From positions 1 to 64,000 of the forward strand of contig CAMAMB010000002.1 of the NCBI GenBank assembly GCA_945836755.1: a stretch of 64,000 nucleotides of DNA. Reading direction: 5' to 3'. The position numbers and the translations under genes are program-made. Shown here in pieces: positions 1 through 64,000 of this stretch. The stretch is from an uncultured Bacteroidales bacterium (GTDB lineage Bacteria; Bacteroidota; Bacteroidia; Bacteroidales; Bacteroidaceae). The notes under the pieces are model-generated. The model did not search any database. It was not told the origin of the DNA and saw only the letters and a list, made by a program, of their open reading frames with translations. Within the stretch, counting starts at the first letter, position 1; the number at the start of each line of letters is the position of its first letter.

Positions 1-51
1 AGCACAACCTTGCCAAGGTTGGGGTCGCGAGTTCGAGTCTCGTTTTCCGCT
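1..51 (+). tRNA. tRNA-Gly (GCC), 3' portion; 5' end lies outside the window
   Basis: Anticodon stem-loop caaccttgccaaggttg with GCC, T-arm gcgagttcgagtctcg, acceptor 3' strand ttccgct. Confidence 0.85.
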
Positions 52-70
52 CAAACAACCCTACATCCAC

Positions 71-153
71 GCTCAGGTGGCGGAATGGTAGACGCGCCAG
101 TTTCAGGTACTGGTGTCAGCAATGACGTGCAGGTTCGAGTCCTGTTCTGAGCA
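71..153 (+). tRNA. tRNA-Leu (CAG)
   Basis: Acceptor GCTCAGG...TCTGAGC, anticodon stem CCAGT/ACTGG with CAG, long variable arm, T-arm aggttcgagtcct. Confidence 0.92.
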
Positions 154-192
154 CACAATGAGTATATGCTCGTTGTAACCCTTACATAACAC

Positions 193-275
193 GGAGAGGT
201 GGCGGAATTGGTAGACGCGCTACTTTGAGGGGGTAGTGTCAATTGCGACGTGGGAGTTCGAGTCTCCTCCTCTTC
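193..275 (+). tRNA. tRNA-Leu (GAG)
   Basis: Acceptor GGAGAGG/CCTCTTC, anticodon stem CTAC/GTAG with GAG, long variable arm, T-arm gggagttcgagtctcct. Confidence 0.92.
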
Positions 276-401
276 ACTTTATCTTCCTTATCCTGCTCAC
301 AAGGATTAGGAAGATATTTTCTTTTCTGACGACAAGCTCCCGGCCGACCTCCTCAACCTGGTGAGACCTCCGTATAGCCCTTCGCCCAATAACCCAAAGC
401 C

Positions 402-977
402 ATGAATATCTACGTCCGCTACTTCGACTATGACACGCTTGCACACAGCAGCGATGAGCTCTTGAGCTTCCTTGAGTCTATCCCCGAGATACCCATGACG
501 CAAGCCATGGCGAACGAAATTAGAAACTACGCCGAAAGCGACATCCCCTACCCTAAACGCTACAAGATTAGGCCAAGAGTCTACTTCATCATGATAAAGA
601 CCACAGCCAACACCATGGAAGAGTTTAAGATGAGGAAGCTGGAGAAAGAACAAGGCACTCCGGAACAAGCGCCCGCCACCAAGGCCACAGCACCCAAGGA
701 GATGCGCATCACCTCACTGACCTCAGAAAAATATGGATGGTATAAAGGCTGCCTACACTTTAAGCGTGTGATACGTAACAGCACGACAGGCAAATGCAGC
801 TACGTAGACGCCTCATTTACAGCCCTCGTACACACATATTCACCACTGCAATGCTATCACCGGATAATCTCACACCTCAAGGGACGCGAAGACATAGACA
901 GCCGAAGCCAATTCCCCTCGGCCAAAGGCAACAACTTCATCTACGAGTACGTGGGTGAACAAATTAACCGCAGCTGA
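402..977 (+). CDS. Conserved hypothetical protein
   Basis: 191-aa ORF after the tRNA cluster, followed by a strong hairpin. Confidence 0.7.
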   Translation: MNIYVRYFDYDTLAHSSDELLSFLESIPEIPMTQAMANEIRNYAESDIPYPKRYKIRPRVYFIMIKTTANTMEEFKMRKLEKEQGTPEQAPATKATAPKEMRITSLTSEKYGWYKGCLHFKRVIRNSTTGKCSYVDASFTALVHTYSPLQCYHRIISHLKGREDIDSRSQFPSAKGNNFIYEYVGEQINRS

Positions 978-1024
978 GACTTCCCCCTATACGATAGTAA
1001 CGCCTCCCCACATGGCCCCAAGAA

Positions 1025-1074
1025 TAATCCCTTGGCGATAAGCGGCAGCAAATGCCACCATCGCCAAGGGATTA
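1025..1074. terminator. Perfect 15-bp inverted repeat, likely intrinsic terminator between convergent genes
   Basis: taatcccttggcgat ... atcgccaagggatta, placed between ORFs ending at 977(+) and 1137(-). Confidence 0.7.
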
Positions 1075-1136
1075 ACTATATAGAATACACTGTGAGAATG
1101 CCGCAACTGACAAAGACGGGCATTCCACTCTCACAG

Positions 1137-2384
1137 TCAGTCTGTGAAGCTATGAACGACCACGCCGCTGCGCAGCTTAGGCTCAAACCACGTGGCCTTA
1201 GGCGGCATGATGCAACCGCTGTCGGCGATAGTCATAATCTGGTCCATGCTAACTGGATAGAGAGCCAGGGCAAGCTTCATCTCACCCGTGTCGACACGAC
1301 GCGCCAACTCTTCTAAACCTCGCAGACCACCCACAAAGTCGATGCGGGGATCACGACGGAGGTCAGTGATATGCAGCTGCTTATCAAGTATCAGGCGGGA
1401 AGAAATGTCTACATCTAAGTCGCCAATAGGGTCGGAGGGGTCGAAAGTACCTTCTCGGGCATCAAGGCTGTACCACTTGCCACCCAGATAAAGCGCAAAC
1501 TGATGGGCATGAGCCGGATGATAAGGCTCGGTACCTCTTTCTGCGACGACGAAGTCCTCAGCCAGTGCCTCAAGGAACTGAGCCTCTGTCTTGTCGCCAA
1601 GGTCCTTTACCACGCGATTATAATCAAGCACGGTCAGTTCATCAGAAGGGAAACAAACCGCCATATAATAATTGTACTCCTCCCGGCCCGTAGACCCGGG
1701 CTGCTGGCCCATCTCATGAGCGACACGTGCAGCAGCTGCGCTACGATGGTGACCGTCAGCGATGTAGAGTTTGTCCATGGCAGCAAATTCTGCGGTGATG
1801 GTTGCCTTGTCCTCTTCACTGCTCACGACCCACAACTGATGGCGGAAGCCGTCGATGGGAGCAACGAAATCGTACACGGGAGCAGTGGCAGCATATTTCA
1901 GGCGCAACTCATGAAGCACGTTGCGCGGCTTAAAGGCCAGAAAGACAGGCTCCATGTGGGCGCCGATAGTGCGCACATGCTTCATACGGTCTTCCTCTTT
2001 GTCTGCACGTGTAAGTTCATGCTTCTTGATTACTCCGTTCATGTAGTCGGCTGCTGAGGCGCAGACCACCCAGCCATACTGGGTTTTCCCGTTCATGGTC
2101 TGTGCGTAGAGATAGTAGCACTCTTGCTCGTCAGCTACTAACCATCCCTTCTCCACAAACTCGCGGAAGGTCTGGGCCGCACAGTCGTATACACGGGGAT
2201 CATATTCGCTTGTTCCTTCAGGGAAGTTGATTTCAGGCTTGATAATGCGGTAAAGCGACTTCTCATTGCCTGCGGCCTCCAAACGTGCTTCCTCTGAGCT
2301 GAGCACGTCGTAGGGGCGACACTCCACTTGTTCTACCAAGGAGACGGGGGGGCGGTAACCCTTGAAAGGTTTGATGGTAGGCAT
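1137..2384 (-). CDS. DUF1015 family protein
   Basis: Family-typical N-terminus (KPFKGYRPPVSLVEQVECRPYDVLSSEEA) and IADGHHRSAAA motif; downstream of serC-serA. Confidence 0.88.
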   Translation of the reverse strand: MPTIKPFKGYRPPVSLVEQVECRPYDVLSSEEARLEAAGNEKSLYRIIKPEINFPEGTSEYDPRVYDCAAQTFREFVEKGWLVADEQECYYLYAQTMNGKTQYGWVVCASAADYMNGVIKKHELTRADKEEDRMKHVRTIGAHMEPVFLAFKPRNVLHELRLKYAATAPVYDFVAPIDGFRHQLWVVSSEEDKATITAEFAAMDKLYIADGHHRSAAAARVAHEMGQQPGSTGREEYNYYMAVCFPSDELTVLDYNRVVKDLGDKTEAQFLEALAEDFVVAERGTEPYHPAHAHQFALYLGGKWYSLDAREGTFDPSDPIGDLDVDISSRLILDKQLHITDLRRDPRIDFVGGLRGLEELARRVDTGEMKLALALYPVSMDQIMTIADSGCIMPPKATWFEPKLRSGVVVHSFTD

Positions 2385-2412
2385 ATAAGTAAGGAGGGTA
2401 AAAGGGTAAGTA

Positions 2413-3336
2413 TTATTTATTTACTTGGAACTTTTTGACGCCGTCTTCGAAGAATGAGACTATCTGCTGGGCAGCAGCCAAACCTGCGTTGACATTGGCT
2501 TCCTTGGTCTGCGCACCCATCTTCTTCGGCGTAAAGATATAGCGGTCGCCCAACTTCTCTACAGCCTCGTCGTGGCAAGCCAGTTTGAGGTCAGTCACAT
2601 ACCGCAAGTCTTTTCTCTCCACCAGCGCGCGCAGCAGACCCGGCTCATCAATCACATCCTGACGCGCTGTGTTCACCAGGATACCATCGGGGCGCATGGA
2701 AGAAACGAGGTCGTAACCTATACTATGGCGTGTAGCCGGAGTAGAAGGCATGTGGAGGCTGACAATTTGGTTGAAGGCAAAAAGGGCCTGCAGCGACTCA
2801 TGTACATGATAGCCGGCGTCAATAATCTTCTGCGGACGATTGAGAGGAGAATAGCTTGAGATGTCCATGCCAAGGCCATGAGCGATGCGAGCCAGGTTCT
2901 GTGCCACAGCTCCAAAGGCTAAAAGACCGAGTTTCTTGCCCATAAGTTCGGTGCCGGACTTTCCATTGAAACGGTTGCGTATGGTGTAAATGAGCATACC
3001 TATTACCAGTTCAGCCACAGCGTTTGCATTCTGGCCCGGGGTATTCATCACCACGATACCATGCTCCGTAGCGGCTGCGAGGTCTATATTGTCATAGCCT
3101 GCGCCTGCTCTCACAATAATCTTCAACTCGGGAGCTGCGTCCATAATTGCCGGACCGATGATGTCGGAGCGTACGATTAGGCCCTCGATGTCCTTGACGG
3201 CAGCCTTCAATACTTCCTGGTCGGTATACCCTTCAAGCAAGCGAACTTCGTAACCGGCCATGTCAAAAATGTCTTTAATGCCCTTGACAGCGTCAGCAGC
3301 AAAGGGTTTTTCTGTAGCAATGAGGATTTTTTTCAT
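2413..3336 (-). CDS. serA: D-3-phosphoglycerate dehydrogenase (short form)
   Basis: 2-hydroxyacid dehydrogenase features (RAGAGYDNIDLAAATEHGIVVMNTPGQNANAVAEL); adjacent to serC; start taken at MKKILIATEKPF. Confidence 0.9.
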   Translation of the reverse strand: MKKILIATEKPFAADAVKGIKDIFDMAGYEVRLLEGYTDQEVLKAAVKDIEGLIVRSDIIGPAIMDAAPELKIIVRAGAGYDNIDLAAATEHGIVVMNTPGQNANAVAELVIGMLIYTIRNRFNGKSGTELMGKKLGLLAFGAVAQNLARIAHGLGMDISSYSPLNRPQKIIDAGYHVHESLQALFAFNQIVSLHMPSTPATRHSIGYDLVSSMRPDGILVNTARQDVIDEPGLLRALVERKDLRYVTDLKLACHDEAVEKLGDRYIFTPKKMGAQTKEANVNAGLAAAQQIVSFFEDGVKKFQVNK

Positions 3337-3404
3337 AGTAAAGAAAAGGCGCACGACAGGAGCTTCGTAGAGGCTTCGTGGCGTGCGCCGTGTATGGAGT
3401 GGTT

Positions 3405-4478
3405 CTACTTAATGATTTGCTTCTCAAATTCTTGCATGCAAGCTATGAGTGCTTTCACGCCCTCTATAGACATGGCATTGTAGCAGGAGGCTCGGAAGCC
3501 GCCCACAGAGCGGTGGCCCTTGATGCCCTGCATGCCCTTAGACTGGGCAAAGGCCAAGAATTCAGCCTCATGCTGCTTATACTCATCGTTCATGACGAAG
3601 CAGATATTCATGAGCGACCGATCTTCCTTGGCAGCCGTTCCTTTGAAGAGGGGGTTACGGTCAATCTCAGCGTACAATAGGTCAGCACGTTCGTGGGCAC
3701 GGCGCTCCATCTCTTTCACCCCGCCCTGAGCCTTGATCCATTTAAGATTCTGAAGAGCGCAATATATGGGGACAACAGGAGGAGTATTAAACATCGACCC
3801 TTTATCTACATGAGTACGATAGTCAATCATCGTCGGAATGGGACGACTTACGTGGCCTAAAAGCTCGTCCTTTACAATGACAAATGTAACGCCGGCCATG
3901 GAAAGGTTCTTCTGCGCGCCGCCATAGATAAGTCCATACTTGCTCACGTCTATGGGGCGAGAGAAAATGTCGGACGACATATCAGCAACGAGGGGAACGG
4001 GTGAATCGAGATCCTCACGCAGCTCAGTGCCGTAGATGGTATTGTTAGTGGTGATATGGAAGTAGTCAGCGTCAGCGGGGATGGTATAATCCTTCGGTAT
4101 GAACGTATAATTAGCATCTGCACTGGATGCCACTTCCACAACCTCGCCAAAAAGTTTGGCTTCCTTGAGTGCCTTCTTTGCCCAGACGCCTGTATTTAAG
4201 TAGGCAGCCTTTTTCTCAAGAAGGTTATACGGCACCATACAGAACTCCAAGCTTGCTCCGCCGCCCACAAAGAGCACAGAGTAGCCTTCGGGTATGTCAA
4301 GCAGTTCTTTGAAGAGGGCCTGAGCCTCATCCATGACGGCCTGAAATTCCTTGGTACGGTGGCTGATTTCCATCAAGGATAACCCGGTTTCGCCGAAGCT
4401 GACACAGGCATCGGCTGTTGCTTTCATTACTTCTTGCGGGAGTATAGAGGGACCCGCGCCAAAATTATATTTTTTCAT
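3405..4478 (-). CDS. serC: Phosphoserine aminotransferase
   Basis: [17 protein letters not shown]..., [21 protein letters not shown]-site region. Confidence 0.95.
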
Positions 4479-4593
4479 GGCAGTAGGGGATTGATGTTTG
4501 TTCGGGGGCTAAAATAGTTATTTAATATCAAACAAATCACCGAGTGCTGGGCATTTTTCGCTCAGAGGGGGCAATTTATTTTAAATAGAGGGC

Positions 4594-6564
4594 TTACAGC
4601 GCCTCCGCCTCTTCCAATTCTTCGAGTGCGGCGAGCCATGCTGCAGCCACAGCGTCAGTGGGCATTCGCCAGTCGCCTCGTGGACTGAGGGAGCAAGAAC
4701 CCACCTTCGGGCCGTCGGGGAGACAGGAACGTTTATACTGCTGGCTAAAGAAGCGCCGCACGAAGGTCCGCAGCCATTTAAGGATGACATCCGGCTGATA
4801 GTGGTCATTTGTGTTGTCTGCTGCGAAGGCTTTGCAGGCAAGCATATAGATTTTCTGGGGGGCGAAGCCATAGCGCAGTACATAGTATAGGAAGAAGTCG
4901 TGGAGCTCGTACGGTCCTACGAGGTCCTCTGTTACTTGGGCTATATCGCCGTTGGCATCTGCCGGAAGCAGCTCAGGACTGATGGGGGTATCTACTATAT
5001 CGAGCAAGGTACGTCTCACCTCTTCCTCCGCTATGATATGCTGAGCAGCCCATGTAACCAAGTGGCGCACGAGCGTCTTGGGCACAGAGGCATTCACGCC
5101 ATACATGCTCATGTGGTCGCCGTTATAGGTGGCCCAGCCTAATGCCAGTTCGCTGAGGTCGCCGGTGCCCACAACGAAGCCCTCCATCTGCCCCGCTGCG
5201 TCCATTAGAATTTGTGTACGCTCGCGGGCCTGTGAATTTTCATAGGTGAGGTCGTGCACCGCAGGGTTATGCCCCAGGTCTCGGAAGTGTAGATTGACAG
5301 CTTCGGCTATGTTAATTTCTCTGATGGTTATTCCTAGACCCTTCATCAGGCAGATGGCATTGGTGTAAGTGCGGTCTGTCGTTCCGAAGCCCGGCATGGT
5401 GATGCCCACGATGCCTCTACGGTCACGTCCAAGTCGGTCAAAGGCATGCACGGCTACGAGCAAGGCGAGTGTTGAGTCCAGGCCACCGCTGATGCCGATG
5501 GTCACAGTCTTGGCATGGGTATGATCTATGCGTCTTGCCAGCCCTTCACTTTGAATGAAGAGTATCTCTTCACAGCGGTGATCCAATTCAACGCCGGTCG
5601 GAATGAATGGATGGGGGTCGACGCTGCGTGAAAGGCTGAAGGGTATGTTCGTAGTGAAATGTTCCAGCTCAATTGGTGTCGTTTCCTTGTATGCGTGCAG
5701 CTGGTAGGCCGCGGCAAAGGTCGTGTTGACGCGTCGCTCGGCACGCAGCAACTCTACGTCTATCTCGCTCACCACGAGTTGCTCGTTCATGGTGAAGCGC
5801 TGTCCCTCGCTGAGTATATGCCCATTCTCGGCGATGTACGCACGGCCCCCATACACCAGGTCTTGGGTGCTTTCTCCATAACCTGCTCCGGCATACACAT
5901 AGCCTGCCAGCAGCCTTGCGCTCTGGGTGGCCACGAGTGAGCGCAGGTAGGTAGCCTTGCCCACCAGCTCATTGCTGGCGCTGAGGTTGAAGATGATGTC
6001 TGCACCCGACACGGCCAGATGGTCACTGGGCGGGATGGGAGCCCAGAGGTCTTCGCATAGCTCTATGCCGAAGCAGCAATGCGTAGCTTCGAAGAGAAGG
6101 CCGCGTTTGATGGGCACAGTTTGGCCCATGAAGTGGATGACGCCTCCCTCGTCGGGCAGCACGGAGGCTGAGGCGAACCACCTTTGCTCGTAGAACTCTT
6201 TATAGTTGGGCAGGTACGTCTTAGGCACAAAACCCATGATGCGGCCGCTCTGTATGACCGCCGCACAATTAAAGAGCATACCTTTATATAATATAGGAGC
6301 GCCTACAAGGGTCACTACCTTCAGATTGCGGCTAAACTCCATGAGTTTGAGGAGGGAGGCTTCCGTGGCGTCGAGCAGGGTCTGCTGTGCAAAGAGGTCC
6401 TGACATGTATACCCCGTGATGCAGAGTTCCGGCAGGCAGAGTATCTCCACGCCCTTGCTCTCGGCCTGGAGCATCATGTTCTGGATGGCAGTAGTATTGG
6501 TGGAAGGGTCGGCCAGACTTACGCCGGGCACACCTGCTGCCACTTTAACATATCCGTATTTCAT
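4594..6564 (-). CDS. nadE: Glutamine-dependent NAD(+) synthetase
   Basis: N-terminal nitrilase-like amidase domain plus NAD synthase [12 protein letters not shown] and [26 protein letters not shown]. Confidence 0.95.
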
Positions 6565-7106
6565 AATTGCATTGGAGCGGAACAGGGTCCGCGCGTCTAA
6601 TGGTTAGAGACCGGGGGTTAGCCCAGGCTTACAGTCAGCAATGAGGGAACAACGGCCCAAGGGATGCCCTGCTGTAAGGCTATAAGGAAGGCTGTACCGG
6701 TAATGATGATGAAACTCCGAGTATGTAAGGATTTGAGTGCCTTCAAGTCTCTGTAATCCGACCCTACGTCTCGCCGTATAGGCTACCACGCATATCGGCA
6801 CGCCATTGAACAAGTCAGCTATCTCGGCATTTCTATTCTAATTGATGAGTATCCCAATCTAACCAGTACAGCCTGTATTTTTGATGGGGCAAAGATAAGG
6901 ACGCACTACTTGCACACCAAACAAAACCTTCTTTTTTTTCGTCTCAGCCCATCTTTTGATAATTCGCAGGAAAATCCTTCTACGCTGATAGGATTTTTTA
7001 ATACTTTTACGGCTTCAATGGCGCATGCCGCACGTGCGGCGCATGCCTCTGCCGAGGCCGCCGCGGCGTGTGGCTTTTCACCCGGACTATCTAAGCCCCC
7101 CCTCAC

Positions 7107-9815
7107 ATGAAGCAACTTCACTTCTCCCTGCCTTACAAAACTCATGCCAACGAGCGTCTCGAGCTGTACTACTCCATCGACGGTACTGTCCCCGAACGCG
7201 TAGTGATGACGTCCGTCGACACAGCCTCGTGGCAGTGTACCGTCGGCGTCAGCGACGATGCCAAGCACCTTCGCCACCTTTATCTCGTCAGCGACACCGA
7301 GGGACGCATTCTTCGGGTAGAGACCGACACGTGGCGCTACTTCCTCTTCAACCATCGCAGCGAGGTCTGCTTCCTCGACTCTTGGTCCGAGCATCCGCTG
7401 CCCGCACTCTACCACCACTCGGCCTTCCGCGACTGTCTCCTTCTGCCGCGCGGTGGCGACTCGCTCCACACCGGCGTTCTCTCTGCGCCTTGTCTGCTCT
7501 TGCTCCACGCTCTTCCGCCCTCTGCCGGCTACCGCTGGGCCGTGGTGGGCAATCTGCCGAGTTGGGGTGAATGGCATCCGGAGCGTGCCCGTCTGCTTCA
7601 GCGCACTGCGGGCTGCGAGTGGGCGCTACCCTTAGAGCGAAACGAGCTCGAAGAGGGCCTTTCTTATAAATATATACTTGTGCCCGAGCAGGGCCACGAC
7701 TGCTCCCCCATCTGGGAAGAAGGCGACAACCGCGTCATCGCTCCCCGGGGGGATTTGCCGGCATCGGCATCGGTCATCCGCACCGACTGTCTTTCGCGCA
7801 TCAGCCTTACGCCGCTCCATGCTTCGGGGTGTGTCATTCCCGTCTTCTCGCTTCGCAGCGAGGGCAGCTGGGGCACAGGCGACTTTGGCGACCTTGCCAC
7901 ACTCATCCGCTGGAGCGCAGAGACCGGTCTCCACGCTCTCCAGTTACTGCCAATCAACGACACTACCCGAAGCCTCACCTGGCACGACTCTTACCCCTAT
8001 AGCTGCATCTCGGTCTTCGCCCTCCACCCGCTTTACCTCAACCCGCGCGAGTGGCCCAAGAGCAAAGCCTTCAAGCAGCACGAGGCCGAGGCCCGGCGGC
8101 TCAACGCCCTGCCCGCGCTCGACTACGAGGGAGTCATCCGCCTGAAACTGGTCTTCCTGGAGCAGTTGTTTGAAGAGATTGGACCGCGCGTCACACGCAG
8201 CGCCGACTTCCGCGCCTACACCGCCGCCCAGGCTTCGTGGTTGGAGGCCTATGCCACATACTGCGTACGCCGTGACCGCTACCACACAGCCAACTTCCGC
8301 CACTGGCCCGAGGCGGCCCAACACACCGCTCCCCTACCCGACGACGACCCGCAACGCCTTCAGTTCTACCGCTTCACGCAGTTCCTGCTTCACCGACAAA
8401 TGAACGCCGCCCACCGGCTGGCCCGCGAACTCGACATCGTACTCAAGGGAGACATACCCATAGGCATCAGCCCCGACAGCGTGCCTGCATGGGCTGACAG
8501 CCACCTCTTCCACTTCGACGGCACAGCGGGCGCTCCGCCCGACTTCTTCTCCGAAGATGGCCAGAACTGGGGCTTCCCCACTTACAACTGGGAAGCCATG
8601 GCCGCAGAGGGCTACGCCTGGTGGCAGCGCCGCATGGACCACATCGGGCTATACTTCGACGCCTACCGCATAGACCACGTCCTCGGCTTCTTCCGTATAT
8701 GGGAAATTCCCACCTCTCAGTGCTCAGGCATGTTGGGCCACTTCCGCCCTGCCCTGCCCTTCACGGCCGGCGAGATACACGACTACGGCTTCGGGCCTCA
8801 TCCCGCCGACTTCGTACGCCCGAGGCTCTCGGCTGCCTATGTCGAGGAGATTGCCTTGAAGGTCGGCATGAGTGGCGAGACCTTTGCCGCCCGCTTCCTC
8901 CGGGACTATGGGGGCGACTATACGCTCCGCGCCCCTTACGACACACAACAAAGCGTGTGGCGTGAACTACAGAAGCAGGAAGGCCAAGCGGGCATCCTCA
9001 CTCACGAGACAGCCACCCTCCTCTGCCGGCTGCTCACCGAGGTGCTCTTCCTGGCCGACCCCGAGCAGCCCGACCTCTACCATCCCCGCATAGGGGCAGC
9101 CGCCACCCGCCTATGGAGCACACTTTCACCTGCTGACCGCGAAGCCTTCTGCCGCCTGCACGACGACTTCTTCTATCGCCGCCACAACGCTTTCTGGGCG
9201 GAGCGAGCCATGCAGAAGCTGCCGGCCATCACCCGCGCCACCGATGCCCTCGCCCCCTCCTCGCCTACCCTCTACCCCTTGGAGAGCACCGGGCCGCTGC
9301 CATGCGCCGAAGACCTCGGCATGGTGCCCGACAGCGTCAAGGGAGTGCTCGAACGCTTGCAGATACTTACATTGGAGATAGAGCGCTGCCCCAAGCAGAG
9401 CGGAGTGCGCTTCGCCCCACTTGCCTCTTTCCCCTACCTCAGCGTGGTCACCATCGGCACACACGACATGCCGCCCCTGCGATGCTGGTGGAAACAGCAG
9501 CCTGACGATGCCAAGGCCTATTGGACCGACGTGCTGCACCACTCGCCTTCCTCCTTCCCCGCCGACCCGAGTGCGGCTGACTGCGAGCGTATAGTGGCAC
9601 ACACCCTCCAAGCCCCGTCAATGTTGCGTCTGCTCGCCCTTCAAGACCTGCTCGCCATCAGCGATGACGTCAGAGCGTCCCATCCCGAAGCGGAACAGAT
9701 AAACTGCCCTGCCAACTCTCACCACTACTGGCAGTACCGCATGCACCTGACGCTCGAAAAGTTGATGTCCGCCCATCAGTTTAACGAGAAGCTGCGTGCC
9801 TTGCTGCTACGCTAA
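7107..9815 (+). CDS. malQ: 4-alpha-glucanotransferase with N-terminal starch-binding (CBM20-like) modules
   Basis: GH77 features (ALQLLPINDTTRSLTWHDSYPYSCISVFALHPLYLN, LKGDIPIGISPDSVPAWA, FDAYRIDHVLGFFRIWEIP, PCAEDLGMVPDSV). Confidence 0.92.
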   Translation: MKQLHFSLPYKTHANERLELYYSIDGTVPERVVMTSVDTASWQCTVGVSDDAKHLRHLYLVSDTEGRILRVETDTWRYFLFNHRSEVCFLDSWSEHPLPALYHHSAFRDCLLLPRGGDSLHTGVLSAPCLLLLHALPPSAGYRWAVVGNLPSWGEWHPERARLLQRTAGCEWALPLERNELEEGLSYKYILVPEQGHDCSPIWEEGDNRVIAPRGDLPASASVIRTDCLSRISLTPLHASGCVIPVFSLRSEGSWGTGDFGDLATLIRWSAETGLHALQLLPINDTTRSLTWHDSYPYSCISVFALHPLYLNPREWPKSKAFKQHEAEARRLNALPALDYEGVIRLKLVFLEQLFEEIGPRVTRSADFRAYTAAQASWLEAYATYCVRRDRYHTANFRHWPEAAQHTAPLPDDDPQRLQFYRFTQFLLHRQMNAAHRLARELDIVLKGDIPIGISPDSVPAWADSHLFHFDGTAGAPPDFFSEDGQNWGFPTYNWEAMAAEGYAWWQRRMDHIGLYFDAYRIDHVLGFFRIWEIPTSQCSGMLGHFRPALPFTAGEIHDYGFGPHPADFVRPRLSAAYVEEIALKVGMSGETFAARFLRDYGGDYTLRAPYDTQQSVWRELQKQEGQAGILTHETATLLCRLLTEVLFLADPEQPDLYHPRIGAAATRLWSTLSPADREAFCRLHDDFFYRRHNAFWAERAMQKLPAITRATDALAPSSPTLYPLESTGPLPCAEDLGMVPDSVKGVLERLQILTLEIERCPKQSGVRFAPLASFPYLSVVTIGTHDMPPLRCWWKQQPDDAKAYWTDVLHHSPSSFPADPSAADCERIVAHTLQAPSMLRLLALQDLLAISDDVRASHPEAEQINCPANSHHYWQYRMHLTLEKLMSAHQFNEKLRALLLR

Positions 9816-10064
9816 GCCACAGAGCTTCCCTCCAGACGTCAGTCCGTCACTGAAGCCGCCGTCCTCGCGTCTCCACAAGGAGCCGGGGCGGCGGCTTCAG
9901 CATGGCAGACGAGATGCCCCACCGGGCGGCAACCCACGGCTTATGCCCGCGAGCCATTGACTCCCACCACGCCTGGCCAAGTCCTCTACAGACTGTGCGT
10001 CCGCCCCTCGGTTAAGACCACTCACACCTCCCACCTCTCCTTACCCTTCATCTCTACAAGGCCG

Positions 10065-10235
10065 GCGGCTTGCACCCCGTTCGCCGCATGCTCGGCGTCA
10101 TCGTCGCCCGGTCGGTCGACATGCATACATCGACCGATCGACGCCCGTACTTCAGGCTGTGGACGCTCGTCTACCGAACGGCCGACGAACGTCCACCGAA
10201 CAGGCGACGATGAGGCCATGTACATGGAGCGACAC
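10065..10235. repeat. Dispersed 22-bp-unit repeat element, copy A (4 direct units plus an inverted left end)
   Basis: Units gacatgcatacatcgaccgatc, gacgcccgtacttcaggctgtg, gacgctcgtctaccgaacggcc, gacgaacgtccaccgaacaggc at 10118-10205; left end tcatcgtcgcccg and right end aggcgacgatga are inverted relative to each other. Confidence 0.85.
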
Positions 10236-10264
10236 AAAAAACGCATGGAGGCAGGCTCCATGCG
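10236..10264 (-). terminator. Intrinsic terminator for the minus-strand transporter gene
   Basis: Minus strand: CGCATGGAG cctgc CTCCATGCG TTTTTT. Confidence 0.85.
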
Positions 10265-10315
10265 CATAGAGGGGTGACTGCGAGAGAGCGGCAGCAAACG
10301 CCGCGCAGGCCACAC

Positions 10316-11302
10316 TCACTTCTGCTCCCTCACCTTTGCCTCACGCTGCAGCTGGTAAGCATTGTACAGATTATGCCAGACACTGTAGAAGCCGCCGGCC
10401 AGCGCCGAAACGGGGTGAAGGAAGGTGTAGCCTAACCAGATGATGAAGACCGTATTCTTCTGTCCCAGCGCCTGGGCTGTGCTGACACGTCGCCCGCAGC
10501 GCCGGCCCACCCATGAGCCGAGAGCAAACTGGAGGGCGCAGCAGGCCAGACTGACAAGGGCCATGCCGGCGGCCGTGATGAGGCTGATGGGGGCGTGCAC
10601 AAGGCTACGCGTGGTCACCGCTATGGCCAGCGAGAGGCTGACTAACCACAGCAGGAAGGCCGCCTGTGAGTGGGTCGTCACAAGGCTGTGGAGCCGGGGT
10701 ATGAAGCGGCGCACAAGGGCGGTGGTGATGAGCGGAAGAACGAGCACCGGAAAAGCATGGTAGGCGATGGCTACGAGCATCGACATGAATGTGGTCTGGT
10801 CGGAGACCGGCATATCGGGCGTACGTGGCAAAAGGGGCAAGAAGACGGGCAGGAGGAAAGAGGCCGTCAAGCCAATCAGGAAGGTGTACGACACCACGTC
10901 GCCCGCATCGCCTCCGAGCTTCGTGGTGACCACCGTGGAGGCTGTGGCCGTGGGGCAGATAAGGCACAGCAACGCCGTCTCTGCATAAAGCAGGGCATCA
11001 CCCTGCCATCCGAAGATGGCAGGGAGCAGACTGAAAACAGTCAACCCACCCACCTGTACTGCCAACAGCGGCAAGTGGCTCCGACGAGGGCGCAGCGCAC
11101 GAAGACTGACGCGACTATACGAAAGGAAAAGCATCAGGAAGAGGAGTATCGGCTGGACGATGGGGATGGCACGCAGCACGGCCCGGCGGCACACCGGGGG
11201 GAGGGGCAGGCTGCTCATAAGAAAATAGCTCAGCGCCCCTGCCACAATGGCAAAGACCAAGGACCAGCGACGAAACAGGCGAAAAGGGGAAAGACGATAC
11301 AT
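10316..11302 (-). CDS. Bile acid:sodium symporter (BASS)-like transporter
   Basis: Multi-TM 328-aa protein with LLCLICPTATASTVVTTKLGGDAGDVVSYTFLIGL. Confidence 0.7.
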   Translation of the reverse strand: MYRLSPFRLFRRWSLVFAIVAGALSYFLMSSLPLPPVCRRAVLRAIPIVQPILLFLMLFLSYSRVSLRALRPRRSHLPLLAVQVGGLTVFSLLPAIFGWQGDALLYAETALLCLICPTATASTVVTTKLGGDAGDVVSYTFLIGLTASFLLPVFLPLLPRTPDMPVSDQTTFMSMLVAIAYHAFPVLVLPLITTALVRRFIPRLHSLVTTHSQAAFLLWLVSLSLAIAVTTRSLVHAPISLITAAGMALVSLACCALQFALGSWVGRRCGRRVSTAQALGQKNTVFIIWLGYTFLHPVSALAGGFYSVWHNLYNAYQLQREAKVREQK

Positions 11303-11365
11303 GGTGGGAAGTCGTGAAGAGGGGAAGAAGGAGGCTAAGAGACCATGGGTGAGGCTCGGAGAGGG

Positions 11366-13462
11366 TCAGGAGATGGCCGAGAAGTCTTGCATGAACCGCT
11401 TCATCTTGCGTAGATGGGCCCACATGTGGGCATAAGCCGGCAGACTTTCTGCGGGGTCGGTCTCCAGGACCTCGGCAGCGTCGTTGCGCGCCTGCTCCAT
11501 GAGGTCGCGGTCTTTCACTATGTTGGCCACACGCAGCTCAAAGGGAAGGCCGCTCTGTGCCGTGCCTTCCAAATCGCCCGGTCCACGCAGCTTCATATCT
11601 TCTTCGGCTATCTCAAAGCCATCGGTGGTGCCTGTCATGATGGCCATGCGCTTCTGTGTGTCGGCGGAGAGATTGTCCGCAGTGACAAGCACACAGTAGG
11701 ACTGGTCGGCCCCTCGTCCGACACGGCCTCTGAGCTGGTGGAGCTGTGCCAGACCGAAGCGTTCGGCATTCTCAATGACCATCACACTGGCATTGGGCAC
11801 GTTGACACCCACCTCAATGACAGTGGTAGAGACAAGGAGATGTATCTCCCCCTTCTTGAAGGCCTGCATGACCTCGTCCTTGAGGGCGGGCTTCATCTGT
11901 CCATGCACGAGCCCTACGCGCAGATCGGGGAAATGGTCGCTAAGCTGGCGGAAGCCGGTCTCTGCATCGCGCAACTGCTGTTTGGGGTTCTCTTTGATAA
12001 GGGGATAGACCACGTAAACCTGTCGCCCGAGCTGCAACTGGTAGCGCAGCCCCTCGTAAAGACGCGCCCGGTCGGCCTGGCGATAGTGTACGGTGCAGAC
12101 GGGCTTGCGGCCGGGAGGGAGCTGATCGATGACACTGACGTCGAGGTCGCCGTAAACGGTCATGGCCAGCGTGCGGGGAATGGGAGTAGCGGTCATGACT
12201 AAGACATGGGGAGGCTTGACACTCTTCTGCCAGAGGGCAGCACGCTGCTTGACGCCGAAACGATGCTGCTCGTCGATGATGGCGAGGCCGAGACGGCAGA
12301 ACACCACTTCGGGCTCTATGAGAGCGTGGGTGCCAATCAGCAGGTGGATGCGGCCGTCGCCGACGCCTAGAAGCGTACGTTCCCTCTCGACGCCACGGAC
12401 GTTGGACGTGAGCAGGGCCACCTGCAGCCCTAAGGGAGCGAGGGAGGCCTGAATGACCTCAAAGTGTTGGCGCGCAAGTATCTCGGTGGGGGCCATGAGA
12501 CAACACTGGTAACCATTGTCGATGGCCAAGAGGGCAATGAGCAGGGCCACCATCGTCTTTCCGCTACCTACATCGCCCTGTAACAAGCGGTTCATCTGGC
12601 GGCCTGAACACAGGTCGGCACGTATCTCACGAATAACCCGCTTCTGAGCCTCGGTAAGGGAGAAGGGAAGATGCTCCTTATAATAAAGGTGGAAATGGCG
12701 GCCGACATGAGGAAAGACGTAGCCGGCCGAGGCCGTGGTGCGTGCTCGGGCGTAACGCAAGATGTCGAGTTGAAGGAAGAAGAGTTCCTCGTACTTGAAA
12801 CGGGCAGTGGCAAGGGCAGATTCGTCGGCCGAGGCAGGCGAATGAGCCTTATGAAGGGCCTCGCGCAGACCGAGGAGCGCATGACGCTGCAAGAGGTGGG
12901 GCGGAAGAGGATCGGAGAGGGGACGGTCTTGAAGCAGCTGAAGCCCACGTTGCACGGTGTCGCGCAGCCAATGGGAGGAGATGCCACGCTTCTTGAGCTT
13001 CTCCGTAAGATGATAGTGGGGCTCAAATCGTCCCTGCTCGACAGTGACCTCTGATGCTTTCTCCAACTCGGGATGGGCAATGGAGAGGCGGCCACCGAAG
13101 TCGGTGGGTTTGCCAAGCAGGAGATAGTCAACGCCCAACGCCAGTTTCTTCTGCTGCTGCGCCACACCATTGAACCAGACCAGCTCGGCATAGCCGGTGC
13201 CGTCGGTGAAGATAGCAGTCAGACGGCGTTTCCAGCCCTCGCCCTCCGTCAATACATTGACTATATGCCCACGAAGCTGCACATAAGGCATACCCTCGTA
13301 GACATCGGAAATCTTGTGGACCATGCTCCGGTCAATGTACTTGTAAGGGAGCAGATACAATAAATCACGAAGGCTGAAGACGTGGAGTTCTTCAGCCAGC
13401 AGAGCGGAGCGCACAGGCCCTACGCCTTTAATGTACTTGATGTCTGTGTCAAGAATATCCAT
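11366..13462 (-). CDS. recG: ATP-dependent DNA helicase RecG
   Basis: LLQGDVGSGKTMVALL, IDEQHRFGVKQR, VMTATPIPRTLAMTVYGDLDVSVIDQLPPGRKP, QLRGRVGRG. Confidence 0.97.
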   Translation of the reverse strand: MDILDTDIKYIKGVGPVRSALLAEELHVFSLRDLLYLLPYKYIDRSMVHKISDVYEGMPYVQLRGHIVNVLTEGEGWKRRLTAIFTDGTGYAELVWFNGVAQQQKKLALGVDYLLLGKPTDFGGRLSIAHPELEKASEVTVEQGRFEPHYHLTEKLKKRGISSHWLRDTVQRGLQLLQDRPLSDPLPPHLLQRHALLGLREALHKAHSPASADESALATARFKYEELFFLQLDILRYARARTTASAGYVFPHVGRHFHLYYKEHLPFSLTEAQKRVIREIRADLCSGRQMNRLLQGDVGSGKTMVALLIALLAIDNGYQCCLMAPTEILARQHFEVIQASLAPLGLQVALLTSNVRGVERERTLLGVGDGRIHLLIGTHALIEPEVVFCRLGLAIIDEQHRFGVKQRAALWQKSVKPPHVLVMTATPIPRTLAMTVYGDLDVSVIDQLPPGRKPVCTVHYRQADRARLYEGLRYQLQLGRQVYVVYPLIKENPKQQLRDAETGFRQLSDHFPDLRVGLVHGQMKPALKDEVMQAFKKGEIHLLVSTTVIEVGVNVPNASVMVIENAERFGLAQLHQLRGRVGRGADQSYCVLVTADNLSADTQKRMAIMTGTTDGFEIAEEDMKLRGPGDLEGTAQSGLPFELRVANIVKDRDLMEQARNDAAEVLETDPAESLPAYAHMWAHLRKMKRFMQDFSAIS

Positions 13463-13547
13463 GACCGCTAAACCTCGCAGGAAGAGGATGCTGCAGGTCG
13501 ACTACCAAGCAGTCGGGACCCACAGCGCCGGACTATCTGCGAGGGCG

Positions 13548-14129
13548 TTAAAACTTTAACACCGGAACAAAGGTATCGGAGAGCTTATTGTAGAGCATGC
13601 TGTCCTCTACGTCGTTCACCACACGAGCCGGACAAAGGCGGCGGGCAATGGCTAAGGCAAAATGGAAAGTAGCACCGGGACCGGCGGCAGTAATGAGGTT
13701 GCCGTCTTCAACCACATAGGCATTGGAATGATAGATGGCATCGCCAAGCTGCTCCTCCATACCGGGATAGATGGTAGCGTGACGGTCGTGGAGAAGACCG
13801 GCAGCCGCAAGAGCCATAGGTGCGGCACAAATGGCCGCAATAACCTCGCCCTGATAAGCGTGCTGCTGGAGGGCATGACGTAGCACGGTATTGGTGGCCA
13901 GCGTGCGGGCACCGGGAAGACCGCCGGGCAGGACAAGCGCCTCGCTGTGAATGAGGTGGTTCTTACGGAAAAGACTGTCGGCCTTGACTACCATGCCATG
14001 GGCACCGGTGACCACACGCTTGCCGGTCACGCTGAGCATCGCAACCACTAAGCCACAACGACGCAGAATATCTAACGTGCCGAGCGCCTCTATCTCCTCG
14101 AAGCCGTCGGCCAGAAACAAATATACCAT
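13548..14129 (-). CDS. DJ-1/PfpI family protein
   Basis: MVYLFLADGFEEIEALGTLDILRR...LVLPGGLPGARTL...IAAICAAPMALAAAGLL. Confidence 0.92.
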   Translation of the reverse strand: MVYLFLADGFEEIEALGTLDILRRCGLVVAMLSVTGKRVVTGAHGMVVKADSLFRKNHLIHSEALVLPGGLPGARTLATNTVLRHALQQHAYQGEVIAAICAAPMALAAAGLLHDRHATIYPGMEEQLGDAIYHSNAYVVEDGNLITAAGPGATFHFALAIARRLCPARVVNDVEDSMLYNKLSDTFVPVLKF

Positions 14130-14222
14130 ATATAATATATAAAGATGAAACAAGGGGAGAAAGCTGCCTCCTCACCGGCAACAGACCATCAGACACAGCC
14201 CGATGCCACAGGAGAGGCACAC

Positions 14223-14936
14223 TCAGACAAGCTGGTCTAAATAACGGCGGACCGTGGAACTGAAGCCATAATAGAGGGCGTCGCACACGAGGGCGTGGCC
14301 TATACTGACCTCATCAAGCCAGGGTATGCAGCGATGGAAATATGCCAGGTTCTGAAGACTGAGATCATGGCCCGCGTTAAGTCCCATACCGGCCTCGCGA
14401 CAAACACGGGCGGCACGAATGAAAGGAGCAATGGCCGCCTCTGGATTGGCTGTGTAGCCTGCGGCATAAGGCTCCGTATACAACTCCACACGCCGCGCAC
14501 CGGCCTCATGGGCGTATTCCACCATTTCCTCATCTGCATTGACAAAGATGCTGGTCCTTATGCCCGCTTCGTGGAAACGGGCCACGAGGTCGGTCAATAG
14601 GGAGCGGTGAGTGCGGGTATCCCAACCATGATTGGAAGTAAGCTGATCGGGGGCATCAGGCACTAAGGTCACCTGCGAAGGACGCACCTCGCAAACCATG
14701 CGCACAAACTCGGGAGAAGGGTAACCCTCAATGTTAAACTCTGTAGTCAACGCCTGTTTCAGGGCATAGACGTCAGTGATACGGATGTGACGCTCGTCAG
14801 GCCGAGGATGCACCGTAATGCCTTGTGCCCCAAAACGCTCAAGGTCTAAAGCCACCTGAAGGACATCAGGATTGTTTCCACCCCGCGCATTACGCAGTGT
14901 GGCGACTTTATTGATATTCACGCTAAGTCTTGTCAT
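14223..14936 (-). CDS. pdxJ: Pyridoxine 5'-phosphate synthase
   Basis: [48 protein letters not shown]. Confidence 0.96.
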
Positions 14937-15214
14937 AGTTCAAGTAATATACGTATGCTGAGACACAAATGTCAAATCCGCAAGCCCCCACACAGGAAGG
15001 CTGAGCGCACAAAAGTCAATAATTTCTTTGAGGATACCCCACGTTAAAGTAACTTCGCGGCTGTATACACAAAGTCTGACAAATATTGTCAGAACATTCA
15101 TCGGCTAACAACGACATAACCTTGTTACTTGCGATAAGTGCTGCAAAATTACGATTTTTTAGCGGCCGCCTTTCTTTAAAAATCTTAAATATTCAGCCCC
15201 AACCCCATTATCTA

Positions 15215-16108
15215 ATGAGTTCCCGTCCTTGCTGGCTACTTTACGGCAACGTATACCAGACAAAAAAGAATAAGTATGTGTCGCACATCCTTCATACCAT
15301 CAGCCGCCTTGGAGTGCAGGTGTACGTGGAGGAGACGTTTGCACGATTCATTGAAGACAAGCTGGGCATCAGCACCAGCCACTGCCCCACCTTCAACAGT
15401 AACGACACACTGCCCCAAGCCGACGCCGCCATCTCTGTGGGAGGCGACGGCACCTTCCTGACTACCGCCGCGAGAGTCGGACAAAGGGGAATACCCATTC
15501 TCGGCATCAACACCGGGCATCTTGGCTTCCTGGCAGACGTCTCTCCCCAAGATATAGAAAGCTCCCTCACCATGCTGCTCGAAGGGAAATACGTCATTGA
15601 AGAACGCAGCGCCCTACAAGTGATGGTGGACCAATGTCCCTTCGAAATCAGGCCCTACGGGCTCAACGAAGTGGCGGTGCTCAAGCATGACAACTCCTCA
15701 CTCATCGAGGTGGAGACCTATATCAACCACAAACTGCTTACCACCTACTCGGCCGACGGCCTCATAGTCTGCACACCCACAGGCTCAACAGGTTATTCAC
15801 TCAGCGTGGGAGGCCCTATTCTCATGCCGACAACCTCCACCTTCTGCCTATCACCGGTAGCGCCTCACAGCCTCAGCGTGAGACCAGTGGTTGTAGGTGA
15901 CGACGTCATCATTGACCTAAACATACACACGCGCAGCCATCGCTTCCTGCTCTCGGTAGACGGTGTCAGCCAAAGCCTGCCGGAGACAAGCACCATCACC
16001 GTAAAACGAGCCGAGCGCCCCATCAAAGCTATCAAGATACAGCATACCGACTTCTGGGCCACACTCAGAGAGAAAATGATGTGGGGCGCGGATATACGCA
16101 ACCTATAA
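15215..16108 (+). CDS. nadK: NAD kinase
   Basis: SVGGDGTFLTTAARVGQRGIPILGINTGHLGFLADV, STYSADGLIVCTPTGSTGYSLSVGGPI; start set at MSSRPCWLLYGN. Confidence 0.95.
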   Translation: MSSRPCWLLYGNVYQTKKNKYVSHILHTISRLGVQVYVEETFARFIEDKLGISTSHCPTFNSNDTLPQADAAISVGGDGTFLTTAARVGQRGIPILGINTGHLGFLADVSPQDIESSLTMLLEGKYVIEERSALQVMVDQCPFEIRPYGLNEVAVLKHDNSSLIEVETYINHKLLTTYSADGLIVCTPTGSTGYSLSVGGPILMPTTSTFCLSPVAPHSLSVRPVVVGDDVIIDLNIHTRSHRFLLSVDGVSQSLPETSTITVKRAERPIKAIKIQHTDFWATLREKMMWGADIRNL

Positions 16109-16150
16109 GAACCTACCTACGTTTCATACGCTATACAGCCCCTGGAAATC

Positions 16151-17896
16151 TTGACCTACCATTATCTACATACAGCCAGATACCTCATCCGTCACCTGAA
16201 AGGTAATTACCTGCAAGCCACGTTAAACACCATCGTCGGCCTGCTACTGGTGGCACTCGACTTAGCCTTTGTCTATACGACCAAGCAGGCTATCGACATA
16301 GCTACACGGCAAGGGAACATGAATGCCGACATGAAAGAAGAGCAGCTCACGATGACGCTCCTCGTCATTGCCCTCATCATGACCACTCGCATACTCTTAT
16401 CCCTTAGCTCACGCTGGATACAGAGCATCTTAGGCGTGAAGGCACAAAACTCCATGAGAAGGTCACTCTTTGCCCGCCTCCTAAACTGCCAGTGGACAGG
16501 CCTCAGGAAACACCACACGGCCACACTGACCAATAGACTGGAGCGTGACGTGGCCGATGTGGTTACATTTACCGCCGAAACCATCCCCGCCCTCGTGACC
16601 ACCTTAGCACAGTTCATCGGAGCCTTCCTCCTGCTATTCTCCATGGACCGCACGCTTGCCTGCATAGTCATACTCATACTGCCATTCTTTATACTCTCGG
16701 CAAAGCTCTACACCAGACCCATGCGGCGCCTCGCCCATGAAGCTCGCCAACATGACAGCGCAGTATGGGCCATCGTGCAAGAGACACTCTCACACATCAT
16801 CGTGGTCAAAGCCTTGAGCCATACCACTCCCTTTCTCACCCCACTGACAGAGAGGCAACAAAGACTCTACCACTGCATCCTGCGCAGGACGCGCCTATCG
16901 ACCTTCTCATCGGCCCTGCTTCAGACAGGCTTCGCAGCAGGCTACCTGCTCACCTTCACGTGGGGGGCATTCAGCCTGGCAGCAGGACAGATTACTTATG
17001 GAGCCATGCTCGCCTTCATACAACTGGTAGGACAGATACAAACACCCATACGCTCGCTCTCCCGATTTGTGCCCGCCCTCATTACCTCATTCACGGCTGC
17101 CGAACGACTGATTGACATCGAGCAAATACCCATTGAGCCGAAAGCAGCGACCTCCCACCCCACCGCACATAGCCAAACGCTCACAGCAAATCCCGCCATG
17201 GGCATCGAGGCTACCTCTCCGTCCGCCCCCATCGCCATGGGCATTCGTTTTCGAGACGTTACCTTCTCATACGAACCCACCTCACGGAAGATACTCCACC
17301 ATTTCAACTTCCTCATCCCCCCTAAGCAAGTCACCGTCATATTAGGGGAAACGGGCGCAGGCAAAACTACCCTTATTCGCCTCATGCTCTCACTCATTGA
17401 ACCTACAGCCGGGGACATCTCCATGGTAAAGGCTTCAGACCTCAATGTATCTACTACCCAGGCAGCTACCCCCATTTCACCCGCCCTACGTCACTACTTC
17501 TCATACGTGCCTCAAGGAAATAGTCTCTTCTCCGGCACCATTCGCAGCAACCTTCTGCTCGCAGCCCCTTCTGCCACTGAGCAAGAAATGCAAGAGGCTC
17601 TCCATGTGGCAGCCATAGATACCCTCGTGAACCGCTCCCCGCTCGGTCTTGACACACCCTGTGGCGAAGCCGGCGACGGCCTTTCAGAAGGACAGGCTCA
17701 ACGTATAGCCATAGCCCGCGGACTTCTCTCACCCGGCAGGATAAAGATATTCGACGAGGCAACCTCTGCGCTGGATACACAGACTGAGGAAATTGTGCTC
17801 CAACGCATCGTACAACATTTTGCAGACGACACTCTCATTTTCATCACTCACCGCCCCCAGGTGTTACAGTACGCCCAGATCACACTACGCCTTTAG
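16151..17896 (+). CDS. ABC transporter, fused permease and ATP-binding domains
   Basis: TM domain plus Walker A GETGAGKTT, signature LSEGQAQRIAIARGLL, Walker B IKIFDEATSALD. Confidence 0.93.
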   Translation: MTYHYLHTARYLIRHLKGNYLQATLNTIVGLLLVALDLAFVYTTKQAIDIATRQGNMNADMKEEQLTMTLLVIALIMTTRILLSLSSRWIQSILGVKAQNSMRRSLFARLLNCQWTGLRKHHTATLTNRLERDVADVVTFTAETIPALVTTLAQFIGAFLLLFSMDRTLACIVILILPFFILSAKLYTRPMRRLAHEARQHDSAVWAIVQETLSHIIVVKALSHTTPFLTPLTERQQRLYHCILRRTRLSTFSSALLQTGFAAGYLLTFTWGAFSLAAGQITYGAMLAFIQLVGQIQTPIRSLSRFVPALITSFTAAERLIDIEQIPIEPKAATSHPTAHSQTLTANPAMGIEATSPSAPIAMGIRFRDVTFSYEPTSRKILHHFNFLIPPKQVTVILGETGAGKTTLIRLMLSLIEPTAGDISMVKASDLNVSTTQAATPISPALRHYFSYVPQGNSLFSGTIRSNLLLAAPSATEQEMQEALHVAAIDTLVNRSPLGLDTPCGEAGDGLSEGQAQRIAIARGLLSPGRIKIFDEATSALDTQTEEIVLQRIVQHFADDTLIFITHRPQVLQYAQITLRL

Positions 17897-18092
17897 GTAC
17901 TTTGTGCCCACATAGAGGGGCTTTATCCATAGTTTATTTGTAAGTTTGCTGCACATATGGAGTATGCGGGCCATGGTTACAGACCGTCGGCCATCGTGTA
18001 TTGACTGCACCAACCGTCACCAAGTTCATCAAGACATACCTCCCGGCTAACCGACAACGCCCTCACTCTCCCCAACTCATATAGCCTCACTC

Positions 18093-18860
18093 ATGCCCTG
18101 CATCCTACACATAGAGACCTCTGCTTCGACCTGTTCCGTTGCACTGAGCCATGACTCCACCCTCCTGGCCGACATTGTCAGTGAGCAGCCCCTCTCACAC
18201 GCCGCCCTATTGGCCGGTTACGTACAAGAGGCGCTCACAATAGCCAAAGAGCATGCCCTTCAGCTTGACGCGGTCAGCGTAAGCATGGGCCCCGGATCGT
18301 ATACCGGGCTACGCATAGGCGTCTCCATGGCCAAGGGTATCTGCTATGCCAAGCATATTCCCTTACTCGCTGTACCTACACTGAGACTATTGGCAGCAGC
18401 CATGCAAGATGCAGCGCAGGGACAACAGCTTGAGGAAGAACATGCCCTCACGGAGGCATTGTGGTGTCCGATGACAGACGCCCGACGTCTCGAAGTCTAC
18501 ACAGCACTCTACGACCACAACCTACAGCCACTTCATCAACCGGTCGCACTCACCTTAGACAGCGAAGAATGGCAAAAATATCTGCCTACTGACCGGCTGG
18601 TGGTGCTTGGCGGAAGCGGCGCAGAGAAATGTGGCTCTACTTACGCCCCGCCCTCATCCATCATTCTGCCACACTGCCAACCATTGGCACGATATATGCC
18701 AGCCATCTCTGAAGAGCTACTCGCTGCAGGCAACACGGCAGACACTGCATACTTCGAGCCATTCTATCTGAAGGACTTCCGTACCACCACACCACGGCGT
18801 AACCCTCTCTCGGTACCCCCGACAGCGAGTGGGCCCTGCACACCATCCCAACAAAGCTAA
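18093..18860 (+). CDS. tsaB: tRNA threonylcarbamoyladenosine biosynthesis protein TsaB
   Basis: ILHIETSASTCSVALS, SVSMGPGSYTGLRIGVSMAKGICYA. Confidence 0.94.
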   Translation: MPCILHIETSASTCSVALSHDSTLLADIVSEQPLSHAALLAGYVQEALTIAKEHALQLDAVSVSMGPGSYTGLRIGVSMAKGICYAKHIPLLAVPTLRLLAAAMQDAAQGQQLEEEHALTEALWCPMTDARRLEVYTALYDHNLQPLHQPVALTLDSEEWQKYLPTDRLVVLGGSGAEKCGSTYAPPSSIILPHCQPLARYMPAISEELLAAGNTADTAYFEPFYLKDFRTTTPRRNPLSVPPTASGPCTPSQQS

Positions 18861-18945
18861 GGACATCAGTACGCCCCACGCCAAGTAATGTAACCACCAC
18901 GTGGCTCTTTCCCGACCACTTTCAAATATCCCACATCCACCCAAT

Positions 18946-19530
18946 ATGCACTACAACAGCGCTGCGCCCACACTTCAGTTTAGGGAATATGGGCGCTATA
19001 TACTCCAGATGGTAGACAAACTTAAACAAATGGACAACAAAGCTGAGCGACAAGCATACGCTCAGCTGATTGTGTCGCTGATGTTGAAATTCGACACCTC
19101 CGGACGTCCCATTGAAGAACGGGAGAAAAAGGCCTGGGATAATCTGAGCTGTATGACTGACTATAAGTTAGACATCGACTCACCCTACGAAATAGTACGG
19201 CGATGCGACTATAAGCCATCGCCCCTCAACTACCCTCAGAAGGAAGTAACTGTAAAACATTACGGAAGGCTTATAGAAAAGGCCATCACCCGTATGATGG
19301 AGACGACCGACACCGTCGAACGAGACAAGATGGTTCGCATCATTGCCAACCGCATGAAACGTAACCTCACTGACTGGCGTGGAGGATACCCTGAGGACTA
19401 TGAAGTGGCCAGGGACATAGCCAATTTTACTGAGGGTGCAGTCTGTCCCGACTTCTCAGCACCTGAAAATACCCTCATGCGCTTCAAACCAACGAAGGCT
19501 AAAGGGAAAAAAGGTAAGGGGAAGAGATAA
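18946..19530 (+). CDS. DUF4290 family protein
   Basis: LQFREYGRYILQMVDKL...; Bacteroidetes context between tsaB and murA. Confidence 0.85.
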   Translation: MHYNSAAPTLQFREYGRYILQMVDKLKQMDNKAERQAYAQLIVSLMLKFDTSGRPIEEREKKAWDNLSCMTDYKLDIDSPYEIVRRCDYKPSPLNYPQKEVTVKHYGRLIEKAITRMMETTDTVERDKMVRIIANRMKRNLTDWRGGYPEDYEVARDIANFTEGAVCPDFSAPENTLMRFKPTKAKGKKGKGKR

Positions 19531-19611
19531 ATGACGCGCCCACCTTTCAAGACATCTCTTCAACCCGTTCTGAATCCATTATAATTATCACCCACTCAAT
19601 CCGGCTCTATC

Positions 19612-20913
19612 GTGTCATCATTTATCATAGAAGGAGGCCACAGACTAAAAGGCGAGATCACCCCACAAGGCGCTAAGAACGAAGCGCTCCAGGTAATCTG
19701 TGCCTCGCTGCTTACCCAAGAGGAGATTAGGATAACCAACATACCTGACATCCTGGACGTCAACAACCTCATCAACTTACTACAAAAGATGGGGGTGAAG
19801 ATTACACGACACGCAAAAGGTGACGTATCTTTCTGCGCCGCATCATTGGATACTGCATACCTTGAAAGTGAAGACTACCTTGACCAATGCGCCCGCCTTC
19901 GTGGCTCAGTCTTGCTGCTCGGCCCTCTGCTCGCGCGACTGGGAGAGGTCAGGATGTCCACGCCCGGTGGAGACAAGATAGGGCGTCGTAGGTTAGACAC
20001 CCACTTCTACGGCCTTCAAAAACTGGGAGCCCGTTTCTTCACAGACAATGCGGGCATCTACCGCATAGAAGGCTGCCCACTCAGAGGTGCTTATATGCTA
20101 CTGGACGAGGCCTCGGTCACAGGTACGGCAAACATACTGATGGCTGCAGTGTTAGCTCAAGGCGAGACAACCATCTACAATGCAGCTTGTGAACCATACG
20201 TCCAGCAACTTTGCCAGCTCCTGGTAGCAATGGGAGCACGCATTGACGGAATAGGGTCTAACCTCCTGAAAATTACCGGAGTCAGCTCGCTGCATGGAGC
20301 GACCCACCGTATTCTGCCAGACATGATTGAAGTAGGTTCTTTCATGGGCATGGCAGCCATGGTGGGCGACGGGCTCGTTATCCGTGGTGTTGGCGTCAGA
20401 CAGCTCGGCCTTATACCCGAGGCTTTCCGCAGACTTGGCGTCAACTTCTACATCAAAGGAGATGACATCCTTATTCCACGACAGGATCACTACGAAATAG
20501 CATCATTCGTCGACGGTTCCTTCATGACCATTGCCGATGCACCATGGCCGGGACTTACGCCAGATCTCATCAGCATACTACTCGTAGTGGCCACACAGGG
20601 TCGTGGCGCAGTGTTGTTCCACCAAAAGATGTTTGAGAGCCGCCTGTTCTTTGTAGACAAGTTGATTGATATGGGGGCTCAGATTATACTCTGTGATCCA
20701 CATCGTGCCGTAGTCGTTGGGCATGACAACAAGATACGCCTACGCGGCCGCCATGTTAGCAGCCCCGACATTCGCGCAGGTATCGCCCTCCTCATTGCTG
20801 CCTTAGGGGCGGAAGGTGTCAGCCAGATAGATAACGTAGAACAGATTGACCGAGGCTACGAGCGTATCGAACAACGCCTTTGTGCACTGGGTGCCAAGAT
20901 TAAACGAGTATGA
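19612..20913 (+). CDS. murA: UDP-N-acetylglucosamine 1-carboxyvinyltransferase
   Basis: GTG start; IEGGHRLKGEITPQGAKNEALQVICASLL, family-typical EPT repeats. Confidence 0.92.
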   Translation: MSSFIIEGGHRLKGEITPQGAKNEALQVICASLLTQEEIRITNIPDILDVNNLINLLQKMGVKITRHAKGDVSFCAASLDTAYLESEDYLDQCARLRGSVLLLGPLLARLGEVRMSTPGGDKIGRRRLDTHFYGLQKLGARFFTDNAGIYRIEGCPLRGAYMLLDEASVTGTANILMAAVLAQGETTIYNAACEPYVQQLCQLLVAMGARIDGIGSNLLKITGVSSLHGATHRILPDMIEVGSFMGMAAMVGDGLVIRGVGVRQLGLIPEAFRRLGVNFYIKGDDILIPRQDHYEIASFVDGSFMTIADAPWPGLTPDLISILLVVATQGRGAVLFHQKMFESRLFFVDKLIDMGAQIILCDPHRAVVVGHDNKIRLRGRHVSSPDIRAGIALLIAALGAEGVSQIDNVEQIDRGYERIEQRLCALGAKIKRV

Positions 20914-21458
20914 TTACCTACGATGAAGTGATGCCTATAGGAACCATCACCAAGGCACGAGGGCTACGTGGCGAGATGGAGATGGAAGTAGACTACGATG
21001 TATTCGAACAAGGCGATACAAGCAATGTACCCTACTTCGTCCTGCAGATAGACGACATCTTGGTCCCCTTCTTCTGGGAAGAGTATCGCTGGAAAAACGA
21101 TCACACCCTTATCGTACAACTACAAGATGTGACGTCGCAGGAGAAAGCACGCCGTTTGACAGGGGTTCGTGTATATTGGCCACTTTCAGCCTTGTCCACA
21201 GAAGAAGGAGAACAGACCCCAACCCTCACTTCATACCGTGCATTAAAAGGATTTGACGTTTACGATGAAAACGACCGCCTCATAGGTAACATCACACAGG
21301 TGGACGATACTTCATCCAATATATTACTATATATCCACACCCCACAACAAACGGAGGTCATTGTCCCCTACCATGACGACTTCCTCCTACGTTTCAGCAT
21401 TCAGGGACGCAGCCTTACGCTGGCACTTCCTGACGGGTTGCTTTCGCTGAGCGAATAG
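20910..21458 (+). CDS. rimM: 16S rRNA processing protein RimM
   Basis: PIGTITKARGLRGEMEMEV...; overlaps the murA stop. Confidence 0.92.
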   Translation: MITYDEVMPIGTITKARGLRGEMEMEVDYDVFEQGDTSNVPYFVLQIDDILVPFFWEEYRWKNDHTLIVQLQDVTSQEKARRLTGVRVYWPLSALSTEEGEQTPTLTSYRALKGFDVYDENDRLIGNITQVDDTSSNILLYIHTPQQTEVIVPYHDDFLLRFSIQGRSLTLALPDGLLSLSE

Positions 21459-21505
21459 TTGATTTGCGGCTGAAAGTCCAAACTCACCCACACCCCATTC
21501 TTATC

Positions 21506-22657
21506 ATGAGAAGAATAGCAATTCTTGGTTCTACCGGCTCTATTGGTACTCAGGCTTTAGACATAGTTCGCCACCACAGAGACCTGTTCACTGCACAGGT
21601 CTTGACTGCTGGGAGCAATGTTGACCTTCTCATACGGCAGGCTCGAGAGTTTCAGCCGGATGCAGTGGTCATCGCAGACACCTCCAAATATCAGACACTA
21701 CAAGAGGCTCTTGCCGATTTACCTATCAAAGTCTATGCCGGAGCTGATGCCATTGAGCAAGTTGCAGCGTTACCCTCTGTAGACATGGTCCTCACAGCCA
21801 TGGTAGGCTTTGCCGGCCTTCGCCCAACCATTGCCGCCATCAAAGAAGGCAAGGCCATTGCGCTGGCCAATAAAGAAACACTTGTGGTAGCCGGGCGGCT
21901 CATCATGCAGCTGTCTAAACAATATGGTGCCCCTATACTCCCTGTTGATAGCGAGCATTCTGCCATCTTCCAGTGCCTTGCCGGCGAAGAGGGGAATGCC
22001 TTAGAGCGCATCCTTCTTACAGCGTCGGGAGGCCCCTTCCGCTTATGGCCTATCGAGAAACTGCAACACGTCACGGCTGAAGAGGCTCTCAAACACCCCA
22101 ACTGGGATATGGGGGCCAAGATAACCATTGACTCTGCTTCTATGCTCAACAAGGGCTTTGAGATGATAGAAGCCTATCATCTTTACCACGTTCCACCCGA
22201 ACGTATACAGGTAGTCATTCATCCTGAGAGCATTATTCATTCAGCTGTTGAGTTTGCCGATGGAGCAGTCATAGCCCAGGCTGGCACGCCGGATATGCGG
22301 CTTCCCATACAATATGCTTTCAGCTACCCCACACGCTTACCTGTAATTGGGAACAAGCCCTTAGACTTATTCTCAATTGGCACTCTCCATTTCGAAAAGC
22401 CTGACTATGAGCGTTTCCCGTGTCTCAGACTATCCTTCGAGGCTATCAACCGGGGCGGCAATGTTCCGTGCATGCTTAACGCCGCGGGGGAGATTACGAA
22501 CGCAGCCTTCCGCAAAGGGCTAATTGGCTTCCTCGATATGCCACGTCTTATTGAGAAGGCTCTTTCTATAGCTTCGTTCATAGCCTCACCCACCCTCGAC
22601 GACCTCTTCGCTACCGACACTGAAGTCAGAGCACTTACCTCTTCTCTCATATCATAA
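21506..22657 (+). CDS. dxr: 1-deoxy-D-xylulose 5-phosphate reductoisomerase
   Basis: MRRIAILGSTGSIGTQALDIVRHH, ALANKETLVVAG, LPVDSEHSAIFQCL. Confidence 0.97.
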   Translation: MRRIAILGSTGSIGTQALDIVRHHRDLFTAQVLTAGSNVDLLIRQAREFQPDAVVIADTSKYQTLQEALADLPIKVYAGADAIEQVAALPSVDMVLTAMVGFAGLRPTIAAIKEGKAIALANKETLVVAGRLIMQLSKQYGAPILPVDSEHSAIFQCLAGEEGNALERILLTASGGPFRLWPIEKLQHVTAEEALKHPNWDMGAKITIDSASMLNKGFEMIEAYHLYHVPPERIQVVIHPESIIHSAVEFADGAVIAQAGTPDMRLPIQYAFSYPTRLPVIGNKPLDLFSIGTLHFEKPDYERFPCLRLSFEAINRGGNVPCMLNAAGEITNAAFRKGLIGFLDMPRLIEKALSIASFIASPTLDDLFATDTEVRALTSSLIS

Positions 22658-22734
22658 TCACCACTTCATAGCCCCATTCGAGCCGGCCTCCTTGTCGGCA
22701 ACGCATTCTCACACCTACACTTACAACCATCTCT

Positions 22735-24099
22735 ATGGATATCTTTCTCATCCGCGCCCTTCAACTGATACTCTGCTTCTCCATCCTCATCATCCTTCAT
22801 GAGGGTGGGCACTTCTTCTTTGCCAAGTTGTTCAAAGTCAGAGTAGAGAAGTTCTGCCTTTTCTTCGACCCATGGTTTACGCCATTCAAGTTCAAGCCCC
22901 GGTGGAGCGACACCACATACTGCATCGGGTGGCTACCACTCGGCGGGTACGTCAAAATTGCCGGCATGATAGACGAATCGCTCGATAAGGAGCAGCTGAA
23001 GCAACCCGTTAAACCATGGGAATTTCGAGCCAAGCCTGCGTGGCAGCGCCTACTTATCATGGTAGGTGGCGTGCTCGTCAACTTCATTTTTGCTTTCTTA
23101 CTCTACGCGTCCATATTATTTACATGGGGAGAGAGCTATATACCTATCCAGAAGTTGACCCATGGTTTCCAGTTTAACGACGAAGCAAAGGCCTTGGGCC
23201 TAAAGGATGGTGACATCCTTTTGAAGACCGACCAGACAATCTTCCGCGACTTCAACGCCAATGTATATCGTGACCTCAGCGTTGCCCATAGTGTAACCCT
23301 TCAGCGAGATGGCAAGTTATTGACACTCCCCATGCCTGGCGACCTTGACCTATTGGCCATGATGAAACAGCAGCCACGTTTCTGCGCCCCTATCCTGCCC
23401 GCAGTAGTCGACAGCGTTACTCCCAAGTCGCCGGCGCTGGCCTCAGGTATTCTACGAGGCGATACCATTCTTGCCGTCAATGGCAAACATATCTCTTCGG
23501 TCAATGACTACATGTTGATACGCGGTACGATGGACGACATTCTCTCTCTCGGGAAGCCTGCCGATAGTCTTCGCCTGCGCCAAATGGCCCTCGTGGTGAA
23601 GCATCCCGGTGCATGTCATCCCGACACGCTGTCCCTTCAACTCGGCACAGACATGATGATGGGCATCTCATGGGCCAATCCTTATGAGCATGCGGCTGTC
23701 ACCAAACACTACAGCCTCGTAGAAAGTCTGCCGTCGGGTTTTGCCTATGGGTGGAAGGTGCTCAGCGGCTATGTGCGCGACCTAAAATATGTGTTCACCT
23801 CTGACGGGGCTAAGAGCGTAGGTTCGTTCGGAGCCATCGGTAGTTTATTCCCTCAAGCCTGGGATTGGATGCGCTTCTGGGAACTGACGGCATTTATCTC
23901 TCTGATGTTGGCCTTTATGAACATACTGCCCATACCTGCCCTGGATGGTGGCCATGTGTTCTTCCTCCTCATCGAGGTCATTACACGCCGCAAGCCCAGC
24001 GACGAGTTTATGGAGAAAGCCCAGATGGTCGGCATGACGCTTCTGCTCCTTCTCATGGGCCTCGCCATTTTCAACGATGTCCGAAACTTCCTCTTCTAA
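22735..24099 (+). CDS. rseP: RIP metalloprotease RseP (site-2 protease)
   Basis: HEGGHFFFAK zinc motif, PDZ region, NILPIPALDGGHVFFLLIE. Confidence 0.95.
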   Translation: MDIFLIRALQLILCFSILIILHEGGHFFFAKLFKVRVEKFCLFFDPWFTPFKFKPRWSDTTYCIGWLPLGGYVKIAGMIDESLDKEQLKQPVKPWEFRAKPAWQRLLIMVGGVLVNFIFAFLLYASILFTWGESYIPIQKLTHGFQFNDEAKALGLKDGDILLKTDQTIFRDFNANVYRDLSVAHSVTLQRDGKLLTLPMPGDLDLLAMMKQQPRFCAPILPAVVDSVTPKSPALASGILRGDTILAVNGKHISSVNDYMLIRGTMDDILSLGKPADSLRLRQMALVVKHPGACHPDTLSLQLGTDMMMGISWANPYEHAAVTKHYSLVESLPSGFAYGWKVLSGYVRDLKYVFTSDGAKSVGSFGAIGSLFPQAWDWMRFWELTAFISLMLAFMNILPIPALDGGHVFFLLIEVITRRKPSDEFMEKAQMVGMTLLLLLMGLAIFNDVRNFLF

Positions 24100-24123
24100 C
24101 GTCCTGACAATTCTCATCAATCC

Positions 24124-25008
24124 ATGATCACCGTACTGCTATCCACTTATAACGGAGAACGTTACCTGCGTGAGCAGATAGAGTCTATCCTTCGACAAGA
24201 AGGTGTGGAAGTTCATCTATTTGTACGTGACGACGGATCTACTGACGGCACATTGTCCATCCTCGACGAGTACAGCCAACGGGGACTGCTCACCTACTAT
24301 ACTTCGCCCAATTTAGGGGCAGCGAAGAGCTTTCTGCAATTGCTTGCCGATGCTCCAGAGAGTGACTTCTATGCCTTTGCCGATCAAGACGACTATTGGC
24401 AGTCCGACAAGCTATACGCGGCGGTCAGCCGTCTCAGTGCCACCGAGCCTTCACTCTACTTTAGCCGTACCACACTTACTGACAAAGAGCTTAATCCTAC
24501 GGGCTGTGTGGAAATTGACCCGTACCTCACTTTCGGTGAGTCGCTGGTCTACGAGTTTGTAGCCGGTTGCACCATCGTAATGAGCAAGCCCCTGCGCGAC
24601 GTCATAGTTACCTACCGGCCCGACTACCTTCCCATGCACGACGTCTGGGTCTACAGCATTGCCTTAGGCCTGGGCGCGAAGGTCGTCTTTGATAAACAAT
24701 CACACATCCTCTATCGCCAACATGGCAACAATACGACCGGCCAGGGACAAGGCGTCATTCACGACTGCAAGCAACGCATGCGCCGCATTTTGAGAAAGGA
24801 GAACTCGCGTTACCGCCGTGCCTGCGAGTTGCAGAAGGGCTTTGCCCATCTGTTCAAAGCCGAGAACGCCCAACTTCTCACCGACTTCATAAAGGCTAAG
24901 CATAGTCTGCCACGCCGCCTCGCCCTTGGTTGCAGAAGGCAGCTTGCCTGCGCCAACTCCACGACCGCTTTCCTGTTCAGAGTGGCCCTGCTGGCCAACA
25001 CCTACTAA
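24124..25008 (+). CDS. Glycosyltransferase family 2
   Basis: ITVLLSTYNGERYLREQIESILRQ...VRDDGSTDGT...FADQDDYW. Confidence 0.92.
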   Translation: MITVLLSTYNGERYLREQIESILRQEGVEVHLFVRDDGSTDGTLSILDEYSQRGLLTYYTSPNLGAAKSFLQLLADAPESDFYAFADQDDYWQSDKLYAAVSRLSATEPSLYFSRTTLTDKELNPTGCVEIDPYLTFGESLVYEFVAGCTIVMSKPLRDVIVTYRPDYLPMHDVWVYSIALGLGAKVVFDKQSHILYRQHGNNTTGQGQGVIHDCKQRMRRILRKENSRYRRACELQKGFAHLFKAENAQLLTDFIKAKHSLPRRLALGCRRQLACANSTTAFLFRVALLANTY

Positions 25009-25802
25009 TGCCCAACGCCATGATCCAGCCTAAGATAAGCATCATCACCGTAGCCTACAACAGCGCAGCGACCATTGAAGAGACCATACATAGTGTCATC
25101 TCCCAGTCGTACCCCCACAAGGAATATATCATTGTAGACGGAGCCTCCACTGACAACACGATGGAGATTGTCAACAAGTACAAGGACCACATCGACCGCA
25201 TCATTTCCGAGCCTGACCGCGGTATCAGCGATGCCTTCAATAAGGGCATCGCCTTGGCCACCGGCGACCTCATTGGCATCATCAATTCTGATGACCACCT
25301 ACTGCCCGAGACGCTGGAGAAGGTAGCTGCTTGCTACGACGGTGAGACACAGATCTACAAGGGAGATGTCATGCTGTGGGACCCCACTACGGGATACAAA
25401 TGTCGTGAAGTCTCATCCACCCACTTCCCTCTTATGCCGTTCTTCTGCCACGTCTCCCACGCAGGCATGTTCGTCACAGCCGATTGTTACAAATGGCTCG
25501 GAGGCTACGACGTGAACATCCGGCTACCAATGGACCTGGATTTTGTCATCAGAGCCACTAAGGCCAAGGCGCGTTTCAAGAAGATTGACGTGGTCGTGGC
25601 CGAGTTCAGAGGCGACGGCGCCACTCACGCGAATTCTATCCTGCATAAGAGGAAAGACTACTTTAGGGTTATCACCAACAATGGGGGCAACCTCCTCCAC
25701 GCCACCATATTCTTCTCTTACCTTGTGGCCACCCAGTACGTCAAGAAACTATTAGACCTTTTTGGCGGCAATATCGCGCAACGCCTGAGATATAGAAAGT
25801 AA
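25008..25802 (+). CDS. Glycosyltransferase family 2
   Basis: ISIITVAYNSAATIEETIHSVISQSYPHKEYIIVDGASTDNT; start ATG overlaps the previous stop. Confidence 0.92.
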   Translation: MPNAMIQPKISIITVAYNSAATIEETIHSVISQSYPHKEYIIVDGASTDNTMEIVNKYKDHIDRIISEPDRGISDAFNKGIALATGDLIGIINSDDHLLPETLEKVAACYDGETQIYKGDVMLWDPTTGYKCREVSSTHFPLMPFFCHVSHAGMFVTADCYKWLGGYDVNIRLPMDLDFVIRATKAKARFKKIDVVVAEFRGDGATHANSILHKRKDYFRVITNNGGNLLHATIFFSYLVATQYVKKLLDLFGGNIAQRLRYRK

Positions 25803-25870
25803 TGTTGCCTCCACGCGCGGTACACGCTCTATGAGCAAAGTCTGTGCCGTCCTTCATTTCCCCATCGCCT

Positions 25871-27013
25871 ATGAAGCGCCTCAAGATACTTCACATACAA
25901 GTCTTGCCCAAGCTCTCCGGTGTACAGAAGGTTTCACTGGAAATACTCAAAAGCCTCAGCAGCAGCCAATACGACAAATATATTCTTTTCAGCGACGCCC
26001 TTGACTGCGGCGACAAGGCTGAATGCTTTAAGGCTTTCGAAGCCTGTGGGGTGAAGGTACTAACCTCCCGCCACCTACATCGTTCCATAGGACCTAAAGA
26101 CCTTCCCGCCCTTATCGAAATCTACCGCCTATGCCGGCGCGAACGGTTTGACATCGTGCACACCAACTCCACCAAGCCCGGCATCATAGGACGCATTGCG
26201 GCTTACATGGCCCGTGTCCCACTTGTCGTCCACACCGTTCACGGACTATCGTTCCACCAATTTGTACCCTTTCCAAGGTGGCAATTCTATTGGGCCTGCG
26301 AGATGTTCGCTTCCATGTTCTGCGACCGCATCACCATCGTCAACCAATTCTACACTAAGTACTTTCGATGGTTCAGGCGCAAGACATGCACTATCTACAA
26401 CGGTATAGACTTCGGCCACCTGCCTGCCATTTCCGCCCCACAGGGCGGCACAAAGGGAGACACACTCAACGTGCTCTTTGTAGGTCGCCTTGACCAGCCC
26501 AAAAATCCAATGATGCTGCTGAAGGTGGCGAAGCAGGTGCTCACGTCCAAGCCCCACGTTCACTTCTGGCTCGTAGGCGATGGCGAGTTTATGGACCAAT
26601 GCCGGCAGTATGTCGACGATAACCGACTCGCTGCCAACGTTCATCTCGAGGGTTGGCGTACTGACGTAACTCACTACTACGCGCAGGCTGACATCTTCGC
26701 TGCCACCTCGCTCTACGAAGCCTTCGGCATCATGTTTCTCGAAGCGGGTTTTTACAACCTACCCGTATGCGCCACCAACGTCGAAGGCATTCCCGAGGTC
26801 GTGGCAGACGGCGAAACCGGCCTCCTGTCGTCCCCCGACGACGTCAACTCGTTTGCAGCCAATCTGCTACGCCTGATAGAGGATGGCGAATTGCGCCACA
26901 CACTGGGCCACCGTGGCCACGAGCGCGTCGTCTCCCGGTTCAATTCAGAGCAGATGGTCAGCAGCTACGAGGCTATCTACCGCGAAGGTCTCGGGCTGTC
27001 TGCAGAGAGATAG
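25871..27013 (+). CDS. Glycosyltransferase family 4 (group 1)
   Basis: LFVGRLDQPKNPMMLLKVAKQVL, SLYEAFGIMFLEAGFYNLPVCATNVEGIPEVVADGETGLL. Confidence 0.92.
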   Translation: MKRLKILHIQVLPKLSGVQKVSLEILKSLSSSQYDKYILFSDALDCGDKAECFKAFEACGVKVLTSRHLHRSIGPKDLPALIEIYRLCRRERFDIVHTNSTKPGIIGRIAAYMARVPLVVHTVHGLSFHQFVPFPRWQFYWACEMFASMFCDRITIVNQFYTKYFRWFRRKTCTIYNGIDFGHLPAISAPQGGTKGDTLNVLFVGRLDQPKNPMMLLKVAKQVLTSKPHVHFWLVGDGEFMDQCRQYVDDNRLAANVHLEGWRTDVTHYYAQADIFAATSLYEAFGIMFLEAGFYNLPVCATNVEGIPEVVADGETGLLSSPDDVNSFAANLLRLIEDGELRHTLGHRGHERVVSRFNSEQMVSSYEAIYREGLGLSAER

Positions 27014-27072
27014 CAAGCCCCGTCTCCCCATCCCGACAATTCATTGCATCCCCTCCAAAATAGATTACACCC

Positions 27073-28383
27073 ATGCTATCCACCGCTCAGCGACAACAGA
27101 TTATACAACTCGTACGCCGGCAAGTAGTACCGGCCATTGGCTGCACCGAGCCCATCGGCGTGGCCTTAGCTGTGGCCCGCGCGCGAGAGACGCTGGGACA
27201 GCTGCCTGCCAGGATAGAAGCCCGCCTCAGTGCCAATATCATCAAGAATGCCATGGGAGTAGGCATACCGGGCACGAGCATGGTAGGTCTGCCTATCGCC
27301 ATTGCCCTCGGCGCTCTCTACGGCCGTTCCGACCTGTGTCTCGAAGTCCTGCGTGACTGTCCGCCCGATGCGGTCAAGCACGGACAAGAGTTCATTGCGC
27401 AAGGACGTATCCACATCACACAAGCCTCTGAGACCGAAGATAAGCTCTACATTGACGTAGAGGCTACGGCCCAAGATGGCAGCAGAGCGCGCGCCCTCAT
27501 CAAAGGCAGCCACACCCACTTCGCCCGCATTGAGCTGAACGGGGAAATCATCTTTGCCGACACCGAGGACGGACCGGCGACCTCTGACCCCACGACTGAC
27601 GAGGAGGTAAGCCTTACACTCCGAAAGGTCTTCGACTTCGCCACCACTACCCCACTCTCCGAAATAGACTTCATCAATGAAGCCGCGCAGCTCAATATGG
27701 AGGCGGCCCGCAGCTCCCTGCAAGGCAACTACGGACACTGTCTCGGCAAGGCGCTCAGCCGTCCCCTCGGACGCGGCATTATGGGCGAGAGCATCTTCTC
27801 CCACATTCTCTCGGCCACCAGTTGTGCCTGCGACGCACGAATGGCCGGCGCCGCCATCCCCGTCATGAGCAACTCGGGCTCGGGCAACCAAGGCATCTGT
27901 GCCACAAACCCCGTGGTGGTCTTCGCCAACGAGAACCATAACACCGCTGAAGAGCTCACACGAGCCCTCATGCTGAGCCACCTCACCGCCATCTACATCA
28001 AGCAGCATCTCGGTCCACTATCAGCCCTCTGCGGCTGCGTGGTGGCAGCCACAGGCTCCAGTTGCGGCATCACCCTGCTCATGGGAGGTGGGTACGAAGA
28101 GGTCTGCGCCTCGGTGAAGAATATGATAGCCAACCTTACCGGCATGGTCTGCGACGGCGCCAAGCCAAGCTGTGCCCTCAAACTTACCACCGGGGTCAGC
28201 ACCGCAGTACTCTCGGCCATGCTGGCCATGCAAGGCAACTGCGTGAGTGCGGTCGAGGGCATCGTAGATGAAGACGTAGACCGCACTATCAGCAACCTTG
28301 TCAAGATTGGGGCTGAGGCCATGAACGAGACCGACCGTCTGCTCTTGGACATCATGCTCCACAAGTCTGACCCTCACCAATAG
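27073..28383 (+). CDS. L-serine dehydratase/L-cysteine desulfidase-like protein (YhaM/CyuA, UPF0597 family)
   Basis: VPAIGCTEPIGVALAVARARE, MSNSGSGNQGICATNPVVVFA, MVCDGAKPSCALKL. Confidence 0.9.
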   Translation: MLSTAQRQQIIQLVRRQVVPAIGCTEPIGVALAVARARETLGQLPARIEARLSANIIKNAMGVGIPGTSMVGLPIAIALGALYGRSDLCLEVLRDCPPDAVKHGQEFIAQGRIHITQASETEDKLYIDVEATAQDGSRARALIKGSHTHFARIELNGEIIFADTEDGPATSDPTTDEEVSLTLRKVFDFATTTPLSEIDFINEAAQLNMEAARSSLQGNYGHCLGKALSRPLGRGIMGESIFSHILSATSCACDARMAGAAIPVMSNSGSGNQGICATNPVVVFANENHNTAEELTRALMLSHLTAIYIKQHLGPLSALCGCVVAATGSSCGITLLMGGGYEEVCASVKNMIANLTGMVCDGAKPSCALKLTTGVSTAVLSAMLAMQGNCVSAVEGIVDEDVDRTISNLVKIGAEAMNETDRLLLDIMLHKSDPHQ

Positions 28384-28422
28384 ACCGGCTGCTCCCTTCT
28401 CCCGGAGCTTTCAGCCATACAG

Positions 28423-28470
28423 CGATATGCCGTTATCAGGCTCTCAGCGAGTACTGATAACGGCATATCG
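28423..28470. terminator. Perfect 17-bp inverted repeat (terminator-like)
   Basis: cgatatgccgttatcag ... ctgataacggcatatcg followed by gcattt; between convergent genes. Confidence 0.75.
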
Positions 28471-28484
28471 GCATTTCGTATGCG

Positions 28485-28640
28485 GTTGGGCTCATTTCGG
28501 AGATGCTCCGCGCCATCGTCGCCCGTTCGGTAGACGACCGTACATCGTTCGGGCGACGGGCATACACTGAGCGGGCGACGGGCGTACACCGCTCGGACGA
28601 CGATGGGCTGGAGCAGCCGAGGAATGGCAGGAACGGTCGT
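28485..28640. repeat. Dispersed 22-bp-unit repeat element, copy B (3 direct units plus an inverted left end)
   Basis: Units gacgaccgtacatcgttcgggc, gacgggcatacactgagcgggc, gacgggcgtacaccgctcggac at 28533-28598; ends gctccgcgccatcgtcgcccg / cggacgacgatgggctggagc are inverted repeats. Confidence 0.88.
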
Positions 28641-28694
28641 CAGCGGGCAGCCGGTAGCGACCGACATGGTGAAACTGAAGGCCGCAGGATGTGC

Positions 28695-29957
28695 CTACTC
28701 TTCAGGGACTTTCTTTATCAACATCGAAGCCACAAAGGTGAAGATACAGAGCACTGTGGCTATGATAAAGAAATTGAGATAGCCACTACGTTCCTGTAGA
28801 TAGCCCGCCACCATGCCGGGAAGCATCATGCTGAGTGCCATAAACCCGGTACAGAAGGCGTAGTGTGACGTAGACTTGGGCCCTTTGGAAAAGAGCATAA
28901 GGAAGAGCATGTATGCCGTAAACCCAAAGCCGTAACCGAACTGTTCGACGAAGACACAGGCACTGATGAGAGGCAGGTTGTCGGGTTGTGCATAGGCGAG
29001 GAAGATATACACCACGTCGGGCAGGGTAATGCTCAGCACCATGGGCCAAAGCCAACGCTTCAGCCCCCCTCTTTCGGCACACACACCGCCAAGTATGCCG
29101 CCGAGCGTAAGCCCTACGACGCCGACTGTGCCCTGTACGAAGCCGAGGTCGCTCGTGGTCATGCCGAGTCCGCCCTCGCTGACGCTGTCTAACATGAAGA
29201 GGGGGCATATCTTGACAAGCAACGCCTCGGGCAGACGATAGAGGAGCATGAAAGCGATGGCGGCACCTACCGCCGGCTTACGGAAGAAGTCTAAGAAGGT
29301 GAGCACGAAGTCGCGTACCATGTCTTTGACCTTGGCAGGACGGCGCTCACTGTCGGCGATACACGAAGGCAATGCCTTGAGATGATAGAGGAAGAAGCAC
29401 ACGAAGGAGGCCGACAAGGCGGCAAAGACGAGCGACCATGCCTGTTGGGGCTTGTTGTACAACTCTAAAGTGCCGGCCAGCATGATGAGCAGACCCTGAC
29501 CTACTATCATGGAGATGCGATAGAACGTAGACCTGATGCCGACGAAGAAGGCCTGTTCACGACGATTGAGCGCAAGCAGATAGAAGCCATCGGCCGCGAT
29601 GTCGTGGGTGGCACTGCTGAAAGCCAGCAGCCAGAACATGACCAAGGTCCACCTGACGAAATGCGTGGTGGGAATGGTCAAAGCCAAACCTGCCAGCGCA
29701 GCACCGACAAGTAGCTGCATGAGCACTATCCACTGGCGCTTTGAGCCGAACACCTCAACCAGGGGACTCCAGAAAGGCTTGATGACCCACGGCAGATAGA
29801 GCCAGGAGGTGTAGAGGGCAATGTCGGCATTGGAGAGACCCAGGCGCTCATACATCACAGTGGCCACAGTCATGACCACGACGTATGGCAGCCCCTCGGC
29901 AGTATAGAGGCTGGGGATCCAAAACCATGGAGAGAATTTCTTGGTAAGTGAAGACAT
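28695..29957 (-). CDS. MFS transporter, AmpG-like
   Basis: 12-TM-type protein; FWIPSLYTAEGLPYVVVMTVATVMYERLGLSNADIALYTSWLYLPWVIKPFWSPLVE. Confidence 0.82.
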   Translation of the reverse strand: MSSLTKKFSPWFWIPSLYTAEGLPYVVVMTVATVMYERLGLSNADIALYTSWLYLPWVIKPFWSPLVEVFGSKRQWIVLMQLLVGAALAGLALTIPTTHFVRWTLVMFWLLAFSSATHDIAADGFYLLALNRREQAFFVGIRSTFYRISMIVGQGLLIMLAGTLELYNKPQQAWSLVFAALSASFVCFFLYHLKALPSCIADSERRPAKVKDMVRDFVLTFLDFFRKPAVGAAIAFMLLYRLPEALLVKICPLFMLDSVSEGGLGMTTSDLGFVQGTVGVVGLTLGGILGGVCAERGGLKRWLWPMVLSITLPDVVYIFLAYAQPDNLPLISACVFVEQFGYGFGFTAYMLFLMLFSKGPKSTSHYAFCTGFMALSMMLPGMVAGYLQERSGYLNFFIIATVLCIFTFVASMLIKKVPEE

Positions 29958-30102
29958 AAGTGTGTGAACGTTAGACAGAAAGGAGAAGCAGGACAGTGAG
30001 AACCTGCATGGCTGGAAGAAAAAGAAGAGGTGCACCAACACGTAACTGTCTTGGCGCACCATATAAGGGGGAAGCACTCAGTGGAGACGACCGTACATGG
30101 AG

Positions 30103-31632
30103 TTACTTGGCGTAGCTGACGGAACGGGTTTCGCGAATAACGGTGATCTTCACCTGACCGGGATAGGTCATCTCGTCCTGTATGCGTCGGGCTATGTCGG
30201 CACTGAGGGTTTCAATCTGTCGGTCGTCAATCTTATCGGCACCCACGATGACACGCAGTTCACGGCCTGCCTGAATGGCATAAGTCTTGGTGACACCGTC
30301 GTAGCTGGCTGCTATCTGTTCGAGGTCGTTGAGGCGCTTGATGTAAGCCTCGACTATCTCGCGACGGGCGCCGGGACGGGCGCCGCTGATGGCATCGCAG
30401 ACTTGTACGATGGGAGCGAGCAGGGATGTCATCTCTACCTCATCGTGGTGGGCACCGATGGCATTGCAGATATCTGCCTTCTCTTTGTACTTCTCAGCCA
30501 GCTTGGCACCATAGAGTGCGTGTGGCAACTCGCTTTCCTCGTCAGGCACTTTACCTATATCGTGGAGCAGACCGGCGCGCTTGGCTTTCTTGGGATTGAG
30601 GCCCAGCTCAGCGGCCATGACGGAGCAGAGGTTGGCTGTCTCGCGGGCATGCTGAAGGAGGTTCTGACCATACGAGGAACGGTACTTCATCTTGCCGATA
30701 ATGCGGACGAGCTCCGGGTGAAGACCGTGAATGCCGAGGTCGATGGTGGTACGCTTACCGGTCTCTATGACCTCGTCTTCGACTTGCTTCTTAACCTTGT
30801 TGACCACTTCCTCAATGCGGGCAGGGTGGATGCGGCCGTCTGCAATAAGCTGGTGAAGGGCTAAACGGCAGACCTCGCGGCGCACGGGGTCGAAGGCGCT
30901 GATGACGATGGCTTCGGGAGTGTCGTCCACGACAATTTCCACGCCGGTGGCAGCCTCGAGGGCACGTATGTTGCGGCCTTCGCGACCGATGATGCGGCCT
31001 TTCACTTCGTCGTTGTCAATATGGAAGATGGTCACGCTGTTTTCGATAGCCGTCTCAGTGGCCACTCGCTGGATGGTCTGGATGACAATGCGCTTGGCCT
31101 CTTTGGTGGCAGTGAGGCGGGCGTCGTCCATCATCTCGTTGATGTAACCTTGGGCCTGTGTGCGTGCTTCGTCCTTGAGCGACTCCACGAGGCGGGTGCG
31201 TGCCTCGTCGGCGGAGAGGCCGCTGAGCTCTTCGAGCTTCTCGCGCTCCTTCAGTTGCAGCTTCTCAAGCTCTTCTTCGCGGCGTGTCAGGTTCTGCTCC
31301 TTGCTCACAAGGCGATTGTGCTGGTTGTCAATCTCTTGCTTTCTGCGATTGAGGTCTTCCTGGCGTTGGTTAAGGCCAAGCTCGCGCTGCTTGAGGCGAT
31401 TTTCTGTTTGCAAGATCTTCTGATTGCGCTGTCCCACCTCGGCCTCTAACTCGGCCTTCTTGTTGAGGAACTTCTCTTTGACTTCAAGGAGTTGCTTCTC
31501 CTTGATGACTTCAGCCTCGCGGCTGGCGTTGTCAATCATTCTCTTGTATTTCTTCTTTAGGACCAGTCGGAAGAAGTAGTACCCGAAGCCCATGCCGAAG
31601 AAGATGCTGGCTATTATAATTAAAGCAATCAT
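30103..31632 (-). CDS. rny: Ribonuclease Y
   Basis: N-terminal TM and coiled coil, KH domain [38 protein letters not shown] motif GLLHDIGKV. Confidence 0.97.
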
Positions 31633-31697
31633 TGTGTGGATAGAGGTTGTATGTATTGATGTAGGGGGTGTGTATATGTATACGTAGTATAAGGCGA

Positions 31698-32009
31698 CTA
31701 CCGCTGCCCGAGCAGCTCGTCAATCTCTTGGGTGAGCCTCTCAGCCAGGTCATCGTAAGGTGTCTGGTCGTGTTCCTTCGAGATAAGCAGGTTGCGCACT
31801 GCCAGGTCGAGCATGACGACACTGGTATAACGCTCCGGCTCAAGGTTGGGATAGGCCTGCTCGTACCGATTGAGCTTCTCGTTAATCTGCTTAGCGGCCT
31901 TGCGATATACCTCCTCTTCGTCGCGACGAATGGTAATGGGGAACTCCTTCTTGCCTATCATCAACTGAATGACAAACTTATCGTTACCATTTGGAAGTTT
32001 ATCCGACAT
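31698..32009 (-). CDS. zapA: Cell division protein ZapA-like
   Basis: [41 protein letters not shown]; upstream of rny. Confidence 0.85.
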
Positions 32010-32168
32010 GTGACAAAGTAGTTATGGGTTAAAACTTGAATGGGAGGTATGAGCTGTACGCCGTTGGGGCGGCGGTGTGAACACCACCTTAAAGGAGGTA
32101 CAATAGCCCTGCATGGAAGCGGTGATGAGCCCAAGAGACTTTACAACCAACGTCCCCGGAAGTGGAAG
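32010..32168 (-). ncRNA. Candidate 6S-like / Bacteroidales-1-type ncRNA between zapB-like and zapA
   Basis: 159-nt intergenic gap with strong pairing potential (CGTTGG/CCAACG, GGTGGTGttCACACCGCC), next to zapA as ssrS is in many bacteria; covariance model not run. Confidence 0.35.
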
Positions 32169-32462
32169 TCAGACATCAAGTAGGGCAAGACACTTGTCGA
32201 TGTCCTTGATGAGCTGAGTAAACTTCTGGCGGGTGGCCTTGACATCTTGATCGCTGATCTCGAGCATGCGAACCGTCTTCAGAACCGCGTAATTGTGTTC
32301 CAGCATTTCCACCTGTGCCTTGTGTCGGGCGAGATCAGCCTTTAATTCAGCGTTCTCCACTTTCAATGCGGCGACATTACGGTTCAGCATTTCATAGGCC
32401 TGCATCAACTGACGGACACGTGCCTCGAAGGTGTGCATCGTTTTAATCTGATCCGAAGTCAT
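32169..32462 (-). CDS. Small coiled-coil protein (ZapB-like, Bacteroidales)
   Basis: 97-aa coiled coil immediately upstream of zapA. Confidence 0.65.
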   Translation of the reverse strand: MTSDQIKTMHTFEARVRQLMQAYEMLNRNVAALKVENAELKADLARHKAQVEMLEHNYAVLKTVRMLEISDQDVKATRQKFTQLIKDIDKCLALLDV

Positions 32463-32634
32463 TGGGTTGGAATGAAGGTTTGAGTGAGCTGGGTATACAG
32501 CCTATAGCTTAGACAGAGGAGGTAAGAGGGGAGAAGAACATGTGGCAGCCCGTAACGGATAACGGGAATATAGCCGGCTACCGCCATCACTACCGGCCTG
32601 CTCGCGGTATGGCACGTAGTGACGAGCTGAAGGA

Positions 32635-33264
32635 TTACTCGTCGGCGGGCTTGGGTTCTTTCTTCGCCAACATGATGATGTTGTAAACGAAGTCAGTAAC
32701 CCACTGCTCACTATACCCAAGCGAGCTCTGGTAAGTCCGCACACTGAGACAAGCCTTGTAGACGGCGGGATCTTTCCACACGTCCTTGGTAAGAATATCA
32801 TGTATCTGCCTTTGGGTCAAACCGTATAAGGCTTTACGGAAGAAGGATGGAAGGCGGAACTTCCACTTCATCAAGTTACCCATCAGCATCATGAGCTCTT
32901 GGTTGAAGCCTTGAAACTGGAAGAGGTAGGAACGCATGTCGTTGGCGTTACGACACCGTTTTTTCACACTGGCGTCAATCTCTTTGAAGAAGTAGTCTTG
33001 AAGACCATAGATGTCCATGAGCATCTTCTTACACTTATTCTTCTCAGCCAGCCCAAGCCTGTTGTTGGTAGTGGGAATATGGAGAGACTGCTTGAAGACG
33101 CGGAGATCGGGCATCAGGGCCAGATTAGCAAGACCGAGGTTCGAAGCTATGAGAGCCTGATAGTAGACGCGAATGAGCATCATGAAGTCCTCCATTCCGC
33201 CGACGCGCCAACCGGCTTCTTGGGCGGTCGCCTTGTTTTTTTTAAAGATGGAGAATAATCCCAT
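32635..33264 (-). CDS. Conserved hypothetical protein
   Basis: ORF from MGLFSIFKKNKATAQEAG to stop. Confidence 0.75.
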   Translation of the reverse strand: MGLFSIFKKNKATAQEAGWRVGGMEDFMMLIRVYYQALIASNLGLANLALMPDLRVFKQSLHIPTTNNRLGLAEKNKCKKMLMDIYGLQDYFFKEIDASVKKRCRNANDMRSYLFQFQGFNQELMMLMGNLMKWKFRLPSFFRKALYGLTQRQIHDILTKDVWKDPAVYKACLSVRTYQSSLGYSEQWVTDFVYNIIMLAKKEPKPADE

Positions 33265-33513
33265 AAATGATATTGGAAAGTTGAGGTTGCTTCCCAGCAT
33301 GTGACCGATATGGTACACAGGAGGAAGGACGATATAAAAAGTCTGCGCAACCAGTTGAGTGAAGGGCCGGTCTATCGGACCGAGAGGTCAACTACTACGA
33401 GTGACACTTCGAACGGCTTCACGTGCCGTCAACTCCATTCCGCTGATTACATGTGGCAAAGATATGAAATATTTAAGTAATTGGCTTTATTTTATATGCG
33501 CTAAATGAAGAGA

Positions 33514-35874
33514 TTAGCGTATTTGATTAGTTTCTTGCTTGAGGGCTCTGTCTATGAGGAAGAGTAGAGACGCGTAGAAATTATTGTGAGGGTGAAGCGC
33601 AAAGGTCGCCCTGAGATTTGTCAGCGTCTGATAGATGGCTGGGAAGGTTTTGCTGTTTGTCTCGCCGTTGAGTTGCATGATGAGATGGTTCACGGCATCT
33701 GCCTGAAGTAGTTTCCGATAGTCGGAAGGTACGGCCCCTGTCTTGGCTTCGGCAAAGAGACGGCCCGTCACATCGTCCAGGTAATCATGGAGAGGGTAGT
33801 TGGGATTGAGGCGTAGCATCACGAGACTCGACAACAACGAGCTGACCACTCTCTGCCCTATCCTCTCGGCATAGGACCGCGGCTGAGGAGTGATGCGAGC
33901 CATGTAGGCCGGTGTGGTGAGCCATGTAGGTTCATGCAAGATGTGGCGGTCGAGGAAGTCGACGGCTCGCTGCTGATCTTCACGAGAGTTATAAGAATAG
34001 ACGCTACCTTCCTCGTCCGGCGCCTTGTAGTCGTTGAATGTTCCACCTATGTTCGACAGCACGTGGAAGCAATATCGGTTAAACTGATTAACTATCTGCC
34101 CGTACATGGTACGAAGGTTGTCTCCGTTGATGTCATTGCTTTCGTAGGTCCATGCCGGCAGATGCTGCAGTTCACGTTGCAGATTGCGTATACCGTATTC
34201 CGAAGCCTTCATGGCGTCGTCTCCAAGATCCTCCGTCTGACACCGTGGGTCGTTGGTGCGGTTGGTTTCGCCGTCGCCAAACCACAGACGTCTGTTTGCC
34301 CTTAGGCGTGCCGATGTAAGAGGTTCCAGCTCCCAATGGTCTGCATCGCAGTCATAAGCCCCCGGCATGATGCGATACCCCCACTCTATGGCCCACTCGT
34401 CGTAGTCGCCTATGCGAGGGAAGAGGCCCTCTCTACCTATGCTGTCCTCGGGCTGCGCTACATAGTTGAAGCGTGCGTAGTCCATGATGCTGGGTGTATG
34501 ACCATGCTTATATAGGAATGTCTTGCTGCGAAGGCTGTCCACAGGAACCAGACTCGACGAGCCGAAGTTGTGGCGCAGTCCGAGCGTGTGTCCCACCTCA
34601 TGAGAAGACACGAAACGTATAAGCTGCCCCATCAGCTCCGTATCAAATTTCATGCAGCGTGCAGCCTCGTCGAGCGTAGATGCCTGCACCATATACCAAT
34701 CGTGCACGAGCGACATCACGTTATGGTACCAGCAAATGTGGCTCTCTATAATCTCACCGCTTCGGGGGTCACTCACATGAGGGCCATAGGCGTTCTCAAT
34801 GTGGGAAGCAAGGTAACGAATGACTGAGAAGCGTGCGTCCTCCATGGACATGGTGCTGTCGTTCTCGGGCCACTCCTTAGCCATAATGGCATTCTTGAAG
34901 CCGGCCTTCTCGAATGCTTTCTGCCAATCGTTCACACCTGCAATGAGATATGGCCGCCACTGTTTGGGAGTAGCCGGATCTATGTAGTAGACGATAGGCT
35001 TCTTTGGCTCAATGAGTTCGCCGCGCTTCATTTTCTCAGCATCGGCGCTATCTTTCGGCTCGAGGCGCCAGCGAGTGATGAAGCGACGTGGTGTGACGCT
35101 CTGCTGGTGGTCAGCAAACTCTATATAAGAGTTGGTAAAATAGCCCACGCGCGGATCAAACAGACGAGGCATCATCGGCTCCTTGGGAAGCAACACAAAC
35201 GATATGTTCAGCCCAATAGTCACCTTTCCGGTAGCGCGGCCGGCGATGGTAGACTTAGACATTGAGGTCCACGTGTTTACGGTACGCACCTCGGTATTTG
35301 TAGGGAACGTATGAATGCTTTCAATGTATGAGAGGCTGCGCATAAACGACTGTGCGCCGAAGAGTGTGCGGGCCGAGGAGCTAAGGCCGAGCGCCTGGTT
35401 GTCGCTGAGGAAGAGGTCGGTCACCTTGACTTTCATCTTCCCCCTTTGCACATTCTCTATCTTGAACGAAGCGATTATAGGGTCGGTGCTACATGAACGC
35501 ACCGCCGCATTGATGGCATCGAGGGTATCGGCCCGGTTGATTATCAAGCGTGAGCGCATCAACAACCTATCCTTACCGGTGGTCTGAAAATAGATGGTCT
35601 GCTCACCCACCTGCTCTCCGCCATACTTGCCTGTATAGGCCGGAGTGCCGGTATAGCGTACGGTGACGAGGATGTCCCGTCCTAAAAGGGTGTCCGGTAT
35701 GTGAAAATACCAGTCATCACCTGAGCGGGTCACGTCAAATAGTCCTTTATCTGCCTTGGAGGCAGCAGCTTCCTGCTTAGCCTTATCTTGGGGCTCCTTA
35801 GGGAGGGAGAATGCGCTCAGCGAGCTACTTAGGGTAAACAGGGAGAGTAAGAGGAAGAGGGGTAAACGTTGCAT
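33514..35874 (-). CDS. Secreted zinc-dependent metalloprotease (DUF5117/DUF4953-type)
   Basis: Signal peptide, HEVGHTLGLRH (HExxHxxGxxH) motif. Confidence 0.88.
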   Translation of the reverse strand: MQRLPLFLLLSLFTLSSSLSAFSLPKEPQDKAKQEAAASKADKGLFDVTRSGDDWYFHIPDTLLGRDILVTVRYTGTPAYTGKYGGEQVGEQTIYFQTTGKDRLLMRSRLIINRADTLDAINAAVRSCSTDPIIASFKIENVQRGKMKVKVTDLFLSDNQALGLSSSARTLFGAQSFMRSLSYIESIHTFPTNTEVRTVNTWTSMSKSTIAGRATGKVTIGLNISFVLLPKEPMMPRLFDPRVGYFTNSYIEFADHQQSVTPRRFITRWRLEPKDSADAEKMKRGELIEPKKPIVYYIDPATPKQWRPYLIAGVNDWQKAFEKAGFKNAIMAKEWPENDSTMSMEDARFSVIRYLASHIENAYGPHVSDPRSGEIIESHICWYHNVMSLVHDWYMVQASTLDEAARCMKFDTELMGQLIRFVSSHEVGHTLGLRHNFGSSSLVPVDSLRSKTFLYKHGHTPSIMDYARFNYVAQPEDSIGREGLFPRIGDYDEWAIEWGYRIMPGAYDCDADHWELEPLTSARLRANRRLWFGDGETNRTNDPRCQTEDLGDDAMKASEYGIRNLQRELQHLPAWTYESNDINGDNLRTMYGQIVNQFNRYCFHVLSNIGGTFNDYKAPDEEGSVYSYNSREDQQRAVDFLDRHILHEPTWLTTPAYMARITPQPRSYAERIGQRVVSSLLSSLVMLRLNPNYPLHDYLDDVTGRLFAEAKTGAVPSDYRKLLQADAVNHLIMQLNGETNSKTFPAIYQTLTNLRATFALHPHNNFYASLLFLIDRALKQETNQIR

Positions 35875-35931
35875 AGATTATTTGAAGTCATTAGAGATGT
35901 ATAGGAACAGGCCATGTCGGCACTGCGTATA

Positions 35932-36645
35932 TTATATAGGTGTATATATGCCTTTCAGTATGTGTATGAAGGCTTCGTGTGAAGCGTCCAAGCGGCTGAA
36001 GGCATAGGGGGGTAGTTTGAGCGACAAGGTGGCCGGTAAGTCCGCGATGTCGAAGTATTGGCGAATAATGGCAGCCATATTGAGCGAGAGCTGGTCGCCT
36101 TTCTTCAAAAGCTGGATACTGTAGAGGCGCAACCTGTCCTTGTCGGCCTCGCCTCGCCTCAGTTGATTGAAGAGCAGGTAATACGATTCGGGGGTACCTA
36201 CCTTTAGCAGAAGGGGCGCGAAATCTATATCCCGGCCTTGCCCCATTGCTCTGAGCAACTTCTCGGCCTGCATCCCGTCGTGTATCACCGGCAGAAGGGC
36301 CTCGAGTGTCTTGCTACAATCTATCGGTGTGGCTTGCCGCAAGAATTGTGCCAAGCGTGGGTCGTTCAAGTCTAAAGTGCCGCCTGCCACCATCCTCGCT
36401 GCTGCTTTCAAGAAGGTGCCAAGATAGGCTTTCCGGTCAGCGGGCACAATCTCCACGAAGTAGGCCCAGAATTGGTCTGACGGCAACTCCGGTAGCAAGC
36501 GGTCTCCCAGCAAACTGCCGGCAGCACGAAACTCTGCCACGCTGAGGCGGTCAAGCCAGGCCAACAGGGCGCGGGGGTCGCCTCCGGCAAGGCAGGTGCC
36601 GAGAGCATGTGCAAGACGTGAATTATAGGAACGGGCTTGTGCCAT
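35932..36645 (-). CDS. Hypothetical protein
   Basis: 237-aa ORF between metalloprotease and rlmD. Confidence 0.65.
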   Translation of the reverse strand: MAQARSYNSRLAHALGTCLAGGDPRALLAWLDRLSVAEFRAAGSLLGDRLLPELPSDQFWAYFVEIVPADRKAYLGTFLKAAARMVAGGTLDLNDPRLAQFLRQATPIDCSKTLEALLPVIHDGMQAEKLLRAMGQGRDIDFAPLLLKVGTPESYYLLFNQLRRGEADKDRLRLYSIQLLKKGDQLSLNMAAIIRQYFDIADLPATLSLKLPPYAFSRLDASHEAFIHILKGIYTPI

Positions 36646-36722
36646 AGCTACTTAAAGGTGAAGGGTATACGCATGCCATAGGGGCTGCATCTGTCGGAGC
36701 GGATACGGCAAGGTGGATGCCG

Positions 36723-38141
36723 CTACCTGCGCTCCAGACAGACCACATTCTCTACATGATGGGTCTGCGGAAACATATCCACAGGCTGCACGGCAGTCAC
36801 TTGATAGTCCTTGTCCATAAGGGCGAGGTCACGGGCCTGTGTGGCGGGGTTACAGCTCACGTAGACAATACGCCGAGGACCGGCCGACAGGATGGTGGCT
36901 ACTACATCGGGGTGCATGCCGGCCCGCGGAGGATCGGTGATGATGACGTCCGGCCGTCCGTGGGTGCGGATAAAGTCGGCGGTGAGTATATCTTTCATAT
37001 CTCCGGCATAGAAGGTGGCGTTTTCTATCCCGTTGAGGATGGCATTCTCCTTAGCGTCCTCAATAGCTTCAGGCACATACTCGATGCCTATCACCTCGCG
37101 GGCGCTCCGAGCCACGAAGTTGGCTATCGTGCCCGTACCGGTATAGAGATCGTACACAAGTTCGTTGCCCGTAAGACCGGCAAACGAACGGGCTGTACGG
37201 TAGAGTCTGAGAGCCTGCTCCGAGTTGGTCTGGTAGAAGCTCTTGGGCCCCACTTTGAAGCGCAGGTCTTCCATCACTTCATATATATAAGGAGTACCGC
37301 TATGTACATGCACTTCCAAGTCGCCTATGGTATCGTTACACTTCAAGTTATTGACCCACAACAGCGACGTCACTTCGGAAAAACTCTCTCGCACATACTC
37401 CAGCATGGCCGTAGCCTGAGCCTGTTCTTCGTCGCTGCGGATGCAGAATTGGAACAGGAGCATGACTTCGCCGGTGGCTGAGGTGCGCAACATGATGCCT
37501 CTCAGCAAGCCCACGCCCCCTCTGAGGTCATAGAATGACAGCCCGTGTTCGAGGGCGAAGTTTCTGATGCCTCCTCTCAGGCGATTGTTGATGTCGTCCA
37601 TGAGGTGACACTCTTCTATGTCCAATATCTTGTCGAAGGCCCCGGGTATGTGAAAGCCTACGGCGTTCATACAGTCAAAGGTGACGCCGCTCTCGATTTC
37701 TTTCTTGGTGAGCCATTTCTTGTTGCTGAAGCCAAACTCCAGCTTGTTGCGGTAGGCGCGTTGTCTGGCGCTACCGATGATAGGCTGCACCTCGGGCAGC
37801 TGCACCTTGCCTATGCGGGTGAGGTTGTCCACAACTTGTTTCTGTTTGTAGGCCAGTTGCAGTTCATAGGGGAGGCACTGCCATTTGCAACCGCCACACA
37901 CCCCGAAATGTTTGCAGAAGGGCTGGGCGCGCTGTGGCGACAGGCTGTGAAAGTGCACAGCTTCTGCCTCCGCATAGCTGTGTTTCTTGCGGGTGAGTTG
38001 CAGGTCAACCACATCGCCGGGAACGACGTAGGGCACAAAGACCACCATGTCGCCTACACGTGCCAAGGCTTTGCCTTCGGCAGCTACGTCGGTGATGGTC
38101 ACTTGTGGTATGAGGGGGAGGGGTTTACGTTTGCGGGCCAT
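36723..38141 (-). CDS. rlmD: 23S rRNA (uracil-5-)-methyltransferase, RlmD family
   Basis: TRAM domain, CxxxxGGCKWQ, VYDLYTGTGTIANFVA, ITDPPRAGMHPD, YVSCNPATQARDL. Confidence 0.92.
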   Translation of the reverse strand: MARKRKPLPLIPQVTITDVAAEGKALARVGDMVVFVPYVVPGDVVDLQLTRKKHSYAEAEAVHFHSLSPQRAQPFCKHFGVCGGCKWQCLPYELQLAYKQKQVVDNLTRIGKVQLPEVQPIIGSARQRAYRNKLEFGFSNKKWLTKKEIESGVTFDCMNAVGFHIPGAFDKILDIEECHLMDDINNRLRGGIRNFALEHGLSFYDLRGGVGLLRGIMLRTSATGEVMLLFQFCIRSDEEQAQATAMLEYVRESFSEVTSLLWVNNLKCNDTIGDLEVHVHSGTPYIYEVMEDLRFKVGPKSFYQTNSEQALRLYRTARSFAGLTGNELVYDLYTGTGTIANFVARSAREVIGIEYVPEAIEDAKENAILNGIENATFYAGDMKDILTADFIRTHGRPDVIITDPPRAGMHPDVVATILSAGPRRIVYVSCNPATQARDLALMDKDYQVTAVQPVDMFPQTHHVENVVCLERR

Positions 38142-38191
38142 TTCTTGGTCGGAATTACGAAAGGTGGGATAGATAGAATGAATGGCTGCGA

Positions 38192-39262
38192 CTATCTGAC
38201 GATGCCCTGCACGCCGAGTGAGATAAGTCGCTGCTTTATGCGCTCCAACAGGGTTGGCATGGCGTAACGCGGGAGTTCGTCGGGAGCCACAGCCAGAAAG
38301 CCTTCGGGCACTTCCTGCAGTTTGCGGAGGGGACTGGCCACGTAGCAGTCTGCCAGGAGGATGCGGTGAGTGAGCACGTGCTTCATGCCGTTTACTATTT
38401 CAGCCAGTGAGGCCGGATCTATGCCGAGCGTAGCCATAGCTGGATGCGCCGCCACGTCTGAGGGAGTGGGTTTATGGTCAAATTCGAGCAGGGGAAACTC
38501 GTACAGCCCCTGCCATATATCGCCCGGGCCACGTCGATGCAGCCACACCCCTACCTCTGAGGTCACGAAGAGATAGACAAAGAAGCGGTTCCTGACTGCC
38601 GCGCGGCGGCTCTTCACCGGGTAGCGGTCCGGCTGTTGCTCGGCAGCTGCCTTACAGGTTTCGGCGAGGGGACATCCCTCTCTACAGAGGGGCTGCGAGG
38701 GGGTGCAGACCGTAGCGCCAAAGTCCATGATGCCCTGGTTATAGTCTGCCGAGCCCGCGGGTGGCAAGAGGTGGGCCGCCAATGCGGCGAAATATTTTCG
38801 TCCCTCGGTGGTGTCGATGGCGAGGTCTATGCCGAAGAAGCGCGAGAGCACCCTGTACACGTTGCCGTCTATCACGGGCAGGGGCATGCCCCAGGCAAAG
38901 CTACAGATGGCGGCTGCCGTGTAGTCGCCCACGCCCGGCAAGGCTCTCACGCCCTCGTAAGTGGTGGGGAAAGTGCCTTGGCGGGCCACTTCACGCGCTG
39001 CTTTCAGCAGGTTGTGTGCACGACTGTAGTAGCCCAAGCCCTGCCACAGGCGCATCACGTCGTCTTCGTCTGCACGCGCCAGGTCCTCGACAGTGGGATA
39101 GGCACTGACAAAGCGCTTGTAGTAGCCGAGGCCCTGCGCCACGCGGGTCTGCTGAAGGATTACCTCAGACAGCCAGATTTTGTAGGGGTCGCCCACATCG
39201 CGCCAAGGCAGGTCGCGGCGGTGCTGAGCATACCAGTCAACGATTGTCTTGGCGAAATCCAT
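38192..39262 (-). CDS. mutY: A/G-specific adenine glycosylase
   Basis: RDLPWRDVGDPYKIWLSEVILQQTRVAQGLGYYKRFV, ALPGVGDYTAAAI, FeS-cluster Cys. Confidence 0.95.
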   Translation of the reverse strand: MDFAKTIVDWYAQHRRDLPWRDVGDPYKIWLSEVILQQTRVAQGLGYYKRFVSAYPTVEDLARADEDDVMRLWQGLGYYSRAHNLLKAAREVARQGTFPTTYEGVRALPGVGDYTAAAICSFAWGMPLPVIDGNVYRVLSRFFGIDLAIDTTEGRKYFAALAAHLLPPAGSADYNQGIMDFGATVCTPSQPLCREGCPLAETCKAAAEQQPDRYPVKSRRAAVRNRFFVYLFVTSEVGVWLHRRGPGDIWQGLYEFPLLEFDHKPTPSDVAAHPAMATLGIDPASLAEIVNGMKHVLTHRILLADCYVASPLRKLQEVPEGFLAVAPDELPRYAMPTLLERIKQRLISLGVQGIVR

Positions 39263-39350
39263 CTTCCGGTGGGTTAAAAAACTTCAGGGAATGCGTTGCA
39301 CAGCATGGCTGCCACTCTTGCCCGTGGCAACACACAGCCGGTCTGTCGGT

Positions 39351-40409
39351 TTAATGGAAGAGCTTGATACGTTGCTCTTCACTGAGTTTGCAGATGAGTA
39401 TGCGGTCGTCCTCTTCGACGACCACAAAGTCTTCGAGGCCTTGCACCACTACGCGCTTCTTGCCGTGCACATGGACCATGCAGCCCCGGGAGTCAAAGAA
39501 ATGTATGTTTTCTCCCACTGCGGCATTGCCGTAAGCGTCATGCGCCACTTGTTCGCGTAGCGAGCTCCATGTGCCCAGATCGCTCCAGGCAAAAGAGGCC
39601 GGGTGAACAAAGATTTCCTCAGCCTTTTCGAGTATGGCATAGTCCACGGAGATATTCTTGCATTCCGGAAACTCCTTATCGAGCCTTTCGCGCTCTTCCG
39701 CGGTATCGTACACAGGCATCATCTGCTCAAAGACAGCCGACATCTCGGGTTCATAGACCCTGAAAGCATTGACGATGGTGCTTACGCTCCAGACGAAGAT
39801 GCCTGAGTTCCAGAGGTAGTTGGGTTGGGCCACATACTGTTCTGCCACCTCGCGGGAAGGCTTCTCCTTGAAGCCGTCCACACGGAATATGTTGAGCCCA
39901 CGCGATGAGGGATAGCTGAGGTCGGCCTTGATGTAGCCATAACCTGTCTCGGGGCGGGTGGGCTTCAGACCGAGGGTGATGAGGCCGTCGGTCTCTGCGG
40001 CAAACGAGAGGCAGTCGCTGATGGAGGCCTGGAAGGCTGCCACGTCGGGAATGTAGTGGTCGGCGGGTGTCACCACGATGTTAGCCCGCTGGTTGCGCTT
40101 CTTGATTTTCCAGCTGACGTAGCAGATTGGGGGCGCTGTGTTTCGACCGCAGGGCTCAAGCAGCACCTGGTCCTTGGGCACGAATGGCAGCTGCTCGTAG
40201 ACCAGCTGAGCGTAGCGGGCCTGCGTCAGCACCCAGATATTCTCTACCGGGGCAAGGTCGCGGAAGCGAGCAGCCGTGAGCTGAATGAGCGACTGGCCGA
40301 GGTTCAGTATGTCTAAAAACTGCTTGGGCTTATCCTCGCATGAGAGCGGCCAGAAGCGACTGCCGGTGCCACCGGCAAGGATGACTATATGCGTATTTTT
40401 GTCAATCAT
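39351..40409 (-). CDS. Mannose-1-phosphate guanylyltransferase
   Basis: IVILAGGTGSRFWPLSCEDKPKQFLDIL, VTPADHYI, GLITLGLKPTRPETGYGYI. Confidence 0.93.
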   Translation of the reverse strand: MIDKNTHIVILAGGTGSRFWPLSCEDKPKQFLDILNLGQSLIQLTAARFRDLAPVENIWVLTQARYAQLVYEQLPFVPKDQVLLEPCGRNTAPPICYVSWKIKKRNQRANIVVTPADHYIPDVAAFQASISDCLSFAAETDGLITLGLKPTRPETGYGYIKADLSYPSSRGLNIFRVDGFKEKPSREVAEQYVAQPNYLWNSGIFVWSVSTIVNAFRVYEPEMSAVFEQMMPVYDTAEERERLDKEFPECKNISVDYAILEKAEEIFVHPASFAWSDLGTWSSLREQVAHDAYGNAAVGENIHFFDSRGCMVHVHGKKRVVVQGLEDFVVVEEDDRILICKLSEEQRIKLFH

Positions 40410-40457
40410 ATATCTTGCTTTGAAAACGTTGATAAGGTGTAGCCGACGCTCATCCCG

Positions 40458-40832
40458 TCAATCGGCCTCGCAGATGCCTTCGATATAAATACGCACAAGG
40501 CTGTTGGCTGCGTTGCTGCGTATGCCGACGGGCTTCTTGAAGTGGCCGGGTACCTTGTTCTTGCCATTATAGCTGACGGTCACCTGCCCCTTGGCTCCGG
40601 GGGCGATGGGGTCTTTGCTGAACTTGGCCACCGTACAACCGCACGACGAGAAAGCCTGCTGTATGACGAGGGGCTCGTCGCCGGTGTTGGTGAAAACAAA
40701 GGTCACCTTCTGCACCTGTGATTCCTTGAAGGCGCCAAAGTTGTGGGTAGTCTTTTCAAATTTGATGACGGCCTGCGCAGCAGCGCTCAGGGCCATCAAG
40801 CTGCCTATCAGCAGCATGAATAGATGTTTCAT
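40458..40832 (-). CDS. DUF1573 domain protein
   Basis: FEKTTHNFGAFKESQVQKVTFVFTNTGDEPLVIQQAFSSCGCTVAKFSKDPIAPG. Confidence 0.92.
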   Translation of the reverse strand: MKHLFMLLIGSLMALSAAAQAVIKFEKTTHNFGAFKESQVQKVTFVFTNTGDEPLVIQQAFSSCGCTVAKFSKDPIAPGAKGQVTVSYNGKNKVPGHFKKPVGIRSNAANSLVRIYIEGICEAD

Positions 40833-41134
40833 ATCGTTATATGTTTGAAGTCGGAAAGGATGAAGCAAGAAGCCCGCAAGTGAAGACAATCTCGGGGAAG
40901 CCCTTGTAGGCTCTCACTATATGGCGCAAATTTACGACATATTATCTAACAAAGCGACGTAACGTGCGGTTTTTCTACGCCCTCCGTCCAGCAAAAGGGG
41001 AACAGGCTGCCGCTTTCCGACCGTAACACGGCAGTCAAATAGTGCGTATTCATCGTAAAATATCGCCACATAGGTGGAGCTTTCAACACCCGCGCGCAAC
41101 TCGTCAAAGGCTGGACTGAACGCTTCATTCATGG

Positions 41135-41330
41135 TGACGGCCGAACCCGGATGTACATCCACGCATCGTCGCCCAACCAGCAGACGAGCGTACATCAACC
41201 AGGCGACGAGCGTACATCAACCAGACGACGAGCGTACATCAACCAGGCGACGAGCGTACATCAACCAGGCGACGGTTGTACACCGAACGGGAGACGCTGC
41301 CTCCGAGCATGGCAGCAACGGGCGCACGTA
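41135..41330. repeat. Dispersed 22-bp-unit repeat element, copy C (4 near-identical direct units plus 1 degenerate unit, inverted left end)
   Basis: gacgagcgtacatcaaccaggc-type units at 41183-41270, degenerate unit gacggttgtacaccgaacggga at 41271-41292; left end catcgtcgccc. Confidence 0.92.
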
Positions 41331-41426
41331 GAGTCAGCAAGCCCCGGATGCAAGCCGCCAGCCACCCGAGACAGACCGGGAGCACCGGGAGAGCCTTGCA
41401 GAGAAAAGAAAAGGCGGGACACGCGC

Positions 41427-41456
41427 TTTGTAATTCAACCCAAAAGTGTACTTTTG
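41427..41456 (+). promoter_or_regulatory. Bacteroidetes-type promoter for ruvC (-33 TTTG, -7 TACTTTTG)
   Basis: TTTG-N18-TACTTTTG, about 20 bp upstream of the ruvC ATG. Confidence 0.6.
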
Positions 41457-41476
41457 CTGCACGCATATCACGACCC

Positions 41477-42067
41477 ATGGTTGAGCAAGCAGAACAAATC
41501 ATCATCGGCATCGACCCCGGCACCAACGTGCTGGGCTATGGCGTGCTGAAGGTTACGGGCCGTAAGGTAGAAGCCATGGCCATGGGCGTCATAGACCTGA
41601 GGAAGGTGAGCGACGTATATCTGAAGCTGGGACGCATCTTTGAAAGGGTTAATTCAATCATCGAAGCCTTTTCGCCTGACATTCTGGCCATTGAGTCTCC
41701 CTTCTGCGGCAAGAATGTACAGACCATGCTCAAGCTGGGGCGGGCGCAAGGCGTGGTCATGGCAGCTGCCATCAACCATCAAATTCCCGTCGTGGAGTAC
41801 GCCCCCAGCAAGATCAAGCAGGCTGTCACTGGCAACGGCGCCGCCACCAAGGAGATGGTGCAGCGCATGCTCATCCACCGGCTAGCGCTTACGGAAGAGA
41901 CCCTCCTACCCTACTTCGACGCCACCGACGCCTTAGCCGCAGCTCTCTGCCACCACCTGCAAGCACATTCGCCCCTTGCAACTCTCGGGCCAGCCCATAA
42001 GTCGGGCGGCCGAGCAGGGTCATGGAGCGACTTCGTTAAACAGCACACCGATCGCATTCACCGATGA
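41477..42067 (+). CDS. ruvC: Crossover junction endodeoxyribonuclease RuvC
   Basis: IIGIDPGTNVLGYGVLKV, LAIESPFCGKNVQTMLKLGRAQGV; the upstream ORF extension is repeat-derived and not credible. Confidence 0.95.
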   Translation: MVEQAEQIIIGIDPGTNVLGYGVLKVTGRKVEAMAMGVIDLRKVSDVYLKLGRIFERVNSIIEAFSPDILAIESPFCGKNVQTMLKLGRAQGVVMAAAINHQIPVVEYAPSKIKQAVTGNGAATKEMVQRMLIHRLALTEETLLPYFDATDALAAALCHHLQAHSPLATLGPAHKSGGRAGSWSDFVKQHTDRIHR

Positions 42068-42145
42068 ACAGGGCCAAGTATCCCGCCCTTGTCTCTCCTA
42101 CACACCGAATAACCTCTCTCGTCTCACTCTTATCACCCACTGCTC

Positions 42146-42628
42146 ATGAAGCTATTTCTTGTGCTCTGTCTCTTGTGTCTGCCCTCGATGGTGAGGGCGC
42201 AGGACGTGTTCAATTATGTGCTTGACAATGCCACGCGCGTGGTGAACAGTCCCACAAGCGGTTATACGCAGGCCCAGATTGCGCAGTTTAAGCGCACCTC
42301 CCTGCTCTACTTGCAAAAGAAAGCCTTTGAGCAGAGCGAGACGGTGGCCACAGACCTTCTTGATACACAAGCCTACTATCTGTCAGAGTTCTTGACACTC
42401 TTCTTCACGGAGGTAATGAAGGACAAGAAGCAGCCCGAAGCCGTGCGCAAGAACAAGATTTTGCTCTTCATGAATGCCTCGGTGATGAACCCCATGTGGA
42501 ACGATACGGACCGCGAGACGACACACGCCTTCATAGACGACAAAGAGAGCATGACGCCTTTCTGTCTCGACACAGACTGGCAGAAGGCATACGCGGCCGC
42601 TGTCGTCAACTTAGAGTCGCTACGCTGA
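42146..42628 (+). CDS. Secreted conserved hypothetical protein
   Basis: Signal peptide MKLFLVLCLLCLPSMVRAQ; 160 aa. Confidence 0.75.
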   Translation: MKLFLVLCLLCLPSMVRAQDVFNYVLDNATRVVNSPTSGYTQAQIAQFKRTSLLYLQKKAFEQSETVATDLLDTQAYYLSEFLTLFFTEVMKDKKQPEAVRKNKILLFMNASVMNPMWNDTDRETTHAFIDDKESMTPFCLDTDWQKAYAAAVVNLESLR

Positions 42629-42685
42629 GCCCCCCACACGCCCCTGACCGGCCAGAGACACTACACACCCTTATATATCAGACCC

Positions 42686-43003
42686 ATGTACGACATTCAA
42701 CTCAACGAAAGCGGCTCGCGCCATCTGTGTGTGACTGACGCCCACATGGCTACGCTCCGCAAGTATAACCTGCTCGATGGCCTTGTGGGCAGCACAGGCT
42801 TCGTGACAGAGGAAGAGGTGAACAAGCTTCGCCGCCGCGTGGAGGCGCTCACACTCAGTCAAGGCGACGAGGCCAAGGACCTGCTAAAACTCAGTGCCGA
42901 TGTAGTCTTCGCTGACAAGCTCAAAGCCTTCGGACTAAAGCACCTGCTTGAAGCCTTCCGGCAATACTGCGCCACGACGCCTGTCGAAAGCGAAGAAGCG
43001 TAG
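42686..43003 (+). CDS. Conserved hypothetical protein
   Basis: 105-aa ORF, co-directional between neighbours. Confidence 0.65.
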   Translation: MYDIQLNESGSRHLCVTDAHMATLRKYNLLDGLVGSTGFVTEEEVNKLRRRVEALTLSQGDEAKDLLKLSADVVFADKLKAFGLKHLLEAFRQYCATTPVESEEA

Positions 43004-43123
43004 ACGCTCCGCCGCCCACAAAGGGTGACTAAGAACGCCGTAAGAGAAGGAAGGAACGCAGACCTCTCCGCCGTACGCCCCAGCTGCCACCCCCGCCCGT
43101 ACAGACATAGACACGCCCCGCCC

Positions 43124-46100
43124 ATGCCACAGCCCCACCAATATCAGCTATCAGACTTTATCCCCACCACGCAGAAGGAAATGAAACTGCGAGGCTGGGA
43201 GCGAGCAGACGTGATATTCTTCTCCGGCGATGCCTACGTAGACCACCCTTCGTTCGGGGTGGCGGTGCTGGCACGCCTCTTAGAGGCAGAGGGACTGCGT
43301 GTGGCCATCGTGCCACAACCATCGTGGCACGGCGACCTACGCGACTTCAGGCGCTTAGGACGTCCGCGCCTTTTCTTTGCCATAGCGCCGGGCTGCATGG
43401 ACTCCATGGTCAACAAGTATACAGCCAACCGACGCCTGCGCAGCGAGGACGCGTATAGTCCGGACGGCAGGCACGACATGAGGCCGGAGTATCCCACCAT
43501 CGTCTATACCCACATACTGCGTGAGCTCTATCCCGATACGCCGGTAGTAATCGGCGGCATAGAAGCCTCGCTCCGACGGCTGACACACTACGACTACTGG
43601 AAGGGCGAGCTACGCCCCTCGATACTGACCGACTCAGGGGCCGATCTCCTGATCTACGGCATGGGCGAGGCTCCGCTCACCGACCTGTGCACCCTGCTCA
43701 ACGACACGCTCGAAAGTTACGCCACGGCAGCTGACACGATGACCAAGAACGACACGAACGGGGAAGAAGGCGGCGAAGTCAGCATGACACGCAGCCTCTT
43801 TCGGAACGCCATCAGCCGTGTGGCCATACGTCAGACAGCTACTCTCGAGACACGCGACAGCATACGAGGCGGCATACGCGGAGACGACATCCTGCTACAC
43901 AGCCACGAAGTCTGCCTGAAAGACCGCAAGCGCTACGCCGAGAACTTCAAACACATAGAGGAAGAAAGCAATAAATATGAGGCAAGTCGCCTCATTCAGC
44001 AGGTGAGGGAACAGTATATAGTGGTCAATCCGCCCTACCCGCCTATGACAACAGGACAGATAGACCGCGCCTACGACCTTCCCTACACACGCCTTCCCCA
44101 CCCTAAGTATAAAGGTAAGCGCATACCGGCCTACGAAACCATCAAATACTCCGTCACCCTTCATCGCGGGTGCTTCGGCGGCTGCGCCTTCTGCACCATC
44201 TCCGCCCACCAGGGCAAGTTTATCATGTCACGCTCCAAAGAAAGCATTCTGCGCGAAGTGGAGGCCGTGACACGCATGGAAGGCTTCAGCGGCAACCTCT
44301 CAGACCTGGGCGGACCGTCAGCCAACATGTACAGAATGGGAGGAAAAGACACCACGCTGTGCAGAAAATGCAAACGCCCCTCATGTATTCACCCCGCCAT
44401 CTGTCCCAACCTGCACGCCGACCATCGGCCGCTGACAGACATCTACCGCGCCGTCGACGCCCTGCCACAAGTGCGCCACAGCTATATAGGAAGCGGCGTG
44501 CGCTATGACCTCCTGCTGGCCGACTATAAAGATCCTGCCCTGAAGAAGGCAGCCCGCGACTACACGGAAGAACTCATCTGCCACCACGTCTCAGGCAGGC
44601 TGAAGGTGGCACCGGAACACACCTCGCCCAAGGTGCTGGAGTTGATGCGGAAGCCCTCGTTCGACCTTTTCAAACAATTCAAGACGGTCTTTGACACCAT
44701 CTGCCGCAAAGCCGGACTGCGCCAGCAAATCATTCCCTACTTCATCTCCTCACATCCGGGCTGCACCGCCGAAGACATGGCAGAACTGGCTGCCATCACC
44801 AAGCACTTAGACTTCAAGCTGGAACAGGTGCAGGACTTCACGCCTACCCCCATGACTGTGGCAACTACCACCTGGTACGCGGGTTATCACCCCTATACCC
44901 TCCGCCCCGTATGGTCGGCCCACTCCCCTACTGACAAACTCAAGCAACGTATGTTCTTCTTCTGGTATAAAGCCGATGAGCGGAAACGCATCATGGCTGA
45001 ACTCAAACGCATAGGCCGCACCGACCTGATTGGCAGGCTGTTCACCCTGCTCACCCTTGCTCTGACGGGCATGGCTGCCCTGTCACCAAACGTCCTCATG
45101 GCACAGAGCGCACACAACGAACCCACCACAGCCCTCCAGGCAGCCATACGCCATGTAGATTACGGTATGGAAAGCCGCGTCACAGCCACCGACGGCGAGA
45201 CACCACTATGGCTCTCAGCCAACAGATACGGTCTCTCAGGGGTGGAATACGCCAACGGCTACCTCAGACTACAAGCCGGACACAGGGCGGAGAACGACAG
45301 CCTGCGCAAATGGCGCATAGGATGGAGAGCTGACGTGGCAGCCACCTACGGAATGTCGGCCCCCTTCGTCATACAGCAGCTATACACCGACATTGACTAT
45401 CGCGCCCTCCGCCTCACCATCGGAGCCAAGGAGGAACCTATGCAGCTGAAGAACAACCTGCTCAGTAGCGGCAGTCAGACAATGGGCATCAACGCACGCC
45501 CCATGCCCAACATACGCATCGCACTACCTGAATATCTGAGCCTTACCGGAAAATCAGACTGGGTGGCCATCAAGGGACACTTTGGCTATGGCATGCTGAC
45601 GGACGGCGGCTTCCAGAAAGATTATTGTGCTATGGACGCCAAACGCACAGAGAAGGTGCTCTACCACACCAAGGCCGGCTACCTACGCATAGGCAACGAG
45701 AAGAAATTCCCCCTCTCCTTCGAAGGCGGCCTCGAATGGATGACCTACTTCGGAGGCACAGCCTACATTACAGGCTCTGTGGGCGGCATAGGCAGCAAGT
45801 TGGAGATGCCACAGCGCCCGAAGGACTTCTTTGACGCCATATTCGGCCTCGGCGGTGATGCCACCGACGGTGATGGCTATGCCAACGCCACCGGCAACAC
45901 CGTAGGTAGCTGGATTTTCCGACTGAACTATAAGGCCAACAACTGGCGGGCAAGCATCTACTTGGACCATTTCTTTGAAGACCACTCGCAGATGTTCTTC
46001 GAATATGGATGGCTGGACGGCCTCCTTGGCGCAGAAGTGGAGCTACCTCAGAACCCCTTCGTAAGCACCATCGTGTACGAGTTTTTGAAGACCACCTACC

Positions 46101-46570
46101 AAAGTGGGCCTGTATACCACGACCATACGGCTGCCATACCGGACCAAATTAGTGGAGCCGACAACTACTATAATCACAGTATCTATCAAGGTCACCAGCA
46201 CTGGGGACAAGCTGTGGGCAACCCACTGTACACTTCGCCGCTGTACAGGCACGATGGCACACTCGCCTTCTCCGACAACCGTTTCATAGCTCACCACATC
46301 GGCCTCATGGGGCAACCGACTGCTTCATTGTCTTACCGCCTGCTCTACAGCCACGAACGCAGCCATGGCACCTACCCTGCCCCACATCTGACGGCCCGAC
46401 ACACAGACAGCTTCCTTATAGAAACAACGTGGCGCCCACAAAAGCCCATCAAACACATTGGTGACGGCTGGGAATGCGGCCTTGCACTTGGTATGGACCG
46501 CGGCAATCTCATTGGCAACAACTTCGGCCTCAGCCTACACATCGTGAAACGCGGTATGCTTATCAGATAA
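43124..46570 (+). CDS. In-frame fusion: YgiQ family radical SAM protein (to about 45038) plus Wzi-like capsule-assembly/OM beta-barrel protein (about 44993-46570)
   Basis: YgiQ half: FFSGDAYVDHPSFGVAVL..., HRGCFGGCAFCTISAHQGKFI, FTPTPMTVATTTWYAGYHPYT. C-terminal half: LFTLLTLALTGMAALSPNVLMAQS, then beta-rich Wzi-type sequence. No stop between them. Confidence 0.85.
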   Translation: MPQPHQYQLSDFIPTTQKEMKLRGWERADVIFFSGDAYVDHPSFGVAVLARLLEAEGLRVAIVPQPSWHGDLRDFRRLGRPRLFFAIAPGCMDSMVNKYTANRRLRSEDAYSPDGRHDMRPEYPTIVYTHILRELYPDTPVVIGGIEASLRRLTHYDYWKGELRPSILTDSGADLLIYGMGEAPLTDLCTLLNDTLESYATAADTMTKNDTNGEEGGEVSMTRSLFRNAISRVAIRQTATLETRDSIRGGIRGDDILLHSHEVCLKDRKRYAENFKHIEEESNKYEASRLIQQVREQYIVVNPPYPPMTTGQIDRAYDLPYTRLPHPKYKGKRIPAYETIKYSVTLHRGCFGGCAFCTISAHQGKFIMSRSKESILREVEAVTRMEGFSGNLSDLGGPSANMYRMGGKDTTLCRKCKRPSCIHPAICPNLHADHRPLTDIYRAVDALPQVRHSYIGSGVRYDLLLADYKDPALKKAARDYTEELICHHVSGRLKVAPEHTSPKVLELMRKPSFDLFKQFKTVFDTICRKAGLRQQIIPYFISSHPGCTAEDMAELAAITKHLDFKLEQVQDFTPTPMTVATTTWYAGYHPYTLRPVWSAHSPTDKLKQRMFFFWYKADERKRIMAELKRIGRTDLIGRLFTLLTLALTGMAALSPNVLMAQSAHNEPTTALQAAIRHVDYGMESRVTATDGETPLWLSANRYGLSGVEYANGYLRLQAGHRAENDSLRKWRIGWRADVAATYGMSAPFVIQQLYTDIDYRALRLTIGAKEEPMQLKNNLLSSGSQTMGINARPMPNIRIALPEYLSLTGKSDWVAIKGHFGYGMLTDGGFQKDYCAMDAKRTEKVLYHTKAGYLRIGNEKKFPLSFEGGLEWMTYFGGTAYITGSVGGIGSKLEMPQRPKDFFDAIFGLGGDATDGDGYANATGNTVGSWIFRLNYKANNWRASIYLDHFFEDHSQMFFEYGWLDGLLGAEVELPQNPFVSTIVYEFLKTTYQSGPVYHDHTAAIPDQISGADNYYNHSIYQGHQHWGQAVGNPLYTSPLYRHDGTLAFSDNRFIAHHIGLMGQPTASLSYRLLYSHERSHGTYPAPHLTARHTDSFLIETTWRPQKPIKHIGDGWECGLALGMDRGNLIGNNFGLSLHIVKRGMLIR

Positions 46571-46633
46571 CGCCCACATAACCGGATACCATCTACTCCC
46601 CACATTCAGCGACATACCTTTATACTCCTCACC

Positions 46634-47122
46634 ATGACCAAGAACTTGACATTCATCCTCTTAACACTGCTGCTCACCGCCTGCGGCAAGCTGCCGAGCA
46701 ATGGAGACCTCGATGGAAAGTGGATGCTCACCGCACAATATACCAAGCCCTCAACCGACTCCCCCACATACAGCGACTACACGGACAAACGCGATACGGG
46801 CATCAGCTGGAACGTCCAGCTTGACCTCCTGTCTATCACAGCCCCCGTTCCCCTCCATGAAGATACCTCAGAGTTGCAACTCGGTAAGTCGCACGAGGTG
46901 GTTTGTCGTTTCAACCATGAGGGTTCGACGTTGCGCCTTACCCAAATCTTCTGGCACTATAGGGCCCACGACATAGCCATCACCCCGGAGGAACTGGAAA
47001 CCTCACCCCTGTCCATCGTAGGCATTCACCAAGGCGGTACAGACTTCCAGGTCCTTCAGCTCAGCAGCAAGCGCATGGTGCTCTGCTCCGAGACCGACAG
47101 CCTCATATTCAAGAAGATATAA
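46634..47122 (+). CDS. Putative lipoprotein (lipocalin-like/DUF4847-type)
   Basis: Lipobox [21 protein letters not shown]. Confidence 0.75.
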
Positions 47123-47238
47123 CCCACATAGGGTCACTGTCGCTCTACACCACTCATGACAACCACGCCACGGCACAGCCCCCCACGCGCAGGCTCTGCC
47201 CCCAAAGGCATTACCTATCACATCAATCTTCAAGCGCT

Positions 47239-48519
47239 ATGAATAGAGACAACGCTATTTTTAATCTTATCGAGGCCGAGCGCCGTCGCCAGCTTCGCGG
47301 CATTGAGTTAATTGCCTCAGAAAACTTTGTTTCGACGGAAGTAATGGCAGCCATGGGCTCCGTGCTGACCAACAAATACGCCGAGGGGTATCCAGGCAAG
47401 CGTTACTACGGAGGCTGCCAGGTAGTAGACGAGTGTGAGCGCCTGGCTATTGAGCGTGCCTGCAAGCTCTTCGACGCAGCCTACGCCAACGTTCAGCCCC
47501 ACTCGGGCGCACAGGCCAACGCCTCCGTTTTCATGGCCGTGTTAAAACCCGGTGACACATTCATGGGACTCAGCTTAGACCAGGGTGGCCACCTCTCCCA
47601 TGGCTCAGCCGTCAATACCTCCGGCATTCTCTACCACCCCGTTGCCTATCATCTTAGCCCGGAAACAGGACGCGTTGACTACGACGAGATGGAACGTCTC
47701 GCCATAGAACACAAGCCTAAACTGATTGTGGGGGGAGGCTCAGCCTACAGTCGAGAATGGGATTACGCCCGTATGAGGGCCATCGCCGATAAAGTAGGTG
47801 CTCTCCTCATGATAGACATGGCACACCCCGCCGGTCTTATCGCTGCAGGCCTGCTTGACAATCCTGTACATCACGCTCACATCGTCACCACCACCACACA
47901 CAAAACGCTCCGCGGCCCACGTGGTGGTCTGATACTCATGGGTAAAGACTTCGACAACCCCTGGGGACTTACCACCCCTAAGGGCGAGATCAAGCCTATG
48001 AGCCGTCTGCTTGACAGTGCAGTCTTCCCCGGCGTTCAAGGCGGCCCACTTGAACATGTCATAGCTGCCAAAGCCGTAGCCTTCGGCGAAGCTCTTCAAC
48101 CGGAGTTCCGCCAATACGCCTCACAGGTTAAAACGAATGCTGCCTGTCTCGCCAACGAACTCATGAAACGCGGATTTCACATTGTGAGCGGCGGTACCGA
48201 CAACCATAGCATGCTCGTTGACCTTCGCCCCAAGTACCCCGAGCTTTCCGGCCGTGCAGCTGAAAATGCCCTCGTGGCAGCCGACATCACTGTGAATAAG
48301 AATATGATTCCGTTCGACACCCGCTCCGCCTTCCAGACCTCAGGTATCCGCCTCGGTACTCCGGCTATCACCACACGTGGTGCGAAAGAGGACCTCATGG
48401 TGCTCATAGCCGACTTCATAGAGCAGGTGCTCAATGCGCCTGAAGATGAAAAGGTCATCGCAGATGTACGCCATAAGGTAAACGAAACCATGGAGAGTTA
48501 CCCCCTGTTCGCTTGGTAG
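47239..48519 (+). CDS. glyA: Serine hydroxymethyltransferase
   Basis: [54 protein letters not shown]. Confidence 0.97.
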
Positions 48520-48544
48520 TCTAAGGGGCTGACACCCATACACC

Positions 48545-48592
48545 AATAGACTTGGCAGGGCTTCACTTCAGCGAGGTCCTGCCAAGTCTATT
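48545..48592 (+). terminator. Perfect 15-bp inverted repeat downstream of glyA
   Basis: aatagacttggcagg ... cctgccaagtctattt. Confidence 0.78.
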
Positions 48593-48773
48593 TATCTGAA
48601 AGGTCAAGGCGGCTCAAACAGTCATTTAAGCTATACTTCACACAAAATGGATAGGCGTATGACGTGCCGGAGAGTGGAGAGCTCATCCTGTGGAAGCTCC
48701 CCCACTCAACCTGCAAACGGGACAGGCTGAGTAAGGGCGACGTTTAAGCGAAATCAGACTATCATTGTGAATA

Positions 48774-49160
48774 TCAATATAGGTGAAAGATACGCTCCAT
48801 CAACTGCCACTTCTCGTCTGAAGTAGCCGTGGCCTGGGCCTTCTGGTAACGAGCAGTCAGTGCCTCCCACTCAGCCTGACGCGGCTGGTGCGCCATCTTC
48901 TCCATCACCTCGTGCCATGAAAGGTTAGCGGGAAGCTCGACTATCATAAAGAGACGAGTGCCCACAAGATATATCTCCATCTCCAGCACACCGGAAGCAC
49001 GTATGCCCTCAAGTATCTCCGGCCAAATGCCATCCGGAGCGTGAAGGCGTCGATAGGCACTAATGAGTTGAGGGTCATCACGGAGGTCGAGCGTCTGGCA
49101 ATAACGATTGGTGGCACAAGCGTGCCGTCTAACAGGATAGCCTTCAGGAGATGGGTTCAT
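48774..49160 (-). CDS. rhaM: L-rhamnose mutarotase family protein
   Basis: LDLRDDPQLISAYRRLHAPDGIWPEILEGIRASGVLEMEIYLVGTRLFMIVE. Confidence 0.85.
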   Translation of the reverse strand: MNPSPEGYPVRRHACATNRYCQTLDLRDDPQLISAYRRLHAPDGIWPEILEGIRASGVLEMEIYLVGTRLFMIVELPANLSWHEVMEKMAHQPRQAEWEALTARYQKAQATATSDEKWQLMERIFHLY

Positions 49161-49213
49161 AAGGATTGAGATAAACTGTTAAAGTAATCGAGGCCACAGT
49201 AGAATGGCAGGTG

Positions 49214-50089
49214 CTATAGCAGGTCTGTGAGCAAGGAGGGAGTATGACGTGGGAGGGTGTCCACGAGTAGGGCGCCCGGCTGTGGAGTCGCAGGTGTCTG
49301 CACATTGAAACCAGCCTCTTGAAGCCTCACCATAATAGTGTCAAGCGCCTTCTGCGGACGATTGTTGATGGCACTAAGATGGCACAACCAGAGCTGTCTG
49401 ATATGCGCCGGAGATAGATGGGCGATAAGGAACTGCGCCGTCTCTTCATTGCTTGTATGGCCATTTGGAGCAAGTATGCGGTTCTTCAGCCTCAAAGGAT
49501 AGGGGCTGAGACTCAACATAACAGGGTCATAATTAGCTTCGACCACGAGATGCGTCGCCGCCTGAACATGTGGTATCATGTCATCCGTGAAGTGACCGAC
49601 ATCAGTAAGCAGAACGAAATGCTTTCCCTCAGCCTCTATATGATAGCCCACATTCTCCGCGCTATCATGAGGCACGTGAAAAGTCGTGACACGGAAAGGG
49701 CCGATGGTGAAAGTATCTCCGGGGCTGAATGTGACGCGACAATCGACAGGCACTTTCTTGGCCACATGATGATTTGCGTCAATCGACTTATGGACCCGCT
49801 CCGTGCCATAAACAGGGAGATGAAAATGAGCACTGATTGCTCCGACGCCCTTTGCATGATCGGTGTGGTCATGAGTTAAAAGGAGGGCCACAGGAGCAGC
49901 CTGCGAAAGGCCATAAGTTGAAAAGTGCTGCTTGAGTTTGCGCAGACTGATACCCGCATCTATCAGCAGGCCCACTCCGTCAGAGAGTAGGTAGGAGGCA
50001 TTGCCGCTACTGCCGGAACAAAAGGAGATGTATTGCAAGGACACTTGATTAAGATGAGGATGAAACTTAGAAGGGTAGGCCAACAGCAA
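49214..50089 (-). CDS. MBL-fold metallohydrolase
   Basis: FCSGSSGNASYLLSDGVGLLIDAGISLRKL, LLTHDHTDHAKGV, APNGHTSNEETAQFLI. Confidence 0.92.
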   Translation of the reverse strand: MLLAYPSKFHPHLNQVSLQYISFCSGSSGNASYLLSDGVGLLIDAGISLRKLKQHFSTYGLSQAAPVALLLTHDHTDHAKGVGAISAHFHLPVYGTERVHKSIDANHHVAKKVPVDCRVTFSPGDTFTIGPFRVTTFHVPHDSAENVGYHIEAEGKHFVLLTDVGHFTDDMIPHVQAATHLVVEANYDPVMLSLSPYPLRLKNRILAPNGHTSNEETAQFLIAHLSPAHIRQLWLCHLSAINNRPQKALDTIMVRLQEAGFNVQTPATPQPGALLVDTLPRHTPSLLTDLL

Positions 50090-52376
50090 AGTGGAAGGTA
50101 AAGTCGCGACTAAACTTAGGGTTGACGAGAGGATAGTGGTTGATACTATTCCGATACTGCGGGTTGATAGCCTTCATACCACCGTCAAAGCGCAGAATGA
50201 AGTAGTCAAAGTTGAGACGAAGCCCCAAACCATACGCCACTGCTATCTCGCGCCAAAATCTATGCCAGCGGAAAGTACCCGCCTCCAGACCCGGATAGGT
50301 GCGAGTGTTCCAAATGTTGCCGGCATCTATGAAGAAGGCCCCATGAAGCTTTCCAAATAACTGCGTGCGCCACTCTGCACTGAGGTCAAGCTTGAGGTTA
50401 CCCGTTTGATTGATGAAGTCCACCTTGCCATCCTCTCCCCGATATGAGCCTGGACCTAATTCGCGCACGCTCCATCCTCTGACACTGTTGGCGCCACCAG
50501 CGAAGTAACGTTTTTCATAGGGCAACAAGTCAGAGTTCCCATAGGGGATACCAATGCCAAGGGCAGCATGACAGGCAAAAGAGTTGCGGGAATTGACGAG
50601 GAAGCTTTTAACCACGTCAAAATCAAACTTCACATATTGGGAGTAGTTGATGCCAAAGAGGGTATACTTCCCTTGACCGTCTTTGTTGTGACCGAAAAGA
50701 CGTGAATAAGCGTAGAGCAGGTTACCGGCCAGCTCCACGCTGCTCTTCATCACAAGCCCATTCGTCTGATAGATACCCGAGGGGCGGTCGGCTGCATCAC
50801 GCATGGAGTTATAGATAAGGCTATAACTCGTCTTCATGACAAACAAATTTTCGTAAGTAGATCTCAACACCGAGTAATGAGGGTCATCACCCTCCAGATA
50901 CTTCTGTCTGAAAGCGCCAGATATCCAAGGCATATAGACATAGTTGAGCTGGAAGGCATCGAGGCGGTGCTGCAGTCGAGAATCAGCATTGCGATACCAG
51001 CGATAGCCCCATGACCCAGTCAGCACACGTCGATGAAACTCCGGCCGGTCCTGCGAGTCATACATAATCTTTGCCTCAGAGGTGGCCTTCACTGCCTTGT
51101 GCATTCTGAAGCGTGCGAAGGGTATACGGAGGGTTGGAAAACGCAATGCCATCTCTGCAGACCACGCAATAAAGTTATTATCACTATACTCCTCCAGGCC
51201 CGTAATGGCCTCATACGCAGCTCGGAGTTTCAGAGTGAGCAGCTCCGAACCATGACCGACATTTCTATTAGAATAGGTCACCGACGCGGCTGCACCGAGG
51301 TCACCGGCAGTGTTTGTGCCCTCCACATCAAAGCCAAAACTATTAGGCTTAGCCGGGATGACATGTATATCACACCCCACCTGCGCCGTATCTCCCGACA
51401 TAGGATATAGACGCACCGTAGTTTGCTTGATAGCTGGCAGACCACCCAGTGAGACGTATGAGTTACGGACATCCGTTTCTCTCAGAAGGCTGTCCTGGTT
51501 GAGAGGAATCTGCGAGGCGTAGATACGGCGACGAATGCGGTTGCGTCCTTTATAAAAGAATTGGATATCACGATAAGTCGTAGAATCGAGCGACTGGGTG
51601 TCAGCACGTTCCACATCTTCGTAGAGGCGTATCTTACCTATGGTGCGCGGTATGGCAATAACTGTTTCTTCTTGAGGGGTTACAAAGTGAAGGGTCACAT
51701 CTGCCCCAAGAGAGCCTCGCAGCGTGTCTATGTCAAAAGATATATAGCCATCATGAAGGCCATAGAAACCTCGATCGGCCATGGCACGAAGGATACGGCG
51801 TTTCTCTTCGGCCATGCGGTTCAGGTTGAGAGGCATTCCACGACGTAGCAAGGTGGCAGCAGAGTCGGCCTGAAATGCTCTGTATGCCTCTTCTGACTCA
51901 AAATGGTAGTAGAGGTGCTCTATATAATAACGGTTTTGAGGATGTAGGTTGTAACGTACGCGGGTCTTGTACTTATGGTGCGTAACGACTGTGTCACAAG
52001 AAGCATGAAGGTAGCCCTCGTTCATAAGTGCCTGCTCGAGCGAAGCAATGGAGAGGGCCGTTTGCTTGGGGTCATAAATAGCCGGCGCTTCTCCCATTCG
52101 CCTCAACCACTTAGAAAACCCTTTGTTGCCGCGCACAGAGTCTGTACTTGACAGGCAATAAATAGCTGTGGGCACCTTCAGCAGGGAGAACCACTTCGTG
52201 TTAGGCTGCTGACGTACATAGCTCTTGTACTGAGATAGTTTCTCGACCTTCTTGTCCGAGGTGACGCTGACCTTCTGTAGAAGCGTCTGGTCAGCCTGAA
52301 GAAAACGACGCGGGCTGCATGACGTCACCAGAAGGACAAGCAAGCTGGAGAAAATATATGCGAGTGGTCTGTACAT
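50067..52376 (-). CDS. BamA/TamA family outer-membrane protein (lipobox N-terminus)
   Basis: LVLLVTSCSPRRFLQADQ, C-terminal Omp85 barrel KRYFAGGANSVRGWSVRELGPGSY. Confidence 0.92.
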   Translation of the reverse strand: MYRPLAYIFSSLLVLLVTSCSPRRFLQADQTLLQKVSVTSDKKVEKLSQYKSYVRQQPNTKWFSLLKVPTAIYCLSSTDSVRGNKGFSKWLRRMGEAPAIYDPKQTALSIASLEQALMNEGYLHASCDTVVTHHKYKTRVRYNLHPQNRYYIEHLYYHFESEEAYRAFQADSAATLLRRGMPLNLNRMAEEKRRILRAMADRGFYGLHDGYISFDIDTLRGSLGADVTLHFVTPQEETVIAIPRTIGKIRLYEDVERADTQSLDSTTYRDIQFFYKGRNRIRRRIYASQIPLNQDSLLRETDVRNSYVSLGGLPAIKQTTVRLYPMSGDTAQVGCDIHVIPAKPNSFGFDVEGTNTAGDLGAAASVTYSNRNVGHGSELLTLKLRAAYEAITGLEEYSDNNFIAWSAEMALRFPTLRIPFARFRMHKAVKATSEAKIMYDSQDRPEFHRRVLTGSWGYRWYRNADSRLQHRLDAFQLNYVYMPWISGAFRQKYLEGDDPHYSVLRSTYENLFVMKTSYSLIYNSMRDAADRPSGIYQTNGLVMKSSVELAGNLLYAYSRLFGHNKDGQGKYTLFGINYSQYVKFDFDVVKSFLVNSRNSFACHAALGIGIPYGNSDLLPYEKRYFAGGANSVRGWSVRELGPGSYRGEDGKVDFINQTGNLKLDLSAEWRTQLFGKLHGAFFIDAGNIWNTRTYPGLEAGTFRWHRFWREIAVAYGLGLRLNFDYFILRFDGGMKAINPQYRNSINHYPLVNPKFSRDFTFHFAVGLPF

Positions 52377-52644
52377 TTCGGGGCAAAGTTAAGACTTTTT
52401 CAGGAAGAACTTTGTAGCTTTGCCGTGAAATACCATTGCTCTCACGTAGCAGACAATAGTAATAGCCCCGCCCTATAGAAGTCATTCCTCACTGCGCCGA
52501 TGCCTTCCCCTATGGCCACCCACAACCCGGCTTCCAATGAAGGGGAACACCAGCCATCCTACATCCATCTACCCGCCTCACAGCAAGGACTGTCTGCCTC
52601 GGACAATCCTTGCCATATTTTCACCATAAACCGCCCCCTCATAT

Positions 52645-53439
52645 ATGCTCACTCGCCGCACCATAAAATTTGTTCATTCGCTTGCACAAAAGAAGTACCG
52701 CGACGACAGTCTCTGTTTTGTGGCAGAGGGGAGGAAACTTGTCTACGATTTGCTGGCCGCAGGTATGAAAGCCGAAGGGCTCTATGCCACTGACGACTTT
52801 CTCGCCTCATTACCGGCTTCCCTCCTTCCTGCCTCCACAGCAGTCCATCCCTGCACAGTGGCCGAACTGGCGGCCCTCTCTGCCTTGGCTTCTCCCCCCA
52901 AAGGCGGGGGTGCCATCTGTGTCTTCCACCAAAGGCCCCTAGTGTCAGTCACAGCAACAGAGGCCATTGGCAACACCCTAAGCATAGCCTTAGATGGTGT
53001 ACAAGATCCCGGCAACTTAGGCACCATTATCCGCACAGCCGATTGGTTCGGCATTCACCGCATTTTCGCTTCACACGAGACTGCCGACGTCTATTCCCCC
53101 AAGGTAGTGCAAAGCACGATGGGGGCCTTGGCCCGCGTGGAAGTTATCTACACTGACCTTCCTTCATTTATCTCATCGCTGCCAGAGAGCACACCGGTAT
53201 ATGGTACTTTCCTGGACGGCGACAATTGTTATACAGCCCCCATCGAACGGCCGGAAGCCGGCCTCCTTGTCATGGGCAACGAGGGCAATGGCATCAGCGC
53301 ACAGGTTGCAGACGGCGTGACCCACCGCCTATATATCCCCCCGTTCCCGGATAGCAGTTGTGGGTCAGAAAGTCTTAATGTAGCGTCAGCCACAGCGATA
53401 CTCTGCGCAGAGCTTCGTCGGCGCATCCGAGCGAAATAA
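52645..53439 (+). CDS. SpoU/TrmH family RNA 2'-O-methyltransferase
   Basis: ALDGVQDPGNLGTIIRTADWFGI, LVMGNEGNGISAQV, LYIPPFPDSSCGSESLNVASATAIL. Confidence 0.94.
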   Translation: MLTRRTIKFVHSLAQKKYRDDSLCFVAEGRKLVYDLLAAGMKAEGLYATDDFLASLPASLLPASTAVHPCTVAELAALSALASPPKGGGAICVFHQRPLVSVTATEAIGNTLSIALDGVQDPGNLGTIIRTADWFGIHRIFASHETADVYSPKVVQSTMGALARVEVIYTDLPSFISSLPESTPVYGTFLDGDNCYTAPIERPEAGLLVMGNEGNGISAQVADGVTHRLYIPPFPDSSCGSESLNVASATAILCAELRRRIRAK

Positions 53440-53466
53440 GCCCACACATGTGCCCTACCTTTCACA

Positions 53467-54894
53467 TTGACCGTCTCACTATCAGCCCTTGCCCTTTTAG
53501 CCTTGTATCCTTTGACCGATATATCTTCATTCTCGCTTGTCATCATGCTGCTGGCAGTCATTCAGCTGCTCGCAGCCTTTATATATTGGAGCATATTCTG
53601 GTGGGATAGTAAAAGGCCTGAGGCGATAGCTCAGCAGAACCAACCCACCTCTCTCAGCGACAGCGACCATGCTGCTCGCATAACCCTTATTGTACCGATA
53701 GGACCAAGCGACAACCGCGATGAGGCCATTGCCACCATTCAAGCGTTGAGACAACAGCAATATCAGGGGTATTGTGAAGTGGTTGTTGCTGACTTCACAC
53801 ATGACAACGACGACATACCACTGCAAGCCCTCATCGAGAACCTGGCGAACACGACCGAGGGGCTGCGCCTGCGCCATACAGCGGTGCCTACGTCCTCGCG
53901 CCAGATTGTGCCTCGAAAGTTGGCTCTTACTCTGGGCTTCAAGGCCGCCTGGGGCGAATGGGTCATGGTCGTTCGCCCGGGGGCCATCCCCCCCGACACT
54001 CACTGGGTAGAAGCCTGCGCAGCGCACATGACTTCCGGCTACGACTATATACAATACTATACCACGTATCGTCCGTGCGACACATCCTCACCCCTTCCCC
54101 CTGACACACCGAAGTCTGATAGGGTCAATCTACGTAAGAAGCCAAAATACTCACCCTCGGCCACACTGACCTTCGAGCACATTCATCATTACCTTGACGT
54201 GTGGTACGCCTGGCAAAAAGGGATACGTTTCAATCCGCCACTCGAAGGCTATGCCCTGCGCAAAGAGTGGTTCCTCGCCGAAGGGGGCTTTAGTGACAGC
54301 CTTGCCTTCAACTTTGGCGAAGAAACCATCCTCATTGCCCGTCACGCATTGCCCTCACGCACTGCCATGGTGCTATCACCCTCTTCCACCCTACATCTGC
54401 GTGCCCCATCGACTACCGAACTTTACTTTGAACGTATCGTGCGGTCTGAGAGCCACCAATATACAGATGTTGAGGCCGCGCCGCTTACCGCCACACGCCA
54501 GGCGACAGTCGTCATTGCTGTCTACGCATATATGGCTGCTTTTATTACCTGGCTTCTCACACGCCTCGCCCAGGTGGGATATTATCTTTTACCACCAGAC
54601 TACGACAATGAGGTACTTTCGTGGCTCGCTCCCGTCTTCAGCCTGGACTACCGCCCCATATTCGACAGCCTGATCGATGCGCTTTGTATCCTCATTCTTT
54701 TTATCTTTGCAGGTCTGACCCGCAAGGGGCTTCGGCGCATAGCCGGTTCGCTTGGTGAGAGCCTGCCGGGTAGTTTCAGTTTCCTGGCCTTTGTACTCTC
54801 CGCACCCTACAGGTGGCTGCGCATTAGCTTCGGCCGTACCTACCACAGCCCCGACTTCGACCGCAAGGCCTATCCCCATAGCGCTACCCCCTAA
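53467..54894 (+). CDS. Membrane glycosyltransferase family 2-like
   Basis: N- and C-terminal TM segments around a GT2-type domain; TTG start. Confidence 0.75.
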   Translation: MTVSLSALALLALYPLTDISSFSLVIMLLAVIQLLAAFIYWSIFWWDSKRPEAIAQQNQPTSLSDSDHAARITLIVPIGPSDNRDEAIATIQALRQQQYQGYCEVVVADFTHDNDDIPLQALIENLANTTEGLRLRHTAVPTSSRQIVPRKLALTLGFKAAWGEWVMVVRPGAIPPDTHWVEACAAHMTSGYDYIQYYTTYRPCDTSSPLPPDTPKSDRVNLRKKPKYSPSATLTFEHIHHYLDVWYAWQKGIRFNPPLEGYALRKEWFLAEGGFSDSLAFNFGEETILIARHALPSRTAMVLSPSSTLHLRAPSTTELYFERIVRSESHQYTDVEAAPLTATRQATVVIAVYAYMAAFITWLLTRLAQVGYYLLPPDYDNEVLSWLAPVFSLDYRPIFDSLIDALCILILFIFAGLTRKGLRRIAGSLGESLPGSFSFLAFVLSAPYRWLRISFGRTYHSPDFDRKAYPHSATP

Positions 54895-54973
54895 GCTCCG
54901 GTTGGCTCCTGCTGCCACCTGCCCACACCCACCTTCAACCTACCGGCCCATCGCACATCACTATCTAACCTAT

Positions 54974-55594
54974 ATGCTCCCACTTCAATTTATCACCCAT
55001 CAGACTGAGCGATACAGCTACGAAGAGTCCGCAGAAATTGCCCTCAAGGGTGGCTGCAAATGGATCCAACTTCGCATGAAGGGCCATACCGATGACGAAG
55101 TGCGCCCTATCGCCCGGCGTTTGTTGAAGGCATGTCGGGCGGCTGAGGCTGTACTCATTATTGACGACCGGGTACATCTCGTCAACGAGATACAATGTGA
55201 TGGCGTCCACCTCGGACAGCAGGACATGCCTATCGCTGAGGCTCGGTCCCTGTTGGGTGAGGGTTTCCTCATTGGCGGCACGGCCAACACCCCGGAGCAG
55301 GCCGTACAGGTCTGCGTAGATGGTGGCGACTACGTGGGCTGCGGGCCCTTCCGCTTCACTACCACTAAAGAAAACCTGTCCCCAGTGCTCGGCCTCGAGG
55401 GATATAAGTCTATTGTGTCTGCGCTACGTGCCAAGCGCATACGCCGCCCCATCTGCGCCATTGGAGGCATCACCCTCGACGACGTACCGGCCATCATGCA
55501 GACCGGCGTCCAGGGCATTGCCGTCAGTGGGGCTATCTTACACGCTCCCGACCCCATCCAGGCCATCCATCGCTTTCTCCACTGCTCTTACTGA
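54974..55594 (+). CDS. thiE: Thiamine-phosphate synthase
   Basis: KGGCKWIQLRMKG, LLIIDDRVHLVNEIQCDGVHLGQQDMPIAEAR-type region, GGDYVGCGPFRFTTTKEN, ICAIGGI. Confidence 0.93.
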   Translation: MLPLQFITHQTERYSYEESAEIALKGGCKWIQLRMKGHTDDEVRPIARRLLKACRAAEAVLIIDDRVHLVNEIQCDGVHLGQQDMPIAEARSLLGEGFLIGGTANTPEQAVQVCVDGGDYVGCGPFRFTTTKENLSPVLGLEGYKSIVSALRAKRIRRPICAIGGITLDDVPAIMQTGVQGIAVSGAILHAPDPIQAIHRFLHCSY

Positions 55595-55664
55595 GGCATC
55601 CCCCATTCCGGCGATGGCCTTGCCTTATCCTCCAGTACCATCTATTCACACACTCACTATATAA

Positions 55665-57452
<1,788 letters not shown>

Positions 57453-57477
57453 ACACTATCCTGAACGACAACAAGCC

Positions 57478-57511
57478 GGGTTGACCTCCACGTGTGGAAG
57501 TCAACCCTTTT
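57478..57511 (+). terminator. Intrinsic terminator downstream of thiC
   Basis: GGGTTGAC ctccacgtgtggaa GTCAACCC TTTT. Confidence 0.88.
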
Positions 57512-57908
57512 GCTACGTATATGGCGCCCCTTGGCAATGTCTGCCACGTGTGCCCCCATCCCTTTACCCCCGCCCGAAGAGGAAAGAAGGAATGAGTGAA
57601 AGTAAATACGTTTCATACGCGTTAAATTAATATGGTTGGAAATAATTGGATGCGTGGCGTGGAGGCCTTCATGAAAGCTGCGCCGGGAGACGCTCCCGCG
57701 CATAACTAATCAAAAGCCTGGAGCTAAAACTCATTGTAAATTTTTACCCCTCCGAGATTATATAAGATTAACCATAAAAAGCTGCAACAGGCATTACGCG
57801 CAGCTGTGGGAGCGACTACCCAACAGGGGCATCATGCGCCGAAAGGAGGCATGCGAGAATAGGGGTATGGTGATGCTGGCCGCGAAAACAGGTAGTTGTC
57901 TAAGAATT

Positions 57909-58080
57909 AGGACATGCACATCGGGAATTTCTACAAGTACATCTAAGATTTCCTACAAGTACATCTAGCTTTTCCTACATGTACATCTAGGTTTTCCTAC
58001 ATGTACATCTAGGTTTTCCTACATGTACATCCAGGTTTTCCTACATGTACATCCAGGTTTTCCTACATGTACATGGATGA
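57909..58080. repeat. 22-bp tandem repeat array D (cctacatgtacatctaggtttt, about 7-8 units)
   Basis: GTACATC/GCACATC cores at 57916, 57937, 57959, 57981, 58003, 58025, 58047 and 58069 (GTACATG): spacing 21, then 22 x6. Confidence 0.95.
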
Positions 58081-58173
58081 AATAATGAGGGGCACCAAAA
58101 AAAACACAACTGAGGACGTAGCATCCCTGCCCGCCCCTTTCAGGGTCGGGAATTAAGGGGGGGCAACGCCTTA

Positions 58174-58193
58174 GATAGGACTAACGTCCTATC
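58174..58193. repeat. Perfect 8-bp hairpin in a REP-like intergenic sequence
   Basis: gataggac taac gtcctatc, flanked by G- and C-rich runs. Confidence 0.55.
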
Positions 58194-58609
58194 CTATTGT
58201 CTCCGTCCCCTCCGGGGGCACGCTTACAATGAAGACATGTACGTTTAGCCATCCCCTCGGGCATGCTCTTCATAACATAAATACATCCATGAAAAAAATG
58301 TACAAGGCCCCCTGTGTGGCAGAAACACATGCTCCACACGCCCATAACTTAATGAAAATGTCTGCACGTATGCCCCCAGAGGGGGCAAATAACCCAGGGG
58401 AGAGCCCACGCCCTACCTACGCGGCCCTTCCTCTCTTTCTCCGCCCCTGAAGGAGCAAGGCGCATTCCAGGCCTCCACCCTCCTCATTCCACATGCCGCC
58501 CCTGCCAATGTGCCTGTCCCCCGGCAGACACATATAGGCATTACAGCAGATGCCATATAGACCACAACCCGGCGCTGACGCGGTAGAGCGCCCCGACGGC
58601 ATGGAGAAA

Positions 58610-59386
58610 CTACAACGGGAGGGTAAGGAGCTGCGACAAATGGGTGATGACAAAGTCTGCCTCGGGGGAAACGGTCGCCGTATCCGTCGGCGAGACCTCC
58701 AGCTCTATGCCACGGGCCGAAGGGATGGTCGATGGATCCTCCCATCCACGTCCCTTGTACCACACGGTACGACAGCCAATGGCGTGGGCCGGACGGATGT
58801 CATTCTTCACGCTGTCGCCCACCATCACGCAGCGGTCAGGAGCCACGCCGGCAGCTTCGACAGCCAACCGGTATATCTCCGTGGAAGGCTTGCGTACATT
58901 CACCGTGGCACTTTCAACCACCGCTTCAAAATAAGAAGCCAAACCGTATTCTCTCAAAACCGTGGGAAGGTTGCCGTAAAAGTTGGAGACCATGACCAGT
59001 GCATGGCCACGCTTGGTAAGTGCCTCCAACACAGCGGCCGACTGCTCAGTGCAGCGTCGGGCGACTTGGTCGAGACGGCTTGCCAGTTGCCGGGCCACAG
59101 CTTCAAGCTCGTCACCGGCCTCACAAACGGGCCGACCCAAAGCCTGAAGTGCTATGAGCTCCTGCCTCATCTTGACGAGTTGTGTCTGATAGAAGTCGTA
59201 AGAAGGTTGGACCAGGGTTTTGTCCCGTTCGAGTGCCCGCTCCCCGGCAATATAGGCTTGGCGCAGCGTGGCATCGTCCATGGAAAAACCCGCAGCCTCG
59301 TAGGCCTCTTTGATAAGATGATACCAGTGGCAGGCCTGCGCGTCAAGCGTGCCGCCGTAATCAAGGAGAATGGTACATGGCTTCAT
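58610..59386 (-). CDS. HAD-superfamily hydrolase
   Basis: TILLDYGGTLDAQACHW, LVMVSNFYGNLP, KPSTEIYRLAVEAAGVAPDRCVMVGDSVKNDIRPAHAIG. Confidence 0.92.
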   Translation of the reverse strand: MKPCTILLDYGGTLDAQACHWYHLIKEAYEAAGFSMDDATLRQAYIAGERALERDKTLVQPSYDFYQTQLVKMRQELIALQALGRPVCEAGDELEAVARQLASRLDQVARRCTEQSAAVLEALTKRGHALVMVSNFYGNLPTVLREYGLASYFEAVVESATVNVRKPSTEIYRLAVEAAGVAPDRCVMVGDSVKNDIRPAHAIGCRTVWYKGRGWEDPSTIPSARGIELEVSPTDTATVSPEADFVITHLSQLLTLPL

Positions 59387-59462
59387 GGCAGACATTAAAA
59401 GCTGTTTGAAAAGAAGGTAAGGCAAAGTCGTTAGCGGCAGCTGGTCGAGGGCTGGTGCGGCT

Positions 59463-60464
59463 TTAGCGCATGAGCTGCTTGTTGCCCACTTTGACCAAGG
59501 CCACGCCTATGAGCACCCACACAGTCTCTCTCACGCGAGTGTAGAGCCCGGTCAAGACTCCCATGCCCGGCGCCGAGAGATGAAGCAGACCCAGGATGAG
59601 AAGCAGACCACCCTCACGCGCCCCGAGCTGCATGGGGAAGAAAAACAGGAGGTTGCCCATCAGCGACGAGAAGGCCAGTATGAAAATGGCATCACTGAGA
59701 CCCAACGAGACGCCAAGGGAGAGAAGGATAAACCAATACTCTAACGAATTGACTAAACGGGCCACAAACTCTGCTGTAAGCGAGGCCCAGAACGCGCGTG
59801 GCATGGAGTGAAGAAGCGCTATGCCTTCGTCTATCTGCCTTATCTGGTCGAGGTGGCTCTCATAAAACTTGCGCGACCAACGACGTAGCACCGGTACATA
59901 CAGCAAGGGCACTATCAGGCGTTCAATCACGCCCTTGCGATAGAAGAAGGCAAAGCCAACGAACACGGCAAGCACTACGACCACAAATCCACCCAGCAAG
60001 GCCCAGAGCAACGGGGTCATAAGCTCGGTGTGGAGGATGACGAAGAGCAGGGCAGCGAAGCTCCACAGACAGAAGTGCGACAAGATGTGCATCATGGAAT
60101 ACAGCGCTACGCTCGAGATGGCATGACAGGTGCCAATGTAGCTGCTCAGTTCCATCACCCTATACGGCCCGCCCCCAAAACCGAAGGGCGTGGTGTAACT
60201 AAAAGCAAAACCCGAGACGGTGAGTTTATAGGCGTGACGATAAGAGAGATGGCGCTCATGGCTGCCACTATTGACAATGATCTGAAAGGCCCGTGCATTG
60301 AAAGCGTAGACTATCACCCACACACCAAGCACCGCCGGGAAATAAAGACCGGCGCGTCCGATGTTGGCTACGAGCGTCTCGTAGTCGACATCGAACGTGA
60401 GCAGCATCACGGCAATAGAGGCTACGCCGAATAGGAGGAAGAGGTTTCGTACAAATGGCGACAT
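59463..60464 (-). CDS. Lysylphosphatidylglycerol synthase TM-region/UPF0104-type membrane protein (putative flippase)
   Basis: Multi-TM; FGFGGGPYRVMELSSYIG, FPMQLGAREGGLLLILGLL. Confidence 0.82.
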   Translation of the reverse strand: MSPFVRNLFLLFGVASIAVMLLTFDVDYETLVANIGRAGLYFPAVLGVWVIVYAFNARAFQIIVNSGSHERHLSYRHAYKLTVSGFAFSYTTPFGFGGGPYRVMELSSYIGTCHAISSVALYSMMHILSHFCLWSFAALLFVILHTELMTPLLWALLGGFVVVVLAVFVGFAFFYRKGVIERLIVPLLYVPVLRRWSRKFYESHLDQIRQIDEGIALLHSMPRAFWASLTAEFVARLVNSLEYWFILLSLGVSLGLSDAIFILAFSSLMGNLLFFFPMQLGAREGGLLLILGLLHLSAPGMGVLTGLYTRVRETVWVLIGVALVKVGNKQLMR

Positions 60465-61354
60465 AGGCTTTCGTGGCGTGCTCTCATGTAGAAGAAGAGG
60501 GCGTTGAGCACAGTTAATTCAAAGGCTAAATAATAGAGGGGCTGACCGAGCAACATGGAGATGTAGAGTACAATGGCTCTTGTGTTAAAGGTAAGGATAT
60601 TGGCATAGGCCATCAGCGGCAGGCTGCCCTGGCGAAAATCCTCGCGCAGCTTCTCAGGCAGCGCGCCGTCAGGGAACATCTCTGCGAGCTTCCTTCTCAA
60701 AGTCTGGAAGGCCGGGGTCATGCTCTCTTGAGCTGCTGTGTAACGAGCATAGAAATAGAGGAAAAGTCGCCAGATGAAATCGTCGCGCCAGCGCAGGCGT
60801 TTGAACTCTGCCTTCAGGCTATCGGCTGCCTCCAACTCACTGCCGCCGTGGCCCTTCATGAAGTAGAGATGTATGTTGCGATAGTAGTCAGCGAGCTTAC
60901 ACTGGTTGCCGTGACAGATGAAACCGGTGAAGGCGCACAGCACCCATATCCAGATGCCCCAGTCCGTAGAGGTAAAGGGGATGGTAGTATGCTGGAGGCG
61001 CAGGCAGATAGCCGCATAGATGGCTATGAACCATACGTCGCCGGCAAAGCCGTCGAGCACACGTCCCAAGCGGGTCTTCTGGCCTGTCATACGGGCCAGC
61101 TGGCCGTCGGCGCTGTCTAAGAGATTGGCCACAAACAGGGAGAGGATGCCCAACAGCACACTCTGCGTTTCGGTCGAAGCGAAGAAGCAACCCGCCAACG
61201 CACCGAGCACGATACTGAGAAGGGTAACCACATTGGGATGTACGTGAAGCAGGCGAAAAAGGTGCGCCCAGAGCAGACCTAAGGGGCGGGTCAGATGAAT
61301 GTCAAGCCACTCTTCAGTGTCTTGCGACTTAAAAGTAGAACTTAAAGTAGTCAT
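60422..61354 (-). CDS. CDP-alcohol phosphatidyltransferase family protein
   Basis: DSADGQLARMTGQKTRLGRVLDGFAGD motif in a multi-TM protein. Confidence 0.88.
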   Translation of the reverse strand: MTTLSSTFKSQDTEEWLDIHLTRPLGLLWAHLFRLLHVHPNVVTLLSIVLGALAGCFFASTETQSVLLGILSLFVANLLDSADGQLARMTGQKTRLGRVLDGFAGDVWFIAIYAAICLRLQHTTIPFTSTDWGIWIWVLCAFTGFICHGNQCKLADYYRNIHLYFMKGHGGSELEAADSLKAEFKRLRWRDDFIWRLFLYFYARYTAAQESMTPAFQTLRRKLAEMFPDGALPEKLREDFRQGSLPLMAYANILTFNTRAIVLYISMLLGQPLYYLAFELTVLNALFFYMRARHESLCRHLYETSSSYSA

Positions 61355-61378
61355 CAGGATGGGGCTGATAGATGGAGG

Positions 61379-62272
61379 TTATACTGAGAGGGAGTTGGCC
61401 GCAGAATGAAGCGTCTCGTCGGCAGCTAAGAGGGCGATAGCCTTGGCGGCGGCCTTTCGACAAGGCGCAAAGCTGGGCCAGTCGTTGAAGTCGATGATGT
61501 ACGCCTCGCCTGAAGGGGTCACAATGGCATCACCCCCATAGACAGTGAGTCCCAGCACCTCGGCAGCCAGTTCGGCCTGCGTCTGCAAGTCCTCTTCGCT
61601 GAAGGCGGGTGGAAGCGGCAAGTCATTGGCACAGGCTATGCCGAACTTCTCATAGCCTAACGTGCTGGCAAGATGGACAGAGAAGAAGCGGCCACCGCCT
61701 ACGCCGTAGAACTTGATGGGCGTGCCCTCTACATGGCTCTCTATAAGTACACGCAGAATGTGGCGGGTGGCAAAGTCTGCCAACACGGAGGCAAGCTCTT
61801 CCACCTGAGACACCGCACGGATGTCCGCTGCACTCTGGCTGCACTCGTCGGCGCGTTTGATCCAGAAGCGCGGAACCTGGCCGGACAGCGTGGACGATGG
61901 AAGCTCGGCCGGTAAACCCTCAGAGGGGTTGACAGCCACAAGGGGGGGAAGATGGACACCGGCCTCGCCTAACCGCTCTGCCACATAGGCCCGGTGAAGC
62001 GCCTGAAGAGCTATCGCGGAGTTATAGACAGGAAGCCCTTCAGCCTCGGCGACAGCGAGATCGGCCACCACGCGACGGCTGCGTGCCATGGAAAACACAC
62101 AGTCGAAGGCGGAGAGGTCAGGGGAGATAAAGAAATCTTCCTGGAGCGTAGACACCTCATGGCCACAACGGCACAGACGCGAGACTACGGAGGAGAAAAT
62201 GGCCTCATCGCGGTTCGCTGCTCCGGGACTGAAGCAGGTGGCGCGGCGCACAGCCAGTATCTTTTTGGGCAT
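61379..62272 (-). CDS. ATP-grasp-like protein
   Basis: VPRFWIKRADECSQS, VLIESHVEGTPIKFYGV, LGLTVYGGDAIVTPSGEAYIIDFNDWPSF. Confidence 0.75.
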   Translation of the reverse strand: MPKKILAVRRATCFSPGAANRDEAIFSSVVSRLCRCGHEVSTLQEDFFISPDLSAFDCVFSMARSRRVVADLAVAEAEGLPVYNSAIALQALHRAYVAERLGEAGVHLPPLVAVNPSEGLPAELPSSTLSGQVPRFWIKRADECSQSAADIRAVSQVEELASVLADFATRHILRVLIESHVEGTPIKFYGVGGGRFFSVHLASTLGYEKFGIACANDLPLPPAFSEEDLQTQAELAAEVLGLTVYGGDAIVTPSGEAYIIDFNDWPSFAPCRKAAAKAIALLAADETLHSAANSLSV

Positions 62273-62399
62273 AATGATAATAGTAAAAACGGCAAGGGTG
62301 ACAAGAGACCTTCAGAATGGTCAACGCCACACCTATCATATAAGGAGGCCGTGTGTGAAAGGCAGTCGGGCTGCCGAAGATGGGGACACGTAGAGCCGT

Positions 62400-63098
62400 C
62401 TACGTGGCGGCAAGAAAGGCTTCGGCTTTGGCGATGTCTGTGGCATGATCTATGTCGAGCACCTTACTCATGGGATAGGCTTTGACGCGCCAGCCGTCTG
62501 AGAGCAGGGCACGCTGGAAGTTCCGCATACGGCTCTGGCCCTCGGCTATGCAGCGGCGTAGAGTGGTCAATACTTCCGGCCGCAGCAAGTATATACCGGC
62601 TGAGACATAGGTCTCACCATGGTGAGCATCATTAAAGGCCGTGATGTTCAGCCGAGCATCGGTAGCCACATAGAGTGGTTTTTCGTCGTCCACGTAAGCG
62701 GTAACGGCCATCAGGGCATCCACCTCCATGGAGTCAAAGGCTGCTATGTAGGCTGCGAAGTCGTCTTCTCTGAAGATGGTATCTACCGTCGTCAGACAGA
62801 AGGGGCTTGGCGGCAGGTGGTCAGCCAGCACAGCCAAGGAGTGCATGGAGCTGGGGGTGGATTGGACGTATACACTGAGGTCATCGGAAGCAGTCTCAGC
62901 TGCTCGCAGATGGTTGACCACTTCGGGCATCTGCGGGTTGACAATGACATCAATGTGCTCCGCCTTCATGCGGCGGAAGATGCGTAGCAGGCGGTCTATT
63001 AAGGCCTCACCGCCCACTGTGACCATGGGCTTGGAAGCCTTTACTCCCTCAGCCTGAAGGCGAGACCCTTCGCCTGCGGCTATGATGGCATAGTTCAT
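62400..63098 (-). CDS. Sugar/inositol-phosphate-type nucleotidyltransferase (NTP transferase)
   Basis: YAIIAAGEGSRLQAEGVKASKPMVTVGGEALIDRLLRIF. Confidence 0.9.
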   Translation of the reverse strand: MNYAIIAAGEGSRLQAEGVKASKPMVTVGGEALIDRLLRIFRRMKAEHIDVIVNPQMPEVVNHLRAAETASDDLSVYVQSTPSSMHSLAVLADHLPPSPFCLTTVDTIFREDDFAAYIAAFDSMEVDALMAVTAYVDDEKPLYVATDARLNITAFNDAHHGETYVSAGIYLLRPEVLTTLRRCIAEGQSRMRNFQRALLSDGWRVKAYPMSKVLDIDHATDIAKAEAFLAAT

Positions 63099-63200
63099 AG
63101 TGGCATATTGAAGTTCCGCCCCTTGTCAGAGGCGGAACGTAAAAGTGGATTGTTTTACCTGTGTCTATCTGGGGTAGAAAGCCACAGCGTCTGAATGACC

Positions 63201-64000
63201 TTAGCCTCGTTCCTTACGCTCCTGATAGAGCTTGGGAAGTGGATCCTTATGGGCTTCGTCATAGGCTGCACGGTGGCGGCAGATGTCAATGGCAGCATAA
63301 ATGGCCTGGCGGAAGGAGTCGGGCTTCGCAATGCCTTGGCCGGCGATGTCGTAAGCTGTGCCATGATCGGGGGAAGTACGCACGATGGGAAGCCCTGCGG
63401 TAAAGTTGACACCGTCGCCAAAGGAGAGGGATTTGAGGGCCGTCAGGCCTTGGTCGTGATACATGGCCAGCACGCCGTCAAACTGTTTATAAAGCCCGGC
63501 GCCGAAGAAGCCATCGGCAGCAAAGGGCCCGAAGCAGGTAATGCCCGACTCCATCGTGGCTGTGATAACGGGCTTGATGATCTCCTCCTCTTCAGCGCCT
63601 AACAGACCGCCATCGCCGCTGTGGGGGTTGAGCGAGAGCACAGCGATACGGGGGTTGGAAAGGCCGAAGTCGCGACACAGCGACCTGTGGAAGAGGCGCA
63701 GCTTGTGTTCCACGCTGTCAGCGGTGATGGCCATGGGCACTTCAGACAAGGGCAGATGGGTGGTGACAAGGGCCACCCGCATCAGTTCGTTGAAGAGCAC
63801 CATGAGCACGTTGTCTGCATCATGGGCATCGAGGGGGGAAGCTTCCACCTTATCAGAGGCTTGAGCCGTCGCACTGTTCAGCCTGGCGAAGCGGTCAAGC
63901 AGATACTCTGTGTGGCCCACAAAGTGGAATTCAGGGGAATTCTGAATACCGGCCTTGTTGATGGGAGCCGTCACAAGGGCGTCAATCTCACCTTCACGGA
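63201..64000 (-). CDS. pdxA: 4-hydroxythreonine-4-phosphate dehydrogenase, partial (5' end beyond the window)
   Basis: VTAPINKAGIQ...HTEYL, LNPHSGDGGLLGAEE, ALYHDQG-type region VLAMYHDQGLTALK, GTAYDIAGQG; reading frame stays open to the window edge. Confidence 0.93.
   Translation of the reverse strand, partial: REGEIDALVTAPINKAGIQNSPEFHFVGHTEYLLDRFARLNSATAQASDKVEASPLDAHDADNVLMVLFNELMRVALVTTHLPLSEVPMAITADSVEHKLRLFHRSLCRDFGLSNPRIAVLSLNPHSGDGGLLGAEEEEIIKPVITATMESGITCFGPFAADGFFGAGLYKQFDGVLAMYHDQGLTALKSLSFGDGVNFTAGLPIVRTSPDHGTAYDIAGQGIAKPDSFRQAIYAAIDICRHRAAYDEAHKDPLPKLYQERKERG

Follow-up and report, generated by a model that had tools for sequence, protein, structure and literature searches.

The window analysed here, a stretch of 64,000 nucleotides from an uncultured Bacteroidales bacterium, contains a short repeat element with inverted ends and internal tandem units between two convergent genes. 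These genes had been named yhaM-like and ampG-like; their convergent arrangement was borne out, and they match PF03313 and PF07690, respectively (Table 1). The constant core reaches from CCATCG to CGATGG and consists of CCATCGTCGCC arms flanking three 22-bp direct units. Weaker inverted arms of about 23 nt lie on either side of the core, which brings the whole element to roughly 28490-28629. The preliminary description also reported a terminator with a 17-bp stem next to the element. The stem is perfect (28423-28439/28454-28470), but the terminator reading is not supported, as a terminator scan of the element and of this stem returned nothing and no T-run follows the hairpin.

Table 1. Positions in the window of the element, its parts, the neighbouring genes and related repeats.
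Feature	Position	Strand	Remark
Four-unit copy, 116 bp	10098..10213	+	
Flanking gene, SDH_alpha family (PF03313), YhaM-like	27073..28383	+	
Perfect 17-bp inverted repeat beside the element	28423..28470	.	no T-run; outside the family
Left outer arm, type B, GATGCTCCGCG adjoining the core	28490..28512	+	family-level outer-arm similarity
Element core, inner arms and three 22-bp direct units	28513..28606	+	same ends in 12 intact copies
Left inner arm CCATCGTCGCCCGTTCGG	28513..28530	+	no variation among 12 copies at positions 2, 3, 5-8 and 11 of either side
22-bp unit 1 GACGACCGTACATCGTTCGGGC	28533..28554	+	
22-bp unit 2 GACGGGCATACACTGAGCGGGC	28555..28576	+	
22-bp unit 3 GACGGGCGTACACCGCTCGGAC	28577..28598	+	3' portion also forms the inner portion of the right inverted arm
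Right inner arm, reverse complement CCATCGTCGTCCGAGCGG	28589..28606	-	
Right outer arm, type B, reverse complement CTGCTCCAGC adjoining the core	28607..28629	-	
Flanking gene, MFS transporter (PF07690), AmpG-like as named in the preliminary description	28695..30077	-	
Five-unit copy, 138 bp	41163..41300	+	four units almost identical (local expansion)
AT-rich 22-bp array CTACATGTACATCTAGGTTTTC	57931..58074	+	commonest sister family in the genome

The left end GCTCCGCGCCATCGTCGCCCG, starting at 28505, and the reverse complement of GCTCCAGCCCATCGTCGTCCG at 28594 are identical at 17 of 21 positions, the same figure as reported before. Likewise, the letters of the three units agree with the consensus proposed for them save for single-base departures (e.g., GCATAC in unit 2), and the identity of the core at a lag of 22 is 0.68, whereas the best lag (15-39) in 1000 shuffles did not exceed 0.53. 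On its own, the inverted repeat is only moderately improbable, as 6 of 1000 shuffles reach it. However, the element is not a chance arrangement because 12 intact copies exist genome-wide and the pattern of the terminal inverted repeat (TIR) matches six times in the window against 0.26 expected. The proposed architecture of one inverted unit followed by a number of direct units describes the sequence of the copy at 28513-28606 but fails as a general rule: in most sibling copies the left arm and the first direct unit form a palindromic junction, CGTCGCCCGNNCGGGCGACG, with no full inverted unit.

The genome is a 2.25-Mb draft of 94 contigs, 85% complete, and besides the intact copies it contains 2 decayed ones. 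The other copies also carry the TIR, and the 12 intact copies support the idea of a dispersed element whose ends match and whose number of direct units varies. The intact copies are exactly 94 bp (n = 9, three units), 116 bp (n = 1, four units) or 138 bp (n = 2, five units) long, without intermediates, and the units follow the consensus GACG[GA]GCGTACA[CT]CG[AG][CT]C[GA]GGC. Units within an element resemble each other more than units of different elements (identity 0.762 vs 0.695; permutation p = 0.0005). The pattern is clearest in the copy at 41163-41300 and suggests that the core was dispersed first and the units were later duplicated locally. The TIR pattern has 33 sites in this genome and 0 for the reversed pattern, compared with 0-9 sites in the other genomes of a sample of 400 Bacteroidaceae genomes; the element family is above background in this genome only.

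Genes were called with a simple custom codon-score script, and individual starts are therefore to be read as approximate. All eight copies on the six gene-called contigs are intergenic, despite a coding fraction of 0.79, with neighbouring genes in convergent (4), tandem (3) or divergent (1) orientation. A conserved protein can be excluded because the 22-bp steps, not being a multiple of three, change the reading frame; in addition, none of the eight tested copies lies in a scored gene, and the ORFs over the element on both strands are not common to the copies. Neither of the two results named in the preliminary description as contrary to it, a TIR missing from other copies or a protein-coding interval, was thus obtained.

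The element has the general features of a MITE, as it is short, carries terminal inverted repeats, occurs in multiple copies and lacks a transposase ORF. A target-site duplication at a fixed offset was not detected: at most 2 of the 14 copies share a 4-mer at the same offset, which is the chance level; the true boundary of the element is uncertain. Beside the copies in the draft (85% complete, 94 contigs) no related autonomous transposon with the same ends was seen. Neither the element nor the AT array had a blastn match among 72,556 plasmids, and a viral origin was rejected, as the one IMG/VR contig matched by the AT pattern proved to be a low-complexity ACATGT run. By the yhaM-like protein the closest relatives among the genomes compared are uncultured Bacteroidales and Alloprevotella MAGs, in a genus group that includes Prevotellamassilia timonensis. 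No orthologous interval is available for an empty-site comparison since in the nearest relatives (L009, L010) the yhaM-like gene is followed by another gene, and the relatives are too distant for such a comparison (best protein identity 78%, one genome per species compared).

The outer arms of the copies are of two kinds, type A (ATGTACATSCMG) and type B (GATGCTTSSCG), and either kind can stand at the left or the right end, whatever the other end carries. They are interchangeable modules which are also present in other repeat families of the genome: the type A arm (ATGTACAT) is the module of the AT-rich arrays, and the type B arm resembles the module of the 21-bp family ACGGCAATGCTTCC. At least five unit families with a length of 21 or 22 bp were found, i.e., the element family, the AT arrays, TTTCGGCCGAAACCACATCTGT, ATGCCACCTTGC and the 21-bp family AATGCTTCC. 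The AT-rich 22-bp arrays (TACATGTACATCYAGTTTTTCC) comprise hundreds of units, located in the window and on contigs C3, C5, C7, C9, C10, C11, C14, C24 and others, and their true lengths are underestimated because contigs C3 and C5 start and end inside arrays. The GTAC core is less dyad-symmetric in the GC units than in these AT arrays. The TTTCGGCCGAAACCACATCTGT arrays are enclosed by an inverted repeat (GTGTCAGTGGTTT / AAACCACTTGACAC) at C1:71523 and C5:21418 and thus show the same plan as the element at 28513-28606 with another sequence. At three places, ATGCCACCTTGC arrays come with a leader and a tail that are fixed, and the 22-bp family ATGCCACCTTGCATTCGGGCAG has the fixed leader GTAACATTGGGCCGA and the tail ATTTCACTC at C2:68164, C2:85719 and C6:25937, a plan that resembles BrickBuilt of Porphyromonas gingivalis (see below).

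The repeat statistics were determined for 449 kb of the genome taken in stretches (about one fifth), of which 89 kb are intergenic. Exact intergenic self-matches of at least 10 bp accumulate at lags of 21 (16), 22 (44), 42 (21), 44 (30), 63 (7) and 66 (17), and each remaining lag from 6 to 69 yields 0-2. Accordingly, 41 of the 52-55 listed intergenic tandem arrays have a period of 21 or 22, and five more of 42 or 44. This sharp constraint to 21/22 bp is the surprising part of the result. In non-ORF DNA of a same-genus sample the excess is weaker than in this genome, with 12 of 31 matches at lags 14-30 falling at 21/22. The non-ORF parts of 80 Bacteroidales loci gave 13 matches at lag 22 compared with 7 and 3 at lags 20 and 23, with multiples of 7 and 18 also prominent, and one small 50-kb stretch of E. 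coli showed no excess at lag 21/22. Searches of open-access papers turned up no publication on intergenic repeats with a 21/22-bp period in Bacteroidales.

The search in other genera was seeded with GTACAY and is silent on other cores; other 21/22-bp families without GTACAY exist. Runs of three GTACAY cores spaced 22 bp apart number 415/399 (two strands) in this genome, 168/171 in G146 and 21/26 in G402. About 11-17 were counted in G196, G209, G235 and G343 and a few in G069 and G079, the nearest relatives, whereas most of the 400 family genomes have 0. For the GTACAT pattern the comparison between genomes is what counts, because the reversed pattern also matches palindromic arrays. Such arrays are found in several further genera of Bacteroidaceae, enclosed by inverted arms in the clearest cases, and the rest of the GTACAY unit differs in each species. 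In G146 (L293, 6594-6858) three 22-bp arrays form a palindrome of an outer array, an inner GTACACC array and an inverted outer array, and in G343 the arrays lie between inverted arms inside longer composite repeats; both have the same plan as the element at 28513-28606 but other sequences. G343 also contains hairpin-like repeats of about 150 bp with the ends GGTGGCAGAGGTGGCA / TGCCACCTCTGCCACC, which are nested beside GTACATG arrays (L286, L291; ~1200-1350, 2240-2500).

Ten of the 12 copies fold to a long hairpin (z -2.0 to -7.0); the two exceptions are those at 41163 and on contig C45. The copy at 28513-28606 folds strongly on both strands (z -4.5 to -5.0). Its stem GCCCG/CGGGC has 5 bp about a 2-nt centre, and CGTC pairs with GACG. 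When the nine three-unit copies are aligned, 75.7% of the arm cells are paired, compared with 74.6% after partners are shuffled among copies, and no measure of stem covariation exceeded the shuffles. The outer arms likewise match the partners of other copies as well as their own (6.85 vs 7.0 of 14 positions; random 3.5). The arms are therefore conserved as sequence and not by pairing. This favours recognition as duplex DNA over selection for an RNA stem, although a transcript may still be made. Rfam gave no match over the element or over the sister elements of other species.

In plan and taxon the closest described relative is the BrickBuilt MITE of P. gingivalis (PMC4596501), of which about 20 dispersed copies are described. 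Both belong to Bacteroidales, are strictly intergenic, contain no ORF and carry short tandem units, variable in number, that are flanked by end segments with inverted repeats. In BrickBuilt, however, the units are 23 nt long, a non-repetitive leader and tail of up to ~300 nt are present, the 12-nt TIR GAGACCTTTGCA is IS5-like and putative target-site duplications occur in 3 of 4 copies (PMC4596501), whereas all 12 intact copies of the element have 22-bp units and lengths of 94+22k, end with CCATCGTCGCC and show no such duplications. In the 449 kb the BrickBuilt TIR has 2 matches at ≤1 mismatch, with ~2 expected. MITEPgRS/MITE464 and the P. gingivalis repeats of 22, 23 and 41 nt (PMC4596501) likewise represent inverted-repeat elements with internal tandem repeats in the same order of bacteria; they differ by 41-nt units and IS5-like TIRs, and no sequence relation is shown.

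BIMEs and REP/REPIN sequences resemble the element as short palindromic intergenic modules that form mosaics, occur in both orientations and belong to species-specific families (PMC2817692, PMC3116915, PMC3733652). REPs, however, carry an unpaired GTAG or CGTC tag, form a hairpin feasible in RNA and occur as singlets or inverted doublets (PMC2817692, PMC3116915, PMC3733652), whereas the element consists of direct arrays at an exact 22-bp step. The defining features of REPs are a stem of 8-9 bp and, beside it, a tetranucleotide tag that is unpaired, with a loop of 4-5 and a CCA tail in the CGTC families (PMC3733652); in the element CGTC is paired in a 5-bp stem around two nucleotides. Since unit length, ends, target-site duplications, tag and hairpin differ, the element is set apart from both BrickBuilt and the REP/BIME families. 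CRISPR arrays are also made of short direct repeats, but this possibility was rejected as the units of the element are contiguous, without unique spacers, and none of the 12 copies adjoins cas-like sequence on flanks inspected by eye. Elsewhere in the genome, at C26:26580-27570 (L094, ~1780-2770), ORF translations look like a CRISPR array that is read through (repeated peptides of the IHAPTWGAT / LPRGERG type).

We consider it reasonably probable that the element is a non-autonomous, non-coding, dispersed mosaic palindromic repeat of the MITE/BIME type with an internal 22-bp minisatellite, whose array most likely represents phased putative protein-binding sites. A fixed inner core recurs at 12 places with identical ends and 3-5 units in exact 22-bp steps. 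Whole cores would have been spread by a machinery acting in trans, and the number of units would then have been altered locally through tandem duplication. The arms and the GTACAY unit core, often within the uninterrupted palindrome ATGTACAT, would be conserved as duplex DNA. As 22 bp correspond to about two helical turns, the repeated cores would lie on one face of the DNA, and the array may form a row of putative sites two turns apart. Uninterrupted dyads like ATGTACAT cannot make an RNA hairpin without a loop, which together with the two-turn spacing suggests sites for a dimeric DNA-binding protein as the putative binder.

Dispersed intergenic copies with constant ends, no ORF and a core of 94-138 bp could also be classical MITEs, i.e., insertion-sequence remnants with TIRs recognised by a DDE transposase and a minisatellite trapped by chance. 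This is the model proposed for BrickBuilt, which has IS5-like TIRs and some target-site duplications (PMC4596501). For the element we regard it as rather unlikely: the copies give no signal of target-site duplication, the ends are mosaic and not fixed, the IS5-type TIRs of BrickBuilt and PgRS are near background in the 449 kb (2 and 4 matches, ~2 expected) and a non-exhaustive search found no autonomous partner with the ends of the element. Mobilisation of a REP/REPIN-type repeat by a RAYT (TnpA-REP) transposase via single-stranded hairpins, with which the folding of 10 of 12 copies is compatible, seems quite improbable. The genome encodes one RAYT-like Y1_Tnp protein (MPNHLHAII, YVLENP), and subclass 2.6 TnpA-REP of Bacteroidetes reportedly have atypical structures at their flanks, of which copies lie at other sites of the genome (PMC6006769). 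However, the visible flank of the RAYT-like gene contains no 21/22-bp array, the other flank being lost at the contig end, stem covariation specific to the copies is absent, CGTC is paired instead of being an unpaired tag, and the centre of the palindrome has 2 nt. The gene (L237, C93:1-1036, minus strand) is cut by the contig start and has a long low-complexity repeat in its N-terminal half; RAYT flanks in relatives show no consistent 21/22-bp arrays, and as mobiliser of the element it is a lead only.

The position between convergent 3' ends and the strong fold on both strands would suit a structured RNA, namely a long hairpin that is transcribed and at which the transcripts of both genes end or by which they are stabilised. 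This is improbable given the missing T-run, terminator call and Rfam match, the two copies that do not fold, the lack of covariation and the copies in tandem and divergent intervals. Short intergenic repeats are usually regarded as slippage products or dead transposons. Neutral minisatellites arising by replication slippage, without selection or dedicated machinery, would account for the local homogenisation of units and for high local duplication as at 41163-41300. Slippage alone, however, explains neither the identical ends at 12 places nor why unrelated families are all exactly 21 or 22 bp long and avoid 19, 20, 23 and 24, and we consider it hardly likely.

That at least five families have exactly 21 or 22 bp and almost none 19, 20 or 23-24 points to a physical ruler, with proteins arrayed along the helix, or an enzyme duplicating two turns per step, as candidates. 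We tentatively propose, as a possibility with less than even chances, that Bacteroidaceae share a class of palindromic intergenic elements of 21/22-bp modules with a unit sequence that differs per species, of which the element would be one family. They would be built and maintained in bursts by a conserved DNA-binding or DNA-copying machinery, which probably recognises GTACAY on duplex DNA at two-turn spacing. The GTACAY arrays in several genera make the ruler idea testable in culturable gut bacteria. In practical terms, 21/22-bp arrays break draft assemblies and yield false small ORFs. Apart from the repeats, the window contains on the minus strand at 6684-6873 a Bacteroidales-1 (suggested 6S) RNA (Rfam RF01693, 88.9 bits).
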